In this document: piece by piece, positions 1 through 58,276 of the stretch | Layout: the number at the start of each line of letters is the position of its first letter | Numbering within the stretch: the stretch's first letter is position 1 | Assembly: GCA_003211695.1 (NCBI GenBank) | Contig: QCSA01000007.1 | Span: 1-58,276, forward strand | Reading direction: 5' to 3' | Length of the DNA: 58,276 bases | From: Pelagibacteraceae bacterium AG-464-P07 | GTDB taxonomy: Bacteria; Pseudomonadota; Alphaproteobacteria; Pelagibacterales; Pelagibacteraceae | The notes under the pieces: model-generated | Databases searched by the model: none | The model's input: the letters and a program-made list of their open reading frames with translations, nothing else | What the model was told of the DNA's origin: nothing | Made by a program: the position numbers and the translations under genes

Positions 1-387
1 GATTTCAAGAAGATCTCTTATAATTTGTTCTACATCTCTTCCTACATATCCAACTTCAGTAAATCTTGTAGCTTCTACTTTAATAAAAGGAGCCTCAGCT
101 AATTTTGACAATCTTCTAGAAATTTCGGTTTTACCAACTCCAGTTGGGCCAATCATCAAAATATTTTTTGGTAAAACTTCATCTTTCATTTCATTTGTTA
201 ATGCTTGACGTCTCCATCGATTTCTTAAAGCAATTGCAACAGCTCTCTTTGCCTGGCTCTGTCCAATTACATATCTATCTAACTCAGATACAATTTCTCG
301 TGGGGATAAAGAGGTTACATTAGGACTTTGTTCTATGCTCTCTTTAATTTCCTTAGGTTTGAAACTTGTAATATTAGATTTTTCCAT
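1..387 (-). CDS. hslU: HslU, ATPase subunit of the HslUV protease (partial, 5' end of gene only)
   Basis: AAA+ unfoldase that recognises, unfolds and feeds cytoplasmic proteins into the HslV peptidase. Only the first 129 codons lie in the window; the gene continues beyond base 1. Visible are the N-domain signature [16 protein letters not shown] (about residues 28-43), [16 protein letters not shown] and the Walker A loop GPTGVGKT (about 80-87). The reading frame has about 24 residues before the usual SPREIV start region, so it carries a short N-terminal extension. The ATG at 387 shares one base with the hslV stop (TAATG), so the two genes are translationally coupled in the usual hslV-hslU order. 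Confidence 0.95.
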
Positions 388-926
388 TAAATTTTTTCAA
401 CTGTAATATTACTATTTGTGTACACACAAATCTCTGCAGCTACAGATATTGCTTTTTTTGCAATTTCTTCTGCTGTGAGTTTGGATTCCATCAAAACTTT
501 TGCAGCAGCAAGGGCAAAATTACCACCAGATCCTATTCCAATAATTCCATCTTCGGGTTCCAAAACATCTCCGGTACCAGAAATAATAAAACTTTTTTCC
601 TTATCTGCTATCGCCATTAACGCTTCAAGTCTTCTAAGATATTTATCAGTTCTCCAATCCTTGGCTAATTCAACAGCTGCTCTAGTTAAGTTTCCAGCGT
701 GTTTTTCTAATTTTGCTTCCAATCTTTCAAACAAAGTTAGTGCATCAGCAGTTGATCCTGCAAAGCCAGCTATAACGTTTCTTTTTTCTATTTTCCTTAC
801 TTTTTTTGCTGTTCTTTTAATTATAGTATTGCCTAAACTTACCTGTCCGTCTCCTGCAACAACAACATCATTACCTTTTCTTATAAGAATAATGGTAGTT
901 CCATGCCAATTATTAATTTCACTCAT
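387..926 (-). CDS. hslV: HslV, peptidase subunit of the HslUV protease
   Basis: Threonine peptidase of the proteasome-like cytoplasmic HslUV complex. 179 codons, close to the family length. HGTT at residues 8-11 puts the expected N-terminal catalytic Thr at T10 after removal of a nine-residue propeptide. AGDGQVSLG (about 24-32) and [17 protein letters not shown] (about 54-70) are typical of HslV. It is the upstream gene of the leftward hslVU pair and diverges from hisB across about 100 bases. The ATG at 926 is the only start giving the normal short propeptide. Confidence 0.96.
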
Positions 927-1026
927 AGTTATAGATTATGTGGATACTTATTTTGTTAGTTCAAGAGTATTTTTAGTATTATTGATATCATATTTATTTA
1001 ATTATATACCTTTATCCAAAACCAAA

Positions 1027-1617
1027 ATGCCCAGAAAAGCAAAAATATCGAGAAAAACGAAAGAAACAATAATTAATGTTGAAACCAATATTGATGGAAA
1101 AGGAAAATATAAAATAGATTCTGGTATTGGTTTTTTAAACCATATGCTGGAACAACTTTCAAAGCATTCGTTGATTGATATTAATTTAAAAGCAAAAGGT
1201 GATACACATATTGACTTGCATCACACAACTGAAGACACCGGCATAGCTATAGGAGAATGCGTAAAAAAGGCACTTCGTTCATCAAAAGGAATAAGAAGAT
1301 ATGCTCATGCTTTAATACCTATGGATGAAACACTAACGAGAATATCTATCGATGTTTCTAGCAGGCCATATTTAGTATGGAAAGTTAAATTAAAAGTAGA
1401 AAAATTAGGTGAAATGGATACTGAGCTATTTAAAGAATGGTTTCAAGCTTTCTCACAGGCAGCTGGTATTACTTTACACATTGAAAATATTTATGGAGAT
1501 AATAGTCATCATATAATTGAGTCCTGCTTTAAAGGTTTAGCAAGATCGTTACGTGAAGCTCTAGAAATAGATAAAAGAATTAAAAATAAAATTCCCTCAA
1601 CCAAGGGTGTTTTATAA
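1027..1617 (+). CDS. hisB: HisB, imidazoleglycerol-phosphate dehydratase
   Basis: Dehydrates imidazole-glycerol phosphate to imidazole-acetol phosphate in histidine biosynthesis. Metal-binding histidine motifs are visible: GFLNHML (about 35-41), HHTTEDTGI (about 65-73) and [18 protein letters not shown] near the C-terminus. 196 residues is the monofunctional IGPD length, with no phosphatase domain. The open frame extends far upstream to 418, but that part is antisense to hslV; the ATG at 1027 gives the normal N-terminus with the substrate-binding ETNIDGKG segment near residue 19. It is the first gene of hisB-hisH-hisA-hisF-hisE. Confidence 0.95.
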
Positions 1618-1625
1618 AATTAATA

Positions 1626-2267
1626 ATGTCGATTGCAATAATTGACTATGGTTCTGGCAACTTAAGGTCGGCAGCCAAAGCACTTGAAGTTGCAAACAAA
1701 AATATAAACACAAACTCAAAAATAGTAATAACATCTGATCCTACGGTAATTAAAAAATCGAATAAAATAATTCTTCCAGGACAAGGGTCTTTTAGAGACT
1801 GTTATTTAGGAATAAAAAAAATTAATGGTTTAATAGATACATTAAATGATTTTGTTTTGGTTCAAAAAAAACCTATTTTTGGAATATGTGTTGGTATGCA
1901 ATTATTTGCAAAAATTGGTTATGAATCTGAAGAAACAAAAGGTTTTGGATGGATCGATGGAATTGTAAAAAAAATAAATAATATTAATAAAACACTTAAA
2001 CTTCCACACATGGGCTGGAATCAAATTGAACTTAAAAAAGATTTTTTATTATTTTCTGGTATTGAAAATAAATCTCATATGTATTTTGTTCACAGCTACG
2101 AATTTTCAACGAAGAAAAAGGATTGCATAGTTGCTACAACAAATTATGGAAATTCGATTATTGTAGCTATAGCAAAAGACAATATTTTTGGAACACAATT
2201 CCATCCAGAAAAAAGCCAAAAAAATGGATTAAAACTCTTAGAAAATTTTTTAAAATGGGAAGTTTAG
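1626..2267 (+). CDS. hisH: HisH, glutamine amidotransferase subunit of imidazoleglycerol-phosphate synthase
   Basis: Class I glutaminase that channels ammonia to HisF. Nucleophile elbow GICVGMQLF has Cys at about 88. The partner His and Glu are in FHPEKSQ (about H193, E195). The oxyanion-type PGQGSF is near residue 51. 213 residues, normal length. It starts 8 bases after hisB and abuts hisA without a gap (stop TAG followed directly by ATG), so the subunits are made from one operon message. Confidence 0.95.
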   Translation: MSIAIIDYGSGNLRSAAKALEVANKNINTNSKIVITSDPTVIKKSNKIILPGQGSFRDCYLGIKKINGLIDTLNDFVLVQKKPIFGICVGMQLFAKIGYESEETKGFGWIDGIVKKINNINKTLKLPHMGWNQIELKKDFLLFSGIENKSHMYFVHSYEFSTKKKDCIVATTNYGNSIIVAIAKDNIFGTQFHPEKSQKNGLKLLENFLKWEV

Positions 2268-2987
2268 ATGAATATATTTCCAGCTATTGATATTAAAGAC
2301 GGCAAGTGTGTTAGGCTTTTAAAAGGTGACTTTAATAAAATAACCTCTTACGATAAATCACCGATCGATCAAGCTAATATTTTTTTTCAAAGTGGTTTTA
2401 AAGATATTCATATTGTTGATTTAGATGGAGCCCTTCTCGGTGAATCAAGTAATTCTGACGTTATCAAAGAAATAATTAAAAAAGTAAAATTAAGAATTCA
2501 AATTGGAGGTGGCGTAAGAAATGTTGATACTATAAATAGTTGGTTAGAGACTGGAGTTGATAAGGTGGTAATGAGTACTGCTGCTGTAGAAGATAAAGAA
2601 CTACTTAAGAGTGCTTGTAAAAAATTTAAAAATAAAATTGCAATTGCTTTGGATGTTAGAGATGGTCTAATCGCGTTGTCTGGCTGGACAAAACAAACTA
2701 ATATTTCTGCATTAGATTTTATTAAAGAGATCGAAAATTTTGGAGTCTCAAGAATTATTTATACTGACATAAATAGAGATGGTACGAAAAAAGGCCCAAA
2801 TATAAAAAATGCCATTGAATTATCTAGTAAAGTAAAAATTCCATTAGTTATTTCTGGAGGAGTTTCTTCTATTGATGATATTAAAAAAATTAAATCATTA
2901 AATAATTCAAATATAGAAGGGGTAATAGTGGGTAAATCAATTTATGATGGTGATATAAAAATTCATGATTTGGTAGAACTAATTTAA
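2268..2987 (+). CDS. hisA: HisA, phosphoribosylformimino-AICAR-phosphate isomerase
   Basis: TIM-barrel isomerase of histidine biosynthesis. The catalytic Asp pair is recognisable: [13 protein letters not shown] near residue 5-17 (D8) and IALDVRDG near 126-133. Phosphate-binding loops IQIGGGVR and VISGGVSS are present. 239 residues, as expected for the family. It begins on the base after the hisH stop and is followed one base later by its structural homologue hisF. Confidence 0.95.
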
Positions 2988-2988
2988 A

Positions 2989-3747
2989 ATGCTCAAAAAT
3001 AGAATTATACCTTGTTTAGATGTAAAAAATGGAAGAGTAGTTAAAGGGATTAATTTTGTTGATTTAGTTGATGCAGGGAATCCAGTTGAGCAAGCAAAGA
3101 TATATGATGAACAAGGAGCAGATGAAATATGTTTCCTAGATATTACAGCATCAAATGAAAACAGAAATATTATATTAGATACAGTTATAAAAACTGCAGA
3201 AAAATGTTTTATACCCTTAACTGTAGGAGGGGGCGTAAGAAGTTTAGAAGATATAAGAAATTTACTACTCGCTGGAGCTGATAAGGTGTCTATAAATACA
3301 GCAGCGGTTAGCAATAAAAATTTGGTTAAGGAAAGTTCAGAAAAATTTGGATCTCAATGTATTGTTGTTGCTGTTGATGCCAAAAAAATAAGCGATAATA
3401 AATGGGAAATATTTACACATGGTGGAAAAAAACCTACTGGCATTGATGCTTTAAAATTTGTTGAAAAAATGGAGTCGTTAGGCGCAGGCGAGATATTACT
3501 TACTTCAATGGATAGAGATGGAACAAAAAAAGGATATGATTTGGATCTTACTAAAAAGGTGTCTAACCTTGTTAACATACCTGTCATTGCTTCAGGTGGA
3601 GTAGGAAATTTAGAACATCTACATCAAGGTATTAAAATTGGAAAAGCAAGTGCTGTCCTTGCAGCTTCAATTTTCCATTTTGGAGAATATTCAATATTAG
3701 AAGCTAAACAATATTTGGACTCAAAAGGTATACCTGTTAGAATTTAA
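2989..3747 (+). CDS. hisF: HisF, cyclase subunit of imidazoleglycerol-phosphate synthase
   Basis: TIM-barrel synthase/cyclase that joins ammonia from HisH to PRFAR, giving imidazole-glycerol phosphate and AICAR (AICAR is consumed by PurH, also in this window). Motifs: [15 protein letters not shown] at the start (catalytic D11), [18 protein letters not shown] (second catalytic Asp near 130) and [13 protein letters not shown]. 252 residues, full length. Only one base separates it from hisA and two bases from hisE. Confidence 0.96.
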
Positions 3748-3749
3748 TC

Positions 3750-4055
3750 ATGTCAGATACCATAGAAAAACTTGTGAAAACAATTAAATCAAGAAAAGAA
3801 AATGACGTTAAATCATCTTATACATCATTTTTATTATCTAAAGGAAGTGATTACTGTCTAAATAAGCTTAGAGAAGAGTTAAGAGAATTGGAGGACGCAA
3901 TGAAAAATAAAAAAAATACGATCCATGAGTCCGCAGATGTTATTTATCATTTATTGGTGACCTTAGAGTCCACGGGGATCAATTTTAATGACATCATGAA
4001 AGAACTAAATAATAGAGAAGGAACTTCAGGCTTTGAAGAAAAAAGAAATAGATAG
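3750..4055 (+). CDS. hisE: HisE, phosphoribosyl-ATP pyrophosphohydrolase
   Basis: All-alpha MazG-like NTP pyrophosphohydrolase for the second step of histidine synthesis. The metal-binding pattern is visible: KLREELRELEDAM (about 39-51) and HESADVIYHLLVTL (about 59-72). It is a stand-alone 101-residue HisE. The cyclohydrolase HisI, often fused or adjacent, is not in this operon, nor are hisG, hisD or hisC, so the pathway is split around the chromosome. Confidence 0.92.
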   Translation: MSDTIEKLVKTIKSRKENDVKSSYTSFLLSKGSDYCLNKLREELRELEDAMKNKKNTIHESADVIYHLLVTLESTGINFNDIMKELNNREGTSGFEEKRNR

Positions 4056-4062
4056 TTAAATA

Positions 4063-4431
4063 ATGAGTTACGACAAAAATAATATATTTGCCAAAATTTT
4101 AAGGGACGAAATTCCTTGTAAAAGAATTTATGAAAACGAATATATCTTATCTTTTTATGACATTAATCCACAAAAAAAAGTACATGCACTTGTAATTACA
4201 AAAGGTGAGTACATTGATTTAGATGATTTTTCTTCAAGAGCTTCAGAAAAAGAAATAAGCGAATTAATTAAAGGTATTAGTTTTGTTGCAAAAAAATTGG
4301 GTATTTCTTTAAATGATAATGGCAAAGGGTATAGATCATTAGTTAATATTGGTGAACATGGTGGGCAAGAAGTACCTCATTTACATTTTCATTTATTTGG
4401 TGGGGAAAAAGTAGGAAAAATGGTCAGCTAA
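4063..4431 (+). CDS. HIT-family nucleotide hydrolase/transferase (HinT-like)
   Basis: Small HIT protein of 122 residues. The start NIFAKILRDEIPCKRIYEN is typical of HinT (purine nucleoside phosphoramidases), and the histidine triad HLHFHLFGG is at about 104-112 with His104, 106 and 108. VNIGEHGGQEVPHLH precedes it as in the family. It sits 7 bases after hisE and is probably cotranscribed; a HIT gene after hisE is common in alphaproteobacteria. The physiological substrate cannot be told from sequence. Confidence 0.9.
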   Translation: MSYDKNNIFAKILRDEIPCKRIYENEYILSFYDINPQKKVHALVITKGEYIDLDDFSSRASEKEISELIKGISFVAKKLGISLNDNGKGYRSLVNIGEHGGQEVPHLHFHLFGGEKVGKMVS

Positions 4432-4452
4432 AGAGTTTCCTCTTGTTTTTTT
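4431..4452 (+). terminator. possible weak intrinsic terminator after the his operon
   Basis: AAGAG (4431-4435) and CTCTT (4440-4444) form a five-pair stem with a TTTC loop, followed by G and a run of seven T. The first base overlaps the HIT stop codon. The stem is short and AT-rich, so termination strength is uncertain, but the position at the end of hisBHAFE-HIT is right. Confidence 0.4.
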
Positions 4453-4543
4453 ATATTCCGTTTACTACACACTTTGAAATTTATTCATTAAAAAATAAAA
4501 GTATTATATAAAATATTGAAAAATGTGACATAGTGTAAATTTT

Positions 4544-5893
4544 GTGAATTCATTTAATACATCTATAAAATTTATTAATCATGCGTCTGTTCTAATTAGA
4601 CATAATGCAATTTTTCTTCTTTCTGATCCTTGGTATTTTGGTACATCATTTCATGAAGGTTGGTCACTAATTTATGAAAATAAAGACTCTGAAATAAGAA
4701 AACTATTAAATGAAGTAACACACATATGGATTAGTCACGAACATCCTGATCATTTTTCTATTCCTTTCTTTAAAAAATATAATGAAATATTAAAAGAAAA
4801 TAAAATCGAGATATTATTTCAATTAACAAAAGATAGAAGAGTTTATAGTTTTTTAACGTCTCAAAATCTAAAAATAAAAGAATTAAATCATTCAAAAGAT
4901 TATTATTTAGACAAAGACTTTAAGATTAAATGTGTAAAATCATCTTTTTATGACTCATCATTATTAATGGAAGTAAATAGAAAAAAAATTTTTAATCTAA
5001 ATGATTGTCCAATACATGATAAAAAACAAATTAAAAAATTTTATAACAAATACGGTTCATGTGATATTCTACTTACACAATTTAGTTATGCCGCATGGAA
5101 AGGTGGTAAAAGTAATAAAAATTGGAGGATCGAAGCAGCACAAGAAAAAATTGAGACAGTTAAAAATCAATCAAATTTGCTTAATACAAAAATAGTAATT
5201 CCTTTTGCAAGTTTTATAAGATTTTCTAATATAAATAATCATTACTTGAATGATCATATCAATACACCTGATAAACTTATTTCTAAAGTTGGTAATGAAA
5301 AGTTTGACTTATTATTTCTCAAGCCTAATGAAGAACAAGATATTAACAATCTTAAGCAAAATAATGAATCGATTGAATTTTGGAGAGAACAATTCAATAA
5401 CTTGAATGATAAGGAGCTTATAATTTATGATAAGGTGTCCTCAATTGATGAATTAAATAATGCATATCAAAAATATAGAAATAGAATATTTAAAAAGAAT
5501 TCATATTATTTAATGTATATTTTAAGCAAAATCCCTACACTAGGGGCATTTAAAAAGTTTATTATAAAGATTAATGATTTTAAAAAAAATATTGAGTGTG
5601 ATTTATTTGCTGAAAATTTATCGTTAACTAATGCAGCATATGATGTTTCAATGGATTCAAAATCTCTTGATTTCATTTTTAATAATTCTTTTGGTTTTGA
5701 TACTCTTACGGTTAACGGATGTTTTGAAGAGGGAGAGTCCGGTGGGTTTATAAAAATGACTAAAACTTTTGCAATTGAAAACTTAAATAATATAGGTATA
5801 CCTTTTAATTTATCAATATTATTTAGAATTGATGTGATTTTGATGTTTTTTAAGCTTTTAATAAAAGTAATTTCAAAACTACGACCTGCTTAA
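4544..5893 (+). CDS. metallo-beta-lactamase-fold hydrolase, CMP-Neu5Ac-hydroxylase/UlaG-like
   Basis: 449-residue predicted metal-dependent hydrolase. The Zn-binding motif HEHPDH is at residues 65-70 after FINHASVLI (10-18) and LLSDPWYFGTSF (25-36). The later stretch ILLTQFSYAAWKGG (about 176-189) resembles the MBL-fold part of CMP-N-acetylneuraminate hydroxylase-like proteins. No Rieske cluster motif is visible, so a true hydroxylase activity is not supported. The GTG at 4544 is the start; no in-frame ATG precedes the first conserved strand. Its stop overlaps the lolA stop tail to tail (5890-5893). The substrate is unknown; a surface-sugar role is only a guess. Confidence 0.75.
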   Translation: MNSFNTSIKFINHASVLIRHNAIFLLSDPWYFGTSFHEGWSLIYENKDSEIRKLLNEVTHIWISHEHPDHFSIPFFKKYNEILKENKIEILFQLTKDRRVYSFLTSQNLKIKELNHSKDYYLDKDFKIKCVKSSFYDSSLLMEVNRKKIFNLNDCPIHDKKQIKKFYNKYGSCDILLTQFSYAAWKGGKSNKNWRIEAAQEKIETVKNQSNLLNTKIVIPFASFIRFSNINNHYLNDHINTPDKLISKVGNEKFDLLFLKPNEEQDINNLKQNNESIEFWREQFNNLNDKELIIYDKVSSIDELNNAYQKYRNRIFKKNSYYLMYILSKIPTLGAFKKFIIKINDFKKNIECDLFAENLSLTNAAYDVSMDSKSLDFIFNNSFGFDTLTVNGCFEEGESGGFIKMTKTFAIENLNNIGIPFNLSILFRIDVILMFFKLLIKVISKLRPA

Positions 5894-6447
5894 TTTAAAG
5901 AGGGTAATTTAAATTTATTTTCATCAATATCTATATTTTTTTTTAAATTGTTAATTTGAAAAATAACCTCTTTTTGGTAAATATCCACAGTTTTCCACCC
6001 TGCTAAATCATAAGTTTGGCTATTAAAAAATATACTTATTAATTTTTTTTTAGTAGTGATTAAGAATTCTATCGTATTATTATTTATTTTTGGCTCTAAA
6101 TTTCTGATCTTATTTAATATAAATTCTTTATCGAGAATATATTCGAGCGGTGTGGTTTTTAATGGATAAATATAAATTTTATTATATCTATTGTTTTTAA
6201 TTACCAAGCCTTTACCATTTGAAACCATCTCTTTTTTATCCTTATTATCATAAAGACAGTAAATTAATTTTGGGTATTTGATATAACATTTTCCTACTTC
6301 AATTTTATCTGCAATTTTTTGTTGGAATTCGAAATAAATATTATTTGTTTTGATAAAATTATTTATGATTTTTTCTTTAGGAGATGAAAAAGATTTTTGA
6401 CTAAAAAGGCTAAAGACTATTAAAAAAAATAATATTCTTCTAATCAA
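5890..6447 (-). CDS. lolA: LolA-like outer-membrane lipoprotein carrier
   Basis: Periplasmic chaperone that takes lipoproteins from LolCDE to the outer membrane. A hydrophobic signal segment (residues about 3-20, RILFFLIVFSLFSQKSFS) is followed by a beta-rich protein with FEFQQKIADKIEVGKCYIKY and the C-terminal half typical of divergent alphaproteobacterial LolA. 185 residues. It lies 7 bases after ftsK on the same strand; ftsK-lolA adjacency is conserved in proteobacteria and supports the call, since sequence similarity alone is modest. Convergent with the upstream MBL gene (4-base overlap). Confidence 0.8.
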   Translation of the reverse strand: MIRRILFFLIVFSLFSQKSFSSPKEKIINNFIKTNNIYFEFQQKIADKIEVGKCYIKYPKLIYCLYDNKDKKEMVSNGKGLVIKNNRYNKIYIYPLKTTPLEYILDKEFILNKIRNLEPKINNNTIEFLITTKKKLISIFFNSQTYDLAGWKTVDIYQKEVIFQINNLKKNIDIDENKFKLPSLN

Positions 6448-6454
6448 TTTAAAC

Positions 6455-8557
6455 CTACAGAACTTCTCTTTTTCCTACATGATTTGCTTTACTGACTATT
6501 TTATCATCTTCCATCATATCGATTATTCTTGCGGCTCTATTATAACCAATCTGTAATTTCCTCTGTAAAAAAGAAGTAGATGCTTTTCCTTCAGATTTTA
6601 CTAATTCAATCGCATTCTTATATAATTGATCTTTTTTTTCATTCTCATTAAAACTTTGATCATATTTTTTCTTGTCAACAAAACTCATTATTCCATCAAC
6701 ATAATCGGGTTTTTCTTGTGATCTTAAAAAACTATTAATTTTTTCTATTTCATTTTCAGAAACATATGGCGCATGAATCCTTATAATTCTGTTAGCAGAT
6801 GACATAAACAACATGTCACCTTTTCCTAGCAATTGCTCTGCTCCTTGTTCTCCAAGAATTGTTCTACTATCTATTTTTGAGCTGACTTGAAAGGAGATTC
6901 GTGTTGGAAAATTTGCTTTAATTGTTCCGGTAATTACATCAACACTAGGTCTTTGTGTTGCCATTATAATATGAATTCCGGCAGCTCTAGCCATTTGAGA
7001 AAGTTTTTGAATATAATTTTCAATTTCTTTTCCAGCTACCAACATTAAGTCTGACATTTCATCAACAATCACGACTATATAAGGCATAACTATTTTATTA
7101 TTATTGTTGTAACCCTCGATATTTCTGACTCCTTCTCTAGTCATTAACTTGTATCTGTTTTCCATTTCTTTAACGACCCATCCAAGAGCTGATGTTGCTT
7201 TTTTAGCTTCTGTAATTACAGGACACAGTAGATGAGGTATTCCTTCATAGGTTGATAATTCCAACATCTTAGGATCAATTAATATCAATTTACATTTTTC
7301 TGGTGTTAGTTTGTATAAAAGAGATAATATAATAGTATTAATACAAACCGATTTACCTGACCCTGTAGTGCCAGCGATTAACAAATGTAGCATAGCAGTT
7401 AAATCCTCTATAATCGGTAATCCCGAAATACTTTTTCCTAATGCAATAGGTAAATTAATCTCTCTTTTTTTAAATTTTTCATCAGAAATAATCTCACTTA
7501 AAAAGACATTCTCTCTAGCTTGATTAGGAATTTCAATTCCTACCGTGTTTTTTCCGGGTATTGTAGCAACCCTTGTAGAAAGAGAGCTTGTGTTTCTAGC
7601 AATGTCATCAGAGAGATTAATTATTTTAGAAACTCTTATTCCAGGAGCAGGCTCAAACTCATATAAAGTTACAACAGGGCCATGACTAATTTTTTTGATC
7701 TTTCCTTCAATATCAAAATCTGAAAAAATTTTTTCTAAAAGCTCAGGATTAGCATGTTTGTTATCTGAATTTTCGAATTTTAAATAATTTTTTGAAGATT
7801 TTTTCAAATATTCAATTGGAGGTAATTTTAATTTTCTTGTAATGAAATTTTTTTCAACTTTTTTAAAAGGCAAGTTAGGTTGAGTAGTTTCAGTTTTAAT
7901 ATTTTCATTAATTTTTTTTTCCAAATTTATTTCGACATCAGAATTAAAATTTTTTTGTTTTAATTTTGAAAAAAAAAATTTCTTCATAAAAAGTAATACC
8001 GATTTTATTAATCTGATAAAAGTCTTGATATTGAATTGGATACTTAATAAGAAGAAAATTATTGTTAAACTTAATAATAAAAAAAAGATTATATTTTGAT
8101 CAACTGATCCATTAAAGCTATAAATAAATTCTTTTATATTACGACCAACAAAACCCCCATTTCCATTTATGATTAACCAGAAAGAATCATCTTTATAAAT
8201 ACTTGTAACCGTGGAACCGGAAATAATATAAATTATCGAATAAAATAAATTTGATAAAATATTTTCAAGCTTTTTACATTTAATTATTAATATACCTGTA
8301 AAAAAAATAGTAATACAAAATAAAAATGAAATTATACCAAATGATTGTAAAATTAGATCCGATATAACACTTCCATAAAATCCGAATAAATTCTGTATTT
8401 TTGTATTTTCTGAAACTATAAAATTTGGATCTTCGGGCGTGTAAGTAGATAGGGATAATAAAAGAAAAAAAGATAATAAAACTGTTAATAAACCAATAAT
8501 TTCAATAATTCTTTTATTAAAAAAACTAGATATTTTTGAATAATTTGCTGATTGCAT
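6455..8557 (-). CDS. ftsK: FtsK/SpoIIIE DNA translocase
   Basis: Septal DNA pump coordinating chromosome dimer resolution with division. The N-terminal part has four or so hydrophobic membrane segments (about residues 17-40, 60-85, 95-115, 155-175), then a short Lys/Asn-rich linker. The motor follows with PIALGKSISGLP, Walker A GTTGSGKS (about 395-402), Walker B LILIDPKMLELS and MATQRPSVDVITG. A winged-helix gamma domain at the C-terminus (SEGKASTSFLQRKLQIGYNR, then AARIIDMMEDDKIV) reads KOPS polarity sites. At 700 residues the linker is short compared with enterobacterial FtsK. Confidence 0.96.
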   Translation of the reverse strand: MQSANYSKISSFFNKRIIEIIGLLTVLLSFFLLLSLSTYTPEDPNFIVSENTKIQNLFGFYGSVISDLILQSFGIISFLFCITIFFTGILIIKCKKLENILSNLFYSIIYIISGSTVTSIYKDDSFWLIINGNGGFVGRNIKEFIYSFNGSVDQNIIFFLLLSLTIIFFLLSIQFNIKTFIRLIKSVLLFMKKFFFSKLKQKNFNSDVEINLEKKINENIKTETTQPNLPFKKVEKNFITRKLKLPPIEYLKKSSKNYLKFENSDNKHANPELLEKIFSDFDIEGKIKKISHGPVVTLYEFEPAPGIRVSKIINLSDDIARNTSSLSTRVATIPGKNTVGIEIPNQARENVFLSEIISDEKFKKREINLPIALGKSISGLPIIEDLTAMLHLLIAGTTGSGKSVCINTIILSLLYKLTPEKCKLILIDPKMLELSTYEGIPHLLCPVITEAKKATSALGWVVKEMENRYKLMTREGVRNIEGYNNNNKIVMPYIVVIVDEMSDLMLVAGKEIENYIQKLSQMARAAGIHIIMATQRPSVDVITGTIKANFPTRISFQVSSKIDSRTILGEQGAEQLLGKGDMLFMSSANRIIRIHAPYVSENEIEKINSFLRSQEKPDYVDGIMSFVDKKKYDQSFNENEKKDQLYKNAIELVKSEGKASTSFLQRKLQIGYNRAARIIDMMEDDKIVSKANHVGKREVL

Positions 8558-8642
8558 ATCGTTGATTCGAATTTATAACTTTGTATCATTTATTCAATAT
8601 CGTTAAAATTCTTAAAAAATTAGCTTAATTTTTAAAGAAAGC

Positions 8643-8671
8643 TTGACCTTAAATAAACGTTAATTGATAAT
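8643..8671 (+). promoter_or_regulatory. sigma70-type promoter of tRNA-Gly
   Basis: TTGACC (8643-8648), a 17-base spacer and GATAAT (8666-8671) give a near-consensus promoter. The predicted start lies about 7 bases before the tRNA 5' end at 8685. It points away from ftsK. Confidence 0.7.
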
Positions 8672-8684
8672 GTTTTTTTATAAA

Positions 8685-8759
8685 GCGGGAGTAGCTCAGT
8701 GGTAGAGCGAAACGTTGCCAACGTTTAGGTCGAGGGTTCAATTCCCTTCTCCCGCTCCA
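8685..8759 (+). tRNA. tRNA-Gly (anticodon GCC), CCA encoded
   Basis: A complete cloverleaf: acceptor GCGGGAG pairs with CTCCCGC, D-arm GCTC/GAGC, anticodon stem AAACG/CGTTT with loop TTGCCAA (anticodon GCC), T-arm GAGGG/CCCTT with loop TTCAATT, discriminator T and encoded CCA at 8757-8759. Bases 8712-8760 are repeated exactly at 11176-11224, and the last 24 bases (8737-8760) again at 9561-9584, marking this gene as the insertion site of the islets that follow. Confidence 0.97.
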
Positions 8760-8797
8760 ATATTCCAAGTAACCACTCACTTTTTGATTTTGGATTG

Positions 8798-8817
8798 TCA
8801 CACACTTGTCACACACT
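8798..8817 (+). repeat. CACAC doublet 1 (11-bp period)
   Basis: Two copies of TCACACACT starting at 8798 and 8809, 11 bases apart, about 40 bases after the tRNA and 50 bases before the 198-codon gene. Similar doublets occur at 9481, 9608 and 11018. Confidence 0.6.
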
Positions 8818-8867
8818 TTTTTCAAAGATAATTGTTATGAATAAGATGTTGGGTTAAACTAAACCCA

Positions 8868-9464
8868 ATGAAAAAACTATCTACTTACCTGTTTTTAATT
8901 CTCTTCAGTTTCTCAGCACCCTCTTTTTCTGCTGATATATCCGAATATGAAATTGAGGGAATTAGTATAGGCGATAGTTTATTAGATCATCTATCCAAAG
9001 AAAAAATAATAACTGGAATAGAAAGGACCAAACCCGCGTATAATTATTTAACCGACGAGTTTGGAGAAGTATATTTGTTTGGTAAATTTGAAATTTATGA
9101 TCGCTTGGCATTTAAAGTAAAACCAAATGATAATAATTATATAATTTATAGTATAAAAGGATCAATTTCATATGACGATAAATTAGAACAGTGTTTTGCA
9201 AAGCAAAAAGAAATTGTAGAAGATTTTTCTTTATTATATGAAAACGCTAGAAAAGTTGAACAAACTCCTGTATTTCCATTTGATCCTACTGGTAAAAGCA
9301 AAAGTCATAACATCCTTTTTATTTTTGATTCAGGAGATGAAATTAAAGTCGCTTGTACAGAATATGAAAAAAGTCTAAAAATTAAAAATAATTGGGATGA
9401 TAGTCTTCAAATTGTAATTGCAAAAAAAGAAATTATTGCTTGGTTGCGTAATCATATCAATTAA
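8868..9464 (+). CDS. secreted protein of unknown function, islet cargo
   Basis: 198 residues. A clear signal peptide (about residues 1-21: MKKLSTYLFLILFSF, cleavage near SFSA-D) is followed by EYEIEGISIGDSLLDHLS, a beta-rich middle and a C-terminal segment with one Cys (KVACTEYEK) besides one Cys near residue 106 (LEQCFAKQK), which could form a disulfide in the periplasm. I do not recognise a family. It is the only gene between the tRNA-Gly and the 24-base copy of the tRNA 3' end at 9561, and is bracketed by CACAC doublets at 8798 and 9481, so it is the cargo of a very small islet. Confidence 0.8.
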   Translation: MKKLSTYLFLILFSFSAPSFSADISEYEIEGISIGDSLLDHLSKEKIITGIERTKPAYNYLTDEFGEVYLFGKFEIYDRLAFKVKPNDNNYIIYSIKGSISYDDKLEQCFAKQKEIVEDFSLLYENARKVEQTPVFPFDPTGKSKSHNILFIFDSGDEIKVACTEYEKSLKIKNNWDDSLQIVIAKKEIIAWLRNHIN

Positions 9465-9480
9465 TTGTTATGGTGCAGAG

Positions 9481-9501
9481 GCACACACTCGGCACACACT
9501 C
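9481..9501 (+). repeat. CACAC doublet 2 (11-bp period)
   Basis: GCACACACTC starts at 9481 and again at 9492. It follows the 198-codon gene by 17 bases and is of the same type and period as the doublet at 8798 on the other side of that gene. Confidence 0.6.
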
Positions 9502-9560
9502 TTTTTTAAATTATGATTATTACCGTTGTGGTTTAAGGGTTTTTGGATTTGGCGTATTAC

Positions 9561-9584
9561 TTCAATTCCCTTCTCCCGCTCCAA
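9561..9584 (+). repeat. attachment-site relic: copy of the tRNA-Gly 3' end
   Basis: 24 bases identical to tRNA-Gly bases 8737-8760 (T-loop through CCA plus one base). The sequence upstream of it is not tRNA-like. This is what a tRNA-targeting integrative element leaves at its distal end. Confidence 0.8.
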
Positions 9585-9607
9585 AATTTTCACGTTGCTA
9601 GTCTAAT

Positions 9608-9635
9608 GATCACAATTTGATCACACCTGATCATG
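9608..9635 (+). repeat. GATCACA array (periods 11 and 10)
   Basis: GATCACA at 9608, GATCACA at 9619 and GATCATG at 9629. It shares CAATTTGATCACAC with the doublet near 11018 and directly precedes the 35-base arm at 9632. Confidence 0.55.
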
Positions 9636-9666
9636 CTCTACGGTGTACGGAACACGTTGCCAACGT
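9632..9666 (+). repeat. element arm with anticodon stem-loop core, copy 1
   Basis: 35 bases that match 11154-11188 at 33 positions. The last 13 bases are the symmetric ACGTTGCCAACGT of the tRNA-Gly anticodon stem-loop; the part before it only distantly resembles the tRNA D-arm. After 9666 the sequence leaves the tRNA. Confidence 0.6.
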
Positions 9667-9848
9667 CTGTGTCCTTTGTTCTTGTCCCCTGCTAATCCTT
9701 AACAATTTCATAAGTAAATCCTGTTGGCTGCAGTGTGGGACGCAGTTTGTCTCATTAACAAAAGGAATAAAGACATGGCTTACATACGGTCACGCAGGGA
9801 GAAATTTTTATTTTAAATAATCTTCTATCGAATTATACTTATTGAATT

Positions 9849-10076
9849 TTGATTTATCTAAAGATAACATTTGTTACAATTATTGCGTTGATTACAATTA
9901 TATCTGCAGCTATACAGATTACCTTTGATTCTGATCAAACACTTAATAATATTTTAAAATGGAACTATTTTTGCTTTTTATTAACTTTCTATCTTTTGTC
10001 CGCAATATTCTGGAAAAAAAAATTAATAAATAACGTTTGTTTTTTAAAATTAAACACAAAATGCTTATTAATATAA
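9849..10076 (+). pseudogene. truncated paralogue of the downstream membrane protein (C-terminal fragment)
   Basis: 75 codons from a TTG with a stop two codons earlier in frame. Residues 1-57 align without gaps to the last 56 residues of the 261-residue protein encoded just downstream: shared landmarks are NNI near residue 33, WNY at 38-40, YLLS at 48-51 and a terminal WKK. It would keep two membrane helices only. The N-terminal three quarters is missing, so this looks like a decayed duplicate. Whether the fragment is still translated cannot be told. Confidence 0.6.
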
Positions 10077-10077
10077 A

Positions 10078-10863
10078 ATGAAGGAAATTATAACAATTCG
10101 TATTTCTAGTATAATAATTTTTTTACTGCCTATGCTAGCAATCAATTTAAGTTTGTTATTTAACAATTATATATCCCTGTACAGTGTGGACGATTATAAA
10201 TTTATTTTATCCATTTATGATAAATTTCCGATTTTAGAACGAATACATTTAAATGCCCTAGAAAAACATTACCTGCTTACTGAAACAACTTTACCATATA
10301 TAGATGGAAGAATATCAATAAGTGCTGCTGTAAGGGGTTATTATACAAATAACTTTATATTTAAGCCTGCTATTTTTTTATGTTGTGTTTTCATGTTTTT
10401 GTATTGGAATAATTATAAGAACATTATGAAAAAAATTATAGAGACAAAAAAATCTGAAATTAATTATTTTTTCATTGCCGGTGTTGCTTCTACAATTTTT
10501 TTATTTTTACATGCTTATTTTTTAGGCAAACCAGATTGGAAAGAACTTTATAATGTTGACCTCTACAAATTATTCAGAAGATTTATTATTATTTCATTTA
10601 TTTTATTAGAGTTGACTGCACAATTTCTTTTAGTAATTAAACTAACAAAAATAAGAAAAAGTATACTTCACTTAATAAAACAAAAAGTTTTATGGATTAA
10701 ATTGAGTTTTAGTATTTTTTTAATAATATTTACTATTGTAGTTGCCTTGGTGATGAGTTTTATAAATCAAAGTGATGCTTTTAATAATATCGTTGAATGG
10801 AACTATGTTATGCTTCTTTTAGCCTATTATTTGTTATCATTTTTTATTTGGAAGAAAGTCTAA
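10078..10863 (+). CDS. multi-spanning membrane protein of unknown function, islet cargo
   Basis: 261 residues with about five hydrophobic segments: residues 10-30, 98-116, 135-155, 168-190 and 211-232, plus a last one ending in FFIWKKV. Between the first two lies a roughly 65-residue loop with EKHYLLTETTLPYIDGRISI. I recognise no family. It starts two bases after the truncated paralogue and is the main cargo between the tRNA relics at 9632 and 11224. GATCACAC arrays lie on both sides of the pair (9608 and 11018). Confidence 0.7.
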   Translation: MKEIITIRISSIIIFLLPMLAINLSLLFNNYISLYSVDDYKFILSIYDKFPILERIHLNALEKHYLLTETTLPYIDGRISISAAVRGYYTNNFIFKPAIFLCCVFMFLYWNNYKNIMKKIIETKKSEINYFFIAGVASTIFLFLHAYFLGKPDWKELYNVDLYKLFRRFIIISFILLELTAQFLLVIKLTKIRKSILHLIKQKVLWIKLSFSIFLIIFTIVVALVMSFINQSDAFNNIVEWNYVMLLLAYYLLSFFIWKKV

Positions 10864-11017
10864 AAACCCCAGTCCACATACTTAACATTATGTGTATGCA
10901 AGATAATGACTCGATCTTTTTGAGTGTAGGAAAACAGAGTTACTTAAAAATTTCAAATTCCAAAATCAAAAGAGACTCCTTTTGCAGCGACCATTGTGAT
11001 TCAATCTGACTCAATTT

Positions 11018-11035
11018 GATCACACTGATCACACT
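11018..11035 (+). repeat. GATCACACT doublet (9-bp period)
   Basis: Two exact tandem GATCACACT units. The flanking CAATTTGATCACAC is shared with the array at 9608, which lies on the other side of the membrane-protein cargo. Confidence 0.6.
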
Positions 11036-11149
11036 AAATCGTTGAAATCTCATACAATCTATGATTCAATAAACGTAGAGACTTTGTTATGAATTATTGT
11101 GAAAACAGAGGCATAACAACGTTAGAAAGAGACAAAGCGAGAGATAGTT

Positions 11150-11224
11150 GGGACATGCTCTGCGGTATACGGAACACGTTGCCAACGTTTAGGTCGAGGG
11201 TTCAATTCCCTTCTCCCGCTCCAA
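11150..11224 (+). repeat. distal attachment site: degenerate tRNA-Gly copy with intact 3' half
   Basis: Bases 11176-11224 repeat 49 bases of tRNA-Gly exactly, from the anticodon stem through CCA. The preceding bases (11150-11175) align only loosely to the tRNA D-arm and cannot form an acceptor or D stem, so this is not a working tRNA. The 5' arm 11154-11188 is shared with 9632-9666. This marks the right end of the insertion at the tRNA-Gly gene. Confidence 0.82.
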
Positions 11225-11259
11225 ATCGGAAAAATAAAAAAAATTTTTCAATCAGAAAG

Positions 11260-12036
11260 TTAAAGACTAAAATTATTTGAAAGAAACCATTTTTTAAATC
11301 TGTCATTTATAATTGAGATCTCATTATTTGAAAAATGTTGTTTCCATTCTCCATCTTTGTAATTTGATATATGACCAGTTTGAAAACCTGTTTTTTCATC
11401 GAATATTCTTATATTATTTTTATCAAAAGTAAGTAAATTTTGCTTATATATTTTTTGTTTTTTTTTTATCTTTTTTTTTATAAAAATTTCCTTTTTTTTT
11501 ATCATTTCAGATACTTTTTCCTTTGAAAATTTTTTAATAATTTGGTCAACTATTTTTTTGTTAATTTCTAAATTTAAAAATTTTTCTAATTGAAAAAAAA
11601 TTTTTCTAGGATTATTACCTATATCTTTAAAATTAATTTCTAATAAATTTTCCTTTTCAAAATTTTCTCTATAATGCCAAATTCTATTTATAGAATTTTT
11701 AATAAAATTTATAGATTGTTGAAAACTATAATTTTTTAATTTCATAAAACGTTTGTATGATATTACTGCGTCCCGCGGATCTCTGATATTAATTAATATT
11801 TTCGTTTTATTTGTGTACTCTTTTTTTATTAATTTATGAATTTTGATTATTGAAATAAAATCATTTTGATTTTTTAAATTTCTAAAGTGATAATCTAACA
11901 TTTGATCATCGTCTTGTGGTATGTGTAAAGGAATAATTTTTTTTTCCAGATTAACAAATATTTCTCTTACAACATTATATATCCACATTCCTCCAGTTCT
12001 TGGTGCAGATCCAACTATTATGCTTTTATAATTCAT
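11260..12036 (-). CDS. sulfotransferase-family protein
   Basis: 258-residue P-loop sulfotransferase. The 5'-phosphosulfate loop is IVGSAPRTGGMWIYN (about residues 7-21, where PRSGTTW is usual) and the 3'-phosphate site is INIRDPRDAVISYKRF (about 82-97). The C-terminal FQTGHISNYKDGEWKQHFS matches the family's GxxGDWKxxF region that closes over PAPS. The middle contains a Lys-rich stretch (EIFIKKKIKKKQKIYKQN). The acceptor is unknown; a surface polysaccharide or lipid is plausible. The gene ends 36 bases past the tRNA-Gly islet and is extremely A/T-rich with long homopolymers, as expected for a variable surface-modification gene. Confidence 0.8.
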   Translation of the reverse strand: MNYKSIIVGSAPRTGGMWIYNVVREIFVNLEKKIIPLHIPQDDDQMLDYHFRNLKNQNDFISIIKIHKLIKKEYTNKTKILINIRDPRDAVISYKRFMKLKNYSFQQSINFIKNSINRIWHYRENFEKENLLEINFKDIGNNPRKIFFQLEKFLNLEINKKIVDQIIKKFSKEKVSEMIKKKEIFIKKKIKKKQKIYKQNLLTFDKNNIRIFDEKTGFQTGHISNYKDGEWKQHFSNNEISIINDRFKKWFLSNNFSL

Positions 12037-12108
12037 TTATTTATTACTTCCAAAATTTTTTATTACCTTTTAAAATAATTAAATTTTGATTAATTTAAAA
12101 GACAAAGA

Positions 12109-13308
12109 ATGAGATACCACATGATAAAAAAAAATATAATGATTTCTCTGTTGTTTGCTCTTAGTATTTTTTTTCTATGGAAATCGGGTATTCTTTATAC
12201 TTATAGTCTTTCTCCAGTTATTAAGGAAAATCAACTGCACATTTTTGCAGATTGGGCTACACCAATTAAATTAGCAATATGTCATCAATTAGGCTTTAAC
12301 GTTTTTTATACTAGTTCTTGCCTTAATTATCCTTTTAATTATGGTAACATTTTATTATATATTCCATATTTTAAATCGCTTGAAAAATTTTATTTTTTTT
12401 ATATTCCAATCATAATATGTTTTTTATTTATTTTCTCGATTGTTAGTTTAATTAAGCCAAAAAATTTTTTTGAATTTTTTTTATTAATATTAATAATTTT
12501 TGCTCCATCAAGTTTACTTGCTATTGAAAGGGGTAATACTGACATTGTAGTTTTTCTCTTTATTGTATTGATTGTTTATTTCAATTCTTCAACATTAAAC
12601 TTTTTAATTTTAACTTTAGTAAGTTTGGCAAAATATTATCCACTTACTTTAATGGTAAATTTTTTTATTGAAAAAAAGAGATCAATAATACAGATAATAA
12701 TAACTTTATTGTTATTTATAATGACCTTTGGTTTCTTTTTTTACCTAACTGGTGAAAGTTTAGAACTCTTTCAACATAAATTGAAAATGATTTCTCCTAC
12801 ATGGGGAAATCAGTTTTCAATTAGAGGCTTATCGTTAGTTTTGAAAAAATTAAAAGATTTTGATTATTCTACAGTTTTAATTATCAGTTATATTTTTTTC
12901 ATTTTTTCTTCAATCGTTTCATTTAAAATTTTTCAAAAATCAAATTTTATTTCAAAAGTAAATATTTCTTTTTTTGAAGAAAAATTATTTATATTAGGTG
13001 GTAATTTATCTATTTCTGTTTATTTGATATCTGATAATGTACATTATAGGGAAATATTTTTAATTCTACTTTTACCATTCGTAATAAAATTAAAAGACAA
13101 TTTTAAAATTAAAATATTTAAATATTTGTTCTATTTTATTTTATTTAAATACATTTTTTTTATCTTCGCAAATTATTTTATTATGTTTAAGATGTATTTT
13201 ACTTTTATATATATCAAAGCATTTTTTGATATTGTTTTAGTTAGTTTATTTACAGCTATTTGTGTTATTATGAATATTGAGATTTTGAAACAATTTACAA
13301 AGAAATGA
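12109..13308 (+). CDS. GT87-like polytopic membrane glycosyltransferase
   Basis: 399 residues with about nine to ten hydrophobic segments spread over the whole length. The first long periplasmic loop has FADWATPIKLAICHQLG (about 45-61), and LAIERGNTDIVVFLFIVLIV (about 140-159) followed by a K-x-x-P motif (AKYYPLTLM) is the pattern of GT-C polyprenol-phosphate sugar transferases (GT87/DUF2029). The sugar and acceptor are unknown. The start could be 12109 or the next ATG at 12121. It diverges from the sulfotransferase, and its last four bases overlap the next gene (ATGA). Confidence 0.65.
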   Translation: MRYHMIKKNIMISLLFALSIFFLWKSGILYTYSLSPVIKENQLHIFADWATPIKLAICHQLGFNVFYTSSCLNYPFNYGNILLYIPYFKSLEKFYFFYIPIIICFLFIFSIVSLIKPKNFFEFFLLILIIFAPSSLLAIERGNTDIVVFLFIVLIVYFNSSTLNFLILTLVSLAKYYPLTLMVNFFIEKKRSIIQIIITLLLFIMTFGFFFYLTGESLELFQHKLKMISPTWGNQFSIRGLSLVLKKLKDFDYSTVLIISYIFFIFSSIVSFKIFQKSNFISKVNISFFEEKLFILGGNLSISVYLISDNVHYREIFLILLLPFVIKLKDNFKIKIFKYLFYFILFKYIFFIFANYFIMFKMYFTFIYIKAFFDIVLVSLFTAICVIMNIEILKQFTKK

Positions 13309-13649
13309 CACAACTTTCAGAAAAAAAATGTATCCCTTGTGAAGGAAATATTTCAGCTTTCAATTATTCTGAAATTCACAAATATTTAAAAAAAGTAAAT
13401 GGTTGGGAAGTAAAACAAAATAATAAAAAAAGTTATTATTTAGAAAAAAATTTTAAATTTAAAAATTTTTTATCTAGCCAAAAATTTGTTAATTTAGTAG
13501 GAGATATTTCAGAAAAAGAAGGTCACCATCCAGATATTAATTTTGGATGGGGATATGGCAAAATTAAAATTTATACTCATGCAATTAACGGCTTATCTGA
13601 GAATGATTTTATTCTAGCAGCAAAAATTGATAATATTTCTAATGTTTAA
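13305..13649 (+). CDS. phhB: pterin-4a-carbinolamine dehydratase
   Basis: 114 residues. Dehydrates 4a-hydroxytetrahydrobiopterin, normally recycling the cofactor of aromatic amino acid hydroxylases. The active-site signature EGHHPDINFGWGYGKI (about 70-85) and the C-terminal HAINGLSENDFILAAKID are diagnostic. The N-terminal Cys pair (KKCIPCEG) is common in the family. No hydroxylase is nearby, so another folate/pterin role is possible. It overlaps the glycosyltransferase by ATGA and the purH stop by 11 bases tail to tail. Confidence 0.9.
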   Translation: MTQLSEKKCIPCEGNISAFNYSEIHKYLKKVNGWEVKQNNKKSYYLEKNFKFKNFLSSQKFVNLVGDISEKEGHHPDINFGWGYGKIKIYTHAINGLSENDFILAAKIDNISNV

Positions 13650-15186
13650 AATGTCTAGTTTTTGAAAAAACTAAGACAGTTCCCGTTTTATCAGCTAATT
13701 TTATTATTTCCTTATCTCTAATTGATCCTTGAGGTTGAATAACTGCGCTAATTCCTGATTGAATTAACTTTTCAAGAGCATCTGTAAATGAAAAAAAAGC
13801 ATCAGATGCAGCGACCGAATTTGAAAGATTTTTAAATTGAAACTTTTTGGCTTTATTTATTGCCAAGTCACAACTGTCCAACCTGCTTGGTTGTCCCGAA
13901 CCTATTCCTATTGTTGATTTCTCTTTGGTTAGTACTATTGCATTTGATTTTACATATTTACAAACATTAAATGCAAAAATTAGACTTTCCATTTCATCTT
14001 TAGATGGTTTTTTTTTTGAAACTACTTTTAAATTTTTTTTATTAATAATTAAATCATCTGAATTTTGATATAAAAACGTTTTTTTATAAAACAGGATATT
14101 TGAATTACCCTTATTTTGAAAATTACTTGCATTTATTAATCTGACATTCTTCTTTTTTTTTAAGATTTTCAAAGCATCTTTTTTAAATTCATTTGCAATG
14201 ATAATTTCAAAATAAGACTGGTTAAGCTTTTTTGCTAAATTTTTTTCAATTTTAAAATTACATGATACTACTCCTCCATATGCACTCATAGGGTCACAAT
14301 TAAAAGCTAAATTGAATGATTTTAAATTATTTTTTTCTATTGAAACTCCACAAGGATTTGCATGTTTAATAATTACAGTTCCACTATTTTTTTCAAAAGA
14401 TTTAGAAATTGATAGAGCAGAAAAAATATCATTGTAATTATTAAAGCTTAATTTTTCTCCATGTAATTGTTTTATATTTAAATTATTTTCATTTGAATAA
14501 ATAGCAGCTTTTTGATGTGGATTTTCACCGTATCTTAAGTTTTCAATTAATTTTCCAGTAAAAGTTTTTTTATTTGGAAATTGAACATCAAACTTATCAT
14601 TAAAATAATTTGCAATTATAGAATCATAATTTGCAATTTCATTAAATGCATTTATAGCCATTTGTTTTCTGAAGCTCAAAGATGTTGAACCTGTGTATTT
14701 ATTTATTTCGTTAATTACGTGTATATAATTTCTTGGATTTGTGATTACTAAGACACTATTGAAATTCTTGGCTGCTGCTCTAACTAAAGTAGGGCCACCG
14801 ATATCAATATTTTCAATTATACTTTTAAAATTATTTTTTTTTTTTATAACATTTTCGAAAGGATAAAAATTTACAATAACTAAGTCTATTTCTTCAAAAT
14901 GATTTTTAATAAGATCAAGTTTGTGATTCTTATTGTTTCTTATATTTAATATCCCAGCATAAATTTTAGGATGAAGTGTTTTTACTTGACCTCCGAGTAT
15001 TTCATTAGAGCCAGTAAAATTTGAAATTTCAATACTTTTAAAACCAAATTTTTTTATTTTTTTATGTGTTTTTCTAGAACTAATAATTTCAATTTTATAT
15101 TTGGTAAGAACGGATAACAAACTTTTTAAAAATGATTTATCAGAAATAGAAATTAAAGCTCTTTTAATTTTAACTATATTTTTCAT
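13639..15186 (-). CDS. purH: PurH, bifunctional AICAR transformylase/IMP cyclohydrolase
   Basis: Final two steps of de novo IMP synthesis. 515 residues, full length. The IMP cyclohydrolase half has ALISISDKS, GGQVKTLHPKIYAGIL (about 66-81) and VIVNFYPFE. The AICARFT half has LRYGENPHQKAAIYS, VIIKHANPCGVS (catalytic Lys-His) and SDAFFSFTDALEKLIQSG. It consumes the AICAR made by HisF. Its ATG shares one base with the stop of the heparinase-like gene, making rpe-heparinase-purH one leftward operon. Confidence 0.96.
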   Translation of the reverse strand: MKNIVKIKRALISISDKSFLKSLLSVLTKYKIEIISSRKTHKKIKKFGFKSIEISNFTGSNEILGGQVKTLHPKIYAGILNIRNNKNHKLDLIKNHFEEIDLVIVNFYPFENVIKKKNNFKSIIENIDIGGPTLVRAAAKNFNSVLVITNPRNYIHVINEINKYTGSTSLSFRKQMAINAFNEIANYDSIIANYFNDKFDVQFPNKKTFTGKLIENLRYGENPHQKAAIYSNENNLNIKQLHGEKLSFNNYNDIFSALSISKSFEKNSGTVIIKHANPCGVSIEKNNLKSFNLAFNCDPMSAYGGVVSCNFKIEKNLAKKLNQSYFEIIIANEFKKDALKILKKKKNVRLINASNFQNKGNSNILFYKKTFLYQNSDDLIINKKNLKVVSKKKPSKDEMESLIFAFNVCKYVKSNAIVLTKEKSTIGIGSGQPSRLDSCDLAINKAKKFQFKNLSNSVAASDAFFSFTDALEKLIQSGISAVIQPQGSIRDKEIIKLADKTGTVLVFSKTRHFKH

Positions 15187-16838
15187 TAAGATATTTTTTC
15201 AAAACTCCATTCGATTATTTGATTTTTTCCATTAGTCATGCCTAAAATATATATATTTTCATTTTCTATAATTTTATTCTTATTTCCTAAATAAATACCT
15301 TTTTCAATTAATACTTCTTTATTATGACAACTAAACTTCCATCCTTCGCCATTTTTTAAACTCAATAAAACAGATTGAGAATTTTTAGTTTTTACCATTT
15401 TTATTCCAGGATAAATATGAAATCTAATTCCGTAGCTTATATTACTAACCTTTTTATTTTTAATTAAATTATCTATTCCAAAGAAAATTTTCTCTTTTTT
15501 TATAAATTTTATGGATCGTTCATGAATATAACCATATCTGTTTTGATATCCATTATGACTAGCAATAATATTTTGAAAATCTTTTTCAATAATAATTTTT
15601 TTTTTTACAATTTTTAATCCTTCATACAACCTATTTTCATGTTGGATTTTAAAAGGATAACTAGTTCTGAAAATACAAGAAGAATGATTATTTAAATATA
15701 AAGTTGAATGGGCTGCAGTAGATCTACTTAATAATTTTATTTTATTATTTTTATTTATATCAAAACCTAAATTACAAATTAATTTTTCTTCGTTTGAAGT
15801 TATTTCAAATGAAAGACATCCAGATTGATATTTTTTTGAATATTTGAAATCTGGAGAGTTTCCAATATCCATTATAAGAACTATTTTTTTATCTTTAAAT
15901 ATAACATATCCATTTTTTTCTTTTGAACTATCATCAAAATTATAATTGAGATAATTTAGATATTTTTCAAATTCTTCGTTTTTTACTTCTGAAGATCCAT
16001 TAAAGAGCGGTAATTCATTTAAATTTTTTGATAAAAAACTATAAGATTTTCCACAATTAAAAATTATTTCCTCCAGATAATCAGGTATTTGATTTTGTGA
16101 TTCTTTTATCCATTCTTTTATTAAGATTAAATATTTTAGGCAAGCCATTAATTCCTCGGGGTTTCTAGATTTTGGAAATCCAGAATTATCAAAATTATTT
16201 TTGATAAATTTTTGAAGTATCGATAAGCCTAATTTATAATGTTTATATTGATTTTTAAATACCAAACCAACTAAAATTAATAATGAACAACAAATTAATT
16301 TATTTTCATTATCTTCCAAGCTATCAATATTTATTAATAAATGATTAGTTTGTTTTATTATGCTTAAAATAAATTTTTCTTTATATTTTAGACCAGACCC
16401 ATCTAAAGTTAAATTAGAATTTGAAATCCAAGCAATTAGTCTTTTGCTAAGCATATCTAATTTCCATGTTTCTTCATTAAAATCATTATTGTTATCAATC
16501 CAATTTTCAATAATAGTTTGTGCCGAAGCTTTATTTGTTTTGATATCTAGGAATGTAAGCCATAAAAAATTATGTAAATTTTGAAATTCTAGTTTATTTT
16601 TGGAGCTTAATTTCCAAAGAGAATTCAGCGAGAAACTTTCAATTTTAATTTTTTTTTTATTAAACGATGTTAGAGAATTAATTATATGTGAACTTGGTTT
16701 GTAATTAAATTTAGAAGGTAAATTATTTGAAATTTTTTTGTTATAAAAATTTGATTTAAAATAAAATATTTTTAATTTAAACAAAAAAAATTTAAAAATT
16801 AAAAAAAAGTATTCACTTATACTTTTTATTTTTTGCAT
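15186..16838 (-). CDS. heparinase II/III-like protein
   Basis: 550 residues: an alpha-helical N-terminal domain (with LDMLSKRLIAWISNSNLTLD at about 129-148 and SGFPKSRNPEELMACLKYL) and a beta-sandwich C-terminal domain with RSTAAHSTLYLNNHSS, the recognisable heparinase II/III core. No signal peptide is obvious, though the N-terminus is hydrophobic and basic (FFLIFKFFLFKLKIFYF). The family includes polysaccharide lyases, but this gene sits between rpe and purH in many alphaproteobacteria and its real substrate is unproved; envelope polymer turnover is an inference. Confidence 0.8.
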   Translation of the reverse strand: MQKIKSISEYFFLIFKFFLFKLKIFYFKSNFYNKKISNNLPSKFNYKPSSHIINSLTSFNKKKIKIESFSLNSLWKLSSKNKLEFQNLHNFLWLTFLDIKTNKASAQTIIENWIDNNNDFNEETWKLDMLSKRLIAWISNSNLTLDGSGLKYKEKFILSIIKQTNHLLINIDSLEDNENKLICCSLLILVGLVFKNQYKHYKLGLSILQKFIKNNFDNSGFPKSRNPEELMACLKYLILIKEWIKESQNQIPDYLEEIIFNCGKSYSFLSKNLNELPLFNGSSEVKNEEFEKYLNYLNYNFDDSSKEKNGYVIFKDKKIVLIMDIGNSPDFKYSKKYQSGCLSFEITSNEEKLICNLGFDINKNNKIKLLSRSTAAHSTLYLNNHSSCIFRTSYPFKIQHENRLYEGLKIVKKKIIIEKDFQNIIASHNGYQNRYGYIHERSIKFIKKEKIFFGIDNLIKNKKVSNISYGIRFHIYPGIKMVKTKNSQSVLLSLKNGEGWKFSCHNKEVLIEKGIYLGNKNKIIENENIYILGMTNGKNQIIEWSFEKIS

Positions 16839-16842
16839 TAAA

Positions 16843-17505
16843 TTAATGATTTCTTAGAATCTCAATGTTCTTTTTAATATTACCTTCATTATTTTTAAAT
16901 ATTGTAGTACCTGAAACTAAAATATCAACACCCGCTTTTTTAGCTATTTTAGCATTATCAAAATTAATTCCTCCATCTATTTCAATTTCTACAGCGAGTT
17001 TTTTTTGATCAATTTCTTTCCTTAACAATTTAACTTTTTCTAATGTTTCTTTAATAAATTTTTGACCTCCAAAACCAGGATTTACACTCATTATCAAAAC
17101 TAAATCAATTAAACTAAGAACAGGTAGTACTTTTTCTATAGTAGTTTTTGGGTTAAGAGATACACCAGCTTTTTTACCAAATTTTTTAATTTCATTAATT
17201 GTTTCAATTAAATTATCAGTGGATTCGGGGTGTATTGTGATTATATCCGCACCAGCTTCTGCGAAATTTTTTATATATTTGTGAACAGGAGAAATCATCA
17301 AATGTACGTCGAATGGTAAAGAAGTGTGTTTTTTAAGATCTTTTATAACATCTGGGCCGATAGTTATATTTGGAACAAAATGTCCATCCATTACATCTAT
17401 ATGAATTAAATCTGCTCCAGCTTTTTCTAACTCAAAAATTTCAATACCTAATTTGCTAAAATCTGCTGATAAAATTGAAGGAGATATTTTAACTGCCGAA
17501 GACAT
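16843..17505 (-). CDS. rpe: Rpe, ribulose-phosphate 3-epimerase
   Basis: Interconverts ribulose-5-phosphate and xylulose-5-phosphate in the pentose phosphate pathway. ISPSILSADFSKLG at the start, the metal ligands HIDVMDGHFVPNITIGP, HLMISP and VNPGFGGQKF, and EIDGGINFDNA are all present. I take the ATG at 17505, which places ISPSILSADF near residue 6 as in the family; an in-frame TTG at 17541 would add 12 residues. The gene lies four bases upstream of the heparinase-like gene. Confidence 0.95.
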   Translation of the reverse strand: MSSAVKISPSILSADFSKLGIEIFELEKAGADLIHIDVMDGHFVPNITIGPDVIKDLKKHTSLPFDVHLMISPVHKYIKNFAEAGADIITIHPESTDNLIETINEIKKFGKKAGVSLNPKTTIEKVLPVLSLIDLVLIMSVNPGFGGQKFIKETLEKVKLLRKEIDQKKLAVEIEIDGGINFDNAKIAKKAGVDILVSGTTIFKNNEGNIKKNIEILRNH

Positions 17506-17579
17506 AGGAAAATTTATATTTTTATATTTTAATAAAGTCAAAAAAAGATTTTAATAAACCATTCATTAAATTTTTAAAT

Positions 17580-19610
17580 CTATTTATTTCGTCTATTTTC
17601 AACCAAACTATCAACGACCGATGGATCAGCTAAAGTTGTGGTATCTCCAAGTTGATCATGTTCGTTAGATGCAATTTTTCTTAAAATTCTTCTCATTATT
17701 TTACCTGATCTAGTTTTTGGTAAACTCGGAGTAAATTGTATAAGATCTGGTTTTGCAATAGGACCAATTTGCCTTCTTACCCAAAGTTTTAAATCTCTGT
17801 CTAATTCACCAGAAGGTTTTTCACCAACATTTAATGTTACATAGCAATAAAGACCATTCCCCTTAATATCGTGAGGATATCCCACAACTGCTGCCTCAGC
17901 AACTTTTGGATGTGCAACGAATGCACTTTCTATTTCTGCAGTACCAAGATTATGTCCTGATACAATTATTACATCATCAACACGTCCAGTAATCCAGTAG
18001 TAACCATCTTTGTCTCTTCTACATCCGTCACCAGTAAAATATTTTCCATCATGCTGGGAAAAATAAGTGTCAATAAATCTTTGATGATCTCCGTACACTG
18101 TTCTCATTTGTCCGGGCCATGATTGAGTAATACAAAGCCTTCCTTTGCACGTTCCTTTTAAAGTTTGTCCTTTTTCATCAACAATAACTGGCTCAATTCC
18201 ATAAAATGGTTTTGTTACAGAACCAGGTTTTAAATCAATTGCTCCTGTTTGAGGTGAAATTAATATTCCACCTGTTTCGGTTTGCCACCAAGTATCTACT
18301 ATTGGACATTTGGAATCACCAACAGTTTTAAAATACCACATCCAAGCTTCGGGATTTATAGGCTCTCCAACTGTACCTAAAAGTCTAAGAGATTTTCTAC
18401 TAGTTTTTTTAACTGGTCCTTCCCCTTCTTTCATGAGAGCTCTAAGTGCAGTTGGTGCAGTATAAAAAATATTTACTTTGTATTTATCAACTATTTTCCA
18501 CCATCTTGAACTGTCCGGATAATTTGGTACTCCTTCAAACATTATTGTAGTTGCCCCGTTAGCCAAAGGGCCATAGATTATATAACTATGTCCCGTAATC
18601 CATCCAATATCAGCGGTGCACCAAAAAATATCTTTATCCCTATAATTAAATATGTATTGGTGTGTCATAGATGCATAAACCATGTATCCACCTATGGTGT
18701 GCAAAACACCCTTAGGTTTACCTGTTGATCCTGAAGTATAAAGTATAAATAATGGATCTTCAGCATTCATTTCTTTCGGAACGCATTCGTCAGAAACATT
18801 TGAAATAATTTCATCATACCAAATATCTCTATCATTAACCCAATTAACTTCGTTGCCAGTTCTTTTTACAATCACACATTTCTTTACGTTTGGACATTTG
18901 ATTAAAGCCTCATCAGCTATTTCTTTTAACGGAATAATCTTTCCACCTCTTAACCCTTCATCAGCAGTAATTATATAGTCAGACTTACAGTCATTTATTC
19001 TTCCAGCTATTGAATCTGGAGAAAAACCACCAAAAATAATAGAATGTATTGCTCCAATTCTTGCACAAGCTAACATGATGTAAGCAAGTTCAGGTATCAT
19101 GGTCAAATAAATTGTGACTATGTCACCCTTTTTAATTCCTATACTTTTTAATCCATTTGCAGCTTTACAAACATTTCTATGAAGTTCTTGGTAACTAATA
19201 GTTTTGGAATTTTCAGGGTTATCTCCAACCCAAATTATTGCAGTTCTATTTTTCTTGTTTTTCAAATGTCGATCAATGCAATTTGCAGAAGCATTTAAAG
19301 TTCCGTCATAATACCATCTTATTCTAACATCTGTCTTACTATAGTTTACATCTTTAACTTTAGTATAAGGTTTTATCCATGTAATTCTTTTTCCTTCTTT
19401 CTTCCAAAAATTTTCATTATCTTTGATAGAAAAATTATATTTTTTTTCATATGCTCTTTTGTTTACATAAGCTCGTTTGGACCAAGCTTTAGATATTTTA
19501 ATAATCAACTCTTTTTCTGATTCTGAGATAATTTTTTTTCTAGTTTTTGACTTCGCTTTCTTTATTTTCTTCCTAACTTTTAATTTCTTTCTTTTATCTT
19601 TTTTAGTCAC
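17580..19610 (-). CDS. acs: Acs, acetyl-CoA synthetase
   Basis: Activates acetate to acetyl-CoA through acetyl-AMP. The AMP-binding motif [42 protein letters not shown] and the catalytic/acetylatable Lys loop [16 protein letters not shown] are all intact. 676 residues, a little longer than usual because of a strongly basic N-terminal extension: about half of the first 28 residues are Lys or Arg, before the normal ACS start region with [15 protein letters not shown]. There is no internal Met to replace the start. It follows the EVE-domain gene by 10 bases. Confidence 0.96.
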
Positions 19611-19620
19611 AAATCTCTCT

Positions 19621-20043
19621 TCAATATTGATTCATTTTACCTATCTTGCATATTTTTTTCCAGTATTTTATATTAATCTCCATAACAGATAATCGATTTT
19701 GTTTTACCAGCACTAATTCTTTAAAAAAATCATTATTTTTAATTTCTTTCAAAGTTACCGGTTTTGTTAATTCATCTTCAGCATGAACTATCACTGATAC
19801 AAACTTATTAGTTTTATCTGACTTGTCTTTAAAATGTTCTTTAATTACTTTAACAATTCCTACAATTCTTTTTTCTTTACTTGTATGATAAAAAAAACAT
19901 AAATCGTTTTTTTTCATACTTTTTAAACTATTGGACGCTTGATAGTTCCTAACCCCATTCCATTCTGTACTTTGATTTTTTGAATTTAATTGATTTTTCC
20001 AAGACCAATCTTCGGGTTCAGTTTTCAGCAACCAATACTTCAT
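19621..20043 (-). CDS. EVE-domain protein
   Basis: 140-residue single EVE domain (PUA-like fold; eukaryotic THYN1 relatives). [15 protein letters not shown] at the N-terminus, [18 protein letters not shown] and DLCFFYHTS (about 50-60) form the modified-base pocket of the family. EVE domains bind modified bases such as 5-methylcytosine in DNA or modified bases in RNA; the ligand here is unknown. The frame is open for 20 more codons upstream (20103), but the ATG at 20043 gives the family-standard start. Probably cotranscribed with acs. Confidence 0.88.
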
Positions 20044-20169
20044 AATACTAAAAGATAGACGTAAGAACCACTTATAGCAAACCAACAGTCTAAAAGGGAG
20101 CAAGCATAGTACACGACGTACTACACAAAATTTTTCATCTAACGCGACCTTGGCAACACACGTTGTTTC

Positions 20170-20285
20170 TCAGCTGCTTCTTTTGCGTTTTTTTCTTTCT
20201 TGTTTTTCCTTTTCTTCATCTTTTTTAAGTTTTTCTTTAACATTCGGATTTGTCGTATTTTCCTTTTTGATGACAATTTTTTCAT
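20170..20285 (-). pseudogene. possible frameshifted lysine-rich C-terminal tail of the MORN protein
   Basis: Just after the MORN stop codon, the other reading frame stays open to a TGA at 20170-20172 and encodes a charged, coiled-coil-like tail containing NPNVKEKLKKDEEKEKQERK. It has no start codon of its own, and a one-base shift at the MORN stop would join it to that protein. An ATG frame directly after the stop (20139-20285, 48 residues, Lys/Arg-rich) looks like its off-frame shadow. Either a recent frameshift or chance low-complexity sequence. Confidence 0.3.
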
Positions 20286-20999
20286 TTAATGTTGTTCAAT
20301 TAATTCAGACTTTTTCCAGATACCTTTTAAAACTCTTCCATCGTGAAATGTATAAGTTCCTAATCCATGAAGTTTAGCATCTTTCCATTCTCCAACATAT
20401 TTTGCACCGTTTGCCCATGTGTAAATTCCTTGTCCATGTTTCATATCGTTCTTAATTCCTCCAACGTATTTATTGCCATTGGCGTATATGTTGGTTCCTT
20501 TACCGTTTCGCTTATTATTTTTGTATTTTCCAATATATTTATTTCCAATAGAGTCTATCAAAGTTCCTTGTCCATGGTAATTGCCATCTTTAAATTGACC
20601 TATATATGTGTTTCCATTGGGATTTGTGGCAGTTCCCAGTCCATTCAGAAGACCATATTTGAATTCACCAATATGTCTAGTTTCATGTGAAAAAGTCATG
20701 ATTCCTTGTCCGTTTGGCTTATTATACTTTAATTCTCCAATGTATTTTATTCCATCAGGATAAGTTAAGGTTCCTTGCCCGTGAAAATTTCCATTACTAT
20801 ATTCTCCTTCGTATAAAATTTTTTTGTTTTTATATTGGTCCTTATATAAGAGATCATATGCAATGCTTTTTTTCTCGCTTCCAAAACAATTTGTCCATTT
20901 GAAAGAATCAGTTCCCTTACAGCTAGGTAACGAACTTTCTGCCAGAGCTGTATTGTAAAACATTAAACCCAGAACCAAGATCCCTAAAAGCTTTTTCAT
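20286..20999 (-). CDS. secreted MORN-repeat protein
   Basis: 237 residues. Signal peptide MKKLLGILVLGLMFYNTALA, then a Cys-containing spacer (SCKGTDSFKWTNC) and about seven MORN repeats of 23-24 residues with the pattern YxGxxKxxxxxGxGTxxxxxGxx (for example NYHGQGTLIDSIGNKYIG and MKHGQGIYTWANGAKYVG). MORN repeats mediate protein or lipid contacts; the partner is unknown. I use the ATG at 20999, directly before the signal peptide; the ATG at 21011 adds four residues. Two tRNA relics lie upstream, and a Lys-rich tail seems to continue in another frame past the stop. Confidence 0.85.
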   Translation of the reverse strand: MKKLLGILVLGLMFYNTALAESSLPSCKGTDSFKWTNCFGSEKKSIAYDLLYKDQYKNKKILYEGEYSNGNFHGQGTLTYPDGIKYIGELKYNKPNGQGIMTFSHETRHIGEFKYGLLNGLGTATNPNGNTYIGQFKDGNYHGQGTLIDSIGNKYIGKYKNNKRNGKGTNIYANGNKYVGGIKNDMKHGQGIYTWANGAKYVGEWKDAKLHGLGTYTFHDGRVLKGIWKKSELIEQH

Positions 21000-21026
21000 T
21001 GAGTTCAGCATACTACAGAATTTCTG

Positions 21027-21048
21027 GGCACACTATGGACTCACTCAG
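21027..21048 (+). repeat. imperfect CACAC-type doublet upstream of the MORN gene
   Basis: GGCACACTATG followed by GACTCACTCAG, an 11-base period resembling the doublets at the tRNA-Gly locus. It lies between the MORN gene and the tRNA-Phe-like relic. Divergent enough that chance is possible. Confidence 0.3.
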
Positions 21049-21094
21049 ACAGATTTTTTTAACGTTCTAAAATTAAAAAGCTAGATTTAGCAGG

Positions 21095-21170
21095 GGCCTA
21101 GTAGACTGGTCCAAGGAGCCAGAGTCCTGAAAAGGCTTGTGTCGGCGGCCGATTCCGACCCTGGTCACCA
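21095..21170 (+). pseudogene. decayed tRNA-Phe-like sequence (76 bases)
   Basis: Ends in CCTGGTC-A-CCA and is exactly 76 bases if begun at 21095. An anticodon arm GAGTC-CTGAAAA-GGCTT would read GAA (Phe). The acceptor (GGCCTAG against CCTGGTC) has two mismatches, the D-stem one, and the T-arm cannot form a normal 5-bp stem with a 7-base TTC loop (bases GGCGGCCGATT lack one base). It most resembles an alphaproteobacterial tRNA-Phe that has degenerated. I do not think it is functional. Confidence 0.55.
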
Positions 21171-21228
21171 TAATTTTAGCTAAAAATTAAGGTAAAAAAA
21201 TTAATTTATTAATAGACAAAACTATTTG

Positions 21229-21257
21229 TTGACAAAACATCATTAAATCTAATAAGG
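21229..21257 (+). promoter_or_regulatory. candidate promoter of the cold-shock gene
   Basis: A perfect TTGACA at 21229-21234 is followed 15 bases later by TAATAA, a weak -10. The start of transcription would be near 21262, leaving a 5' leader of about 50 bases before the csp ATG. Confidence 0.45.
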
Positions 21258-21312
21258 ATGCGCATTGCTTAAATGTAAGTAATATAAGTTAAACAATAAA
21301 GAAAGAGTAAAA

Positions 21313-21519
21313 ATGAGTCTAAAAGGTAAAGTAAAATGGTTCAATGGAGCAAAAGGTTATGGTTTTATTGAAAGAGAAGATAAAGAAAAAGATGTGTTTG
21401 TTCATTCATCTGCAGTTCGTGATGCTGGTTTAAACCAGCTGGATGAGGGTCAAGAAGTAACATTCGAAGTAGAGAATGGTGAAAAAGGTCCATCAGCAGT
21501 TAGTTTAAAAATTGCATAA
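21313..21519 (+). CDS. cold-shock-domain protein
   Basis: 68-residue single cold-shock domain, an RNA/ssDNA chaperone. RNP1 is KGYGFIE (about 14-20) and RNP2 is VFVHSSAV (about 28-35); FNGAKGYGF and the C-terminal AVSLKI are typical. A purine-rich AAAGAAAGAG precedes the ATG. The gene stands alone with a leader containing a TTGACA box and a long 3' hairpin, and it is flanked by tRNA relics on both sides. Confidence 0.95.
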   Translation: MSLKGKVKWFNGAKGYGFIEREDKEKDVFVHSSAVRDAGLNQLDEGQEVTFEVENGEKGPSAVSLKIA

Positions 21520-21534
21520 AACATCATAAAACAA

Positions 21535-21608
21535 AAGCCTGATTTTTTAAGAATAAACTTAATTTAATTTTTTGATTAATTAAGTAGTTATTTTAAATAG
21601 TCAGGCTT
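21535..21608 (+). terminator. long imperfect hairpin 3' of the cold-shock gene
   Basis: AAGCCTGA (21535-21542) pairs with TCAGGCTT (21601-21608), and inside it TTAAGAATA...CTTAATT pairs imperfectly with AATTAAGTAG...TTTTAA, so the whole 74 bases can close as one long stem with a short AT-rich loop. There is no classical T-run right after it. It may act as a terminator or as a 3' mRNA-stability element. Confidence 0.5.
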
Positions 21609-21615
21609 GTTCTTA

Positions 21616-21634
21616 TATATCAGCTGGTAGAGCA
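21616..21634 (+). pseudogene. tRNA D-arm fragment
   Basis: TATATCAGCTGGTAGAGCA matches the generic tRNA 5' segment TAGCTCAGCTGGTAGAGCA at 17 of 19 positions. No anticodon arm or T-arm follows. It lies directly after the csp hairpin. Confidence 0.45.
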
Positions 21635-21689
21635 GAGCCCAGAAATAGTTTTTTCATTTATCCCGCCTCTGGTTTCGGGTGCTTTGTGA

Positions 21690-21932
21690 TTATATATTCA
21701 GTTTAGTTAGAGCTTCCTGGAGTAATTTAACTGACTCTTTATGTTTACCCGTATTATGAGCCTCTTCGCCTTCTTGACGCAATTTTTCAATTTCAGCTAC
21801 CTGTTTTTCTGACAATTCTTTAGCAGTTGCAAGTTTGGCATCAACTTCTTTCATTAAGACCGGACAAGCGCCTGCATAAGCATAGGAAGTGATCAGAAAG
21901 CTTGATAATAAAATCATGACAATTTTTTTCAT
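21690..21932 (-). CDS. small secreted helical protein
   Basis: 80 residues: a signal peptide (MKKIVMILLSSFLITSYAYA, cleavage near AYA-G) then ACPVLMKEVDAKLATAKELS and a long amphipathic helix ending in HKESVKLLQEALTKLNI. The single Cys near residue 23 follows GA but lacks a lipobox (AYAGAC), so a lipoprotein is not supported. The sequence suits a small periplasmic helical-bundle protein. I do not recognise the family by name. Confidence 0.75.
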   Translation of the reverse strand: MKKIVMILLSSFLITSYAYAGACPVLMKEVDAKLATAKELSEKQVAEIEKLRQEGEEAHNTGKHKESVKLLQEALTKLNI

Positions 21933-22138
21933 ATTTTTCTTTCTTATTTAATTTAAAATATAATACCAAGATGTTCTATAAGAGTCTGTCGGTATATTTC
22001 TTAGCTAAAATACCAAAGTGCGGGTGAATGTTTCTAAAATAAATTTAAAGACCAATCTGTCGCTGGCATAATTACAAGATAACGACCCACTTTTATTTAA
22101 CAAAATTTAGAAAAAAATTTGAAAAACCAATATTTCAT

Positions 22139-23212
22139 TTAAAATTTTATTCCAGCCCCTTTTAGAAAAGGAGCTTTTTCGTCTAGTGGCCATCTAGCTT
22201 TTGCCGGGAAATCAAGTTTATTTGAAAGACCTAACTTAAATCTTTCTATACCAGCCCACGCAATCATTGCAGCATTATCGCTGCATAAGTTTTTTGGTGG
22301 AAATATTGGTTCAAAATTATTTTTAACTGAAAGATCAATTAATTTTTTTCTTATTTTATTATTAGAAGCCACTCCTCCTGCAATTACAAAAACTTTTTTT
22401 TTATTATTGTGTTTTTCTTTAAACAAATTCATTGCAAATTTACTTTTTTCAGAAAGTATATCTTCAATTGTTTTTTGAAACGAAGCTGCAAGATGATATT
22501 TTTCTTCTTTATTTTTTATTTTTTTGGAAATTTTTAAAACTGCGGTTTTTAATCCAGAAAAAGATAGATTACATCCGCCTTTATGGATAATTGGCTTAGG
22601 TAACTTAAAGTAATTTTCATTACCTTTTTTTGCAAACTCTTCAATTTTTGGTCCACCTGGAAATTCTATTCCCAAGAGTTTGGCAGTTTTATCAAAAGCT
22701 TCACCTACTGCATCATCAATTGTTGTTCCCAATCTGTTATAGTTATTAACACCCTTGACTTCTAAAAACTGTGTATGCCCTCCAGAAATTAATAATAGTA
22801 AGTAAGGAAAATTAATTTTTTTTATAATTTTTGGACTTAAAGCATGACCCTCTAAGTGATTTACTGCAATCAAAGGTTTATTGAGAGAAGCTGCAATAGC
22901 TTTTGCAACACTTAGTCCAACTGTTAAACACACAATTAATCCTGGTCCAGCTGTTACAGCAATTCCGTCAACATCATTAATATCAGTTTTACTTTCCTTT
23001 AGAGCTTTATTGATAATAAAATCTATTTTTTCGACATGTGCTCTTGCTGCTATTTCTGGAACTACTCCACCAAATTCCTTATGTTCATCAATTTGACTAG
23101 AAACAACATTTGAAAGTATTTCAACGTTTCCATTAAAGTTTTCCCTAACTACTGATGCTGCTGTTTCATCACAACTTGTTTCTATACCTAAAAAAATTAA
23201 TTGTTTTTTCAT
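22139..23212 (-). CDS. tsaD: TsaD, tRNA N6-threonylcarbamoyladenosine transferase
   Basis: Transfers the threonylcarbamoyl group to A37 of ANN-decoding tRNAs with TsaB/TsaE. The start is MKKQLIFLGIETSCDETAAS. Metal-binding HLEGH (about 117-121), LLISGGHTQFLEV, DDAVGEAFDK and NLSFSGLKTAV are intact. 357 residues from the ATG at 23212; the frame stays open to a TTG at 23230 but the extra six residues are not conserved-looking. Divergent from hemC over about 60 bases. Confidence 0.95.
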   Translation of the reverse strand: MKKQLIFLGIETSCDETAASVVRENFNGNVEILSNVVSSQIDEHKEFGGVVPEIAARAHVEKIDFIINKALKESKTDINDVDGIAVTAGPGLIVCLTVGLSVAKAIAASLNKPLIAVNHLEGHALSPKIIKKINFPYLLLLISGGHTQFLEVKGVNNYNRLGTTIDDAVGEAFDKTAKLLGIEFPGGPKIEEFAKKGNENYFKLPKPIIHKGGCNLSFSGLKTAVLKISKKIKNKEEKYHLAASFQKTIEDILSEKSKFAMNLFKEKHNNKKKVFVIAGGVASNNKIRKKLIDLSVKNNFEPIFPPKNLCSDNAAMIAWAGIERFKLGLSNKLDFPAKARWPLDEKAPFLKGAGIKF

Positions 23213-23273
23213 TGATTTATATTTTACCAATTCATAAAAAATTCAATATAAATAAACTTTTACATTTAAATTA

Positions 23274-24191
23274 ATGATTAAAAATAAAATTATTATAGGT
23301 TCAAGAGGAAGTAAACTTGCAATTCTTTATGCAAAAAAAGCCAAAAAAACTATTTTGGATAATTATATTGATTTAAATATTGATATAAAAATCATAAAAA
23401 CATCAGGTGATATTCATCATTCTAAAAGTTTATCTGAAATAGGAGGAAAAGGACTCTTTTCAAAGCAAATTGAAGAAGAGTTATTAGATAAAAAAATTGA
23501 TATTGCTGTACATGCTTTAAAAGATTTGCCATCAGATGAAACTGATGGTCTAGAAACAATAATTTTTTTAAAAAGAAATGATCCAAGAGATGTATTTATC
23601 AGCCTTAATTATAAATCTATATTTGATTTAAAAGCTCATTCTGTCGTTGGAACTAGTTCTTTTCGAAGAGCTGCACAATTAAGTATTTTAAGAAAAGATC
23701 TAAATATAAAACTTATAAGAGGCAATGTAGATACAAGAATTCATAGATTAGAACAAAAAAAATTTGATGCGATTGTTTTATCGTATGCAGGTATAAAAAT
23801 ATTAGGTCTTGAAAACAAAATCTCTAAAGTTTTTTCCCTCGAAGAAATGTTACCTTGTGTTGGTCAAGGTGTTATAGCTTTACAAACTCGTAAAAATGAT
23901 CAAGATATTTTAGATTTAATCTCTAAAGCTAACGATCTAAGTACGTTCAATTGTGTAATTGCTGAAAGAGAAATGCTTAAAACAATTGAAGGAGATTGTG
24001 ATACTGCAGTTGGAGGACTTGCTACGATTGATAATAATTTGATAACATTAAAAAGTGAACTTTTTTCAATAGATGGTAAAAAAAAATTTTCAGCCGAAAC
24101 TTCTGGTAGAATTGAAGAAGCTAAAAAAATTGGAATTAAAATAGGACAAGAACTTATTGCTAAAGCGGGAAATACTTACAAAAAAAGATAA
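23274..24191 (+). CDS. hemC: HemC, porphobilinogen deaminase
   Basis: Polymerises four porphobilinogens to hydroxymethylbilane for heme and other tetrapyrroles. IIGSRGSKLAILYAKK at the start, HALKDLPSD (about 84-92), the SSFRRAAQL arginine pair and RGNVDTRI are intact; the dipyrromethane-cofactor Cys is in EGDCDTAVGG (about C242). 305 residues. It heads an operon of hemC-hemD-mscS-yggT-folD with gaps of only a few bases. Confidence 0.95.
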   Translation: MIKNKIIIGSRGSKLAILYAKKAKKTILDNYIDLNIDIKIIKTSGDIHHSKSLSEIGGKGLFSKQIEEELLDKKIDIAVHALKDLPSDETDGLETIIFLKRNDPRDVFISLNYKSIFDLKAHSVVGTSSFRRAAQLSILRKDLNIKLIRGNVDTRIHRLEQKKFDAIVLSYAGIKILGLENKISKVFSLEEMLPCVGQGVIALQTRKNDQDILDLISKANDLSTFNCVIAEREMLKTIEGDCDTAVGGLATIDNNLITLKSELFSIDGKKKFSAETSGRIEEAKKIGIKIGQELIAKAGNTYKKR

Positions 24192-24200
24192 TATACCAAT

Positions 24201-24902
24201 ATGCATGTTATTATAACTAGACCAATTGAAGATTCTTTAGAATTAATAAGAAATTTAAAAATTATTAATTATACAATTACATATCTTCCGCTCATAAGTG
24301 TTAGGAAAATTTCCAACGAAAATATTAATTTTAAAGATTATAAGGGAATAATTTTTACTAGTGCGAATGCAATAAAATTTTTAAATATTAATGGTATATC
24401 TAAAAATATTTATTGTTTTTGCGTAGGTGAAGCCACCGAAAAAAAAGCAAAAAATATTGGATTTTATAATGCGATATCCGCAGGTGGTAACGTCGAAGCA
24501 CTTATTGAATTAATTATTAGAACTTTCGATAAAAAAACTGGAAAGTTAATTTATATAAGTAGTGAATTTGTTTCAAAAGATTTAGATATTGAATTAACCA
24601 AAAAAGGCTATTTAGTTGATAGGATAGTTAATTATACCTCAGAACCAGTTGCTCAAATTGAGCAAAATACTTTAAAATATATAAAAAAAAATAAACCAGA
24701 TGTTATTTGTGTTTATTCAGAAAAGAGCGCTATTAATTTAAAAGATTTAATTGGTAAATACTCATTAGTTGACGTAATGACGCAAACTAATTTAATGTGC
24801 CTAAGTAAAAAAATAGCGAGTGTACTAGAATTTATTAAGTGGAAAAAAATTATTTTTTTTAATCCAGGGGAGGAAGAATTTTTTTTAAATAAAGTAAATT
24901 AA
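24201..24902 (+). CDS. hemD: HemD, uroporphyrinogen-III synthase
   Basis: Closes and inverts ring D of hydroxymethylbilane. 233 residues of a fast-evolving family: the N-terminal HVIITRPIEDSLELI, FTSANAIKF (about 52-60), CVGEATEKKAKNIGF and VYSEKSAINL fit the two-domain HemD fold. The position nine bases after hemC is the strongest support. Confidence 0.87.
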   Translation: MHVIITRPIEDSLELIRNLKIINYTITYLPLISVRKISNENINFKDYKGIIFTSANAIKFLNINGISKNIYCFCVGEATEKKAKNIGFYNAISAGGNVEALIELIIRTFDKKTGKLIYISSEFVSKDLDIELTKKGYLVDRIVNYTSEPVAQIEQNTLKYIKKNKPDVICVYSEKSAINLKDLIGKYSLVDVMTQTNLMCLSKKIASVLEFIKWKKIIFFNPGEEEFFLNKVN

Positions 24903-24905
24903 TTT

Positions 24906-25991
24906 ATGGATGTATTTAAAAATTTTATAAATTTATTTTTTGAAGTTTGGAATGAGGGTATTTTAGGAATTGATATATTTCAAATATTAATTGGCCTTGG
25001 AATCTTTCTAATTTTTTTATTGTTTAGAGGATTAATTGGTAAAATTATTATTCGACGTTTAGAAAAAATAGCAAAAAAAACTTCAAATAAGCTTGATGAT
25101 ACTTTTGTAGAAGCGATGAAAGGTCCTGCTCAATTTTTTCCAATTGTAATAGGTTTTTTTATTGCAAGTAATTATTTAGAATTTAGTTCAGAGTCTCAGC
25201 AATTCGTAGATAATTTAAATAGATCACTAATTACAGTATTAATTTTTTGGTTATTGCATCAATTTATCCAGCCAGTTTCATATCTTCTGGGAGGTTTAGA
25301 AAAAGTTTTAACAAGAGAACTAACTGGCTGGATATTGAAGGCACTAAAAATACTTATAATTATTTTAGGTGCTGCTGCTGTATTAGATTTATGGGGTATA
25401 AAAATTGGACCAATTATTGCTGGGTTAGGTTTATTGGGTGTTGCGGTTGCACTGGGAGCACAGGATTTATTTAAAAACTTGATTTCTGGAATATTAGTTC
25501 TTGTAGAGAAAAGATTTAAAATTGGAGATTGGATTATTGTTGAAAATATTATTGAGGGTATTGTGGAACGTATTGGATTTAGATCTACAGTAGTTAGAAA
25601 ATTTGATAAATCGCTTGCAATTATTCCAAATTTTCAATTTGCAGAAAATGCAGTTATTAATGTAAGTGCAACAACTAATTGGATAATCAGTTGGATTATA
25701 ACATTGCAATATAACACGACTGTTGAACAACTAAAAAAAATTAGAGACGAAATAGAAAAATATATTACTACTCATAAAGATTATAAAACCGGCCTCGGTT
25801 ATGCAGTTAGAGTAGATAAATTTTCAGATAGCTCTATTGATATGTACATTAGGTGCTTTACTGTAACAGATGATTGGGATGAATGGCTTGGAGTAAAAGA
25901 ACGCTTAGCAATAGAAATTAAACAGATTGTAGAAAAAAATAATGCATCTTTTGCATTTCCTAGTCAGTCTATTTATGTTGAAAAAAAATGA
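24906..25991 (+). CDS. MscS-family mechanosensitive channel
   Basis: 361 residues with membrane segments at about 20-45, 78-95, 107-130, 145-165 and the pore helix region GLLGVAVALGAQDLFKNLIS (about 176-195), the glycine/alanine-rich TM3 of MscS. The cytoplasmic beta-domain follows (KRFKIGDWIIVENIIEGIVE, then IGFRSTVVRKFD, IIPNFQFAENAVINVS). It opens under membrane tension to release solutes in hypo-osmotic shock. It starts three bases after hemD and overlaps yggT by ATGA. Confidence 0.92.
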   Translation: MDVFKNFINLFFEVWNEGILGIDIFQILIGLGIFLIFLLFRGLIGKIIIRRLEKIAKKTSNKLDDTFVEAMKGPAQFFPIVIGFFIASNYLEFSSESQQFVDNLNRSLITVLIFWLLHQFIQPVSYLLGGLEKVLTRELTGWILKALKILIIILGAAAVLDLWGIKIGPIIAGLGLLGVAVALGAQDLFKNLISGILVLVEKRFKIGDWIIVENIIEGIVERIGFRSTVVRKFDKSLAIIPNFQFAENAVINVSATTNWIISWIITLQYNTTVEQLKKIRDEIEKYITTHKDYKTGLGYAVRVDKFSDSSIDMYIRCFTVTDDWDEWLGVKERLAIEIKQIVEKNNASFAFPSQSIYVEKK

Positions 25992-26278
25992 AATCAATAT
26001 TCCTTCTAGTAGATAGTGTTATAAATATTTATATTTGGCTTATTATAATTAATGTCATGCTTAGTTGGTTAGTAGCATTTAATATTTTAAACACTCAAAA
26101 TAAATTTGTTTTTGCAGTACTAAATGCAACTCACCAATTAACAGATCCTGTTCTAAACAAAATTAGAAGATTTATCCCTAATCTAGGTTCAATAGATATT
26201 TCACCGGTTGTATTGATTCTATTGTTAATTTTTATTAGAAACCTCATTTTTGAATTACTTGCGCCAAATTTATTTTAG
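25988..26278 (+). CDS. YggT-family membrane protein
   Basis: 96 residues with two hydrophobic segments (about 10-35 and 75-92) and the family motif PVLNKIRRFIPNLGSIDISP (about 55-74). YggT proteins are small inner-membrane proteins, often linked to osmotic or division-related functions, but the molecular role is unsettled. Its ATG overlaps the mscS stop, suggesting coupled synthesis with the channel. Confidence 0.88.
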   Translation: MKSIFLLVDSVINIYIWLIIINVMLSWLVAFNILNTQNKFVFAVLNATHQLTDPVLNKIRRFIPNLGSIDISPVVLILLLIFIRNLIFELLAPNLF

Positions 26279-26286
26279 TTAAAATT

Positions 26287-27135
26287 ATGTTTAAGATTGA
26301 TGGAAAAAAAACTGCAGCTACTTTAAGAGAAAAATTAAAAAAAAAGATAAGCGAACTCAAATCTACATATAAAGCTATTCCTGGATTAACAGTAATTTTA
26401 GTTGGTGAAGATCCAGCAAGTAAAATTTATGTAAAAAATAAAGAAAAATTTGCAAACGAAGTTGGTATTAAATCTGAAATAGTTAGGTATCCCAATACAA
26501 TTGAAGAAAAAACTGTTTTAAATAAGATCAAGGAATTGAATGAAGACTCTAATGTATCGGGTATTTTAATACAATTGCCTCTTCCAAAACATATTGACAA
26601 AAGAAAAATAATAGAAGCAATTTTGCCAGATAAAGATGTAGATGGTTTTCATCCAGTGAATGTTGGAAATTTATCATCTGGCTATGATAGCATGATACCT
26701 TGCACTCCTTTAGGCTGTTATTTGCTAATTAAAGACATTGAAAAGGATTTAAATGGAAAACACGCGGTTATTATTGGCAGATCAAATTTAAATGGTAAAC
26801 CTATGGCTCAATTGCTTTTAAAAGAAAATTGTACTGTGACCATTACGCATTCAAAAACAAAAGATTTAAGAACTGAATGTAAAAGGGCTGATATAATTAT
26901 TGCAGCTGTTGGTAGACCTAAGTTAGTTAGGGGTGACTGGGTAAAAAAAGATGCAATAGTTATTGATGTTGGTATTAACAAGACAGATTCTGGCTTAGTG
27001 GGTGACGTTGATTTTGATGAAGTATCAAAAGTAGCAAAAGCAGTTAGTCCAGTTCCCGGCGGTGTAGGTCCAATGACCATTGCCTGTTTACTAAGTAATA
27101 CTGTTGAATGTTTTAAAAAAACTAGATCTAATTAA
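26287..27135 (+). CDS. folD: FolD, methylenetetrahydrofolate dehydrogenase/cyclohydrolase
   Basis: Interconverts 5,10-methylene- and 10-formyl-THF, supplying 10-formyl-THF for PurH. The signatures VGEDPASKIYVKNKEK (about 39-54), ILIQLPLPKHID, DVDGFHPVNVG, the NADP loop IIGRSNLNGKPMAQLL and PVPGGVGPMTIACLL are all intact. 282 residues. Its 3' end overlaps the convergent DoxX gene by 8 bases. Confidence 0.96.
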   Translation: MFKIDGKKTAATLREKLKKKISELKSTYKAIPGLTVILVGEDPASKIYVKNKEKFANEVGIKSEIVRYPNTIEEKTVLNKIKELNEDSNVSGILIQLPLPKHIDKRKIIEAILPDKDVDGFHPVNVGNLSSGYDSMIPCTPLGCYLLIKDIEKDLNGKHAVIIGRSNLNGKPMAQLLLKENCTVTITHSKTKDLRTECKRADIIIAAVGRPKLVRGDWVKKDAIVIDVGINKTDSGLVGDVDFDEVSKVAKAVSPVPGGVGPMTIACLLSNTVECFKKTRSN

Positions 27136-27499
27136 ACTTATGATCTACGCTGTATTTTCCAGCACCTCTAACAAAAATGATTAAAAAACCACCTGCAATA
27201 GCAATATTTTTTAAGAAAGAAATTAATTGTATCTGATTTGAAAAATCTGTGTGAAAAATTACTGCGAGAGTTAAAGTGAATAATGACAGTATAAGTGCAG
27301 AAAATCTAGTTTGATAACCTATGATTAACAATATTGGAAACAGAATTTCAACAATGATTGCGGGGATAATTAAATTACCAGGAACATTAAAATCTTCCAT
27401 GTATTGAATAGTTCCTTCGTAAGAAAAAATTTTTCCAACTCCATTAATTAGAAAAATCGCTGAAAGAAATATTCTACCTAACACTTCTATGACGTTCAT
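27128..27499 (-). CDS. DoxX-family membrane protein
   Basis: 123 residues with four hydrophobic helices (about 8-22, 42-62, 68-88, 96-114). The start VLGRIFLSAIFLINGVGKI and the YMEDFNVPGNLIIPAIIVEI segment are typical of DoxX-like proteins, small quinone-associated or redox-linked membrane proteins of poorly known function. It lies two bases downstream of the TPR gene on the same strand. Confidence 0.85.
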   Translation of the reverse strand: MNVIEVLGRIFLSAIFLINGVGKIFSYEGTIQYMEDFNVPGNLIIPAIIVEILFPILLIIGYQTRFSALILSLFTLTLAVIFHTDFSNQIQLISFLKNIAIAGGFLIIFVRGAGKYSVDHKFN

Positions 27500-27501
27500 A
27501 A

Positions 27502-27984
27502 TTAATTTTTCTCAATAAGTTCTTTCAATTCCTCAAACTCTTCACATTTACAACCTTTAAGAACTTCTAATCTTTCTTTAGCTAATTCGATCCTATTTGT
27601 TTTTACATAAAGTTCGCCCAAGTATTCATTTATTCCTTTGTGATCAGGTTTAATTTCAAGACCAGCTAGATAAAATTTTTCTGCCTCCTCAAAATTTCCA
27701 GCTTTTCTTAAAGTAAAGCCTAAATAGTTTAAGATATCAGGATTTTTTTTATCTTTATTATAGGCTTTTTTCAATTTGTCATAAGCTTTTGAATATAGTT
27801 TCAAAGCTTTCTCTAATTTATCCTTCTTTTCAAGCTTTTTTGCCTTGACGACCAATCTTTTAGCAGCTTTATATAAATTTTCTTGATTACTACCGCTATC
27901 TTTTCCGCCGCTATCTCCACTCATAGCTGCTAGACTAAGATTTGTTAGTAACAAAAAAATAAAAGTAAAAATTATTTTTTTCAT
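27502..27984 (-). CDS. secreted TPR-repeat protein
   Basis: 160 residues. A signal peptide (MKKIIFTFIFLLLTNLSLAA) and a Gly/Ser-rich SGDSGGKDSGS linker lead into three TPR motifs, including LKLYSKAYDKLKKAYNKDKK, then NPDILNYLGFTLRKAGNFEEAEK, and PDHKGINEYLGELYVKT. A C-terminal CKCEEFEEL has two cysteines. It is likely a periplasmic scaffold; the partners are unknown. Probably cotranscribed with the DoxX gene. Confidence 0.85.
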   Translation of the reverse strand: MKKIIFTFIFLLLTNLSLAAMSGDSGGKDSGSNQENLYKAAKRLVVKAKKLEKKDKLEKALKLYSKAYDKLKKAYNKDKKNPDILNYLGFTLRKAGNFEEAEKFYLAGLEIKPDHKGINEYLGELYVKTNRIELAKERLEVLKGCKCEEFEELKELIEKN

Positions 27985-28016
27985 ATTACAATCTATTTAT
28001 TGCCTAAAATATATTA

Positions 28017-29201
28017 CTACTTTCCAAGTTTTTTTGCTGCAACTTTTATGAAATTTTTTACATATTTCTTAGAAAATATTCTACCACTTTCGAACGAAGA
28101 TTTTTTTTTAGAATAAATACTTCTTTTAGATTTCCTTCCAGCTATAGATATACTACCTTTATAGAGTTTTACTTTAATTTCACCCTTCACTCTGGATTTC
28201 TTTGCATCAATTATTTTTTGAAGAGATATTCTTTCTTTGGAAAACCAAAAACCATTATATATAAGCTCTGCATATCTTGGTATGATTTTTTCTTTAATAT
28301 GCATGGTTTTTTTATCTAACGTAATTGACTCAATAGCTCTATGTGCGAACAAAAGAACAGTTCCCCCAGGGGTTTCATAAACACCTCTAGATTTAATTCC
28401 TAGAAATCTGTTTTCTACTAAATCGACTCTACCTATTCCATTTTTTCCTGCTAAATTATTCAGCTTCTCAAGCAATTTACTCGGAGAATATTTTTTTTTA
28501 TTTAGTAAAATTGGATCTCCATTTTTAAAACCAATTTTTACTATCGTAGGTTTGCTAGGAGATTTTTCTGGAGCAATCGTTCTTTGAAAAAGATATTCCG
28601 GAGGATTATTGTTGAGATCTTCAAGCATTTTTCCCTCAGTTGAAGTGTGAAAAAGATTGTCATCAATAGAAAATGGTGGAGCACCTCTTTTATCTTTCGG
28701 TATGGAAATTCCATTTTTTTTTGCATATTTAATTAAATCGGTTCTTGAAGAAAATTTCCATTCTCTCCATGGAGAAATCACTTTAATTTTGGAGCCAAAA
28801 TAATAATAACCTAACTCAAATCTTACTTGGTCGTTTCCTTTATCTGTTGCTCCATGAGAAACTGCAAAGGCTTTAAATTTTTTAGCTATTTCTATTTGTC
28901 TTTTTGCTATTAGAGGTCTAGCAATAGAAGTACCTAATAAATAACTTCCTTCATAAATAGCATGACCTCTTATCATCGGATAGACATACTCTTTTACAAA
29001 AATGTCTTTTAGATCCTCAATAATAATTTTTTTTGCACCCAGCAATTTTGCATTTTTAATTATTTTCTTTTTATCTATTTCTTGTCCAATGTCTGCGGTG
29101 AAAGCAATAACTTCAGCACTATAATTATCCTGAAGCCACTTAAGTATAATAGATGTATCCAAACCGCCCGAGTAGGCAAGAATAATTTTTTTTTTATTCA
29201 T
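28017..29201 (-). CDS. argG: ArgG, argininosuccinate synthase
   Basis: ATP-dependent condensation of citrulline and aspartate in arginine synthesis. The PP-loop AYSGGLDTSIILKWL (about 9-23), YPMIRGHAIYEGSYLLGTSI, AVSHGATDKGNDQVRFE, DNLFHTSTEG and GRVDLVENRFLGIKSRGVYE are complete. 394 residues. It is leftward, with a possible 25-codon ORF six bases upstream. Confidence 0.96.
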   Translation of the reverse strand: MNKKKIILAYSGGLDTSIILKWLQDNYSAEVIAFTADIGQEIDKKKIIKNAKLLGAKKIIIEDLKDIFVKEYVYPMIRGHAIYEGSYLLGTSIARPLIAKRQIEIAKKFKAFAVSHGATDKGNDQVRFELGYYYFGSKIKVISPWREWKFSSRTDLIKYAKKNGISIPKDKRGAPPFSIDDNLFHTSTEGKMLEDLNNNPPEYLFQRTIAPEKSPSKPTIVKIGFKNGDPILLNKKKYSPSKLLEKLNNLAGKNGIGRVDLVENRFLGIKSRGVYETPGGTVLLFAHRAIESITLDKKTMHIKEKIIPRYAELIYNGFWFSKERISLQKIIDAKKSRVKGEIKVKLYKGSISIAGRKSKRSIYSKKKSSFESGRIFSKKYVKNFIKVAAKKLGK

Positions 29202-29207
29202 TATTTT

Positions 29208-29285
29208 TTAAGGAAATTCTACTATTTGATCATTTTTAATTTTTTCATGTTCAGGATAAAAAAACTCGCCAATAAAGTTGGCCAT
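29208..29285 (-). CDS. possible 25-residue leader or small protein upstream of argG
   Basis: An ATG at 29285 opens a 25-codon frame (MANFIGEFFYPEHEKIKNDQ and five more residues) that stops six bases before the argG ATG. It has no Arg codon, so an arginine attenuation peptide is unlikely. The ribosome site is weak. The composition is protein-like but the length is short enough for chance. Confidence 0.3.
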   Translation of the reverse strand: MANFIGEFFYPEHEKIKNDQIVEFP

Positions 29286-29328
29286 ACTTTACTTATATGA
29301 TTTACTTTGCGCATTAAAATTAAATATT

Positions 29329-29844
29329 TTAGCTACAATTTTTTTTAGCTGTATTATAGGCCTTGGAAAAGCCCATTAATGAATAATGGTCAATGGTTTG
29401 CTTTCCTTTATTTGTTCTTCCAATTATCATTACTCTAGAAGCTTTTTTCATTGCTTGGACAAATTTTTGTTCTTCTTCATCGTCATGAATCCAAGCAAAG
29501 TTTTCTTGAGCAAAAAAATCAAAAGTCTTTTTTCCTGATTTTGCTTTTACAATCTTTTCTTTCTGAAAAGTATATCCAGAAGTAGTGCTTATTTCGTCAT
29601 TTATATCTTCGGTGGGTCGAAAACTTACAAATAATCTTGAAGGATTTCTTTCAAATTTTTTTGGCGTTCTTAGTATTGGAATAGATTGGGCAAAACAAAT
29701 TTTGTTATTGTTTTCAGTTACGGTAAAAGTTTCCCAATCTTTAAATTTACCAATACTTTTAAGATCTTCAGCGGATCTAGCTGAAAAGGAAATTAAAATT
29801 ATTATGAAAGAAATATATAACGAATTAATAAATTTTTGGTACAT
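29329..29844 (-). CDS. IalB-family (invasion-associated locus B) periplasmic protein
   Basis: 171 residues. Signal peptide to about residue 24 (SFSARSA-E), then GKFKDWETFTVTENNNKICFAQS, which is the IalB pattern (dW...C), RLFVSFRPTEDINDE and MIIGRTNKGKQTIDHYSLMGF (the conserved G.D.YSL.GF) and a final Cys. Two Cys may form a disulfide. The family is common in free-living alphaproteobacteria despite its name; the function is not established and no invasive role should be read into it. Confidence 0.82.
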   Translation of the reverse strand: MYQKFINSLYISFIIILISFSARSAEDLKSIGKFKDWETFTVTENNNKICFAQSIPILRTPKKFERNPSRLFVSFRPTEDINDEISTTSGYTFQKEKIVKAKSGKKTFDFFAQENFAWIHDDEEEQKFVQAMKKASRVMIIGRTNKGKQTIDHYSLMGFSKAYNTAKKNCS

Positions 29845-29878
29845 TTGATTTATGTATTTTTAAAGATTAAATAAATTT

Positions 29879-29894
29879 TTTCAATATATTGAAA
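29879..29894. promoter_or_regulatory. 16-bp perfect palindrome upstream of the BI-1 gene
   Basis: TTTCAATATATTGAAA lies 29 bases upstream of the BI-1 start and 35 bases upstream of the divergent IalB gene, where an operator would sit. In an AT-rich genome such a palindrome may arise by chance. Confidence 0.3.
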
Positions 29895-29923
29895 TTTTAC
29901 TTTTTAGTTTATATATTGCTTAT

Positions 29924-30679
29924 ATGGAATTTAATAGACAAAATATTCGATCAAAAGTAAGTGCGACCGAAACACATGTAATTGATGAAGGCTTAAGATC
30001 ATATATGTTAAAAGTATATAACTATATGTCTTCAGGCATATTTTTAACTGGCTTTATATCATTATTGTTATTCAAACTTTCAGTTGTGACTAATTCTGAA
30101 GGTGCAATTATCGGCCTAACGAGCATAGGTAATACCTTATATAATTCGGCTTTAATGTGGGTTGTAATGTTGGCACCATTGGGCGTTGTTTTTTACATGA
30201 GTTTTGGAATTGCTAAAATGAGTTCATTAAAAGCTCAAAATACTTTTTGGATATTTGCTGCTTTAATGGGAGCTTCCTTATCTTCGATTTTCTTAGTCTA
30301 TACCGGATCAAGTATAACTAGAGTATTTTTTATTACTGCAGGAACATTCGCTGCTATGAGCATATATGGATATACCACCAAAAAAGATTTAACAAGACTT
30401 GGTTCATTCTTGATGATGGGTTTAATAGGAATAATAATTGCATCAATAGTAAATATTTTTATGAAATCTACTATGATGTATTTTGTAATTTCTATAATTG
30501 GAGTTTTAATATTTGTTGGACTGACTGCTTATGATACTCAAAAAATAAAAAATATGTATTTGATCAGCGATAGTGGAGAAATTATGGGCAAAAAAGCTGT
30601 TATGGGCGCACTAACTCTTTACTTGGATTTCATTAATTTATTTATAATGTTGCTTAGGTTATTTGGTCAAAGAAGATAA
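29924..30679 (+). CDS. Bax inhibitor-1/YccA-family membrane protein
   Basis: 251 residues with seven hydrophobic helices. LRSYMLKVYNYMSSGIFLTG (about 25-44), the MSSLKAQNTFWIFAALMGAS segment and the closing helix FVGLTAYDTQKIKNMY (about 202-217) carry the conserved Asp of the BI-1 channel family. Bacterial homologues include YbhL and YccA, linked to Ca2+ leak or FtsH regulation. Single gene with its own upstream region. Confidence 0.92.
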   Translation: MEFNRQNIRSKVSATETHVIDEGLRSYMLKVYNYMSSGIFLTGFISLLLFKLSVVTNSEGAIIGLTSIGNTLYNSALMWVVMLAPLGVVFYMSFGIAKMSSLKAQNTFWIFAALMGASLSSIFLVYTGSSITRVFFITAGTFAAMSIYGYTTKKDLTRLGSFLMMGLIGIIIASIVNIFMKSTMMYFVISIIGVLIFVGLTAYDTQKIKNMYLISDSGEIMGKKAVMGALTLYLDFINLFIMLLRLFGQRR

Positions 30680-30683
30680 TTTT

Positions 30684-31040
30684 TCAGTTTACAAGTTTAA
30701 AATTTTTCCATCTTGTTTTATTTAATAATTCTTCTAAATTTTTGGATATATTCAAAATATTTCCTTGGGAATCTGATGTAAAGTATTTTAGATTTTTATT
30801 TTTTTGTCTAAAATTTTTACTTATTCTAAACTCTGCATTTTCAGAGGCTCTTTTGTATACATTAAAACTAACTTCTCCTTTTTCTTTTGAAATATTTAAA
30901 CCATAATCTTTCCAAAAACCTTTAGAAACCATCCTGGCATAAAGATTAAGAATTATTTTTAATTCAGATTTGTCAAAAAAATAATTTACCTTCTTCTTTG
31001 CTAAATTTGAGTTTTTTATTATAAGTTTTAAATGATTCAT
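30684..31040 (-). CDS. DUF2794-family protein
   Basis: 118 residues. YFFDKSELKIILNLYARMVS (about 20-39) followed by GFWKDYGLNIS and the later FRISKNFRQKNKNLKYF matches the alphaproteobacterial DUF2794 pattern (F-x-R-x-E-L-x-x-I-L-x-L-Y-x-R-M-V). No signal peptide or membrane helix. The function is unknown. It abuts the yciB gene directly, with the ATG following the stop without a gap. Confidence 0.75.
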   Translation of the reverse strand: MNHLKLIIKNSNLAKKKVNYFFDKSELKIILNLYARMVSKGFWKDYGLNISKEKGEVSFNVYKRASENAEFRISKNFRQKNKNLKYFTSDSQGNILNISKNLEELLNKTRWKNFKLVN

Positions 31041-31592
31041 TTATTTTTTAATTTGATATTTTTTTATTAATGGAATTTGTGAAGCGGTAAATAAAAAACT
31101 AATTGGTAATAATCCCCAAACTTTGAAATTTACCCAAAATTCTTCCGATTGAGTTCTCCACACTATTTCATTTAAAATTGCTAAAAAGAAAAAAAATAAT
31201 ATCCATCTATCATTAAATTTTTTCCATCCTTCATCTAATAGTTTAAGTGAATTTTTAAATAGTTTTTTGAGCAGAGGTTCTTTTGAAAAGAATTTTCCAA
31301 ATATTAACACCAATGCAAATAATATGTTTACCACTGTTGGTTTCATGTACATAAAAATAGGATTATTAAAATATAATGCCAAACCTCCAAAAAATGTTAT
31401 CACAATTCCACTTGTAAGAGGTATAAAGGGAACTTTTTTTTCTAATAAATAAATTATTGCAAGTGATAATAGAGTTGCAATTATAAGAGGAGGTATGGCA
31501 ACCCTCAAATTAAGTCCGCTTTGGTAGTAAAAAATGAAAAAAATTAAGAGAGGACCAAAGTCTGTAATAAATTTAATGAATCCTTTATTCAT
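31041..31592 (-). CDS. yciB: YciB/IspA-type septation protein
   Basis: 183 residues, five hydrophobic helices. The N-terminal FITDFGPLLIFFIFYYQSGLN lacks none of the usual YciB start (DfgPlllFF), and DEGWKKFNDRWILFFFFLAI plus LNEIVWRTQSEEFWVNFKVW (about 140-159) are the family signature. It is an inner-membrane protein tied to cell-envelope synthesis and division. First gene of a pair with DUF2794. Confidence 0.92.
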   Translation of the reverse strand: MNKGFIKFITDFGPLLIFFIFYYQSGLNLRVAIPPLIIATLLSLAIIYLLEKKVPFIPLTSGIVITFFGGLALYFNNPIFMYMKPTVVNILFALVLIFGKFFSKEPLLKKLFKNSLKLLDEGWKKFNDRWILFFFFLAILNEIVWRTQSEEFWVNFKVWGLLPISFLFTASQIPLIKKYQIKK

Positions 31593-31679
31593 TTAATATA
31601 TGCTAGCATATCCATATAACTTTAAACTATTTTTTACTATTGATTTTTTTTTAAATATAACTATTTTGAACTTATCTCA

Positions 31680-32000
31680 ATGACAACTAAAACTGCGAAA
31701 TTTTCAATGGGCAATGTAGTTAAACATAAACATTTTGATTTTAGAGGTGTGATTTATGATGTTGATTTTGAGTTTAATAATTCTGAGGAGTGGTACCAGT
31801 CTATTCCGAAGGATGTTAGACCAAGAAAAAATCAGCCCTACTACCATCTTTTAGCTGAAAATAATGAAATTACATACGAAGCTTATGTTTCAGAACAGAA
31901 CTTAATTTTAGATGATTCTGAAGAACCCATTAGGCATCCTTTAATTAACGAAATATTTTCAGGAAAAAAAGGTTCAGGATATTTTAAGCCTTCAAACTAG
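31680..32000 (+). CDS. hspQ: HspQ-like protein
   Basis: 106 residues. FSMGNVVKHKHFDFRGVIYD (about 8-27), VDFEFNNSEEWYQSI and NQPYYHLLAENNEITYEAYV (about 53-72) are diagnostic of HspQ (YccV-like, hemimethylated-DNA-binding fold). In enterobacteria HspQ promotes Lon specificity. The last 12 residues (GKKGSGYFKPSN) match alphaproteobacterial versions. Monocistronic. Confidence 0.9.
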   Translation: MTTKTAKFSMGNVVKHKHFDFRGVIYDVDFEFNNSEEWYQSIPKDVRPRKNQPYYHLLAENNEITYEAYVSEQNLILDDSEEPIRHPLINEIFSGKKGSGYFKPSN

Positions 32001-32059
32001 ATTAACCTGCCATAAATTAAACATAGTTCATACAAATCTTGAACAAATTAAGATTCGAT

Positions 32060-32092
32060 AATATACGTATAGCCTAGTTAGGGACGTATATT
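32060..32092 (+). promoter_or_regulatory. strong hairpin between hspQ and the pagL-like gene
   Basis: AATATACGT (32060-32068) and ACGTATATT (32084-32092) form a nine-pair stem; inside it CCTA and TAGG can pair. No T-run follows directly, so it is not a standard terminator. It may be part of a small RNA or a leader in the 225-base gap. Confidence 0.4.
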
Positions 32093-32264
32093 CTAAGCAT
32101 CATTATCTCCCTCTTCGTTCTTAATTGGGCTAGTTTGCCTAATATAAATTTTTTTTCATATAATATTTATTTTCATTATAATTTAAGGAAAAATGAAAAA
32201 AGATAGGTTTTTTTAAACTAATTTAGTGTTTAAAATAATGATTACGAAGTATATGTTAAAATAT

Positions 32265-32783
32265 ATGAAACTATTAAATAGATTATTGCTTCCTATAATA
32301 TTAATTGCTGGATTGGGGTCGACAAGTCTTGCTGAAGAAGAAAAATTACAAGTACCAAATACACAATTGAATATGTATTCTGGAATGTTTGATTTCAGTG
32401 ATGAAAAACAAAGAGCTGTATTAGTTGGCTTTCAACATCAAAATGAAGAATTATATAGAGATACATTTTTAGGAACCTTATCACCTATAACAGGAGGTTT
32501 TGTAACAGAAAACCAAGCCCTTTATGCTTATACGGGAGTTGAATGGAATTTCGATATTGGCCCGCTCAATTTTACACCAAGTTTTGCACCTGGGCTTTAT
32601 GGTGAAGGAAAAGGAAAAGATTTAGGTCATATCCTGGAATTTAAAAGCGAAGTTCAAGCATCGTGGAGCCTATCTAAAAATAGTGAGCTAGGCATGTCAT
32701 ATAATCATTTATCAAATGCAAGTTTAGGAGATAAAAATCCTGGAGCAAACAGTTATATGTTTAATTTCTTGAAAAGATTTTAA
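32265..32783 (+). CDS. PagL-like lipid A 3-O-deacylase/acyloxyacyl hydrolase
   Basis: About 172 residues from the ATG at 32265, where the signal peptide MKLLNRLLLPIILIAGLGST begins; the open frame reaches a GTG at 32226 with further ATGs at 32238 and 32253. The mature part is an eight-strand outer-membrane barrel type with YTGVEWNFDIGPLNFTPSFA and GHILEFKSEVQASWS. The catalytic region MSYNHLSNASLGDKNPGANS has the PagL His-Ser pair and ends in an aromatic C-terminus (FLKRF). It would remove a 3-O acyl chain from lipid A. Confidence 0.78.
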   Translation: MKLLNRLLLPIILIAGLGSTSLAEEEKLQVPNTQLNMYSGMFDFSDEKQRAVLVGFQHQNEELYRDTFLGTLSPITGGFVTENQALYAYTGVEWNFDIGPLNFTPSFAPGLYGEGKGKDLGHILEFKSEVQASWSLSKNSELGMSYNHLSNASLGDKNPGANSYMFNFLKRF

Positions 32784-32801
32784 GCTTGATTTTCAAAAAT
32801 A

Positions 32802-33950
32802 ATGAATCTTAAAGATTGTCATAATTTTGACGATTATAGAAAATTAGCCAAAAAAAAATTACCTTCTCCAATTTTTCATTACATTGATGGCGGATCAGAT
32901 GATGAAATTACGTTAAATAGAAATACCGAAGCATTCAATGACTGTGATTTAGTTCCCAATGTTTTAAGTGATGTAGGAAATATAGATTTATCAACAACAG
33001 TTTTTGGAAAAAAAATAAATTTCCCACTTTTTTTAGCTCCCACTGCAATGCATAGACTTTATCATCATCACGGTGAAAAAGCATCTGCTTTGGCAGCTGA
33101 AAAATTTGGAACAATTTTTAGCATGTCAACAATGTCAACAACTAGTATTGAAGAAATTGGAAATGTCACAGGATCACCAAAACTTTTTCAACTTTATATA
33201 CACAAGGATACAGGACTTACTGATAATTTGATCGAAAGATGTGAGCAAGCTGGTTTTGATGTGATGTGTTTAACAGTAGATACCGTCGTGGCTGGTAATA
33301 GAGAAAGAGATCGAAAAACAGGTTTTACAACACCACCTAGGCTTACTTTATCTAGTTTAATTAGTTTTATTACTCATCCTGCCTGGAGTTATAACTATCT
33401 TACCCATAAAAAATTTAAATTAGCAAATATTATTCATATGACTGAAAAGGGAACTAGTATTGATAAGTCAATTATTGACTATATTAATGAGCAGTTTGAT
33501 CCCTCAATGAATTGGAAAGATGCTGAATACTGTATAAAAAAATGGAAAGGTCCATTTGCAATAAAGGGAGTGATGTCGGTTGAGGATGCTAAAAAGGCTT
33601 TAGATGTGGGAGCAAGCGCAATTATGATTTCGAATCACGGTGGAAGACAATTAGATGGATCAAGAGCACCTTTTGATCAATTAGCAGAAATTGTTGATGC
33701 TGTTGGTGACAAAATTGAAGTAATATTAGATGGCGGCATTCGAAGAGGTACTCATATTTTAAAAGCCTTAGCAGTTGGGGCAAAAGCTTGTAGCTTTGGC
33801 AAAGGATATCTATTTGCATTGAGTGCTGGCGGTCAGGCAGGTGTTGAATCTGTATTGCAAAAAATGAAAGATGAAATTAATAGAAATATGATATTAATGG
33901 GCTGCAAAACTATTAATGATCTTAACAGATCCAAAATCGCATTTAGATAA
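32802..33950 (+). CDS. FMN-dependent L-2-hydroxyacid oxidase/dehydrogenase (LldD-like)
   Basis: 382 residues of the lactate dehydrogenase/glycolate oxidase family. The FMN barrel is clear: FPLFLAPTAMHRL, MSTMSTTSIEEI (about 108-119), LFQLYIHKD, the catalytic SNHGGRQLDGSRAP (His about 275-279) and ILDGGIRRGTHILKAL (about 308-323), then AKACSFGKGYLFAL. Oxidises an L-2-hydroxyacid such as lactate to the 2-oxoacid. It starts 19 bases after the pagL-like gene and leads the hydroxyacid block. Confidence 0.88.
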   Translation: MNLKDCHNFDDYRKLAKKKLPSPIFHYIDGGSDDEITLNRNTEAFNDCDLVPNVLSDVGNIDLSTTVFGKKINFPLFLAPTAMHRLYHHHGEKASALAAEKFGTIFSMSTMSTTSIEEIGNVTGSPKLFQLYIHKDTGLTDNLIERCEQAGFDVMCLTVDTVVAGNRERDRKTGFTTPPRLTLSSLISFITHPAWSYNYLTHKKFKLANIIHMTEKGTSIDKSIIDYINEQFDPSMNWKDAEYCIKKWKGPFAIKGVMSVEDAKKALDVGASAIMISNHGGRQLDGSRAPFDQLAEIVDAVGDKIEVILDGGIRRGTHILKALAVGAKACSFGKGYLFALSAGGQAGVESVLQKMKDEINRNMILMGCKTINDLNRSKIAFR

Positions 33951-33985
33951 AAACTAACATTACCAATTAATTACAAAAAAATATT

Positions 33986-35149
33986 ATGAAAATTGCCAAA
34001 AGTGTAAATAGGCTTGGTACCGAAGCGGTCTACAGCATATTTGCAAAAACAAAAAAATTAGCGATACAAGGAAAAAAAATTATTGATTTAAGTTTAGGTC
34101 AATCCGATTTTAAATCACCAAAGCATGCAGTTGATGCCACAATTCAAGCTTTAAAAGATGGCCAACATGGTTATACGCTGCCAAATGGAATAATTGAATG
34201 TAGAGAAGCTGTAAGTCGAAAAATCAAAAGTTTATACAACGCTGATATTGATCCAGAGAGAATAGTTATTATGCCAGGCGGCAAACCTACAATGCATTAT
34301 GGCATTTCTTTTTTTGGAGAACCAGGTTCAGAAATTATATATCCAGATCCTGGTTTTCCTATTTATGAATCGATGATTAACTATACTGGAGCCAAGGCAG
34401 TTCCTTTTGACATGACTGAAAATAAAAATTTTTCAATTAATCCTGATAAAGTTTTATCTTTAATTAATGAAAATACTCGATTGCTAATTCTAAATAATCC
34501 ACATAATCCTACTGGTGGTTTCACTGAAAAAACTGTAATAGATAAATTAGCTAAAGGTTTAAAAAATTTTCCTCATGTAACAATTTTATGTGATGAAATT
34601 TACGATAGATTGATATTTGATAAGAAAGAAATTCCAACTTTTTTTAATTATCCCGATCTTTATGACAGACTCATCGTGCTTAATGGATGGAGTAAAACTT
34701 ATGCAATGACAGGATGGCGCTTAGGCTGGGGAGTATGGCCAGAAAATTTAATAGAACATGTATTCAAATTTTGCGTAAATAATCACTCATGTGTGAATAC
34801 CGCAGCTCAATATGGCGCGACTGCAGCATTAGATGGACCAGAAGATCATCTGAACGATATGATGAAAGAGTTTGTTATAAGAAGAAAACTTATCGTAAAT
34901 GGCTTAAGAAGCTTAAAGGGTGTTGAGTGTAGTTTACCAGGGGGGTCCTTTTTTGTATTTCCTAATGTTAAGGGAACCGGAATGAACGGTGAAGAATTTA
35001 CAGAGAGATGTTTGCAAGAAGCTGGGGTTGCTATGATTCCTGGAACTGCATTTGGGAAATTTGCAACAGATCATGTAAGATTCAATTTTGCAACTTCACA
35101 AGACAATATTTCCAATGCTTTAGAAAAAATTAATAATATGTTAGGCTAG
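33986..35149 (+). CDS. PLP-dependent aminotransferase, class I/II
   Basis: 387 residues, fold type I. DLSLGQSDFKSP (about 36-47), NNPHNPTGGFTEKTV, ILCDEIYDRLIFD with the PLP Asp/Tyr, and the Schiff-base Lys loop LNGWSKTYAMTGWRLGWG (Lys near 236) and a C-terminal VRFNFATSQDNI (substrate Arg) are intact. Close to aspartate/aromatic-type aminotransferases. Between an L-hydroxyacid oxidase and glycolate oxidase it could transaminate the resulting 2-oxoacids such as glyoxylate, but that is inferred from location. Confidence 0.88.
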   Translation: MKIAKSVNRLGTEAVYSIFAKTKKLAIQGKKIIDLSLGQSDFKSPKHAVDATIQALKDGQHGYTLPNGIIECREAVSRKIKSLYNADIDPERIVIMPGGKPTMHYGISFFGEPGSEIIYPDPGFPIYESMINYTGAKAVPFDMTENKNFSINPDKVLSLINENTRLLILNNPHNPTGGFTEKTVIDKLAKGLKNFPHVTILCDEIYDRLIFDKKEIPTFFNYPDLYDRLIVLNGWSKTYAMTGWRLGWGVWPENLIEHVFKFCVNNHSCVNTAAQYGATAALDGPEDHLNDMMKEFVIRRKLIVNGLRSLKGVECSLPGGSFFVFPNVKGTGMNGEEFTERCLQEAGVAMIPGTAFGKFATDHVRFNFATSQDNISNALEKINNMLG

Positions 35150-35161
35150 TATTTATCAGAT

Positions 35162-36658
35162 ATGTCAGAATTAGCTTTACCAAAAGTAGATCAATCAATA
35201 ATTTTAAATAAAGATAAAATTGTTAGCAAATTAAAAAGAATAATAAAATTAGAAAACGTTTTAGATCATAATGATGAAATAAAACCTTACGAAACTGATG
35301 CACTGTCAGCCTATAAACAAAAACCTTTAGCTGTTGTATTGCCTGAAAATACCCAAGAAGTAAGCAAAATTTTAAAATATTGTAATGAAGAAAAAATTAA
35401 AATTATACCAAGAGGAGCAGGTACAGGATTGTCAGGTGGAGCATTACCTTTACAAGATGCAATACTTTTAAGTCTAGGTAAATTTAATAAAATTTTAGAA
35501 ATTGATTTTGACAACAAATGTGTAGTTGCACAGCCTGGAGTCACAAATTTATCTATTACTCATGCAGTTCAACATAAAGGTTTTTATTATGCTCCTGATC
35601 CTTCAAGCCAATTGGCATGCTCAATTGGAGGTAATGTAGCTGAAAATTCAGGAGGTATTCATTCTTTAAAATATGGAACAACAACTAATAATATTTTAGG
35701 TACTGAATTAGTTTTAATGGATGGTACAATTTGCAGGTTAGGTGGAAAAACTCTTGATCAAGAAGGCTACGATTTACTCGGATTAATCTGTGGTTCTGAA
35801 GGATTATTAGGAGTAATTACGGAGGTAACTGTAAAAATTTTAAAAAAACCACAAACAGTTAGAGCAGTTTTAATAGGATTTCCTACAATAGAAGATGGAG
35901 GAAATTGTGTTTCAGAGATTATTTCATCTGGTATTGTTCCTTCGGGCATGGAAATAATGGATAAGGCTTTAATAGAAGCCACAGATAATTTTTGTAAAGC
36001 AGGCTATCCTAGAGATGCTGAGGCCTTGATGATTGTTGAGTTAGATGGAACAAATTCTGAGGTTGATGAACTCATAAATAAAGTCAGCGATATTGCAAAA
36101 AAAAATAATTCTACAAGTATCAGAATAAGCAAAAATGAAAAAGAAAGATTAGCATTTTGGGCTGGTAGAAAGGCTGCCTTTCCTGCTTGTGGAGCTATGG
36201 CGCCAGATTATTATTGTATGGATGGAACAATACCAAGAGGCAAACTTTCAGAGGTTCTTAAAGAAATAAAACGATTATCAAAAAAATATAATTTACCAGT
36301 TGCAAATGCATTTCATGCAGGTGATGGTAATTTACATCCGCTTATAATGTTTGATGCTAACAATAAAGAAGAGCTTAGAAAAACTGAAGAGTTTGGAGCT
36401 GAAATTTTGAAATATTGTGTGAAAGCTGGTGGGGTATTAACAGGTGAACATGGAGTTGGGATAGAAAAGAGAGAGTTAATGTGTGAAATGTTCAATGATA
36501 ATGATATTCAACAACAACTTAAAATTAAGAAGTCTTTAGACACAAAAAATCTGCTCAATCCAGGAAAAGTTTATCCAATACTAAGAAAGTGTGCAGAGGA
36601 AGGAAGAGTCCATGTCCATCGAGGTGAGGAAAAATTCCCAGATCTCCCAAGATTCTGA
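35162..36658 (+). CDS. glcD: GlcD, FAD subunit of glycolate oxidase
   Basis: 498 residues. Oxidises glycolate (and other D-2-hydroxyacids) to glyoxylate. The FAD-binding PCMH domain has PRGAGTGLSGGALPLQDA (about 84-101) and GGNVAENSGGIHSLKYG; the C-terminal domain has FHAGDGNLHPLIMFD (about 382-396) and GVLTGEHGVGIEKRELM (about 424-440). Full length with GlcE and GlcF encoded next. Its last 47 bases overlap glcE. Confidence 0.95.
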   Translation: MSELALPKVDQSIILNKDKIVSKLKRIIKLENVLDHNDEIKPYETDALSAYKQKPLAVVLPENTQEVSKILKYCNEEKIKIIPRGAGTGLSGGALPLQDAILLSLGKFNKILEIDFDNKCVVAQPGVTNLSITHAVQHKGFYYAPDPSSQLACSIGGNVAENSGGIHSLKYGTTTNNILGTELVLMDGTICRLGGKTLDQEGYDLLGLICGSEGLLGVITEVTVKILKKPQTVRAVLIGFPTIEDGGNCVSEIISSGIVPSGMEIMDKALIEATDNFCKAGYPRDAEALMIVELDGTNSEVDELINKVSDIAKKNNSTSIRISKNEKERLAFWAGRKAAFPACGAMAPDYYCMDGTIPRGKLSEVLKEIKRLSKKYNLPVANAFHAGDGNLHPLIMFDANNKEELRKTEEFGAEILKYCVKAGGVLTGEHGVGIEKRELMCEMFNDNDIQQQLKIKKSLDTKNLLNPGKVYPILRKCAEEGRVHVHRGEEKFPDLPRF

Positions 36659-37883
36659 TTATATATTAAGGCCTGATAATGAAGAAAAAGTTTCTCAAAT
36701 TATAAAAGATCTTTATAAAAAAAATCTTCCAACTGAAATCATAGGTTCAAACTCAAAAAGTTTTATAGGTAATAAGTTGCAATGTGCAAAAATATTAGAT
36801 CTTTCAAAATTGTCTGGTATCGTTGAATATTTACCTGAAGAACTTTATATAAAAGTAAAGGCCTGTACTCCTATAGCAAACATTGAAGAAGTTTTAAAAA
36901 AAAATAATCAACAACTATCTTTTGAACCAATTGATTTTGGATATATTAGTTCTTCAAAAAGCAATAAAGGTACAGCCGCCGGATGTCTTTCATGTAATTT
37001 TTCAGGTTCTAGAAGGTTTAAATCAGGAAGTGTTAGAGATCACGTTTTAGGATTTAGGGGAGTTAATGGGAAAGGAGATACAATAAAATCAGGTGGAACA
37101 GTTGTAAAAAATGTTACAGGCTATGATCTTTCCAAATTAATTACAGGATCTTTCGGGACGCTTATTGCATTAACAGAGATCACTTTTAAAGTCCTTCCAA
37201 CAAAGGATTCTAGTAGCACATTAGTAATACACGAAGATAGTAAAGAAGAAATAGCAAAATTATTTAATAACATTCAAAGTTCTAGTAATGAAATATCAGG
37301 TTCAGTATTTGTGCCAATTGAACCAAATAATAAAAAATATATTCAAAATCGTGAAAAAATATTCAGCTTCAATGATCTTAAAAATGAAGGACCTTTTTTG
37401 GCGGTAAGAATGGAAGGATCAAAAAAATCAATTGATGAAAGAATTCGAGATTTAACAATTGAACTGAATCTTAAAAATAAAAAAAAATCTCTTTTAGATG
37501 TTCACCAATCATTGTTGTTTTGGGAAAGAATCAATAATCTTGAAATATTTTCAAATACTCAAAATAGCCTAGTTAGAATTGTCATACCTCCTTTTAAGTG
37601 TATTGATTTAATGAAATATTTAAACCGTGATTACAAATATTATATTGATTGGTGTGGTTCTTTATTTTGGATTGAAATACCAGATATGAATGAAGAAAAG
37701 TTGTTAAATATTAAAGACTATATTATAAGACTAGGTGGTTATCTTACCGTTATTAAAAATTCTACTCCACTAAACGATATTTTTACAATTAATGAGACAA
37801 GATTACATATATCAAAAAAAATTAAAGAAAGTTTTGATCCTAAAGGGATATTTAATCCCGGTAAAATGTACAGGAGTGTTTAA
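36612..37883 (+). CDS. glcE: GlcE, second FAD-domain subunit of glycolate oxidase
   Basis: 423 residues. A PCMH domain like GlcD's but divergent: EIIGSNSKSFIG (about 43-54), GTAAGCLSCNFSGSRRFKSG, KNVTGYDLSKLITGSFGTL (about 173-191). The terminal FDPKGIFNPGKMY is family-typical. I take the ATG at 36612, preceded by the purine-rich AGAGGAAGGAAGAG; a GTG at 36591 would add seven residues. The 47-base overlap with glcD and TAATG overlap with glcF indicate tight coupling of the three subunits. Confidence 0.92.
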   Translation: MSIEVRKNSQISQDSDYILRPDNEEKVSQIIKDLYKKNLPTEIIGSNSKSFIGNKLQCAKILDLSKLSGIVEYLPEELYIKVKACTPIANIEEVLKKNNQQLSFEPIDFGYISSSKSNKGTAAGCLSCNFSGSRRFKSGSVRDHVLGFRGVNGKGDTIKSGGTVVKNVTGYDLSKLITGSFGTLIALTEITFKVLPTKDSSSTLVIHEDSKEEIAKLFNNIQSSSNEISGSVFVPIEPNNKKYIQNREKIFSFNDLKNEGPFLAVRMEGSKKSIDERIRDLTIELNLKNKKKSLLDVHQSLLFWERINNLEIFSNTQNSLVRIVIPPFKCIDLMKYLNRDYKYYIDWCGSLFWIEIPDMNEEKLLNIKDYIIRLGGYLTVIKNSTPLNDIFTINETRLHISKKIKESFDPKGIFNPGKMYRSV

Positions 37884-39184
37884 TGCAGACCAATTTTACT
37901 GAAAACCAACTTAAAGACAAAGATAATAAATCTTCAGAAAAAATTTTTAGAAAGTGTGTCCACTGTGGCATGTGTAATGCCACCTGTCCCACATACCAAT
38001 TGTTAGGTGATGAGTTAGATGGGCCTAGGGGAAGAATTTACTTAATACAGGATATGTTGGAGAATGAAAAAAAACCATCAGCAAATGTTGTTAAACATAT
38101 TGATAGATGTTTATCTTGTTATAGTTGTATGACCACATGTCCTTCCGAAGTTAATTATATGCATCTTATTGATCACGGTAGAAATTATATTGAAAAAAAT
38201 TATGAAAGACCTTTTTGGGATAAACAAATTAGAAATTTGCTTTCAGTAATACTTCCCAATCAAAATTTATTTCGAATTGTAGGTTTTTTGACCAGGCTTT
38301 TAAAACCAATTAAATTTTTATTCCCTACAAAAATTAAAAAAATGATTACTTTAATACCATCACAATTCCCTAAAAAACAATTGATAGAAAAACGAATATA
38401 CCCAGTAAAAATTGAGAAAAGAATTGCCAGAGTTGCACTTTTATCGGGTTGTGTACAAAGGACACTTTCCCCTCAAATCAATGAAGCCACCATTAGACTA
38501 CTAAATAGACATGGAGTTGAAGTTGTAGTTCCTAAAAAAATAGAATGTTGTGGTTCTTTAAATCATCATTTAGGAAAGGAAAACTCTGCACAAAAAGATT
38601 TTAAAAATAATATACTTATTTGGTATGATGAGTATTTAAACAGAGGTTTAGATGCAATTATTTCCAATACTTCTGGATGTGGTACTACTTTAAAGGATTA
38701 TGGATTTATCTTTAGAGAAAATATAGAACTTAAAAAGAAAGCGAAGAAAATTTCTGAACTCACAAAAGATATTTCCGAATTTTTGATTGAAAATTTAAAA
38801 CTTAATTTTAAAAACATAAATAAAGAAAAAAATTACAAAATTGCATACCATTCGCCGTGCTCTATGCAACATGGACAAAAAGTTCATGATGAACCAATGA
38901 ATTTAATAAAAAAAACAGGAAATGAAGTTATAGAAATTCCAGATGGACATCTTTGCTGTGGATCCGCAGGAACATATAATATGTTACAGACCGAAATTGC
39001 AGATAAACTACTTAAGGAAAAAATAACGAATATTGAAAAAGTTAAACCTGATATAATTTCTACCGGTAATATCGGTTGTATAGCTCAAATTGCAAATGGG
39101 ACAACAATACCTATATTGCATACTGTTGAAATAATTGATTGGTATACGGGAGGAACAAAACCAAAAATTTTATCACAATTATGA
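37883..39184 (+). CDS. glcF: GlcF, iron-sulfur subunit of glycolate oxidase
   Basis: 433 residues. Two ferredoxin-like 4Fe-4S motifs CVHCGMCNATCPTYQ (about 27-41) and CLSCYSCMTTCPSEV (about 76-90) are followed by two Cys-rich CCG domains, ECCGSLNHHLG and LCCGSAGTYNML, as in glycolate oxidase and heterodisulfide-reductase-type subunits. It passes electrons from the FAD subunits to the quinone pool. The stop overlaps the next gene by ATGA. Confidence 0.94.
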   Translation: MQTNFTENQLKDKDNKSSEKIFRKCVHCGMCNATCPTYQLLGDELDGPRGRIYLIQDMLENEKKPSANVVKHIDRCLSCYSCMTTCPSEVNYMHLIDHGRNYIEKNYERPFWDKQIRNLLSVILPNQNLFRIVGFLTRLLKPIKFLFPTKIKKMITLIPSQFPKKQLIEKRIYPVKIEKRIARVALLSGCVQRTLSPQINEATIRLLNRHGVEVVVPKKIECCGSLNHHLGKENSAQKDFKNNILIWYDEYLNRGLDAIISNTSGCGTTLKDYGFIFRENIELKKKAKKISELTKDISEFLIENLKLNFKNINKEKNYKIAYHSPCSMQHGQKVHDEPMNLIKKTGNEVIEIPDGHLCCGSAGTYNMLQTEIADKLLKEKITNIEKVKPDIISTGNIGCIAQIANGTTIPILHTVEIIDWYTGGTKPKILSQL

Positions 39185-40134
39185 AAAAAGTTTTAATTAC
39201 AAGAAAATTATTGAGATCCAATGAAGAGAGATTATCTAAACTTTGGGATGCTAAATTAAATTTAAATGATGAAATTTATTCACAAAATCAATTAATAGAA
39301 TTAAGTAAAGATTGTGACGGCATTTTATCCTCAATAGTAGATAAAATTGATGAGGAAACCATTAACAAGCTTTCAGATTCTGTAAAAATTATATCTAATT
39401 TCGCGGTTGGCTTTGGAAATATTGATATAAAAACAGCAAGAAAAAAAAATATCATAGTTACCAATACCCCCGATGTTTTAACAAATGCAACGGCAGAAAT
39501 AGCTATGTTGTTAATTCTTGGCGCAGCAAGAAGAGCTTCTGAGGGAATAAAATGGGTAAGAAATAAAAATTGGAAATGGTCTGCTGATTTTCTAATAGGC
39601 AAGCAGCTTGAAGATTCTAGATTAGGAATTTTAGGAATGGGTAGAATTGGCAGAGCAGTTGCTTTAAGAGCAAAATCTTTTGGCATGAAAATACATTATC
39701 ATAATAGATCAAAATTAAACTCAGATTTGGAAGCGGGTGCAACCTACCATAACAATATTCAAAGTTTATTTTCTGTATCAGATATTTTGTCAATAAATTG
39801 TCCGGCAACATCAGAAACGAAAAATATAATAAATAAAGAAACTTTAGAATTTTTTCCTCAGGGAGCTATTATTACTAACAGTGCAAGAGGTGATATGATT
39901 AATGATGAAGCTATGGTTCAAGCTTTAATAAATAAAAGAATTTATGCTCTAGGTTTGGATGTTTATAATGGTGAGCCAGACATTCATTCAGGTTATTTAA
40001 ATCAACCAAATGTTTTTATTTTACCTCATTTAGGCAGCGCTACAAAAAAAACTAGAACTGCAATGGCAGATTTGGCGATCGACAATATCGAAGAATATTT
40101 CAAAACAGGAAAGTGCACAAATATTGTAAATTAG
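39181..40134 (+). CDS. D-2-hydroxyacid dehydrogenase (glyoxylate/hydroxypyruvate reductase-like)
   Basis: 317 residues from the ATG at 39181 (an in-frame TTG at 39139 lies inside glcF). NAD(P)-binding LGILGMGRIGRAVALRAKSF (about 146-165), NTPDVLTNATAEIAMLLIL, NSARGDMINDEAMVQAL (catalytic Arg) and FILPHLGSATKKTR (catalytic His) match the GyaR/GhrB class. It would reduce glyoxylate or hydroxypyruvate, the reverse direction to glcDEF. It overlaps glcF by four bases. Confidence 0.9.
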   Translation: MKKVLITRKLLRSNEERLSKLWDAKLNLNDEIYSQNQLIELSKDCDGILSSIVDKIDEETINKLSDSVKIISNFAVGFGNIDIKTARKKNIIVTNTPDVLTNATAEIAMLLILGAARRASEGIKWVRNKNWKWSADFLIGKQLEDSRLGILGMGRIGRAVALRAKSFGMKIHYHNRSKLNSDLEAGATYHNNIQSLFSVSDILSINCPATSETKNIINKETLEFFPQGAIITNSARGDMINDEAMVQALINKRIYALGLDVYNGEPDIHSGYLNQPNVFILPHLGSATKKTRTAMADLAIDNIEEYFKTGKCTNIVN

Positions 40135-40275
40135 ATTCAACATAAAGTTGTATTTATTTTTTATATTTAATATTTATCACTACTTTTTATATATTAATTA
40201 GAAAGACTCTATTAAAGAGATGTGCTTAAATTCGTTTAAGTTAATTAACTAAATGACAAAATAGGAGGGGAACTC

Positions 40276-41421
40276 ATGTCAAAAAAAGTTAAAGCGTTAA
40301 AAGGGGTAAAAACTCCTTCAAGACGTAAGTTCTTTAAAGCTGCCGCTGCAACTGGTGCTGCTGCTGCTGCAACTCTAGCAATGCCTAATATTGCTTCTGC
40401 TGCAACAACATTGAAAGTACAAGCTGCGTGGGGTGGTGGAATTTTTCTAGAGAATGCCAATGCATACGTTAAAAGAGTTAACGAAATGTCTGGTGGTAAA
40501 TTGAAGATCGATCTTTTACCTGTAAATTCTGTAGTGAAAACAAGTCAAATGCAAGATGCTGTTCACAGAGGGGTTCTAGATGGAGCTCATTATGTTCCAG
40601 CATATTGGTATAGTAAAGCTGCATCCGCATCACTTTTTGGAACTGGCCCTTGTTGGGGCTGGAGCGCACAAGAGTTGTTAGGATGGATACACTATGGTGG
40701 AGGCAGGGAGTTATATTATGAACTAATGGGTAACTTAGGTTTAAACCTTGTTGGTTTCTTTAATAGCCCGATGCCAGCTCAACCACTTGGATGGTTTAAA
40801 GAGCAAATCAAAAAATCTTCTCAAATGAAAGGTTTGAAATATCGAACCGTGGGATTAGCTGCAGACGTTCTTGGTGAAATGGGAATGTCAGTTGTTCAAT
40901 TACCTGGTGGAGAAATTCAACCTGCAATGAAGAGTGGTTTAATTGATGCTGCTGAGTTTAACAATCCAACTTCTGATAGTGACTTTGGTATGCAAGATGT
41001 ATCAAAACATTATCACTTAGCAAGTTTCCACCAATCACAGGAAGCTTTCGAAATTGCATTTAATAAAGGTAAGTTTGATGGTCTTGCTCCAGAATTACAA
41101 AAAATTCTTGAGTATGCTTCAGAAGCAGAGAACTCAAACTTCTTCTGGCATAATACTTTAAGATATGCTGATGACCTTGTTAAATTGAAAAACAAATTAG
41201 GTGTAAACGTTTATCGTACACCTGATGGAGTTATGCAAGATCAGTTAAAAGCTTGGGATGTTATAGTGAAAAAGTTTAATGCTACAGATCCATTTTTCAA
41301 AAAAGTTGTGGAATCGCAAATGGGATATGCTAAAAAAGTTATGGCGTACTTATTGCTGAATTCACCTGATTATGGAATGGCTTATAGACATCACTTTGGT
41401 GAACCAGCTAAAGCAATTTAA
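40276..41421 (+). CDS. TRAP transporter substrate-binding protein, TakP/DctP-like, Tat-exported
   Basis: 381 residues. A twin-arginine signal (TPSRRKFFKAAAATGAAAAA, about 14-33; cleavage near IASA-A) leads into a TakP-like solute receptor: VQAAWGGGIFLENANAYVK, GLKYRTVGLAADVLGEMGMS and LPGGEIQPAMKSGLIDAAEF followed by NPTSDSDFGM (about 236-245), which contain the Arg and Glu/Asn carboxylate-binding positions of 2-oxoacid-type receptors. A very strong ribosome site, AGGAGGGG, lies 8 bases before the ATG, and a terminator follows, as expected for an abundant periplasmic protein. A monocarboxylate 2-oxo/2-hydroxyacid ligand is likely but not proven. Confidence 0.9.
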   Translation: MSKKVKALKGVKTPSRRKFFKAAAATGAAAAATLAMPNIASAATTLKVQAAWGGGIFLENANAYVKRVNEMSGGKLKIDLLPVNSVVKTSQMQDAVHRGVLDGAHYVPAYWYSKAASASLFGTGPCWGWSAQELLGWIHYGGGRELYYELMGNLGLNLVGFFNSPMPAQPLGWFKEQIKKSSQMKGLKYRTVGLAADVLGEMGMSVVQLPGGEIQPAMKSGLIDAAEFNNPTSDSDFGMQDVSKHYHLASFHQSQEAFEIAFNKGKFDGLAPELQKILEYASEAENSNFFWHNTLRYADDLVKLKNKLGVNVYRTPDGVMQDQLKAWDVIVKKFNATDPFFKKVVESQMGYAKKVMAYLLLNSPDYGMAYRHHFGEPAKAI

Positions 41422-41442
41422 ATATTTAAATTAAGTTTATAG

Positions 41443-41473
41443 GGGCGGCATTATTTTAATGTCGCCCTTTTTT
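41443..41473 (+). terminator. Rho-independent terminator between the TRAP receptor and membrane genes
   Basis: GGGCGGCATTA (41443-41453) pairs with TAATGTCGCCC (41457-41467; one G-T pair), loop TTT, followed by six T. It sits inside the transport operon, so it should be a partial terminator that keeps receptor mRNA above the permease mRNA. Confidence 0.85.
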
Positions 41474-41525
41474 ATTGAGTTTAGTTCAGTTTTATATAAA
41501 ATATTTTGTCGAGGGCATTGATTTC

Positions 41526-42125
41526 ATGGAAAAATTTATTTATTTTTTTGAGAGCGTAAGCATCTGGGTAGGAAGAGCCTTTGGGTGGTGTATTCTAGTT
41601 TTAACTCTTTCCGTCACTTACGAAGTTTTTGTACGTTATGTGTTGAATGCTCCTACAGTTTGGGTTTTCGATATGATGGTTCAAATGTATGGTGGCCTAT
41701 TTTTAATGGCTGGACCTTATGCTTTAGCACAAGACGCACATGTTAGAGGTGATGTATTATATCGATTGTTTCCAGTTCGAACTCAAGCATGGCTCGATCT
41801 AATACTTTATATATTTTTCTTTTTTCCTGGAATGCTGGCTCTATTTTGGTTTGGTTATGAAATTGCATCGGATTCTTGGAGATATAAAGAAGTAAGTTGG
41901 AATAGTCCTGCACGAATTCAAATCTATTATTTTAAATCGCTTATTCCACTTGCTGGAGGACTATTAATTATTCAAGGAATATCAGAATGTATGAGATGTA
42001 TTTTGTGTATCAAAGAGGGCCAATGGATGAAAAGACACGAAGATGTCAGAGAAACTGAAGAAGATTTAATCAAACAACAACAAGAAGAACAAAGACGAAA
42101 AGAAGCATTAGGAAAAGGAAATTAA
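41526..42125 (+). CDS. TRAP transporter small membrane subunit (DctQ-like)
   Basis: 199 residues from the ATG at 41526 (the open frame reaches a TTG at 41475 inside the terminator). Four membrane helices (about 16-38, 50-70, 90-112, 136-158), with the family segment GWCILVLTLSVTYEVFVRYV (about 19-38) and GPYALAQDAHVRGDVLYRL. The cytoplasmic tail is long and charged (EDLIKQQQEEQRRKEALG). Abuts the large subunit, which begins one base after its stop. Confidence 0.92.
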   Translation: MEKFIYFFESVSIWVGRAFGWCILVLTLSVTYEVFVRYVLNAPTVWVFDMMVQMYGGLFLMAGPYALAQDAHVRGDVLYRLFPVRTQAWLDLILYIFFFFPGMLALFWFGYEIASDSWRYKEVSWNSPARIQIYYFKSLIPLAGGLLIIQGISECMRCILCIKEGQWMKRHEDVRETEEDLIKQQQEEQRRKEALGKGN

Positions 42126-43472
42126 ATGACAGACCCACAAGTTGCTATCTTCATGCTTTCAACTTTTATTTTCCTTGTCTTGTTAGGATTTCCGATAGCA
42201 TTTACCCTTATTTCAATGGGTGTTGGTTTTGGATACTACGCTTATTTTCAAGCAGATAATTTACTCAATAACCAAATTTTTTATCTTCTCAATCAGAACA
42301 CATATTCCGTTATGGAAAGCGATATCCTGGTTGCCATACCTTTATTTTTGTTTATGGGTTATGTGGTTGAAAGGGCAAATATCGTCAATCGATTATTTTT
42401 TAGTTTGCAATTAGCCACCCGCCATCTTCCAGGTTCAATGGCTGTTGCAGCACTGGCTACCTGTGCAATCTTTGCGACAGCGAGTGGAATTATTGGTGCC
42501 GTGGTTACTTTAATGGGGTTGCTAGCTTTTCCAGCGATGGTTAAAGCTAATTATCATCGAGGATTTGCATCAGGAGTGATTTGTGCTGGCGGAACTTTAG
42601 GTATCTTAATTCCTCCAAGTATTATGCTTATCGTTTATGCAGCTATAGCAGAGTTATCGGTGTTGAGACTTTATGCTGCAGCGATTATTCCAGGATTTTT
42701 ATTAGCGGGCTTTTATATGGTTTATGTAGTTGCTCGAGCGTATTTTAATCCAAGTATTGCACCAAAACCTTTAGAGGAAGAAGTACCTTCGACAAGAGTT
42801 ATTATTATACAGTTACTTACTTCTTTTGTCCCTTTGTCATTATTAATTTTAGCAGTGCTTGGATCAATTTTATTAGGATTAGCTACTCCTGCTGAAGCTG
42901 CCGCAATAGGTGCATTTGGAGGATTGTTTTTGGCTTTTTGTTATAAAGCGCTTAATTGGAAAACATTAAAAGAGTCAATTTTTTTAACAGCTAAAACTAC
43001 CGCCATGGTCTGCTGGTTATTTGTGGGCTCTTGGACTTTTGCATCTGTTTTTTCATATTTGGGTGGTCATACGGTTGTTGAACACTGGATTCTTGGAATG
43101 AATTTAGAACCGTGGCAATTTCTTGTTATGGCACAGTTGATAATATTTTTGTTGGGATGGCCACTAGAATGGACAGAGATATTAATTATCTTTGTTCCAA
43201 TTTTTTTACCCATGCTTGATGCATTTGGGGTTAATCCTTACTTTTTTGCTATGTTGGTGGCTTTGAATCTTCAAACTTCATTTTTAACACCCCCCATGGC
43301 CATGGCAGCTTATTATTTAAAAGGTGTTGTGGGAGATGCAATTGAATTAATAGAAATTTTTAAAAGCATAATGCCCTATTTGTTCATAGTAATATTTACT
43401 ATGGTTCTTATGTATAATTTCCCAGGGATAGCATTATTTTTACCAGACTTTTTCTTTGGTATTGGAAAATAA
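42126..43472 (+). CDS. TRAP transporter large membrane subunit (DctM-like)
   Basis: 448 residues with about twelve helices. The DctM signatures are present: IFATASGIIGAVVTLMGLLA (about 117-136), GGTLGILIPPSIMLIVYAAI (about 156-175), GLATPAEAAAIGAFGGLFLA and LGWPLEWTEILIIFVPIFLP. Na+-driven uptake of the substrate delivered by the receptor. Adjacent to dctQ-like gene and followed six bases later by the amidase, all rightward. Confidence 0.95.
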   Translation: MTDPQVAIFMLSTFIFLVLLGFPIAFTLISMGVGFGYYAYFQADNLLNNQIFYLLNQNTYSVMESDILVAIPLFLFMGYVVERANIVNRLFFSLQLATRHLPGSMAVAALATCAIFATASGIIGAVVTLMGLLAFPAMVKANYHRGFASGVICAGGTLGILIPPSIMLIVYAAIAELSVLRLYAAAIIPGFLLAGFYMVYVVARAYFNPSIAPKPLEEEVPSTRVIIIQLLTSFVPLSLLILAVLGSILLGLATPAEAAAIGAFGGLFLAFCYKALNWKTLKESIFLTAKTTAMVCWLFVGSWTFASVFSYLGGHTVVEHWILGMNLEPWQFLVMAQLIIFLLGWPLEWTEILIIFVPIFLPMLDAFGVNPYFFAMLVALNLQTSFLTPPMAMAAYYLKGVVGDAIELIEIFKSIMPYLFIVIFTMVLMYNFPGIALFLPDFFFGIGK

Positions 43473-43478
43473 GTATTA

Positions 43479-44801
43479 ATGTCTACACTTAAAACTTCCG
43501 CAGTAGAAATGGTTCAATCCCTTAAAAAGGGGGAAATTACATCAGAAGAACTTGTTAAAAGTTATATAGAACAAATAAAAAAAAAAGAAAAAGATATAGG
43601 TGCTTGGGAATTTTTTGATCAAGAGCTTGCGCTTGCTCAAGCAAAAAAACTAGATGTATTACATCAATCAGGTAAACACGGAGATCTCCATGGTATTCCC
43701 GTTGGTATCAAAGATATTTTTGATACTGCAGATATGCCTACTACAGATGGTACAGAAATTCATAAAAAAAATCTGAGTTGGAATGATTGTACAGTTGTAT
43801 CAAAATTAAAACAGGCAGGAGCAGTCATCATGGGAAAAACAGTTACAGCAGAACTTGCTTACTATTCTCCCGGCAAAACCAAAAATCCACATGACATTAC
43901 TAGAACTCCCGGGGGATCATCCAGTGGTTCAGCTGCAGCTGTAGCTTCACATATGGTTCCGCTTGCTGTAGGAAGTCAAACCAATGGATCAGTTATTAGA
44001 CCAGCTTCTTATTGTGGTGTTGTAGGCTACAAACCTACCAAAGGATTAATTTCACGACATTTAGTAATGCAAGTTTCTCGCCCGTTAGATCAGGTTGGTG
44101 TTTTTGCAAATTCTATAGAAGATGCGGCATTGATAAGTGAACAACTTATTGGTCATGATAAACAAGATCCTGATACATCTTTAAAACCTAAACCAAAATT
44201 ATTAGCAGCAAGTAGACAAAAACCGCCTATGGAACCTATATTGGCGTACATAAAATTGCCTTTCATGGATAAATTAGATGACGATGTAATGGAAGGATTT
44301 AATGAAGTGAAAGATGAACTTAAAGGCAAGGTAGACGAAATTGAGTTACCCGAGGGCTTTGCTAAAATACCCGATTGGCATAAAATAATTATGGAATCAG
44401 ATATGGCAAGATCTTTTTCTGATGAATACAAAAAATCAAAAAATAAATTAAGTGATAAAATTATTGAGGCTATTGAAAGAGGTATGAAATATACTTCTGT
44501 AGAATACAATGATGCCTTGTCCCAGATTGATGTAGCAAATACCTACTTTAAACAATTTTTTCATGATTATGATGCAATCTTAACACCTTCAGCATGTGGT
44601 GAAGCTCCCAAAGGTTTGAAATCTACTGGTAATCCCATATTTTGTACGGTTTGGACATATTGTGGAATGCCTTGCATTAGCTTACCCTTATTGCAGGGAA
44701 AAAATGGTCTTCCAGTTGGTGTACAATTAGTTTCGTCTTTATTTGATGATGAAAGATTGTTTAGGAATGCTAGTTGGCTGGCAAGTAAAATTAAAAGATG
44801 A
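43479..44801 (+). CDS. amidase-signature-family hydrolase
   Basis: 440 residues. The catalytic Lys is in HGIPVGIKDIFDTADMPT (about 69-86), and the Ser-Ser pair in RTPGGSSSGSAAAVASHMVP (about 144-163) and GSQTNGSVIRPASYCGVVGY (about 168-187), where the usual GG-S is NG-S. This is the GatA/AtzF-type fold but it is not GatA, because no gatC/B is near. It hydrolyses an amide or ester bond. Its position behind a TRAP transporter suggests the substrate arrives as an amide, an inference only. Confidence 0.85.
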   Translation: MSTLKTSAVEMVQSLKKGEITSEELVKSYIEQIKKKEKDIGAWEFFDQELALAQAKKLDVLHQSGKHGDLHGIPVGIKDIFDTADMPTTDGTEIHKKNLSWNDCTVVSKLKQAGAVIMGKTVTAELAYYSPGKTKNPHDITRTPGGSSSGSAAAVASHMVPLAVGSQTNGSVIRPASYCGVVGYKPTKGLISRHLVMQVSRPLDQVGVFANSIEDAALISEQLIGHDKQDPDTSLKPKPKLLAASRQKPPMEPILAYIKLPFMDKLDDDVMEGFNEVKDELKGKVDEIELPEGFAKIPDWHKIIMESDMARSFSDEYKKSKNKLSDKIIEAIERGMKYTSVEYNDALSQIDVANTYFKQFFHDYDAILTPSACGEAPKGLKSTGNPIFCTVWTYCGMPCISLPLLQGKNGLPVGVQLVSSLFDDERLFRNASWLASKIKR

Positions 44802-44813
44802 TTAGGTAAAAAT

Positions 44814-44999
44814 ATGAAATTTAATGAAAAATTTACAATTTTTTTAGGGGTCGCGCTTGTTGCAATATTTCTCTTTGGTTTAGCTTGGAGTATAAGCACG
44901 GGTCTTGCTGGTTTTTGGAAAGGTCTTCCTTTTTGGGTAATAGTTATATTCTGCTTATCTCTTTTGATTTATGATTCTTTAAAATCAATTAAAAAATAA
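44814..44999 (+). CDS. small membrane protein with two hydrophobic segments
   Basis: 61 residues, hydrophobic at about 8-27 and 37-53, with a basic tail LKSIKK. ATG at 44814, 12 bases after the amidase stop, so probably the last gene of the transport block. I recognise no family. The location hints at a membrane accessory but nothing in the sequence proves it. Confidence 0.6.
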   Translation: MKFNEKFTIFLGVALVAIFLFGLAWSISTGLAGFWKGLPFWVIVIFCLSLLIYDSLKSIKK

Positions 45000-45035
45000 A
45001 AAAAATTTATTTTTTTTATAAATTTGAATAATAAA

Positions 45036-45836
45036 ATGTTTTTTACAAAATTTATTATTTTAATTATTTCGGTCTACCTTGTATTGTTAATTTTTTTATA
45101 CTTTTACCAGGGGAAATTGTTATATCATCCAAATGTAAATAGTTATACTGAAGTTAATAATTTAATTCCCAAAATAGAAAAAGTCACTATTACTACTTCA
45201 GATAATCATCATCTTTTAGGATGGTTTTACAAAAAGAATATTTCAAAAAAAACTATTTTATTTTTTCATGGTAATGCCGGTTCTTTAGAAAATCGAATAT
45301 ATAAACTAAATCATTTTGAAAATTTGGACCTAAACTTTTTAATAATAGCCTGGAGAGGATTTAGCGGGAATTCTGGTAAACCAAATGAAAAGGGACTTTA
45401 TGATGATGCTAAAAGCGCTGTAAATTGGCTTGAATCGAAAGGAGTTAAAGAAGAAAACATTATTTTATTTGGTGAATCATTAGGAACGGCTGTTGCCATA
45501 GAAATTGCCCAAAATAAAAATTTTGCAGGAATAGTATTGGAATCTCCATTTACATCGATGGTTGAAATGGGGAAAAAATATTATTCTTTTTTTCCTGTAA
45601 GTTTATTATTGAAAGATAAATATGAAAGCTTAAAAAAAATAAAAAATATCCATATTCCCGTTCTAGTTATGCATGGTAAGAAGGATAGTATAGTGCCTTT
45701 TGAGATGGGAGAAAAAATCTATAATTCTGCAAATTCACCTAAATTTTATTATTTTACAAAATATGACGATCATATGATGGATTATGATAAATTGCTCTTA
45801 GAAGAACTAAAATCGTTTGTAGAAAGCTTAAATTAA
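45036..45836 (+). CDS. alpha/beta-hydrolase, BEM46/ABHD13-like
   Basis: About 266 residues from the ATG at 45036 (a TTG at 45024 adds four). A membrane-anchor helix (FIILIISVYLVLLIFLYFYQ) precedes the hydrolase domain: LFFHGNAGSLENR (oxyanion), the nucleophile elbow FGESLGTAVAIEIA (Ser near 150), VMHGKKDSIVPFEMG (Asp) and the C-terminal YDDHMM (His). The intact Ser-Asp-His triad predicts an esterase or lipase attached to the periplasmic or cytoplasmic side of the membrane. The substrate is unknown. Confidence 0.86.
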   Translation: MFFTKFIILIISVYLVLLIFLYFYQGKLLYHPNVNSYTEVNNLIPKIEKVTITTSDNHHLLGWFYKKNISKKTILFFHGNAGSLENRIYKLNHFENLDLNFLIIAWRGFSGNSGKPNEKGLYDDAKSAVNWLESKGVKEENIILFGESLGTAVAIEIAQNKNFAGIVLESPFTSMVEMGKKYYSFFPVSLLLKDKYESLKKIKNIHIPVLVMHGKKDSIVPFEMGEKIYNSANSPKFYYFTKYDDHMMDYDKLLLEELKSFVESLN

Positions 45837-45885
45837 GTCACAATTTAAACAAATAAGCTTCACAAAAAGAGATTAGTTTTATTTT

Positions 45886-46461
45886 GTGAAAAAATTTTTA
45901 CTTTATACTCTTTTTTTTCTATTTTGTTTTAATATAGAAGCAAATTCAAATGAATCTAATCCTTACAAACATGATGTCAGAGAAGTATTTAATATTGGAA
46001 AAATGTTATCTCATGATAAAGAATTTACACTTTTTTTTAAAACTAGAAATAAAGCTGTTCTAGCAAAAGGTCAGGATTTTAATTATATTACTGACTATCC
46101 TCAAGACCTTTATCTATTTAATAATGAAACAGAAAAAACTAAACCATTAATCACCTATGATTGGTTTCCTAATAAGGCCAAATCTTTAATAAGCAATTAT
46201 GAATATCCAGTTTTTCCTGAAGATTATGTTTATTATTTATTAGGCGATAATCATACGATTATTATGATTAGTGCAGTTAAATCAATAAATAAAAACTTTA
46301 AATACAACATCAAAACTAACACCCTTGAGACGTTGGCAGAAAATAATCAATATAATTTTTTAATTTCCTCTATTCTTAAAGGTTGTGGATTTAAAAATAT
46401 GAACTCACTTTATGAATGTAAATATTACAAACCTTTAATTTCCATAAATTTAATTAATTAG
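45886..46461 (+). CDS. secreted protein of unknown function
   Basis: 191 residues from a GTG at 45886. Signal peptide KKFLLYTLFFLFCFNIEANS, then NPYKHDVREVFNIGKMLSHD and a mixed beta-rich remainder with two cysteines near the C-terminus (LKGCGFKNMNSLYECKYY) that may form a disulfide. I recognise no family. It ends inside the convergent ftsY gene (8-base overlap). Confidence 0.65.
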   Translation: MKKFLLYTLFFLFCFNIEANSNESNPYKHDVREVFNIGKMLSHDKEFTLFFKTRNKAVLAKGQDFNYITDYPQDLYLFNNETEKTKPLITYDWFPNKAKSLISNYEYPVFPEDYVYYLLGDNHTIIMISAVKSINKNFKYNIKTNTLETLAENNQYNFLISSILKGCGFKNMNSLYECKYYKPLISINLIN

Positions 46462-47371
46462 AAGACATCAGTGCCTTTGCATAATCTTCTGCTCTAAATA
46501 ATTCTAAATCATCTTCTTTTTCACCTAAACCTATTGCAATAATAGGTAAATTATATTTTCGAGCGATTGCTAATAAAATTCCTCCTTTTGCAGTACCATC
46601 AAGTTTTGTCATGATTAATCCAGATATAGGGGTAATTTTTTGAAATTCCTCAACTTGGTTTAAAGCACTTTGTCCAGTAGTTGCATCTAATATTAATATT
46701 GTTTCATGAGGAGAATTAGGATCAATTTTTTTTAACACTTTTGATATTTTTTTAAATTCATCCATTAAATTTTTCTTATTTTGAAGTCTGCCCGCTGTGT
46801 CAATTAAGAGACAATCAATATTGTTTTTTTTTGAAAATTCTATTGCTTTAAAAGCAACAGATGCAGGATCAGAACCAGTTTCTGATTTAATTATTTTGGC
46901 ACCAATTTTTTCTGACCAAATTTCCAGTTGTTCAATAGCAGCAGCTCTAAATGTATCAGCAGCAGCAAAAACAACTTGCTTATTATCTTTAGAAAATATT
47001 TTACCTAGCTTTCCTATCGTTGTAGTTTTTCCTACTCCATTAACACCCGCAATTAGTATAACTTTTGGTTTTATACCCTCTTCAATAACAATATTTTTTT
47101 CAAGTGGTTTCATTGATTTTTTAATATAATTTTCAACGATTAAATTAACTTGATTTAAACTATCCTTTTTGGGATCAATTTTAGTGTCAGTAAAAATTTG
47201 TTTTAATTCTTTTGCGGAAACTACTCCTACATCAGACTCAATTAAAAAATCTTCTAGATTATCAAGAGTTTTTGAATCAATTTTTTTATTTATAACTAAA
47301 TTTTTAAAACCTTCAGAGAGATTTTTAGAACTTTTATTTAAACCAATTTTAAATTTTTCAAAAATTCCCAT
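46454..47371 (-). CDS. ftsY: FtsY, signal recognition particle receptor
   Basis: SRP-GTPase that docks Ffh-ribosome complexes at SecYEG. 305 residues: the NG domain with GVNGVGKTTTIGKLGKIFS (about 114-132), AADTFRAAAIEQLEIW, LLIDTAGRLQNKKNLMDELKK-type motif and MTKLDGTAKGGILLAI, and final LGEKEDDLELFRAEDYAKAL. It lacks the long acidic A domain of E. coli, as alphaproteobacterial forms do. It lies seven bases after dapF, with ffh divergently just beyond, so both SRP GTPases are close. Confidence 0.95.
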   Translation of the reverse strand: MGIFEKFKIGLNKSSKNLSEGFKNLVINKKIDSKTLDNLEDFLIESDVGVVSAKELKQIFTDTKIDPKKDSLNQVNLIVENYIKKSMKPLEKNIVIEEGIKPKVILIAGVNGVGKTTTIGKLGKIFSKDNKQVVFAAADTFRAAAIEQLEIWSEKIGAKIIKSETGSDPASVAFKAIEFSKKNNIDCLLIDTAGRLQNKKNLMDEFKKISKVLKKIDPNSPHETILILDATTGQSALNQVEEFQKITPISGLIMTKLDGTAKGGILLAIARKYNLPIIAIGLGEKEDDLELFRAEDYAKALMSSN

Positions 47372-47377
47372 TTTTAA

Positions 47378-48202
47378 CTAAATTTTAATATCAATTTCTT
47401 TTATTTCAGAAACTTTACCTTTCATATTTATAGAATTATTTTTATCTATAGAAATTGTTATAACTCCTAGTTCAAATTGAATATCAATTATATTTTGTGT
47501 CAATTTTTTTTTATAAGCTGCAACTGCCGTTGCACAGGCAGATGTTCCGCAAGCTTTTGTTATTCCCACACCTCTTTCCCATACTTTTACTTTAATTAAT
47601 TTTTTACTTTTAATTTCTGCAAGAGTTACGTTGCATTTTTCTGGAAACATTGAGTGTTTTTCTAATTTTGGACCAATTTTAGATAGATCATAATTTTCAG
47701 TTTTATGTACAAAAAAAATTAAATGAGGATTTCCAACACTTAAGGCATATCCGCCAGTCAAACTAATTCCATCCTGATTGAATATAGTAATTCCAAGATT
47801 TGTGTTATCAATTTCTTTATTTAAAGGAATTTCTTTCCAACCAAATTTTGGAGTTCCAATATTTGTCTCGACTATATTGTTTCCTAAAATTTTTGATTTA
47901 AGCACTCCACTTTGAGTTTTAAATGAAATCTCTTCTTTATTTTTTTCTTTTGAAATGAAATAAGCGATACATCTAGTGCCATTACCACATGCTGACGAAT
48001 TTCCACCATCAGAATTATAAAAATCCAATTCTGCATCATAGTCATTACTTTTGTTAATAAAAATTAGTTGGTCACAACCTACAAAATTCCTATCTGCAAT
48101 TTTGACAATTTCATTTTTATTTAATCGAGTTATTTTTTTTCTATTGTCAAAAATAACAAAGTCATTTCCTAGTCCGTCCATTTTGTACGCTTTTAAATTC
48201 AT
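47378..48202 (-). CDS. dapF: DapF, diaminopimelate epimerase
   Basis: Converts LL- to meso-diaminopimelate for lysine and peptidoglycan. The two catalytic Cys motifs are SSACGNGTRCIAYF (about 70-83) and TKACGTSACATAV (about 216-228); GLGNDFVIFDN starts the protein. 274 residues, normal length. The gene is leftward and is separated from ffh by 166 bases that hold the ffh leader. Confidence 0.95.
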   Translation of the reverse strand: MNLKAYKMDGLGNDFVIFDNRKKITRLNKNEIVKIADRNFVGCDQLIFINKSNDYDAELDFYNSDGGNSSACGNGTRCIAYFISKEKNKEEISFKTQSGVLKSKILGNNIVETNIGTPKFGWKEIPLNKEIDNTNLGITIFNQDGISLTGGYALSVGNPHLIFFVHKTENYDLSKIGPKLEKHSMFPEKCNVTLAEIKSKKLIKVKVWERGVGITKACGTSACATAVAAYKKKLTQNIIDIQFELGVITISIDKNNSINMKGKVSEIKEIDIKI

Positions 48203-48227
48203 AATATTTAGACTTTTAACTTATTTA

Positions 48228-48255
48228 TTGACTTTTTGAAGGTCTAATGTAATTT
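48228..48255 (+). promoter_or_regulatory. candidate promoter for the ffh leader RNA
   Basis: TTGACT at 48228-48233, a 16-base spacer and TAATTT at 48250-48255. The predicted start, about 48260-48262, coincides with the first base of the structured RNA. Confidence 0.5.
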
Positions 48256-48257
48256 AC

Positions 48258-48349
48258 ACGAACTTCCGCAAAAAATAGGAGTTCTTTGCGGTGTCTTTGG
48301 AGACAAAGAGATCGACATTAGTCAGCGAGAGTTCGCCCACTAATGCGAT
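48258..48349 (+). ncRNA. structured leader RNA upstream of ffh
   Basis: Four helices can be drawn. A: GAACT(T)CC 48260-48267 with GGAGTTC 48278-48284. B: CCGCAAA 48266-48272 with TTTGCGG 48285-48291. A and B share bases 48266-48267 and are mutually exclusive in their full forms. C: TCTTTG with CAAAGA closing a GAGA loop (48294-48309). D: ATCG-A-CATTAGT 48311-48322 with ACTAATG-CGAT 48339-48349 (11 pairs, one bulge), enclosing GCGA/TCGC with a GAGT loop (48325-48336). It ends 20 bases before the ffh ATG and contains no long ORF. It does not contain the SRP RNA or tmRNA signatures. Confidence 0.6.
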
Positions 48350-48368
48350 TGTTATTGGATATTGTAAA

Positions 48369-49715
48369 ATGTTTGAAAATTTGACAAATAAATTTGAAGA
48401 AATTTTTTCTTCATTAAAAAAAGCTCCTTCACTTAATGAAAAACAAGTGGAGGAAGGATTAAGGAGTATCAGGCAAGCTTTGCTAGAAGCTGATGTAGCT
48501 CTGCCTGTAGCCAAAACATTAATTGAAAATATAAAACCTAAGGCTATCGGCCAAGAAATTATAAGATCCACTACGCCGGGTCAAATGATTGTAAAAATAG
48601 TTTATGATGAATTAGTTCAATTACTTGGGGATAAAAAATCAGAGATAAATTTAAACGCTGTTCCACCGGTTTCTATTATGCTTGTAGGACTTCAAGGTTC
48701 AGGTAAAACTACAACAGCTGCAAAATTAGCTCAATATCTTGAAAAGAATAACAAAAAAAAACCTTTACTGGTAAGCTTAGATGTTTATCGACCTGCAGCA
48801 CAAGAACAACTTAAAATATTAGGAGAACAAAATTCTATACAAACTTTACCAATAGTTAAGGAACAATTACCTAACGATATTGCAAGAAGGGCATTAGGCG
48901 CAGCTTCTTTATCAGGATCAGACATAATTATTTTTGATACAGCTGGAAGAACTCAAATTGATCTTTCAATGATGAGTGAAATTAAAGAATTAAAGTCAAC
49001 TCTTAAACCAGCCGAAATAATGCTAGTAGCAGATTCTTTAACAGGTCAAGTTGCTGTAAATATAGCAACAGAGTTCAAAAAAGCTGTTGACTTGACAGGA
49101 ATAATCTTAACTAGAGCTGATGGAGATGGAAGAGGTGGAGCAGCGGTTAGTATGAAATTTACCACTGGAGTACCTATAAAATTTTTAGGAGTAGGAGAAA
49201 AGATTGAAAATTTTGAAGTTTTTCATCCCGATAGAATAGCAAATAGAATTCTTGGAATGGGTGACATCGTCTCTCTTGTTGAAAAAGCCTCTCAAAATTT
49301 AGATCAAGAAAATATAAAAGTAACGGAAGAAAATTTAAAAAAAGGCCAATTTTCTATGCAGGATTATTTAAGTCAGTTAAGACAAATGAAAAAAATGGGT
49401 GGTATGGAAGGAGTATTATCAATGTTACCCGGAGTATCTAAAATAAAAAAGCAGATGGATAATGCAAATATTGATGAAAATATAATTAAAATTAATGAAG
49501 CAGTTATCTTATCAATGACAAAAGAAGAAAGATTAAATCCAAAAATAATTAATGCTTCAAGAAAAAAAAGAATTTCTAGTGGTTCAGGAACAGATTCGGC
49601 CACTGTAAATAAATTGCTAAAGCAATTTAAAATGATGACTAACATGATGAAAAAAATGTCTAAGGGTGATCCAAAGGATGGTATACCCCCAGAAATTTTT
49701 AACCAACTAAAATAA
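48369..49715 (+). CDS. ffh: Ffh, signal recognition particle protein
   Basis: SRP54 homologue that binds 4.5S RNA and signal sequences. 448 residues from the ATG at 48369, which gives the normal MFENLTNKFEEIFSSLKK start; the frame is open to 48291 through the leader RNA. GLQGSGKTTTAAKLAQYLEK (about 107-126), IIFDTAGRTQID and LTRADGDGRGGAAVSM are the GTPase motifs; the Met-rich M domain ends MMTNMMKKMSKGDPKDGIPP. Followed 18 bases later by rpsP. Confidence 0.96.
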   Translation: MFENLTNKFEEIFSSLKKAPSLNEKQVEEGLRSIRQALLEADVALPVAKTLIENIKPKAIGQEIIRSTTPGQMIVKIVYDELVQLLGDKKSEINLNAVPPVSIMLVGLQGSGKTTTAAKLAQYLEKNNKKKPLLVSLDVYRPAAQEQLKILGEQNSIQTLPIVKEQLPNDIARRALGAASLSGSDIIIFDTAGRTQIDLSMMSEIKELKSTLKPAEIMLVADSLTGQVAVNIATEFKKAVDLTGIILTRADGDGRGGAAVSMKFTTGVPIKFLGVGEKIENFEVFHPDRIANRILGMGDIVSLVEKASQNLDQENIKVTEENLKKGQFSMQDYLSQLRQMKKMGGMEGVLSMLPGVSKIKKQMDNANIDENIIKINEAVILSMTKEERLNPKIINASRKKRISSGSGTDSATVNKLLKQFKMMTNMMKKMSKGDPKDGIPPEIFNQLK

Positions 49716-49733
49716 AAGAAAGGAAAAAATAAT

Positions 49734-50168
49734 ATGCTTAAAATTAGATTATCGATGGGTGGAGCAAAAAAAAGACCAGTATATAAAATAGTTGTTGCAG
49801 ATAGTAGATTTCCTAGAGATGGAAGATTTATAGAAAAATTAGGTTTTTTCAACCCTCTAGTTCCAAAAAATAAAAAAGACAGAATGAATCTTGAAATTGA
49901 AAGAATCAAACATTGGATGAGTCAGGGTGCCAAACCTACGACTAGAGTTGCAAGAATTCTTGGAGAGGCAGAGGTAATTCCTATGCCAAGACCGGGTAAT
50001 AATCCTTCAAAAGCTATTCCAAAAAAAGATAGAAAGAAAACTGAGAAAGATAATAAACAGGATACAAAAACGGAAACTGCTCCCAAAGCAGAAGAAAAAA
50101 AGGATCAAAAGCCTGCTGATAAAAAAGAAACTGCTCCAAAAGCAGAAAAAAAAAAGGATCAAAAATAA
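49734..50168 (+). CDS. rpsP: ribosomal protein S16 with long Lys/Glu/Ala-rich tail
   Basis: 30S subunit assembly protein. Core: MLKIRLSMGGAKKRPVYKIV, PRDGRFIEKLGFFNPL (about 28-43), RIKHWMSQGAKPTTRVARIL. The core ends near residue 90; the remaining 55 residues are low complexity with an 18-codon tandem repeat (50073-50111 and 50127-50165) of ETAPKAEEKKDQK. Family members are usually 80-90 residues with shorter tails. Next genes are trmD and rplS, as usual, but without rimM between. Confidence 0.94.
   Translation: MLKIRLSMGGAKKRPVYKIVVADSRFPRDGRFIEKLGFFNPLVPKNKKDRMNLEIERIKHWMSQGAKPTTRVARILGEAEVIPMPRPGNNPSKAIPKKDRKKTEKDNKQDTKTETAPKAEEKKDQKPADKKETAPKAEKKKDQK
50073..50165 (+). repeat. 54-base period repeat in the S16 tail
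   Basis: Two near-identical 39-base units (50073-50111, 50127-50165), 54 bases apart, each coding ETAPKAE(E/K)KKDQK. A simple expansion within a lysine-rich tail. Confidence 0.8.
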
Positions 50169-50174
50169 TTAACA

Positions 50175-50870
50175 ATGTGGAATGCAAGAATATTTACATT
50201 ATATCCAGAGTTATTTCCTGGACCTTTTAATTATGGCTTATACAAAAAAGCCCTAGAAAAAAATATCTGGTCGCTTGAAATATGTAACATCAGAGATGGG
50301 GCAACAGATAAAAATAAAACCGTAGACGACACTCCTTTTGGTGGAGGTAGTGGAATGATAATAAAGCCAGAAGTGTTAGCAAATTCACTTAATAAATATG
50401 CAAAACAAGATGAAAAAATTATTTATCTTTCCCCTAAAGGAACAAAGTTTACCCAAGAGATGGCAAAAAGTTTTTTAAAAGAAAAAACAACAAATATTAT
50501 TTGTGGTCATTTTGAGGGAGTTGACCAAAGAGTTATTGAAACACGAAATATTGGAGAAGTTAGTATTGGAGATTTTATTTTATCTGGAGGAGAAACCGCA
50601 GCATATGTTTTCATCGATGCGATTGTTAGATTACTTCCAGGAGTTTTAGGAAATGTTAAATCTACTTTAGAGGAAAGTTTTGAAAATAATTTACTGGAAT
50701 ATCCTCAATATACAAAACCTCAAAAATGGGAATCAAAATGTGTTCCTGAAGTATTATTATCAGGGGATCATGCGAAAATTAAGGACTGGCGTTTATCGCA
50801 ATCAGAAGCTATAACACGTCGCCGAAGACCAGATTTGTGGGAAAAATATAAATACACAAACAAGAAATAA
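50175..50870 (+). CDS. trmD: TrmD, tRNA (guanine-N1-37) methyltransferase
   Basis: SPOUT enzyme that methylates G37 next to the anticodon, preventing frameshifts. [20 protein letters not shown] at the start, [15 protein letters not shown], the knot [13 protein letters not shown] (about 112-124), [20 protein letters not shown] and [13 protein letters not shown] are intact. 231 residues. It starts six bases after rpsP with no rimM between. Confidence 0.96.
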
Positions 50871-50886
50871 ACTTTTGACTAATATT

Positions 50887-51450
50887 ATGAAAAATATTGA
50901 AGATATTAATAAAGAAAGCGTTAAAAAAATTTTGGCATCCAAAAAATATCCTGAATTTTTTCCTGGTGATATTATTAAAGTTGGAGTCCGGATTACCGAA
51001 GGCAAAAGAGAGAGAGTCCAATATTTTGAAGGAGTATGTATTGCAAAAAGAAATAGAGATATAAATTCTTCATTTACAGTCAGAAAAATTTCATTCGGGG
51101 AAGGTGTTGAAAGAACTTTTGCACTATTTAGTCCGATAATTAATTCAATAAAAGTAATTAGGATGGGCCAGGTTAGAAGAGCTAAGTTATATTATTTAAG
51201 AGACAGAACGGGTAAATCAGCCCGAATTGCTGAAAAAATTAAGAAAAAAATTGGAATTGATGTAGAAGTTAAATCTGAAAAAATACAAGAAGAAAAGAAA
51301 ATTGAAAGTTTTCTAGGGTTTTCTGAGAAAAAAGTTGAAGAAATAAAAAAAGTAACAGCTCCAAAAAAAGAAGAAAAAAAAGATAAAAAACTTACCGAAA
51401 AAAAAGAAAATATAAAAAAAAAAGGAACATCTAATAAAGAAAAAAAATAG
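50887..51450 (+). CDS. rplS: ribosomal protein L19 with lysine-rich tail
   Basis: Large-subunit protein at the subunit interface. Core: [20 protein letters not shown] (about 25-44), [20 protein letters not shown] and [19 protein letters not shown] take the ATG at 50887; a TTG at 50875 adds four residues. The protein is 187 residues, much longer than a standard 115-130-residue L19; the extra 65 residues are Lys/Glu-rich with [19 protein letters not shown]. Last of rpsP-trmD-rplS. Confidence 0.94.
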
Positions 51451-51460
51451 TATTTTTTTA

Positions 51461-52864
51461 ATGTCACTAACATTGTACGACAAAATTTGGAATGAACATT
51501 TAGTTCATCAACAGGATGATGGAACAGCCTTACTGTATGTGGACAGACACTTGATTCATGAAGTAACAAGTCCCCAAGCTTTTGAGGGATTAAGAGCAGC
51601 TAACAGAAAAGTAAGGCAACCAAATTTAACGCTTGCAGTTGCAGATCACAATGTACCAACTACTGATAGATCAAAAGGCATTGATGATGAAGAATCAAAG
51701 ATTCAAGTAGAAGCGTTAGAGAAAAACTGTAAAGAGTTTGGAATTGAAGTTTTTGATATGAAGGATAGAAGACAAGGTATTGTTCATATTATTGGTCCAG
51801 AACAAGGTTTTACTCAACCTGGTACAATTATAGTTTGTGGGGACAGTCATACTGCTACACACGGAGCTTTTGGAGCATTAGCTTTTGGTATTGGCACATC
51901 GGAAGTTGAACATGTATTGGCAACTCAAACCTTAATTCAAAAAAAATCAAAAAATCTTTGTGTAAGGATAACGGGTAAATTACATACAGGAGTTACATCT
52001 AAAGATGTTATTTTACAGACTATAGGCAAAATAGGTACAGCAGGCGGAACCGGAATGGTTATCGAGTATGCTGGACCTGTTATAGAAAATTTGAACATCG
52101 AGCAGCGAATGACGATTTGCAACATGTCAATAGAAGCAGGTGCACGTGCAGGACTAATTGCACCTGATGAAAAAACTTTTAATTATCTTAAAGACAAACC
52201 TAAATCTCCAAAGGGAGCAAACTGGGATAAAGCTATTGCATATTGGTCTAAACTTAATTCAGATTCTGGAGCAAAATTTGATAAGGAAGTAGAAATTAGA
52301 GGTGATGATATTAGTCCAATGGTAACTTGGGGGACATCTCCCCAAGATGTTATTCCAGTTACTGGTATTGTCCCTGATCCTGCAGATGAAAAGGATGAAG
52401 ACAGAAAAGCAGCAATGAATCGATCTTTAAATTATATGGGACTTAAACCAAATACTAAAATAATTGATATTAAGATTGATAGAATTTTTATTGGTAGCTG
52501 TACTAATGGAAGAATTGGTGATCTTAGAGATGCAGCCAAAATAGTAAAAGAAAGAAAAATTGCCCAGCATGTAAATGCTATGGTTGTTCCTGGATCTGGT
52601 CTTGTAAAACAGCAGGCAGAAGAAGAAGGAATAGACAAAATTTTTAAAGAAGCTGGATTTGAATGGAGGGAACCAGGTTGTTCTATGTGTTTGGCCATGA
52701 ACGCAGACAAGCTTAATCCTAAAGAAAGATGTGCATCTACTTCAAATAGAAATTTTGAAGGACGACAAGGTCGTGGAGGCAGGACTCATTTATTAAGTCC
52801 AGCCATGGCTGCAGCTGCAGCAATAGACGGACATTTAACAGACGTAAGAAAGTTTCAAAATTAA
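51461..52864 (+). CDS. leuC: LeuC, isopropylmalate isomerase large subunit
   Basis: With LeuD, isomerises 2- to 3-isopropylmalate in leucine synthesis. The 4Fe-4S cluster ligands are in [12 protein letters not shown] (about 345-356) and [14 protein letters not shown] (about 405-418). [20 protein letters not shown] opens the protein, and [15 protein letters not shown] is present. 467 residues, full length. Begins 10 bases after rplS and is followed by leuD and leuB. Confidence 0.96.
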
Positions 52865-52865
52865 A

Positions 52866-53465
52866 ATGGAAAAATTTAATATTTTAAAAGGCATAGCAGC
52901 AAATCTTCCGATGATGAACGTTGATACAGATATGATTATCCCTAAACAATTTTTAAAAACAATAAAAAGAAGTGGACTTGGAAAAAGTTTATTTTTTGAA
53001 ATGCGATACGATGAACAAGGAAAAAAAGTAGACAACTTTGTTTTAAACAAAGAACCTTACAACAAGTCATCTATTTTATTAGCTGGAAAAAATTTTGGAT
53101 GTGGTTCTTCAAGAGAACATGCTCCTTGGGCTCTATTCGATTTTGGAATTAAATGTGTAATAAGTTTAAGTTTTGCAGATATTTTTTATAACAATTGTTT
53201 TAAGAATGGTATGTTACCTATAGTTTTAGATCAAAAACAACTAGAAGAACTAGTAGAATATTCAAAAAAAAAAGAAGCAATAGAAATAAACCTTTCTGAA
53301 CAGAAAATTAAATTAGGAAATAAAATAATTAGTTTTAAAATTGAAGCTTTCAAAAAAAAGTGTTTATTAGAAGGTTTAGATGATATTGAACTTTCTTTAA
53401 AAAAATCTGCAAAAATATCTTCTTATGAAAAAAGTATCCAAAAAACAAAACCTTGGATGAATTAA
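52866..53465 (+). CDS. leuD: LeuD, isopropylmalate isomerase small subunit
   Basis: 199 residues. [37 protein letters not shown] (about 22-38) and the swivelling-domain loop [20 protein letters not shown] (about 77-96) are standard for LeuD. One base separates it from leuC and one base from leuB, so stoichiometric expression is expected. Confidence 0.95.
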
Positions 53466-53466
53466 A

Positions 53467-54573
53467 ATGATCAAAATTAAAAATAGAAAAATTTTATTAC
53501 TTCCTGGGGATGGCATTGGTCCAGAAGTTGTAGCTGAAGTTAAAAAAGTTATTCAATGGCTTAACTCTAAAAAATCCTTGGATTTTACGATAGACGAAGA
53601 TTTGATTGGTGGAGCATCAATTGAAAAACACAAAAATCCAATTACGGATGAAGTATTTTATAAAGCAATGGAATCTGAAATTATAATTTTTGGTGCCTGT
53701 GGTGGCCCAAAGTGGGATAATTTAGAGTTTTCCAAGAAACCTGAAAGAGCATTATTGAAATTAAGAAAAGAATTAAAACTATTTGCAAACCTTAGACCAG
53801 CAATTTGTTTTAAACAGTTGGTTGAAGCATCTAGTTTAAAACCTGAAATTGTTTCTGGTCTTGATATTATGATTGTTAGGGAACTTACTGGAGGAATATA
53901 TTTTGGTGAACCAAGAGGAATCAAACCTATCGAAAATGGAGAGAGAAAAGGTATTAATACTCATACATATACGAGCAACGAAATAATTAGAGTAGCCAAA
54001 GTAGCCTTCGAACTTGCAAAAAAGAGAAGTAAAAAAGTTACCTCATGTGAGAAATCTAATGTTATGGAATCAGGAGTTTTATGGAAAGAAGAAGTCCAAA
54101 AAGTTAGAGACAACGATTATACAGATATCGCATTGAATCATATGCTTGCGGACAATTGTGCTATGCAGCTATTAAGAGATCCCAAACAGTTTGATGTTAT
54201 TGTAACAGATAATTTATTTGGAGATATGCTATCTGACGAGGCAGCTATGCTAACAGGATCGTTGGGTTTATTACCATCAGCATCTTTAGGAGCAAAAGAT
54301 AAAAATGGAAAAATGAGATCTATGTATGAACCTGTTCATGGTTCTGCTCCAGATATTGCCGGAGAGGGTATAGCAAATCCTATAGCAAGTATTCTAAGTT
54401 TTTCTATGGCACTTAGGTATTCATTAGATCTAGACCAAGAAGCCGATAACTTAGACCAAGCAGTTCAAAAAGTTCTTGATGATGGTTTAAGAACTAAAGA
54501 TATTTTATCTAAAGGAAAAAAAGAGGTATCCACCTTGCAAATGGGGGATGCAATAATTTCAAAACTTAAATAG
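53467..54573 (+). CDS. leuB: LeuB, 3-isopropylmalate dehydrogenase
   Basis: 368 residues. [18 protein letters not shown] (about 10-27), [35 protein letters not shown] (about 240-259) and [20 protein letters not shown] (about 284-303) are the NAD-dependent decarboxylating dehydrogenase signatures. It completes leuC-leuD-leuB; leuA is not in the window. Confidence 0.96.
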
Positions 54574-54584
54574 TATCTAGTTCA

Positions 54585-56813
54585 ATGAATATCAAGAATG
54601 TAGTTGTCATTGGTTCTGGCACTATGGGTAGTGGAATTGCGGCACAACTATGTAATGCCAACATTTCTGTAACACTTCTAGATTTAAAGACTGAAATTTC
54701 CGAAAAAGCAAAAAAAAAAATTTTTGAGTCTAGACCTCCGTTATTAATTGATAAAAGTAAAATTGATAATATTAAAGTTGGCAATATAGAAAAAAATTTT
54801 GAAATTATTGGAAAAGCTGACTGGGTAGTCGAAGCGGTAGTTGAAAGAATAAATATTAAACATGATATTTATAAAAAAATATTAAAGACAAGAAAAAAGG
54901 ATTCAATAATTTCATCAAATACATCAACGATTCCCTTAAAAGTTTTATCGGCTAAAATGTCTGATGAAGATAAAAAAGATTTTTGCATAACTCATTTTTT
55001 TAATCCTGTTAGGTATATGGGTTTACTAGAAATAGTAACTGAGAATATTAATGATGCAGAAAAAATAAATTTATTAAAAGATTTTTGTGAAGAAAGTTTA
55101 GGTAAAGGAGTTATTATTTGCAAAGATACCCCAGGTTTTTTAGGAAATAGAGTTGGGGTTTATGCCATGCAAGTAGCTATGACAGAAGCCATAAAAATGA
55201 AATTAAGTATAGAAGAAGCAGATGCAGTTTTTGGTAGACCTATGGGCATACCTAAAACAGGAGTTTTTGGTCTATACGATTTGATCGGCATAGATTTAAT
55301 GTCAGATGTTTTAAAAAGTTTTCTAAAAGAGTTACCACCCTCAGATGTTTTTCATGAAGTAGCACAAGAAATCCCATTAGTAAAAAATTTGATTGAAACT
55401 GGTTACAACGGCAGAAAAGGAAAAGGTGGATTTTATAGAATGAACAAGAAAGATGGAAAAAAAGTATTAGAAGCAATTAATTTAATTACCAGAGATTATT
55501 CTCCATCTAAAAAAATTGATCTTAATATTGGTGAAAAAATTAATTTAAAAGAGCTGGTTTCAAAAAATGACAAATATGGAAAATATGCCTGGTCTGTAAT
55601 TTCAAAAATTATTCTTTATGCATCCTCTTTAATTCCTAATGTAACAAAAAATTATAACAATATTGATGAAGCAATGAGACTTGGTTTTAATTGGACTAAG
55701 GGACCATTCGAAATGCTAGAAGAGCTTGGAATAAAATTTTTTGTTGAAAAAGATAATCAGTTAAAAACAAATCAATTTATAAAAAAACTTTACAATGAAA
55801 AAATTGATACTTTTTATGGAAAAAGACAAATTTATACAAATTTGGAAACATTAGGAAAAGTAAAGCAATTAGCAAAAATTAATAAAGATAATAAATCAGC
55901 TGTTACATATGAACATAAAAATTACAAAATTGTAGAATTTAACACTAAAGCAAATACGTTAGATTATGACTCAATGGATGCCTTAAAAAAGGCATCCGAT
56001 CAAAACATGATTATTATTAATGAAGGAATGCAATTTTCAGCAGGAGTTAATTTAAATTACGTCATGGATTTTGCGAAAGAAAAAAATTGGAAAGCAATTG
56101 AAAAGTTCATCCATCATTTTCAAATGACCTGCAAACAGCTAAAATATTCTGATAATTTAGTTATTTCCGCGCCATCCGGGTTGACTTTGGGAGGCGGTGA
56201 AGAAGTTTGTATTCAAAGCGATTATGTAGTTGCTCACACTAATATTGTGATGGGCTTGGTAGAAACCCTTGTAGGATTAATACCAGCCGGAGGAGGAACC
56301 AAAGAACTGCTGTGGAGATGGGCGCAAACTCAAGAAGCTGAAAAAGATCCTGACTTTGCTCCACAAAAAGTATTTGATATTATTGGCTATGGTAAGACGG
56401 CCAGTTCACCAATAGAAGCCATACCATTTAAGTTTTTATTAGAGAAAGATAAAAGCATTATGAACAGAAACAAGCTACTTTCGGTTTCTCAAGATTTAAT
56501 AAACGATAAAAAAGATGGTTATAAACCGCCAAGGAAACCAACTTTTAATTTATCAGGAGGTCAGGTAAGAGATAAAATGTTCCAAACTCTTGAAAATCTT
56601 TATAAAGAAAAGAAAATTTTGGAGCATGGAATGGAAGTTGGAAAAAAATTAGCTTTTGTATTAAGTGGTGGCAACACAACTCTTAATAAAGAATTATCAG
56701 AAGAAGATATGTATGCTCTGGAATTAGAGGCTTTTATGCAACTAATGCAAATGGAAAAAACTCAAGCCCGAATTAAACACACACTTTCAACAGGAAAACC
56801 TTTGGTAAATTAA
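54585..56813 (+). CDS. FadN-like 3-hydroxyacyl-CoA dehydrogenase/enoyl-CoA hydratase
   Basis: 742 residues with the dehydrogenase domain first (VVVIGSGTMGSGIAAQLCNA near residue 5-24; ITHFFNPVRYMGLLEIV; KDTPGFLGNRVGVYAMQ about 181-197) and the crotonase domain last (SAPSGLTLGGGEEVCIQSDY about 529-548; MGLVETLVGLIPAGGGTKEL about 556-575). This order is that of FadN, the reverse of FadB. It catalyses the middle two steps of beta-oxidation. Its stop overlaps the acyl-CoA dehydrogenase gene (TAATG), so the window ends inside a beta-oxidation operon. Confidence 0.9.
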   Translation: MNIKNVVVIGSGTMGSGIAAQLCNANISVTLLDLKTEISEKAKKKIFESRPPLLIDKSKIDNIKVGNIEKNFEIIGKADWVVEAVVERINIKHDIYKKILKTRKKDSIISSNTSTIPLKVLSAKMSDEDKKDFCITHFFNPVRYMGLLEIVTENINDAEKINLLKDFCEESLGKGVIICKDTPGFLGNRVGVYAMQVAMTEAIKMKLSIEEADAVFGRPMGIPKTGVFGLYDLIGIDLMSDVLKSFLKELPPSDVFHEVAQEIPLVKNLIETGYNGRKGKGGFYRMNKKDGKKVLEAINLITRDYSPSKKIDLNIGEKINLKELVSKNDKYGKYAWSVISKIILYASSLIPNVTKNYNNIDEAMRLGFNWTKGPFEMLEELGIKFFVEKDNQLKTNQFIKKLYNEKIDTFYGKRQIYTNLETLGKVKQLAKINKDNKSAVTYEHKNYKIVEFNTKANTLDYDSMDALKKASDQNMIIINEGMQFSAGVNLNYVMDFAKEKNWKAIEKFIHHFQMTCKQLKYSDNLVISAPSGLTLGGGEEVCIQSDYVVAHTNIVMGLVETLVGLIPAGGGTKELLWRWAQTQEAEKDPDFAPQKVFDIIGYGKTASSPIEAIPFKFLLEKDKSIMNRNKLLSVSQDLINDKKDGYKPPRKPTFNLSGGQVRDKMFQTLENLYKEKKILEHGMEVGKKLAFVLSGGNTTLNKELSEEDMYALELEAFMQLMQMEKTQARIKHTLSTGKPLVN

Positions 56814-58276
56814 TGGCAACTTATACAGCTCCCATAAATGATATGATGTTTCTCTTTGAGAAACTAAGAGATAATCCTCATTACAATGCACTTGAAAAAT
56901 ATAAGGAAGTTAATCCTGATCTTGCAAAAGATATTTTAGAACAAGCTGCAAAGCTAACTGAAAATCTTATATTGCCCCTAGCTAAAGCTGGAGATGAAAT
57001 ACCCACTAAATTAGAAAATGGTGTAGTAATAACCCCGCCAGGATACAAAGAAGCCTACAAAAAATTTATTGAAGATGGCTGGGTATCTTTATCTTGTGAT
57101 CCAGAATATGGCGGTCAAGGAATACCAAACACTATCAAGACATTTTTTGATGAAATGCTTTCTTCTGCTAGTCTTTCTTTTAAACTTTATAGCGAGCTTA
57201 GTATTGGAGCATATAATTGCATACTTCATCACGGAAGCGATTCCATAAAAAAAAAATTTCTACCGAACATAGTTAAAGGTAAATGGGGTGGAACAATGTG
57301 TTTAACAGAACCTGTTTGTGGAACAGATTTAGGATTATTAAAAACAAAGGCTGTAGAGCAACCAGATGACACTTATAAATTAACTGGTCAAAAAATATTT
57401 ATAACTTCCGGAGATCACGATCTTACAGAAAATATTATACATTTAGTTCTCGCGAGAATTCCTAATGCTCCTTCAGGAACAAAGGGAATTAGTTTATTTT
57501 TAGTACCAAAAATTCAAGTTAAAGAAGATGGATCCTTAGGTTCTAGAAACGGCGTTTCAACCAATTCAATTGAAAGCAAAATGGGAATTAGAGGATCTGC
57601 TACATGTGTTTTAAATTTTGATGGTGCTGTTGGATATATGATTGGACCTAAAAATAAAGGACTGAGCTCAATGTTTACAATGATGAATTTAGAAAGAATA
57701 GTTGTGGGGCTCCAAGGTTTGGGTTTATCAGAAATCGCATATCAAAATGCATTAAATTATTCGAAAGAAAGAAAACAAGGAAAATCTAATAATAGCAAAA
57801 CACAAAATGGAGCAGATTTAATTATTGATCACGCCGATATTAGGAGGTCGCTATTAACCATGAAATCTATTATCGAAGGTGAAAGAGCTTTAGGTTTTTG
57901 GCTGGCACAACAAACCGAAGTTAGTCTGCATCATAAAGACAATAAAATTAAAGAAGAAGCTTCAGATCTAGTTTCTTTGATGACCCCAGTAGTTAAATCA
58001 TTATTTAGTGATATGGGTATGGAAATTACTAGTGATGCAATGCAAATTTTTGGAGGTTATGGTTACACAAAAGACCAAGGTATTGAACAACTATATAGAG
58101 ACAACAGAATTACTCCAATATACGAAGGAACTAATGCTGTTCAATCAATAGATTTAGTTTTTAGAAAACTTGTGAATAAAGATAGAAACGTTATTGATCG
58201 ATATATCAAATCTATTGAAGAAGAAATTAAAAAAAATAAAAATCAACCACAAATAAAACCACTTGCTGAAAAATTA
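56813..58276 (+). CDS. acyl-CoA dehydrogenase (partial; C-terminus beyond window)
   Basis: 488 codons to the window end without a stop. MATYTAPINDMMFLFEKL at the start; TMCLTEPVCGTDLGLLKTKA (about 162-181), LTGQKIFITSGDHDLT (about 191-206), ESKMGIRGSATCVLNFDGAV and AMQIFGGYGYTKDQGIEQLY (about 423-442, with EGTNAVQSID later) show an FAD enzyme of the larger, about 590-residue class that includes DmdC- and FadE-like enzymes. The pairing with the FadN-like gene favours fatty-acid oxidation, but a methylmercaptopropionyl-CoA dehydrogenase cannot be ruled out from sequence alone. Confidence 0.85.
   Translation, partial: MATYTAPINDMMFLFEKLRDNPHYNALEKYKEVNPDLAKDILEQAAKLTENLILPLAKAGDEIPTKLENGVVITPPGYKEAYKKFIEDGWVSLSCDPEYGGQGIPNTIKTFFDEMLSSASLSFKLYSELSIGAYNCILHHGSDSIKKKFLPNIVKGKWGGTMCLTEPVCGTDLGLLKTKAVEQPDDTYKLTGQKIFITSGDHDLTENIIHLVLARIPNAPSGTKGISLFLVPKIQVKEDGSLGSRNGVSTNSIESKMGIRGSATCVLNFDGAVGYMIGPKNKGLSSMFTMMNLERIVVGLQGLGLSEIAYQNALNYSKERKQGKSNNSKTQNGADLIIDHADIRRSLLTMKSIIEGERALGFWLAQQTEVSLHHKDNKIKEEASDLVSLMTPVVKSLFSDMGMEITSDAMQIFGGYGYTKDQGIEQLYRDNRITPIYEGTNAVQSIDLVFRKLVNKDRNVIDRYIKSIEEEIKKNKNQPQIKPLAEKL

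Follow-up and report, generated by a model that had tools for sequence, protein, structure and literature searches.

The tRNA-Gly locus and its two small units

The window, meaning the whole stretch of 58,276 nucleotides that we analysed, is contig C7 of the host genome (G000), a metagenome-type assembly of 1.14 Mb in 46 contigs that is 83% complete. G000 was placed in the same genus as an assembly labelled 'uncultured Candidatus Pelagibacter' (G001) and is therefore of the SAR11 type. The sole tRNA gene detected in the window by ARAGORN is a tRNA-Gly(GCC) next to ftsK. The stretch 8,712–8,760 of this gene is repeated at 11,176–11,224 (49/49 bases) and its last 24 bases at 9,561–9,584 (24/24), where a 24-mer match by chance in 58 kb is negligible; both copies, reported in a first-pass annotation of the sequence, are real. 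At the distal copy, homology reaches weakly upstream, with 91% identity over tRNA positions 10–76. The copies close two stacked units, whose features are collected in Table 1. As the annotation had stated, the open reading frames comprise one secreted-protein gene in unit 1 and a membrane-protein gene plus a truncated paralogue in unit 2, and neither the ORFs nor Pfam reveal a recombinase gene in either unit. A search of the whole of G000, at its 83% completeness, with PF00589 returned one gene only, of 324 aa and Xer size, and no other integrase.

Table 1 Features of the tRNA-Gly locus (window coordinates)
Feature	Position	Strand	Basis or remark
ftsK	6455..8557	-	Pfam FtsK domains, E 4e-63; syntenic in relatives; conserved left neighbour of the site
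tRNA-Gly(GCC), intact attachment gene	8685..8759	+	ARAGORN
Unit 1, 824 bp, integrase-less islet	8761..9584	+	Between tRNA 3′ end and 24-nt copy; missing at empty sites
Unit 1, putative left arm-type repeat pair, GTCACACACTT x2	8797..8820	+	37 bp from tRNA copy; pairs with right end, p 0.001
Unit 1 cargo gene sec198, secreted-type, 198 aa	8868..9464	+	ORF; homologues in 42/397 family genomes
Unit 1, putative right arm-type repeat pair, GGCACACACTC x2	9480..9503	+	Before right core; left-right match p 0.001
Unit 1 attR, displaced tRNA 3′ end, 24 nt	9561..9584	+	Exact copy of tRNA-Gly 3′ end
Unit 2, 1640 bp, integrase-less islet	9585..11224	+	Between 24-nt and 49-nt copies
Unit 2, putative left arm-type repeats, TGATCACA, period 11	9607..9626	+	Repeat scan; left-right match p 0.001
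Internal copy of unit 2 right-end core (tRNA mimic)	9632..9690	+	Repeat analysis
75-aa ORF, partial paralogue of the gene that follows	9849..10076	+	35% to residues 204-260 of the 261-aa protein
Unit 2 cargo gene, 261-aa membrane protein	10078..10863	+	ORF; family in 252/397 genomes
Unit 2, putative right arm-type repeats, TGATCACAC x2	11016..11035	+	Repeat scan; left-right match p 0.001
Unit 2 attR, element-borne tRNA-like 5′ part (11154-11175) + 49-nt tRNA 3′ part	11154..11224	+	End common to G001 contig C25, z 14.6
Further variable segment, sulfotransferase + 399-aa membrane protein	11225..13304		Pfam sulfotransferase; missing where tRNA abuts PCD
PCD (pterin dehydratase-like), then purH	13305..13649	+	Syntenic in 33 relatives; conserved right neighbour

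Relatives share a common frame at this locus, consisting of ftsK, tRNA-Gly, a variable region, PCD and purH. We compared the 33 relatives in which the tRNA and PCD are placed together, taking the gap between them from coordinates. This gap is at most 100 bp in 19 of them, giving an empty site, and spans 0.34–23.8 kb in the other 14; several occupied sites (G035, G113, G082, G069) close with a copy of the tRNA 3′ part. The empty sites and the variable content show that the two units are insertions and not a fixed arrangement. Precise empty sites, other cargo and size variation, for which the first-pass annotation had pointed to related genomes, are thus all present, and the outcome that it regarded as fatal to its reading, the same genes in all relatives with no size variation, is contradicted by the 19 empty and 14 occupied sites. 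The same observations support its view that the stack arose by repeated insertion at one site. Its boundaries were drawn too narrowly: the two units do lie within 8,685–11,224, but the variable region is larger, as 11,225–13,304 is also missing at empty sites. This further segment is not followed by a tRNA repeat and is probably an older insertion.

Paired end repeats and elements with shared ends

Each unit carries paired direct repeats of ~11 bp near both ends, resembling the arm-type sites of integrases. In unit 1 and in unit 2, the match between left and right ends beats all 1000 shuffles (p 0.001 each), and in unit 2 repeats of the TGATCACA type lie close to both ends. Left-right identity of the repeats extends to two G000 islets at tRNA-Leu genes and to elements in G001, G082 and G069 (p 0.001–0.009 with the window units included), while matching arms were undetected in 6 of the 13 islets tested (G145 tRNA-Ser, G113, G035, two tmRNA units and L175). 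The repeats stand at a near-fixed distance from the tRNA copy, about 35–50 bp on the left, regardless of gene orientation, and the adjacent gene in G001 and G082 is oriented toward them. Their sequence varies between target sites and agrees between the two ends of one unit. A motif built from four of six matched ends occurs, with up to two mismatches, at those 6 sites in 77 genomes, all of them tRNA-Gly element ends (0 for the reversed control); the informative part of this count is that the motif occurs nowhere else. From these sequence properties we infer that the repeats bind an integrase. The same 11-bp repeat pair was seen about 40–60 bp from tRNA-Ser copies or fragments in three gammaproteobacterial assemblies (L167, L169, L175); in one of these (L175), a tRNA-Ser 3′ copy closes a unit of 1.5 kb. 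We set these matches aside as proof of arm sites; the left and right arms of L175 do not match. A broader motif scan of IMG/VR yielded one match, with no tRNA nearby.

The ends of both units recur in G001. On contig C27 an element starts at the same tRNA, and its left end is 44/48 identical to that of unit 1 at the same position (0/300 shuffles); on contig C10 the right end of an element resembles the right end of unit 1 (0/300 shuffles). The genes inside the C27/C10 element or elements differ from the unit 1 cargo. Over a stretch of about 190 bp, the right end of unit 2 likewise has a counterpart at the end of contig C25 (z 14.6), where the cargo is again different. Ends are thus conserved between the two genomes and cargo is not. 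Among 55 genomes, the unit 2 core motif occurs only in G000 (twice) and G001 (once). The G001 contigs stop before any integrase; a 235-aa ORF considered for this role was rejected, as neither Pfam nor PHROG matched it and visual inspection revealed no tyrosine-recombinase motif.

A much larger element occupies the same tRNA-Gly in the freshwater SAR11 single cell SCGC AAA028-D10 (G069). It is 23.8 kb long and encodes a tyrosine-recombinase-like protein (PHROG integrase, 1.5e-12; Pfam Int_N, 1.9e-4) together with a serine recombinase of the resolvase type. A second freshwater SAR11 single cell, SCGC AAA028-C07 (G082), has at the same tRNA a 2.4-kb unit (C2) without a recombinase, containing two genes only, for a hydrolase and a beta-lactamase-like protein. 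The ends of this unit and of the G069 element are near-identical (z 32 and 37), making the two an integrase-bearing element and its recombinase-free twin at one tRNA; since both are single-cell assemblies, the shared ends are not binning products. The same right end closes a 1.2-kb unit in G113. One gene of the G069 element, of unknown function, has a homologue in only one other place in 78 genomes, the left end of the G001 element, and a tyrosine-plus-serine recombinase module is common to the elements of G069, G082 (C7) and G041. Such integrases are rare, being found in 3 of 77 genomes, although a distant integrase could escape detection. The left ends of unit 1 and the G069 element cannot be aligned beyond chance (z 1.6) and have only a degenerate repeat in common, so we take the G069 integrase as a model of the helper and not as the helper itself. 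In IMG/VR, an exact search with the tRNA 3′ 23-mer hit unrelated phage tRNA arrays only, an exact search with the unit 2 core had no match, and the G069 integrase and a 318-aa protein had no relatives.

sec198 as recurrent islet cargo

Homologues of sec198 are often present in many copies per genome. The protein belongs to no named family in Pfam, NCBIfam and PDB sequence searches. In fold searches, the structure predicted for it (pLDDT 88) is moderately similar to PsbP, DcrB and Eag-type chaperone chains (Z up to 6.5, Foldseek E 1.9e-3), which may serve as a lead only. A tRNA, tmRNA or fragment lies within 1.5 kb of 16 of the 30 best sec198 loci, versus 0 of 29 control Xer loci from the same family, in a comparison that used a library of only 13 tRNA/tmRNA types and control loci that are orthologous and not fully independent. 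G000 itself has two further sec198 islets, one at tRNA-Leu(CAA) that precedes a 56-nt tRNA copy and one at tRNA-Leu(TAG) that precedes a 64-nt copy; left and right repeats match in both (p 0.001 and 0.003, respectively). Other homologues are located at tRNA-Ser, tRNA-Thr and tmRNA, the closest (71%) at a tmRNA fragment.

The 3′ end of groEL is a second attachment site, with the core TTACATTCCCATTC (L177:847-13742, L113, L112/L186, L115), and sec198 homologues (52–67%) are found nearby in three genomes. In G082 (C7, L177:847-13742) the site holds a 12.9-kb tyrosine-integrase element with the same core, whose arms match those of a sec198 islet in G130 (p 0.001; one islet tested). Some loci are more elaborate. 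In G252, G138 and G250 (L119, L121 and L114), small units form arrays in which four to seven partial copies of the permuted tmRNA stand between them, and in G151 (L125) a segment of about 13.9 kb with ten sec198 homologues is bounded by tRNA-Thr and a 47-nt repeat of the 3′ part of this tRNA. In G145 (L068:2150-3930), sec198 homologues are located 5′ of tRNA-Gly and the 5′ half of the tRNA is duplicated; this is an insertion from the other side of the gene.

Probable mobilisation of the units and comparison with known systems

Judged on sequence evidence, the two units are probably non-autonomous integrative elements placed by integrases acting in trans. Each would consist of cargo between two end segments holding what a tyrosine integrase needs, namely a tRNA-identical core and, at a distance of about 35–140 bp, arm-type binding repeats of ~11 bp in tandem. 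An integrase from elsewhere, encoded by a larger element like the 24-kb one in the related single cell or by a transient visitor, would join the circular unit to the 3′ part of tRNA-Gly. Integration would restore the tRNA and push the old 3′ end downstream, and a later insertion would fall between the tRNA and the earlier unit, building a stack with the newest member nearest the tRNA. As insertions would land at the intact tRNA, unit 1 would be younger than unit 2. The units differ in crossover zone or core length and in their arm repeats, which probably reflects two integrases.

The first-pass annotation had proposed that units this small were either mobilised in trans or stripped remnants, an alternative that our data support, favouring the former without proving it. 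The remnant account, the main rival, supposes that large integrase-bearing elements entered, suffered internal deletion in place and are now immobile. It draws on the lack of a visible helper integrase in G000, the existence of a larger element with such ends, the decay represented by the truncated paralogue in unit 2, and units elsewhere that have one recognisable end only (G113). We nevertheless regard it as unlikely: the proteins of the G069 element have left no remnant in the window, the G082 C2 unit or the G113 unit, several separate islets retain both end-repeat pairs, and small units with the same cargo family occupy several target genes, so that the same deletion would be needed many times. 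The units thus appear to have moved as such and not to have shrunk in place. SAR11 bacteria recombine at high rates, and conserved ends could act as short homology, so strains already carrying islands at tRNA-Gly might have swapped cargo by ordinary homologous recombination, with no site-specific event behind the present units; this is improbable given the precise empty sites, ends shorter than 100 bp and core copies that, at several targets, coincide exactly with tRNA 3′ ends.

Three further readings concern the repeats, the tRNA copies and the assembly. The ~11-bp repeats resemble promoter boxes such as Pho boxes (two TGTCA repeats 11 bp apart), and one of 10 database matches, in Polaromonas (L166), precedes a phosphate-binding-protein-like gene. 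Promoter function in place of arm sites is however very doubtful for repeats whose spacing from the tRNA copy ignores gene orientation, whose second pair lies behind the cargo, and whose sequence follows the unit and differs between targets. A chimeric assembly across repeats is slightly less credible still: G000 is in 46 contigs and contigs from G001, G016 and G035 are broken close to the site, but the same architecture is present in single-cell genomes, and in the window all three copies lie within one 58-kb contig with conserved flanks. The notion that the copies are decayed tandem tRNA genes, raised by the first-pass annotation as a possible objection, can practically be dismissed. It fails for unit 1, where the copy comprises 24 nt only, and is disfavoured for unit 2. 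There the distal copy does have weak homology to tRNA positions 10–27, but the tRNA-like part preceding the 49 nt is common to the end of G001 C25 and to the internal copy at 9,632 and is therefore element-borne; moreover, in some relatives the tRNA adjoins PCD and no copy is present.

Islands of CIME type that lack an integrase, and stacked cassettes with tRNA repeats, are already known, and the window units are of the same general kind as these. Cis-mobilizable elements (CIMEs) still have attL and attR but no integrase or transfer genes, and they form tandem arrays at their target gene; by definition they are ICEs or IMEs that have decayed and are moved in cis through accretion (PMC5704250). 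The window units likewise retain both att sites, as judged by core copies and end repeats, and ORFs and Pfam reveal no integrase or transfer genes. With regard to an origin by decay, the ends of similar units match larger elements, and no remnants of element genes were found in the window, the G082 C2 unit or the G113 unit. Unlike CIMEs, SAR11 units of 0.8–2.4 kb share intact ends while their cargo differs, and they occur at many targets. Intact shared ends and recurrence at many targets suggest trans mobilisation of a standard small form. Genomic islands at ssrA in Dehalococcoides are also stacked and separated by 3′ repeats of the RNA gene, 15 of them without an integrase (PMC3146451), but they involve a CcrB-like serine recombinase, whereas at the SAR11 loci the matched large elements have a tyrosine recombinase, and paired arm-type repeats occur.

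Additive flexible genomic islands, or tRNA cassettes, in Methylopumilus (PMC10872708) and Actinomarinales (PMC7771536) are small cassettes of streamlined aquatic bacteria marked by a partial tRNA repeat. The window units share with them the partial target-tRNA repeat at the cassette end and variable content between relatives at a conserved locus; the parts of those accounts available to us describe neither end sites nor a helper integrase or recurrent cargo family. Tycheposons of marine bacteria target tRNAs, encode a tyrosine recombinase and span 4–200 kb, according to the summaries in PMC10872708 and PMC11389934. At 0.82 and 1.64 kb and with no recombinase, the window units fall outside that class, and they also lack the recombinase and mobilisation genes of IMEs and ICEs. 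Integron cassettes and CALIN arrays consist of small units that a recombinase moves in trans (PMC11389934); their boundaries are attC sites, whereas those of the window units are tRNA parts with tandem arm repeats, as judged by the tRNA copies and not by an attC model. In the literature compared, which includes little from subscription journals, we found no units this small that have both paired end sites and a matching integrase element at their target, along with a cargo family that recurs; an earlier description is possible.

SAR11 cells are among the most abundant on Earth, and their genomes are very small, have few recognised mobile elements and are hard to manipulate. For such a streamlined genome, gene gain through units reduced to one gene and the end sites would come at low cost. 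We tentatively raise the broader possibility, which we hold with rather less than even confidence, that SAR11 and other streamlined marine bacteria have a general system of standardised mini-elements, each with one cargo gene between two integrase-binding ends, inserted at tRNAs, tmRNA and groEL, stacked in arrays and spread in trans by integrases from a few rare carriers that move a large pool of single genes. This would in effect be a tRNA-anchored analogue of integron cassettes. Such units would also explain the tRNA-flanked cassettes reported in other streamlined bacteria, and the paired end repeats make them findable by sequence and the helper testable. Finally, tRNA-like core copies were observed inside islets, at 9,632–9,690 of the window and at L108:4180-4211; these are perhaps decayed att sites of older units.
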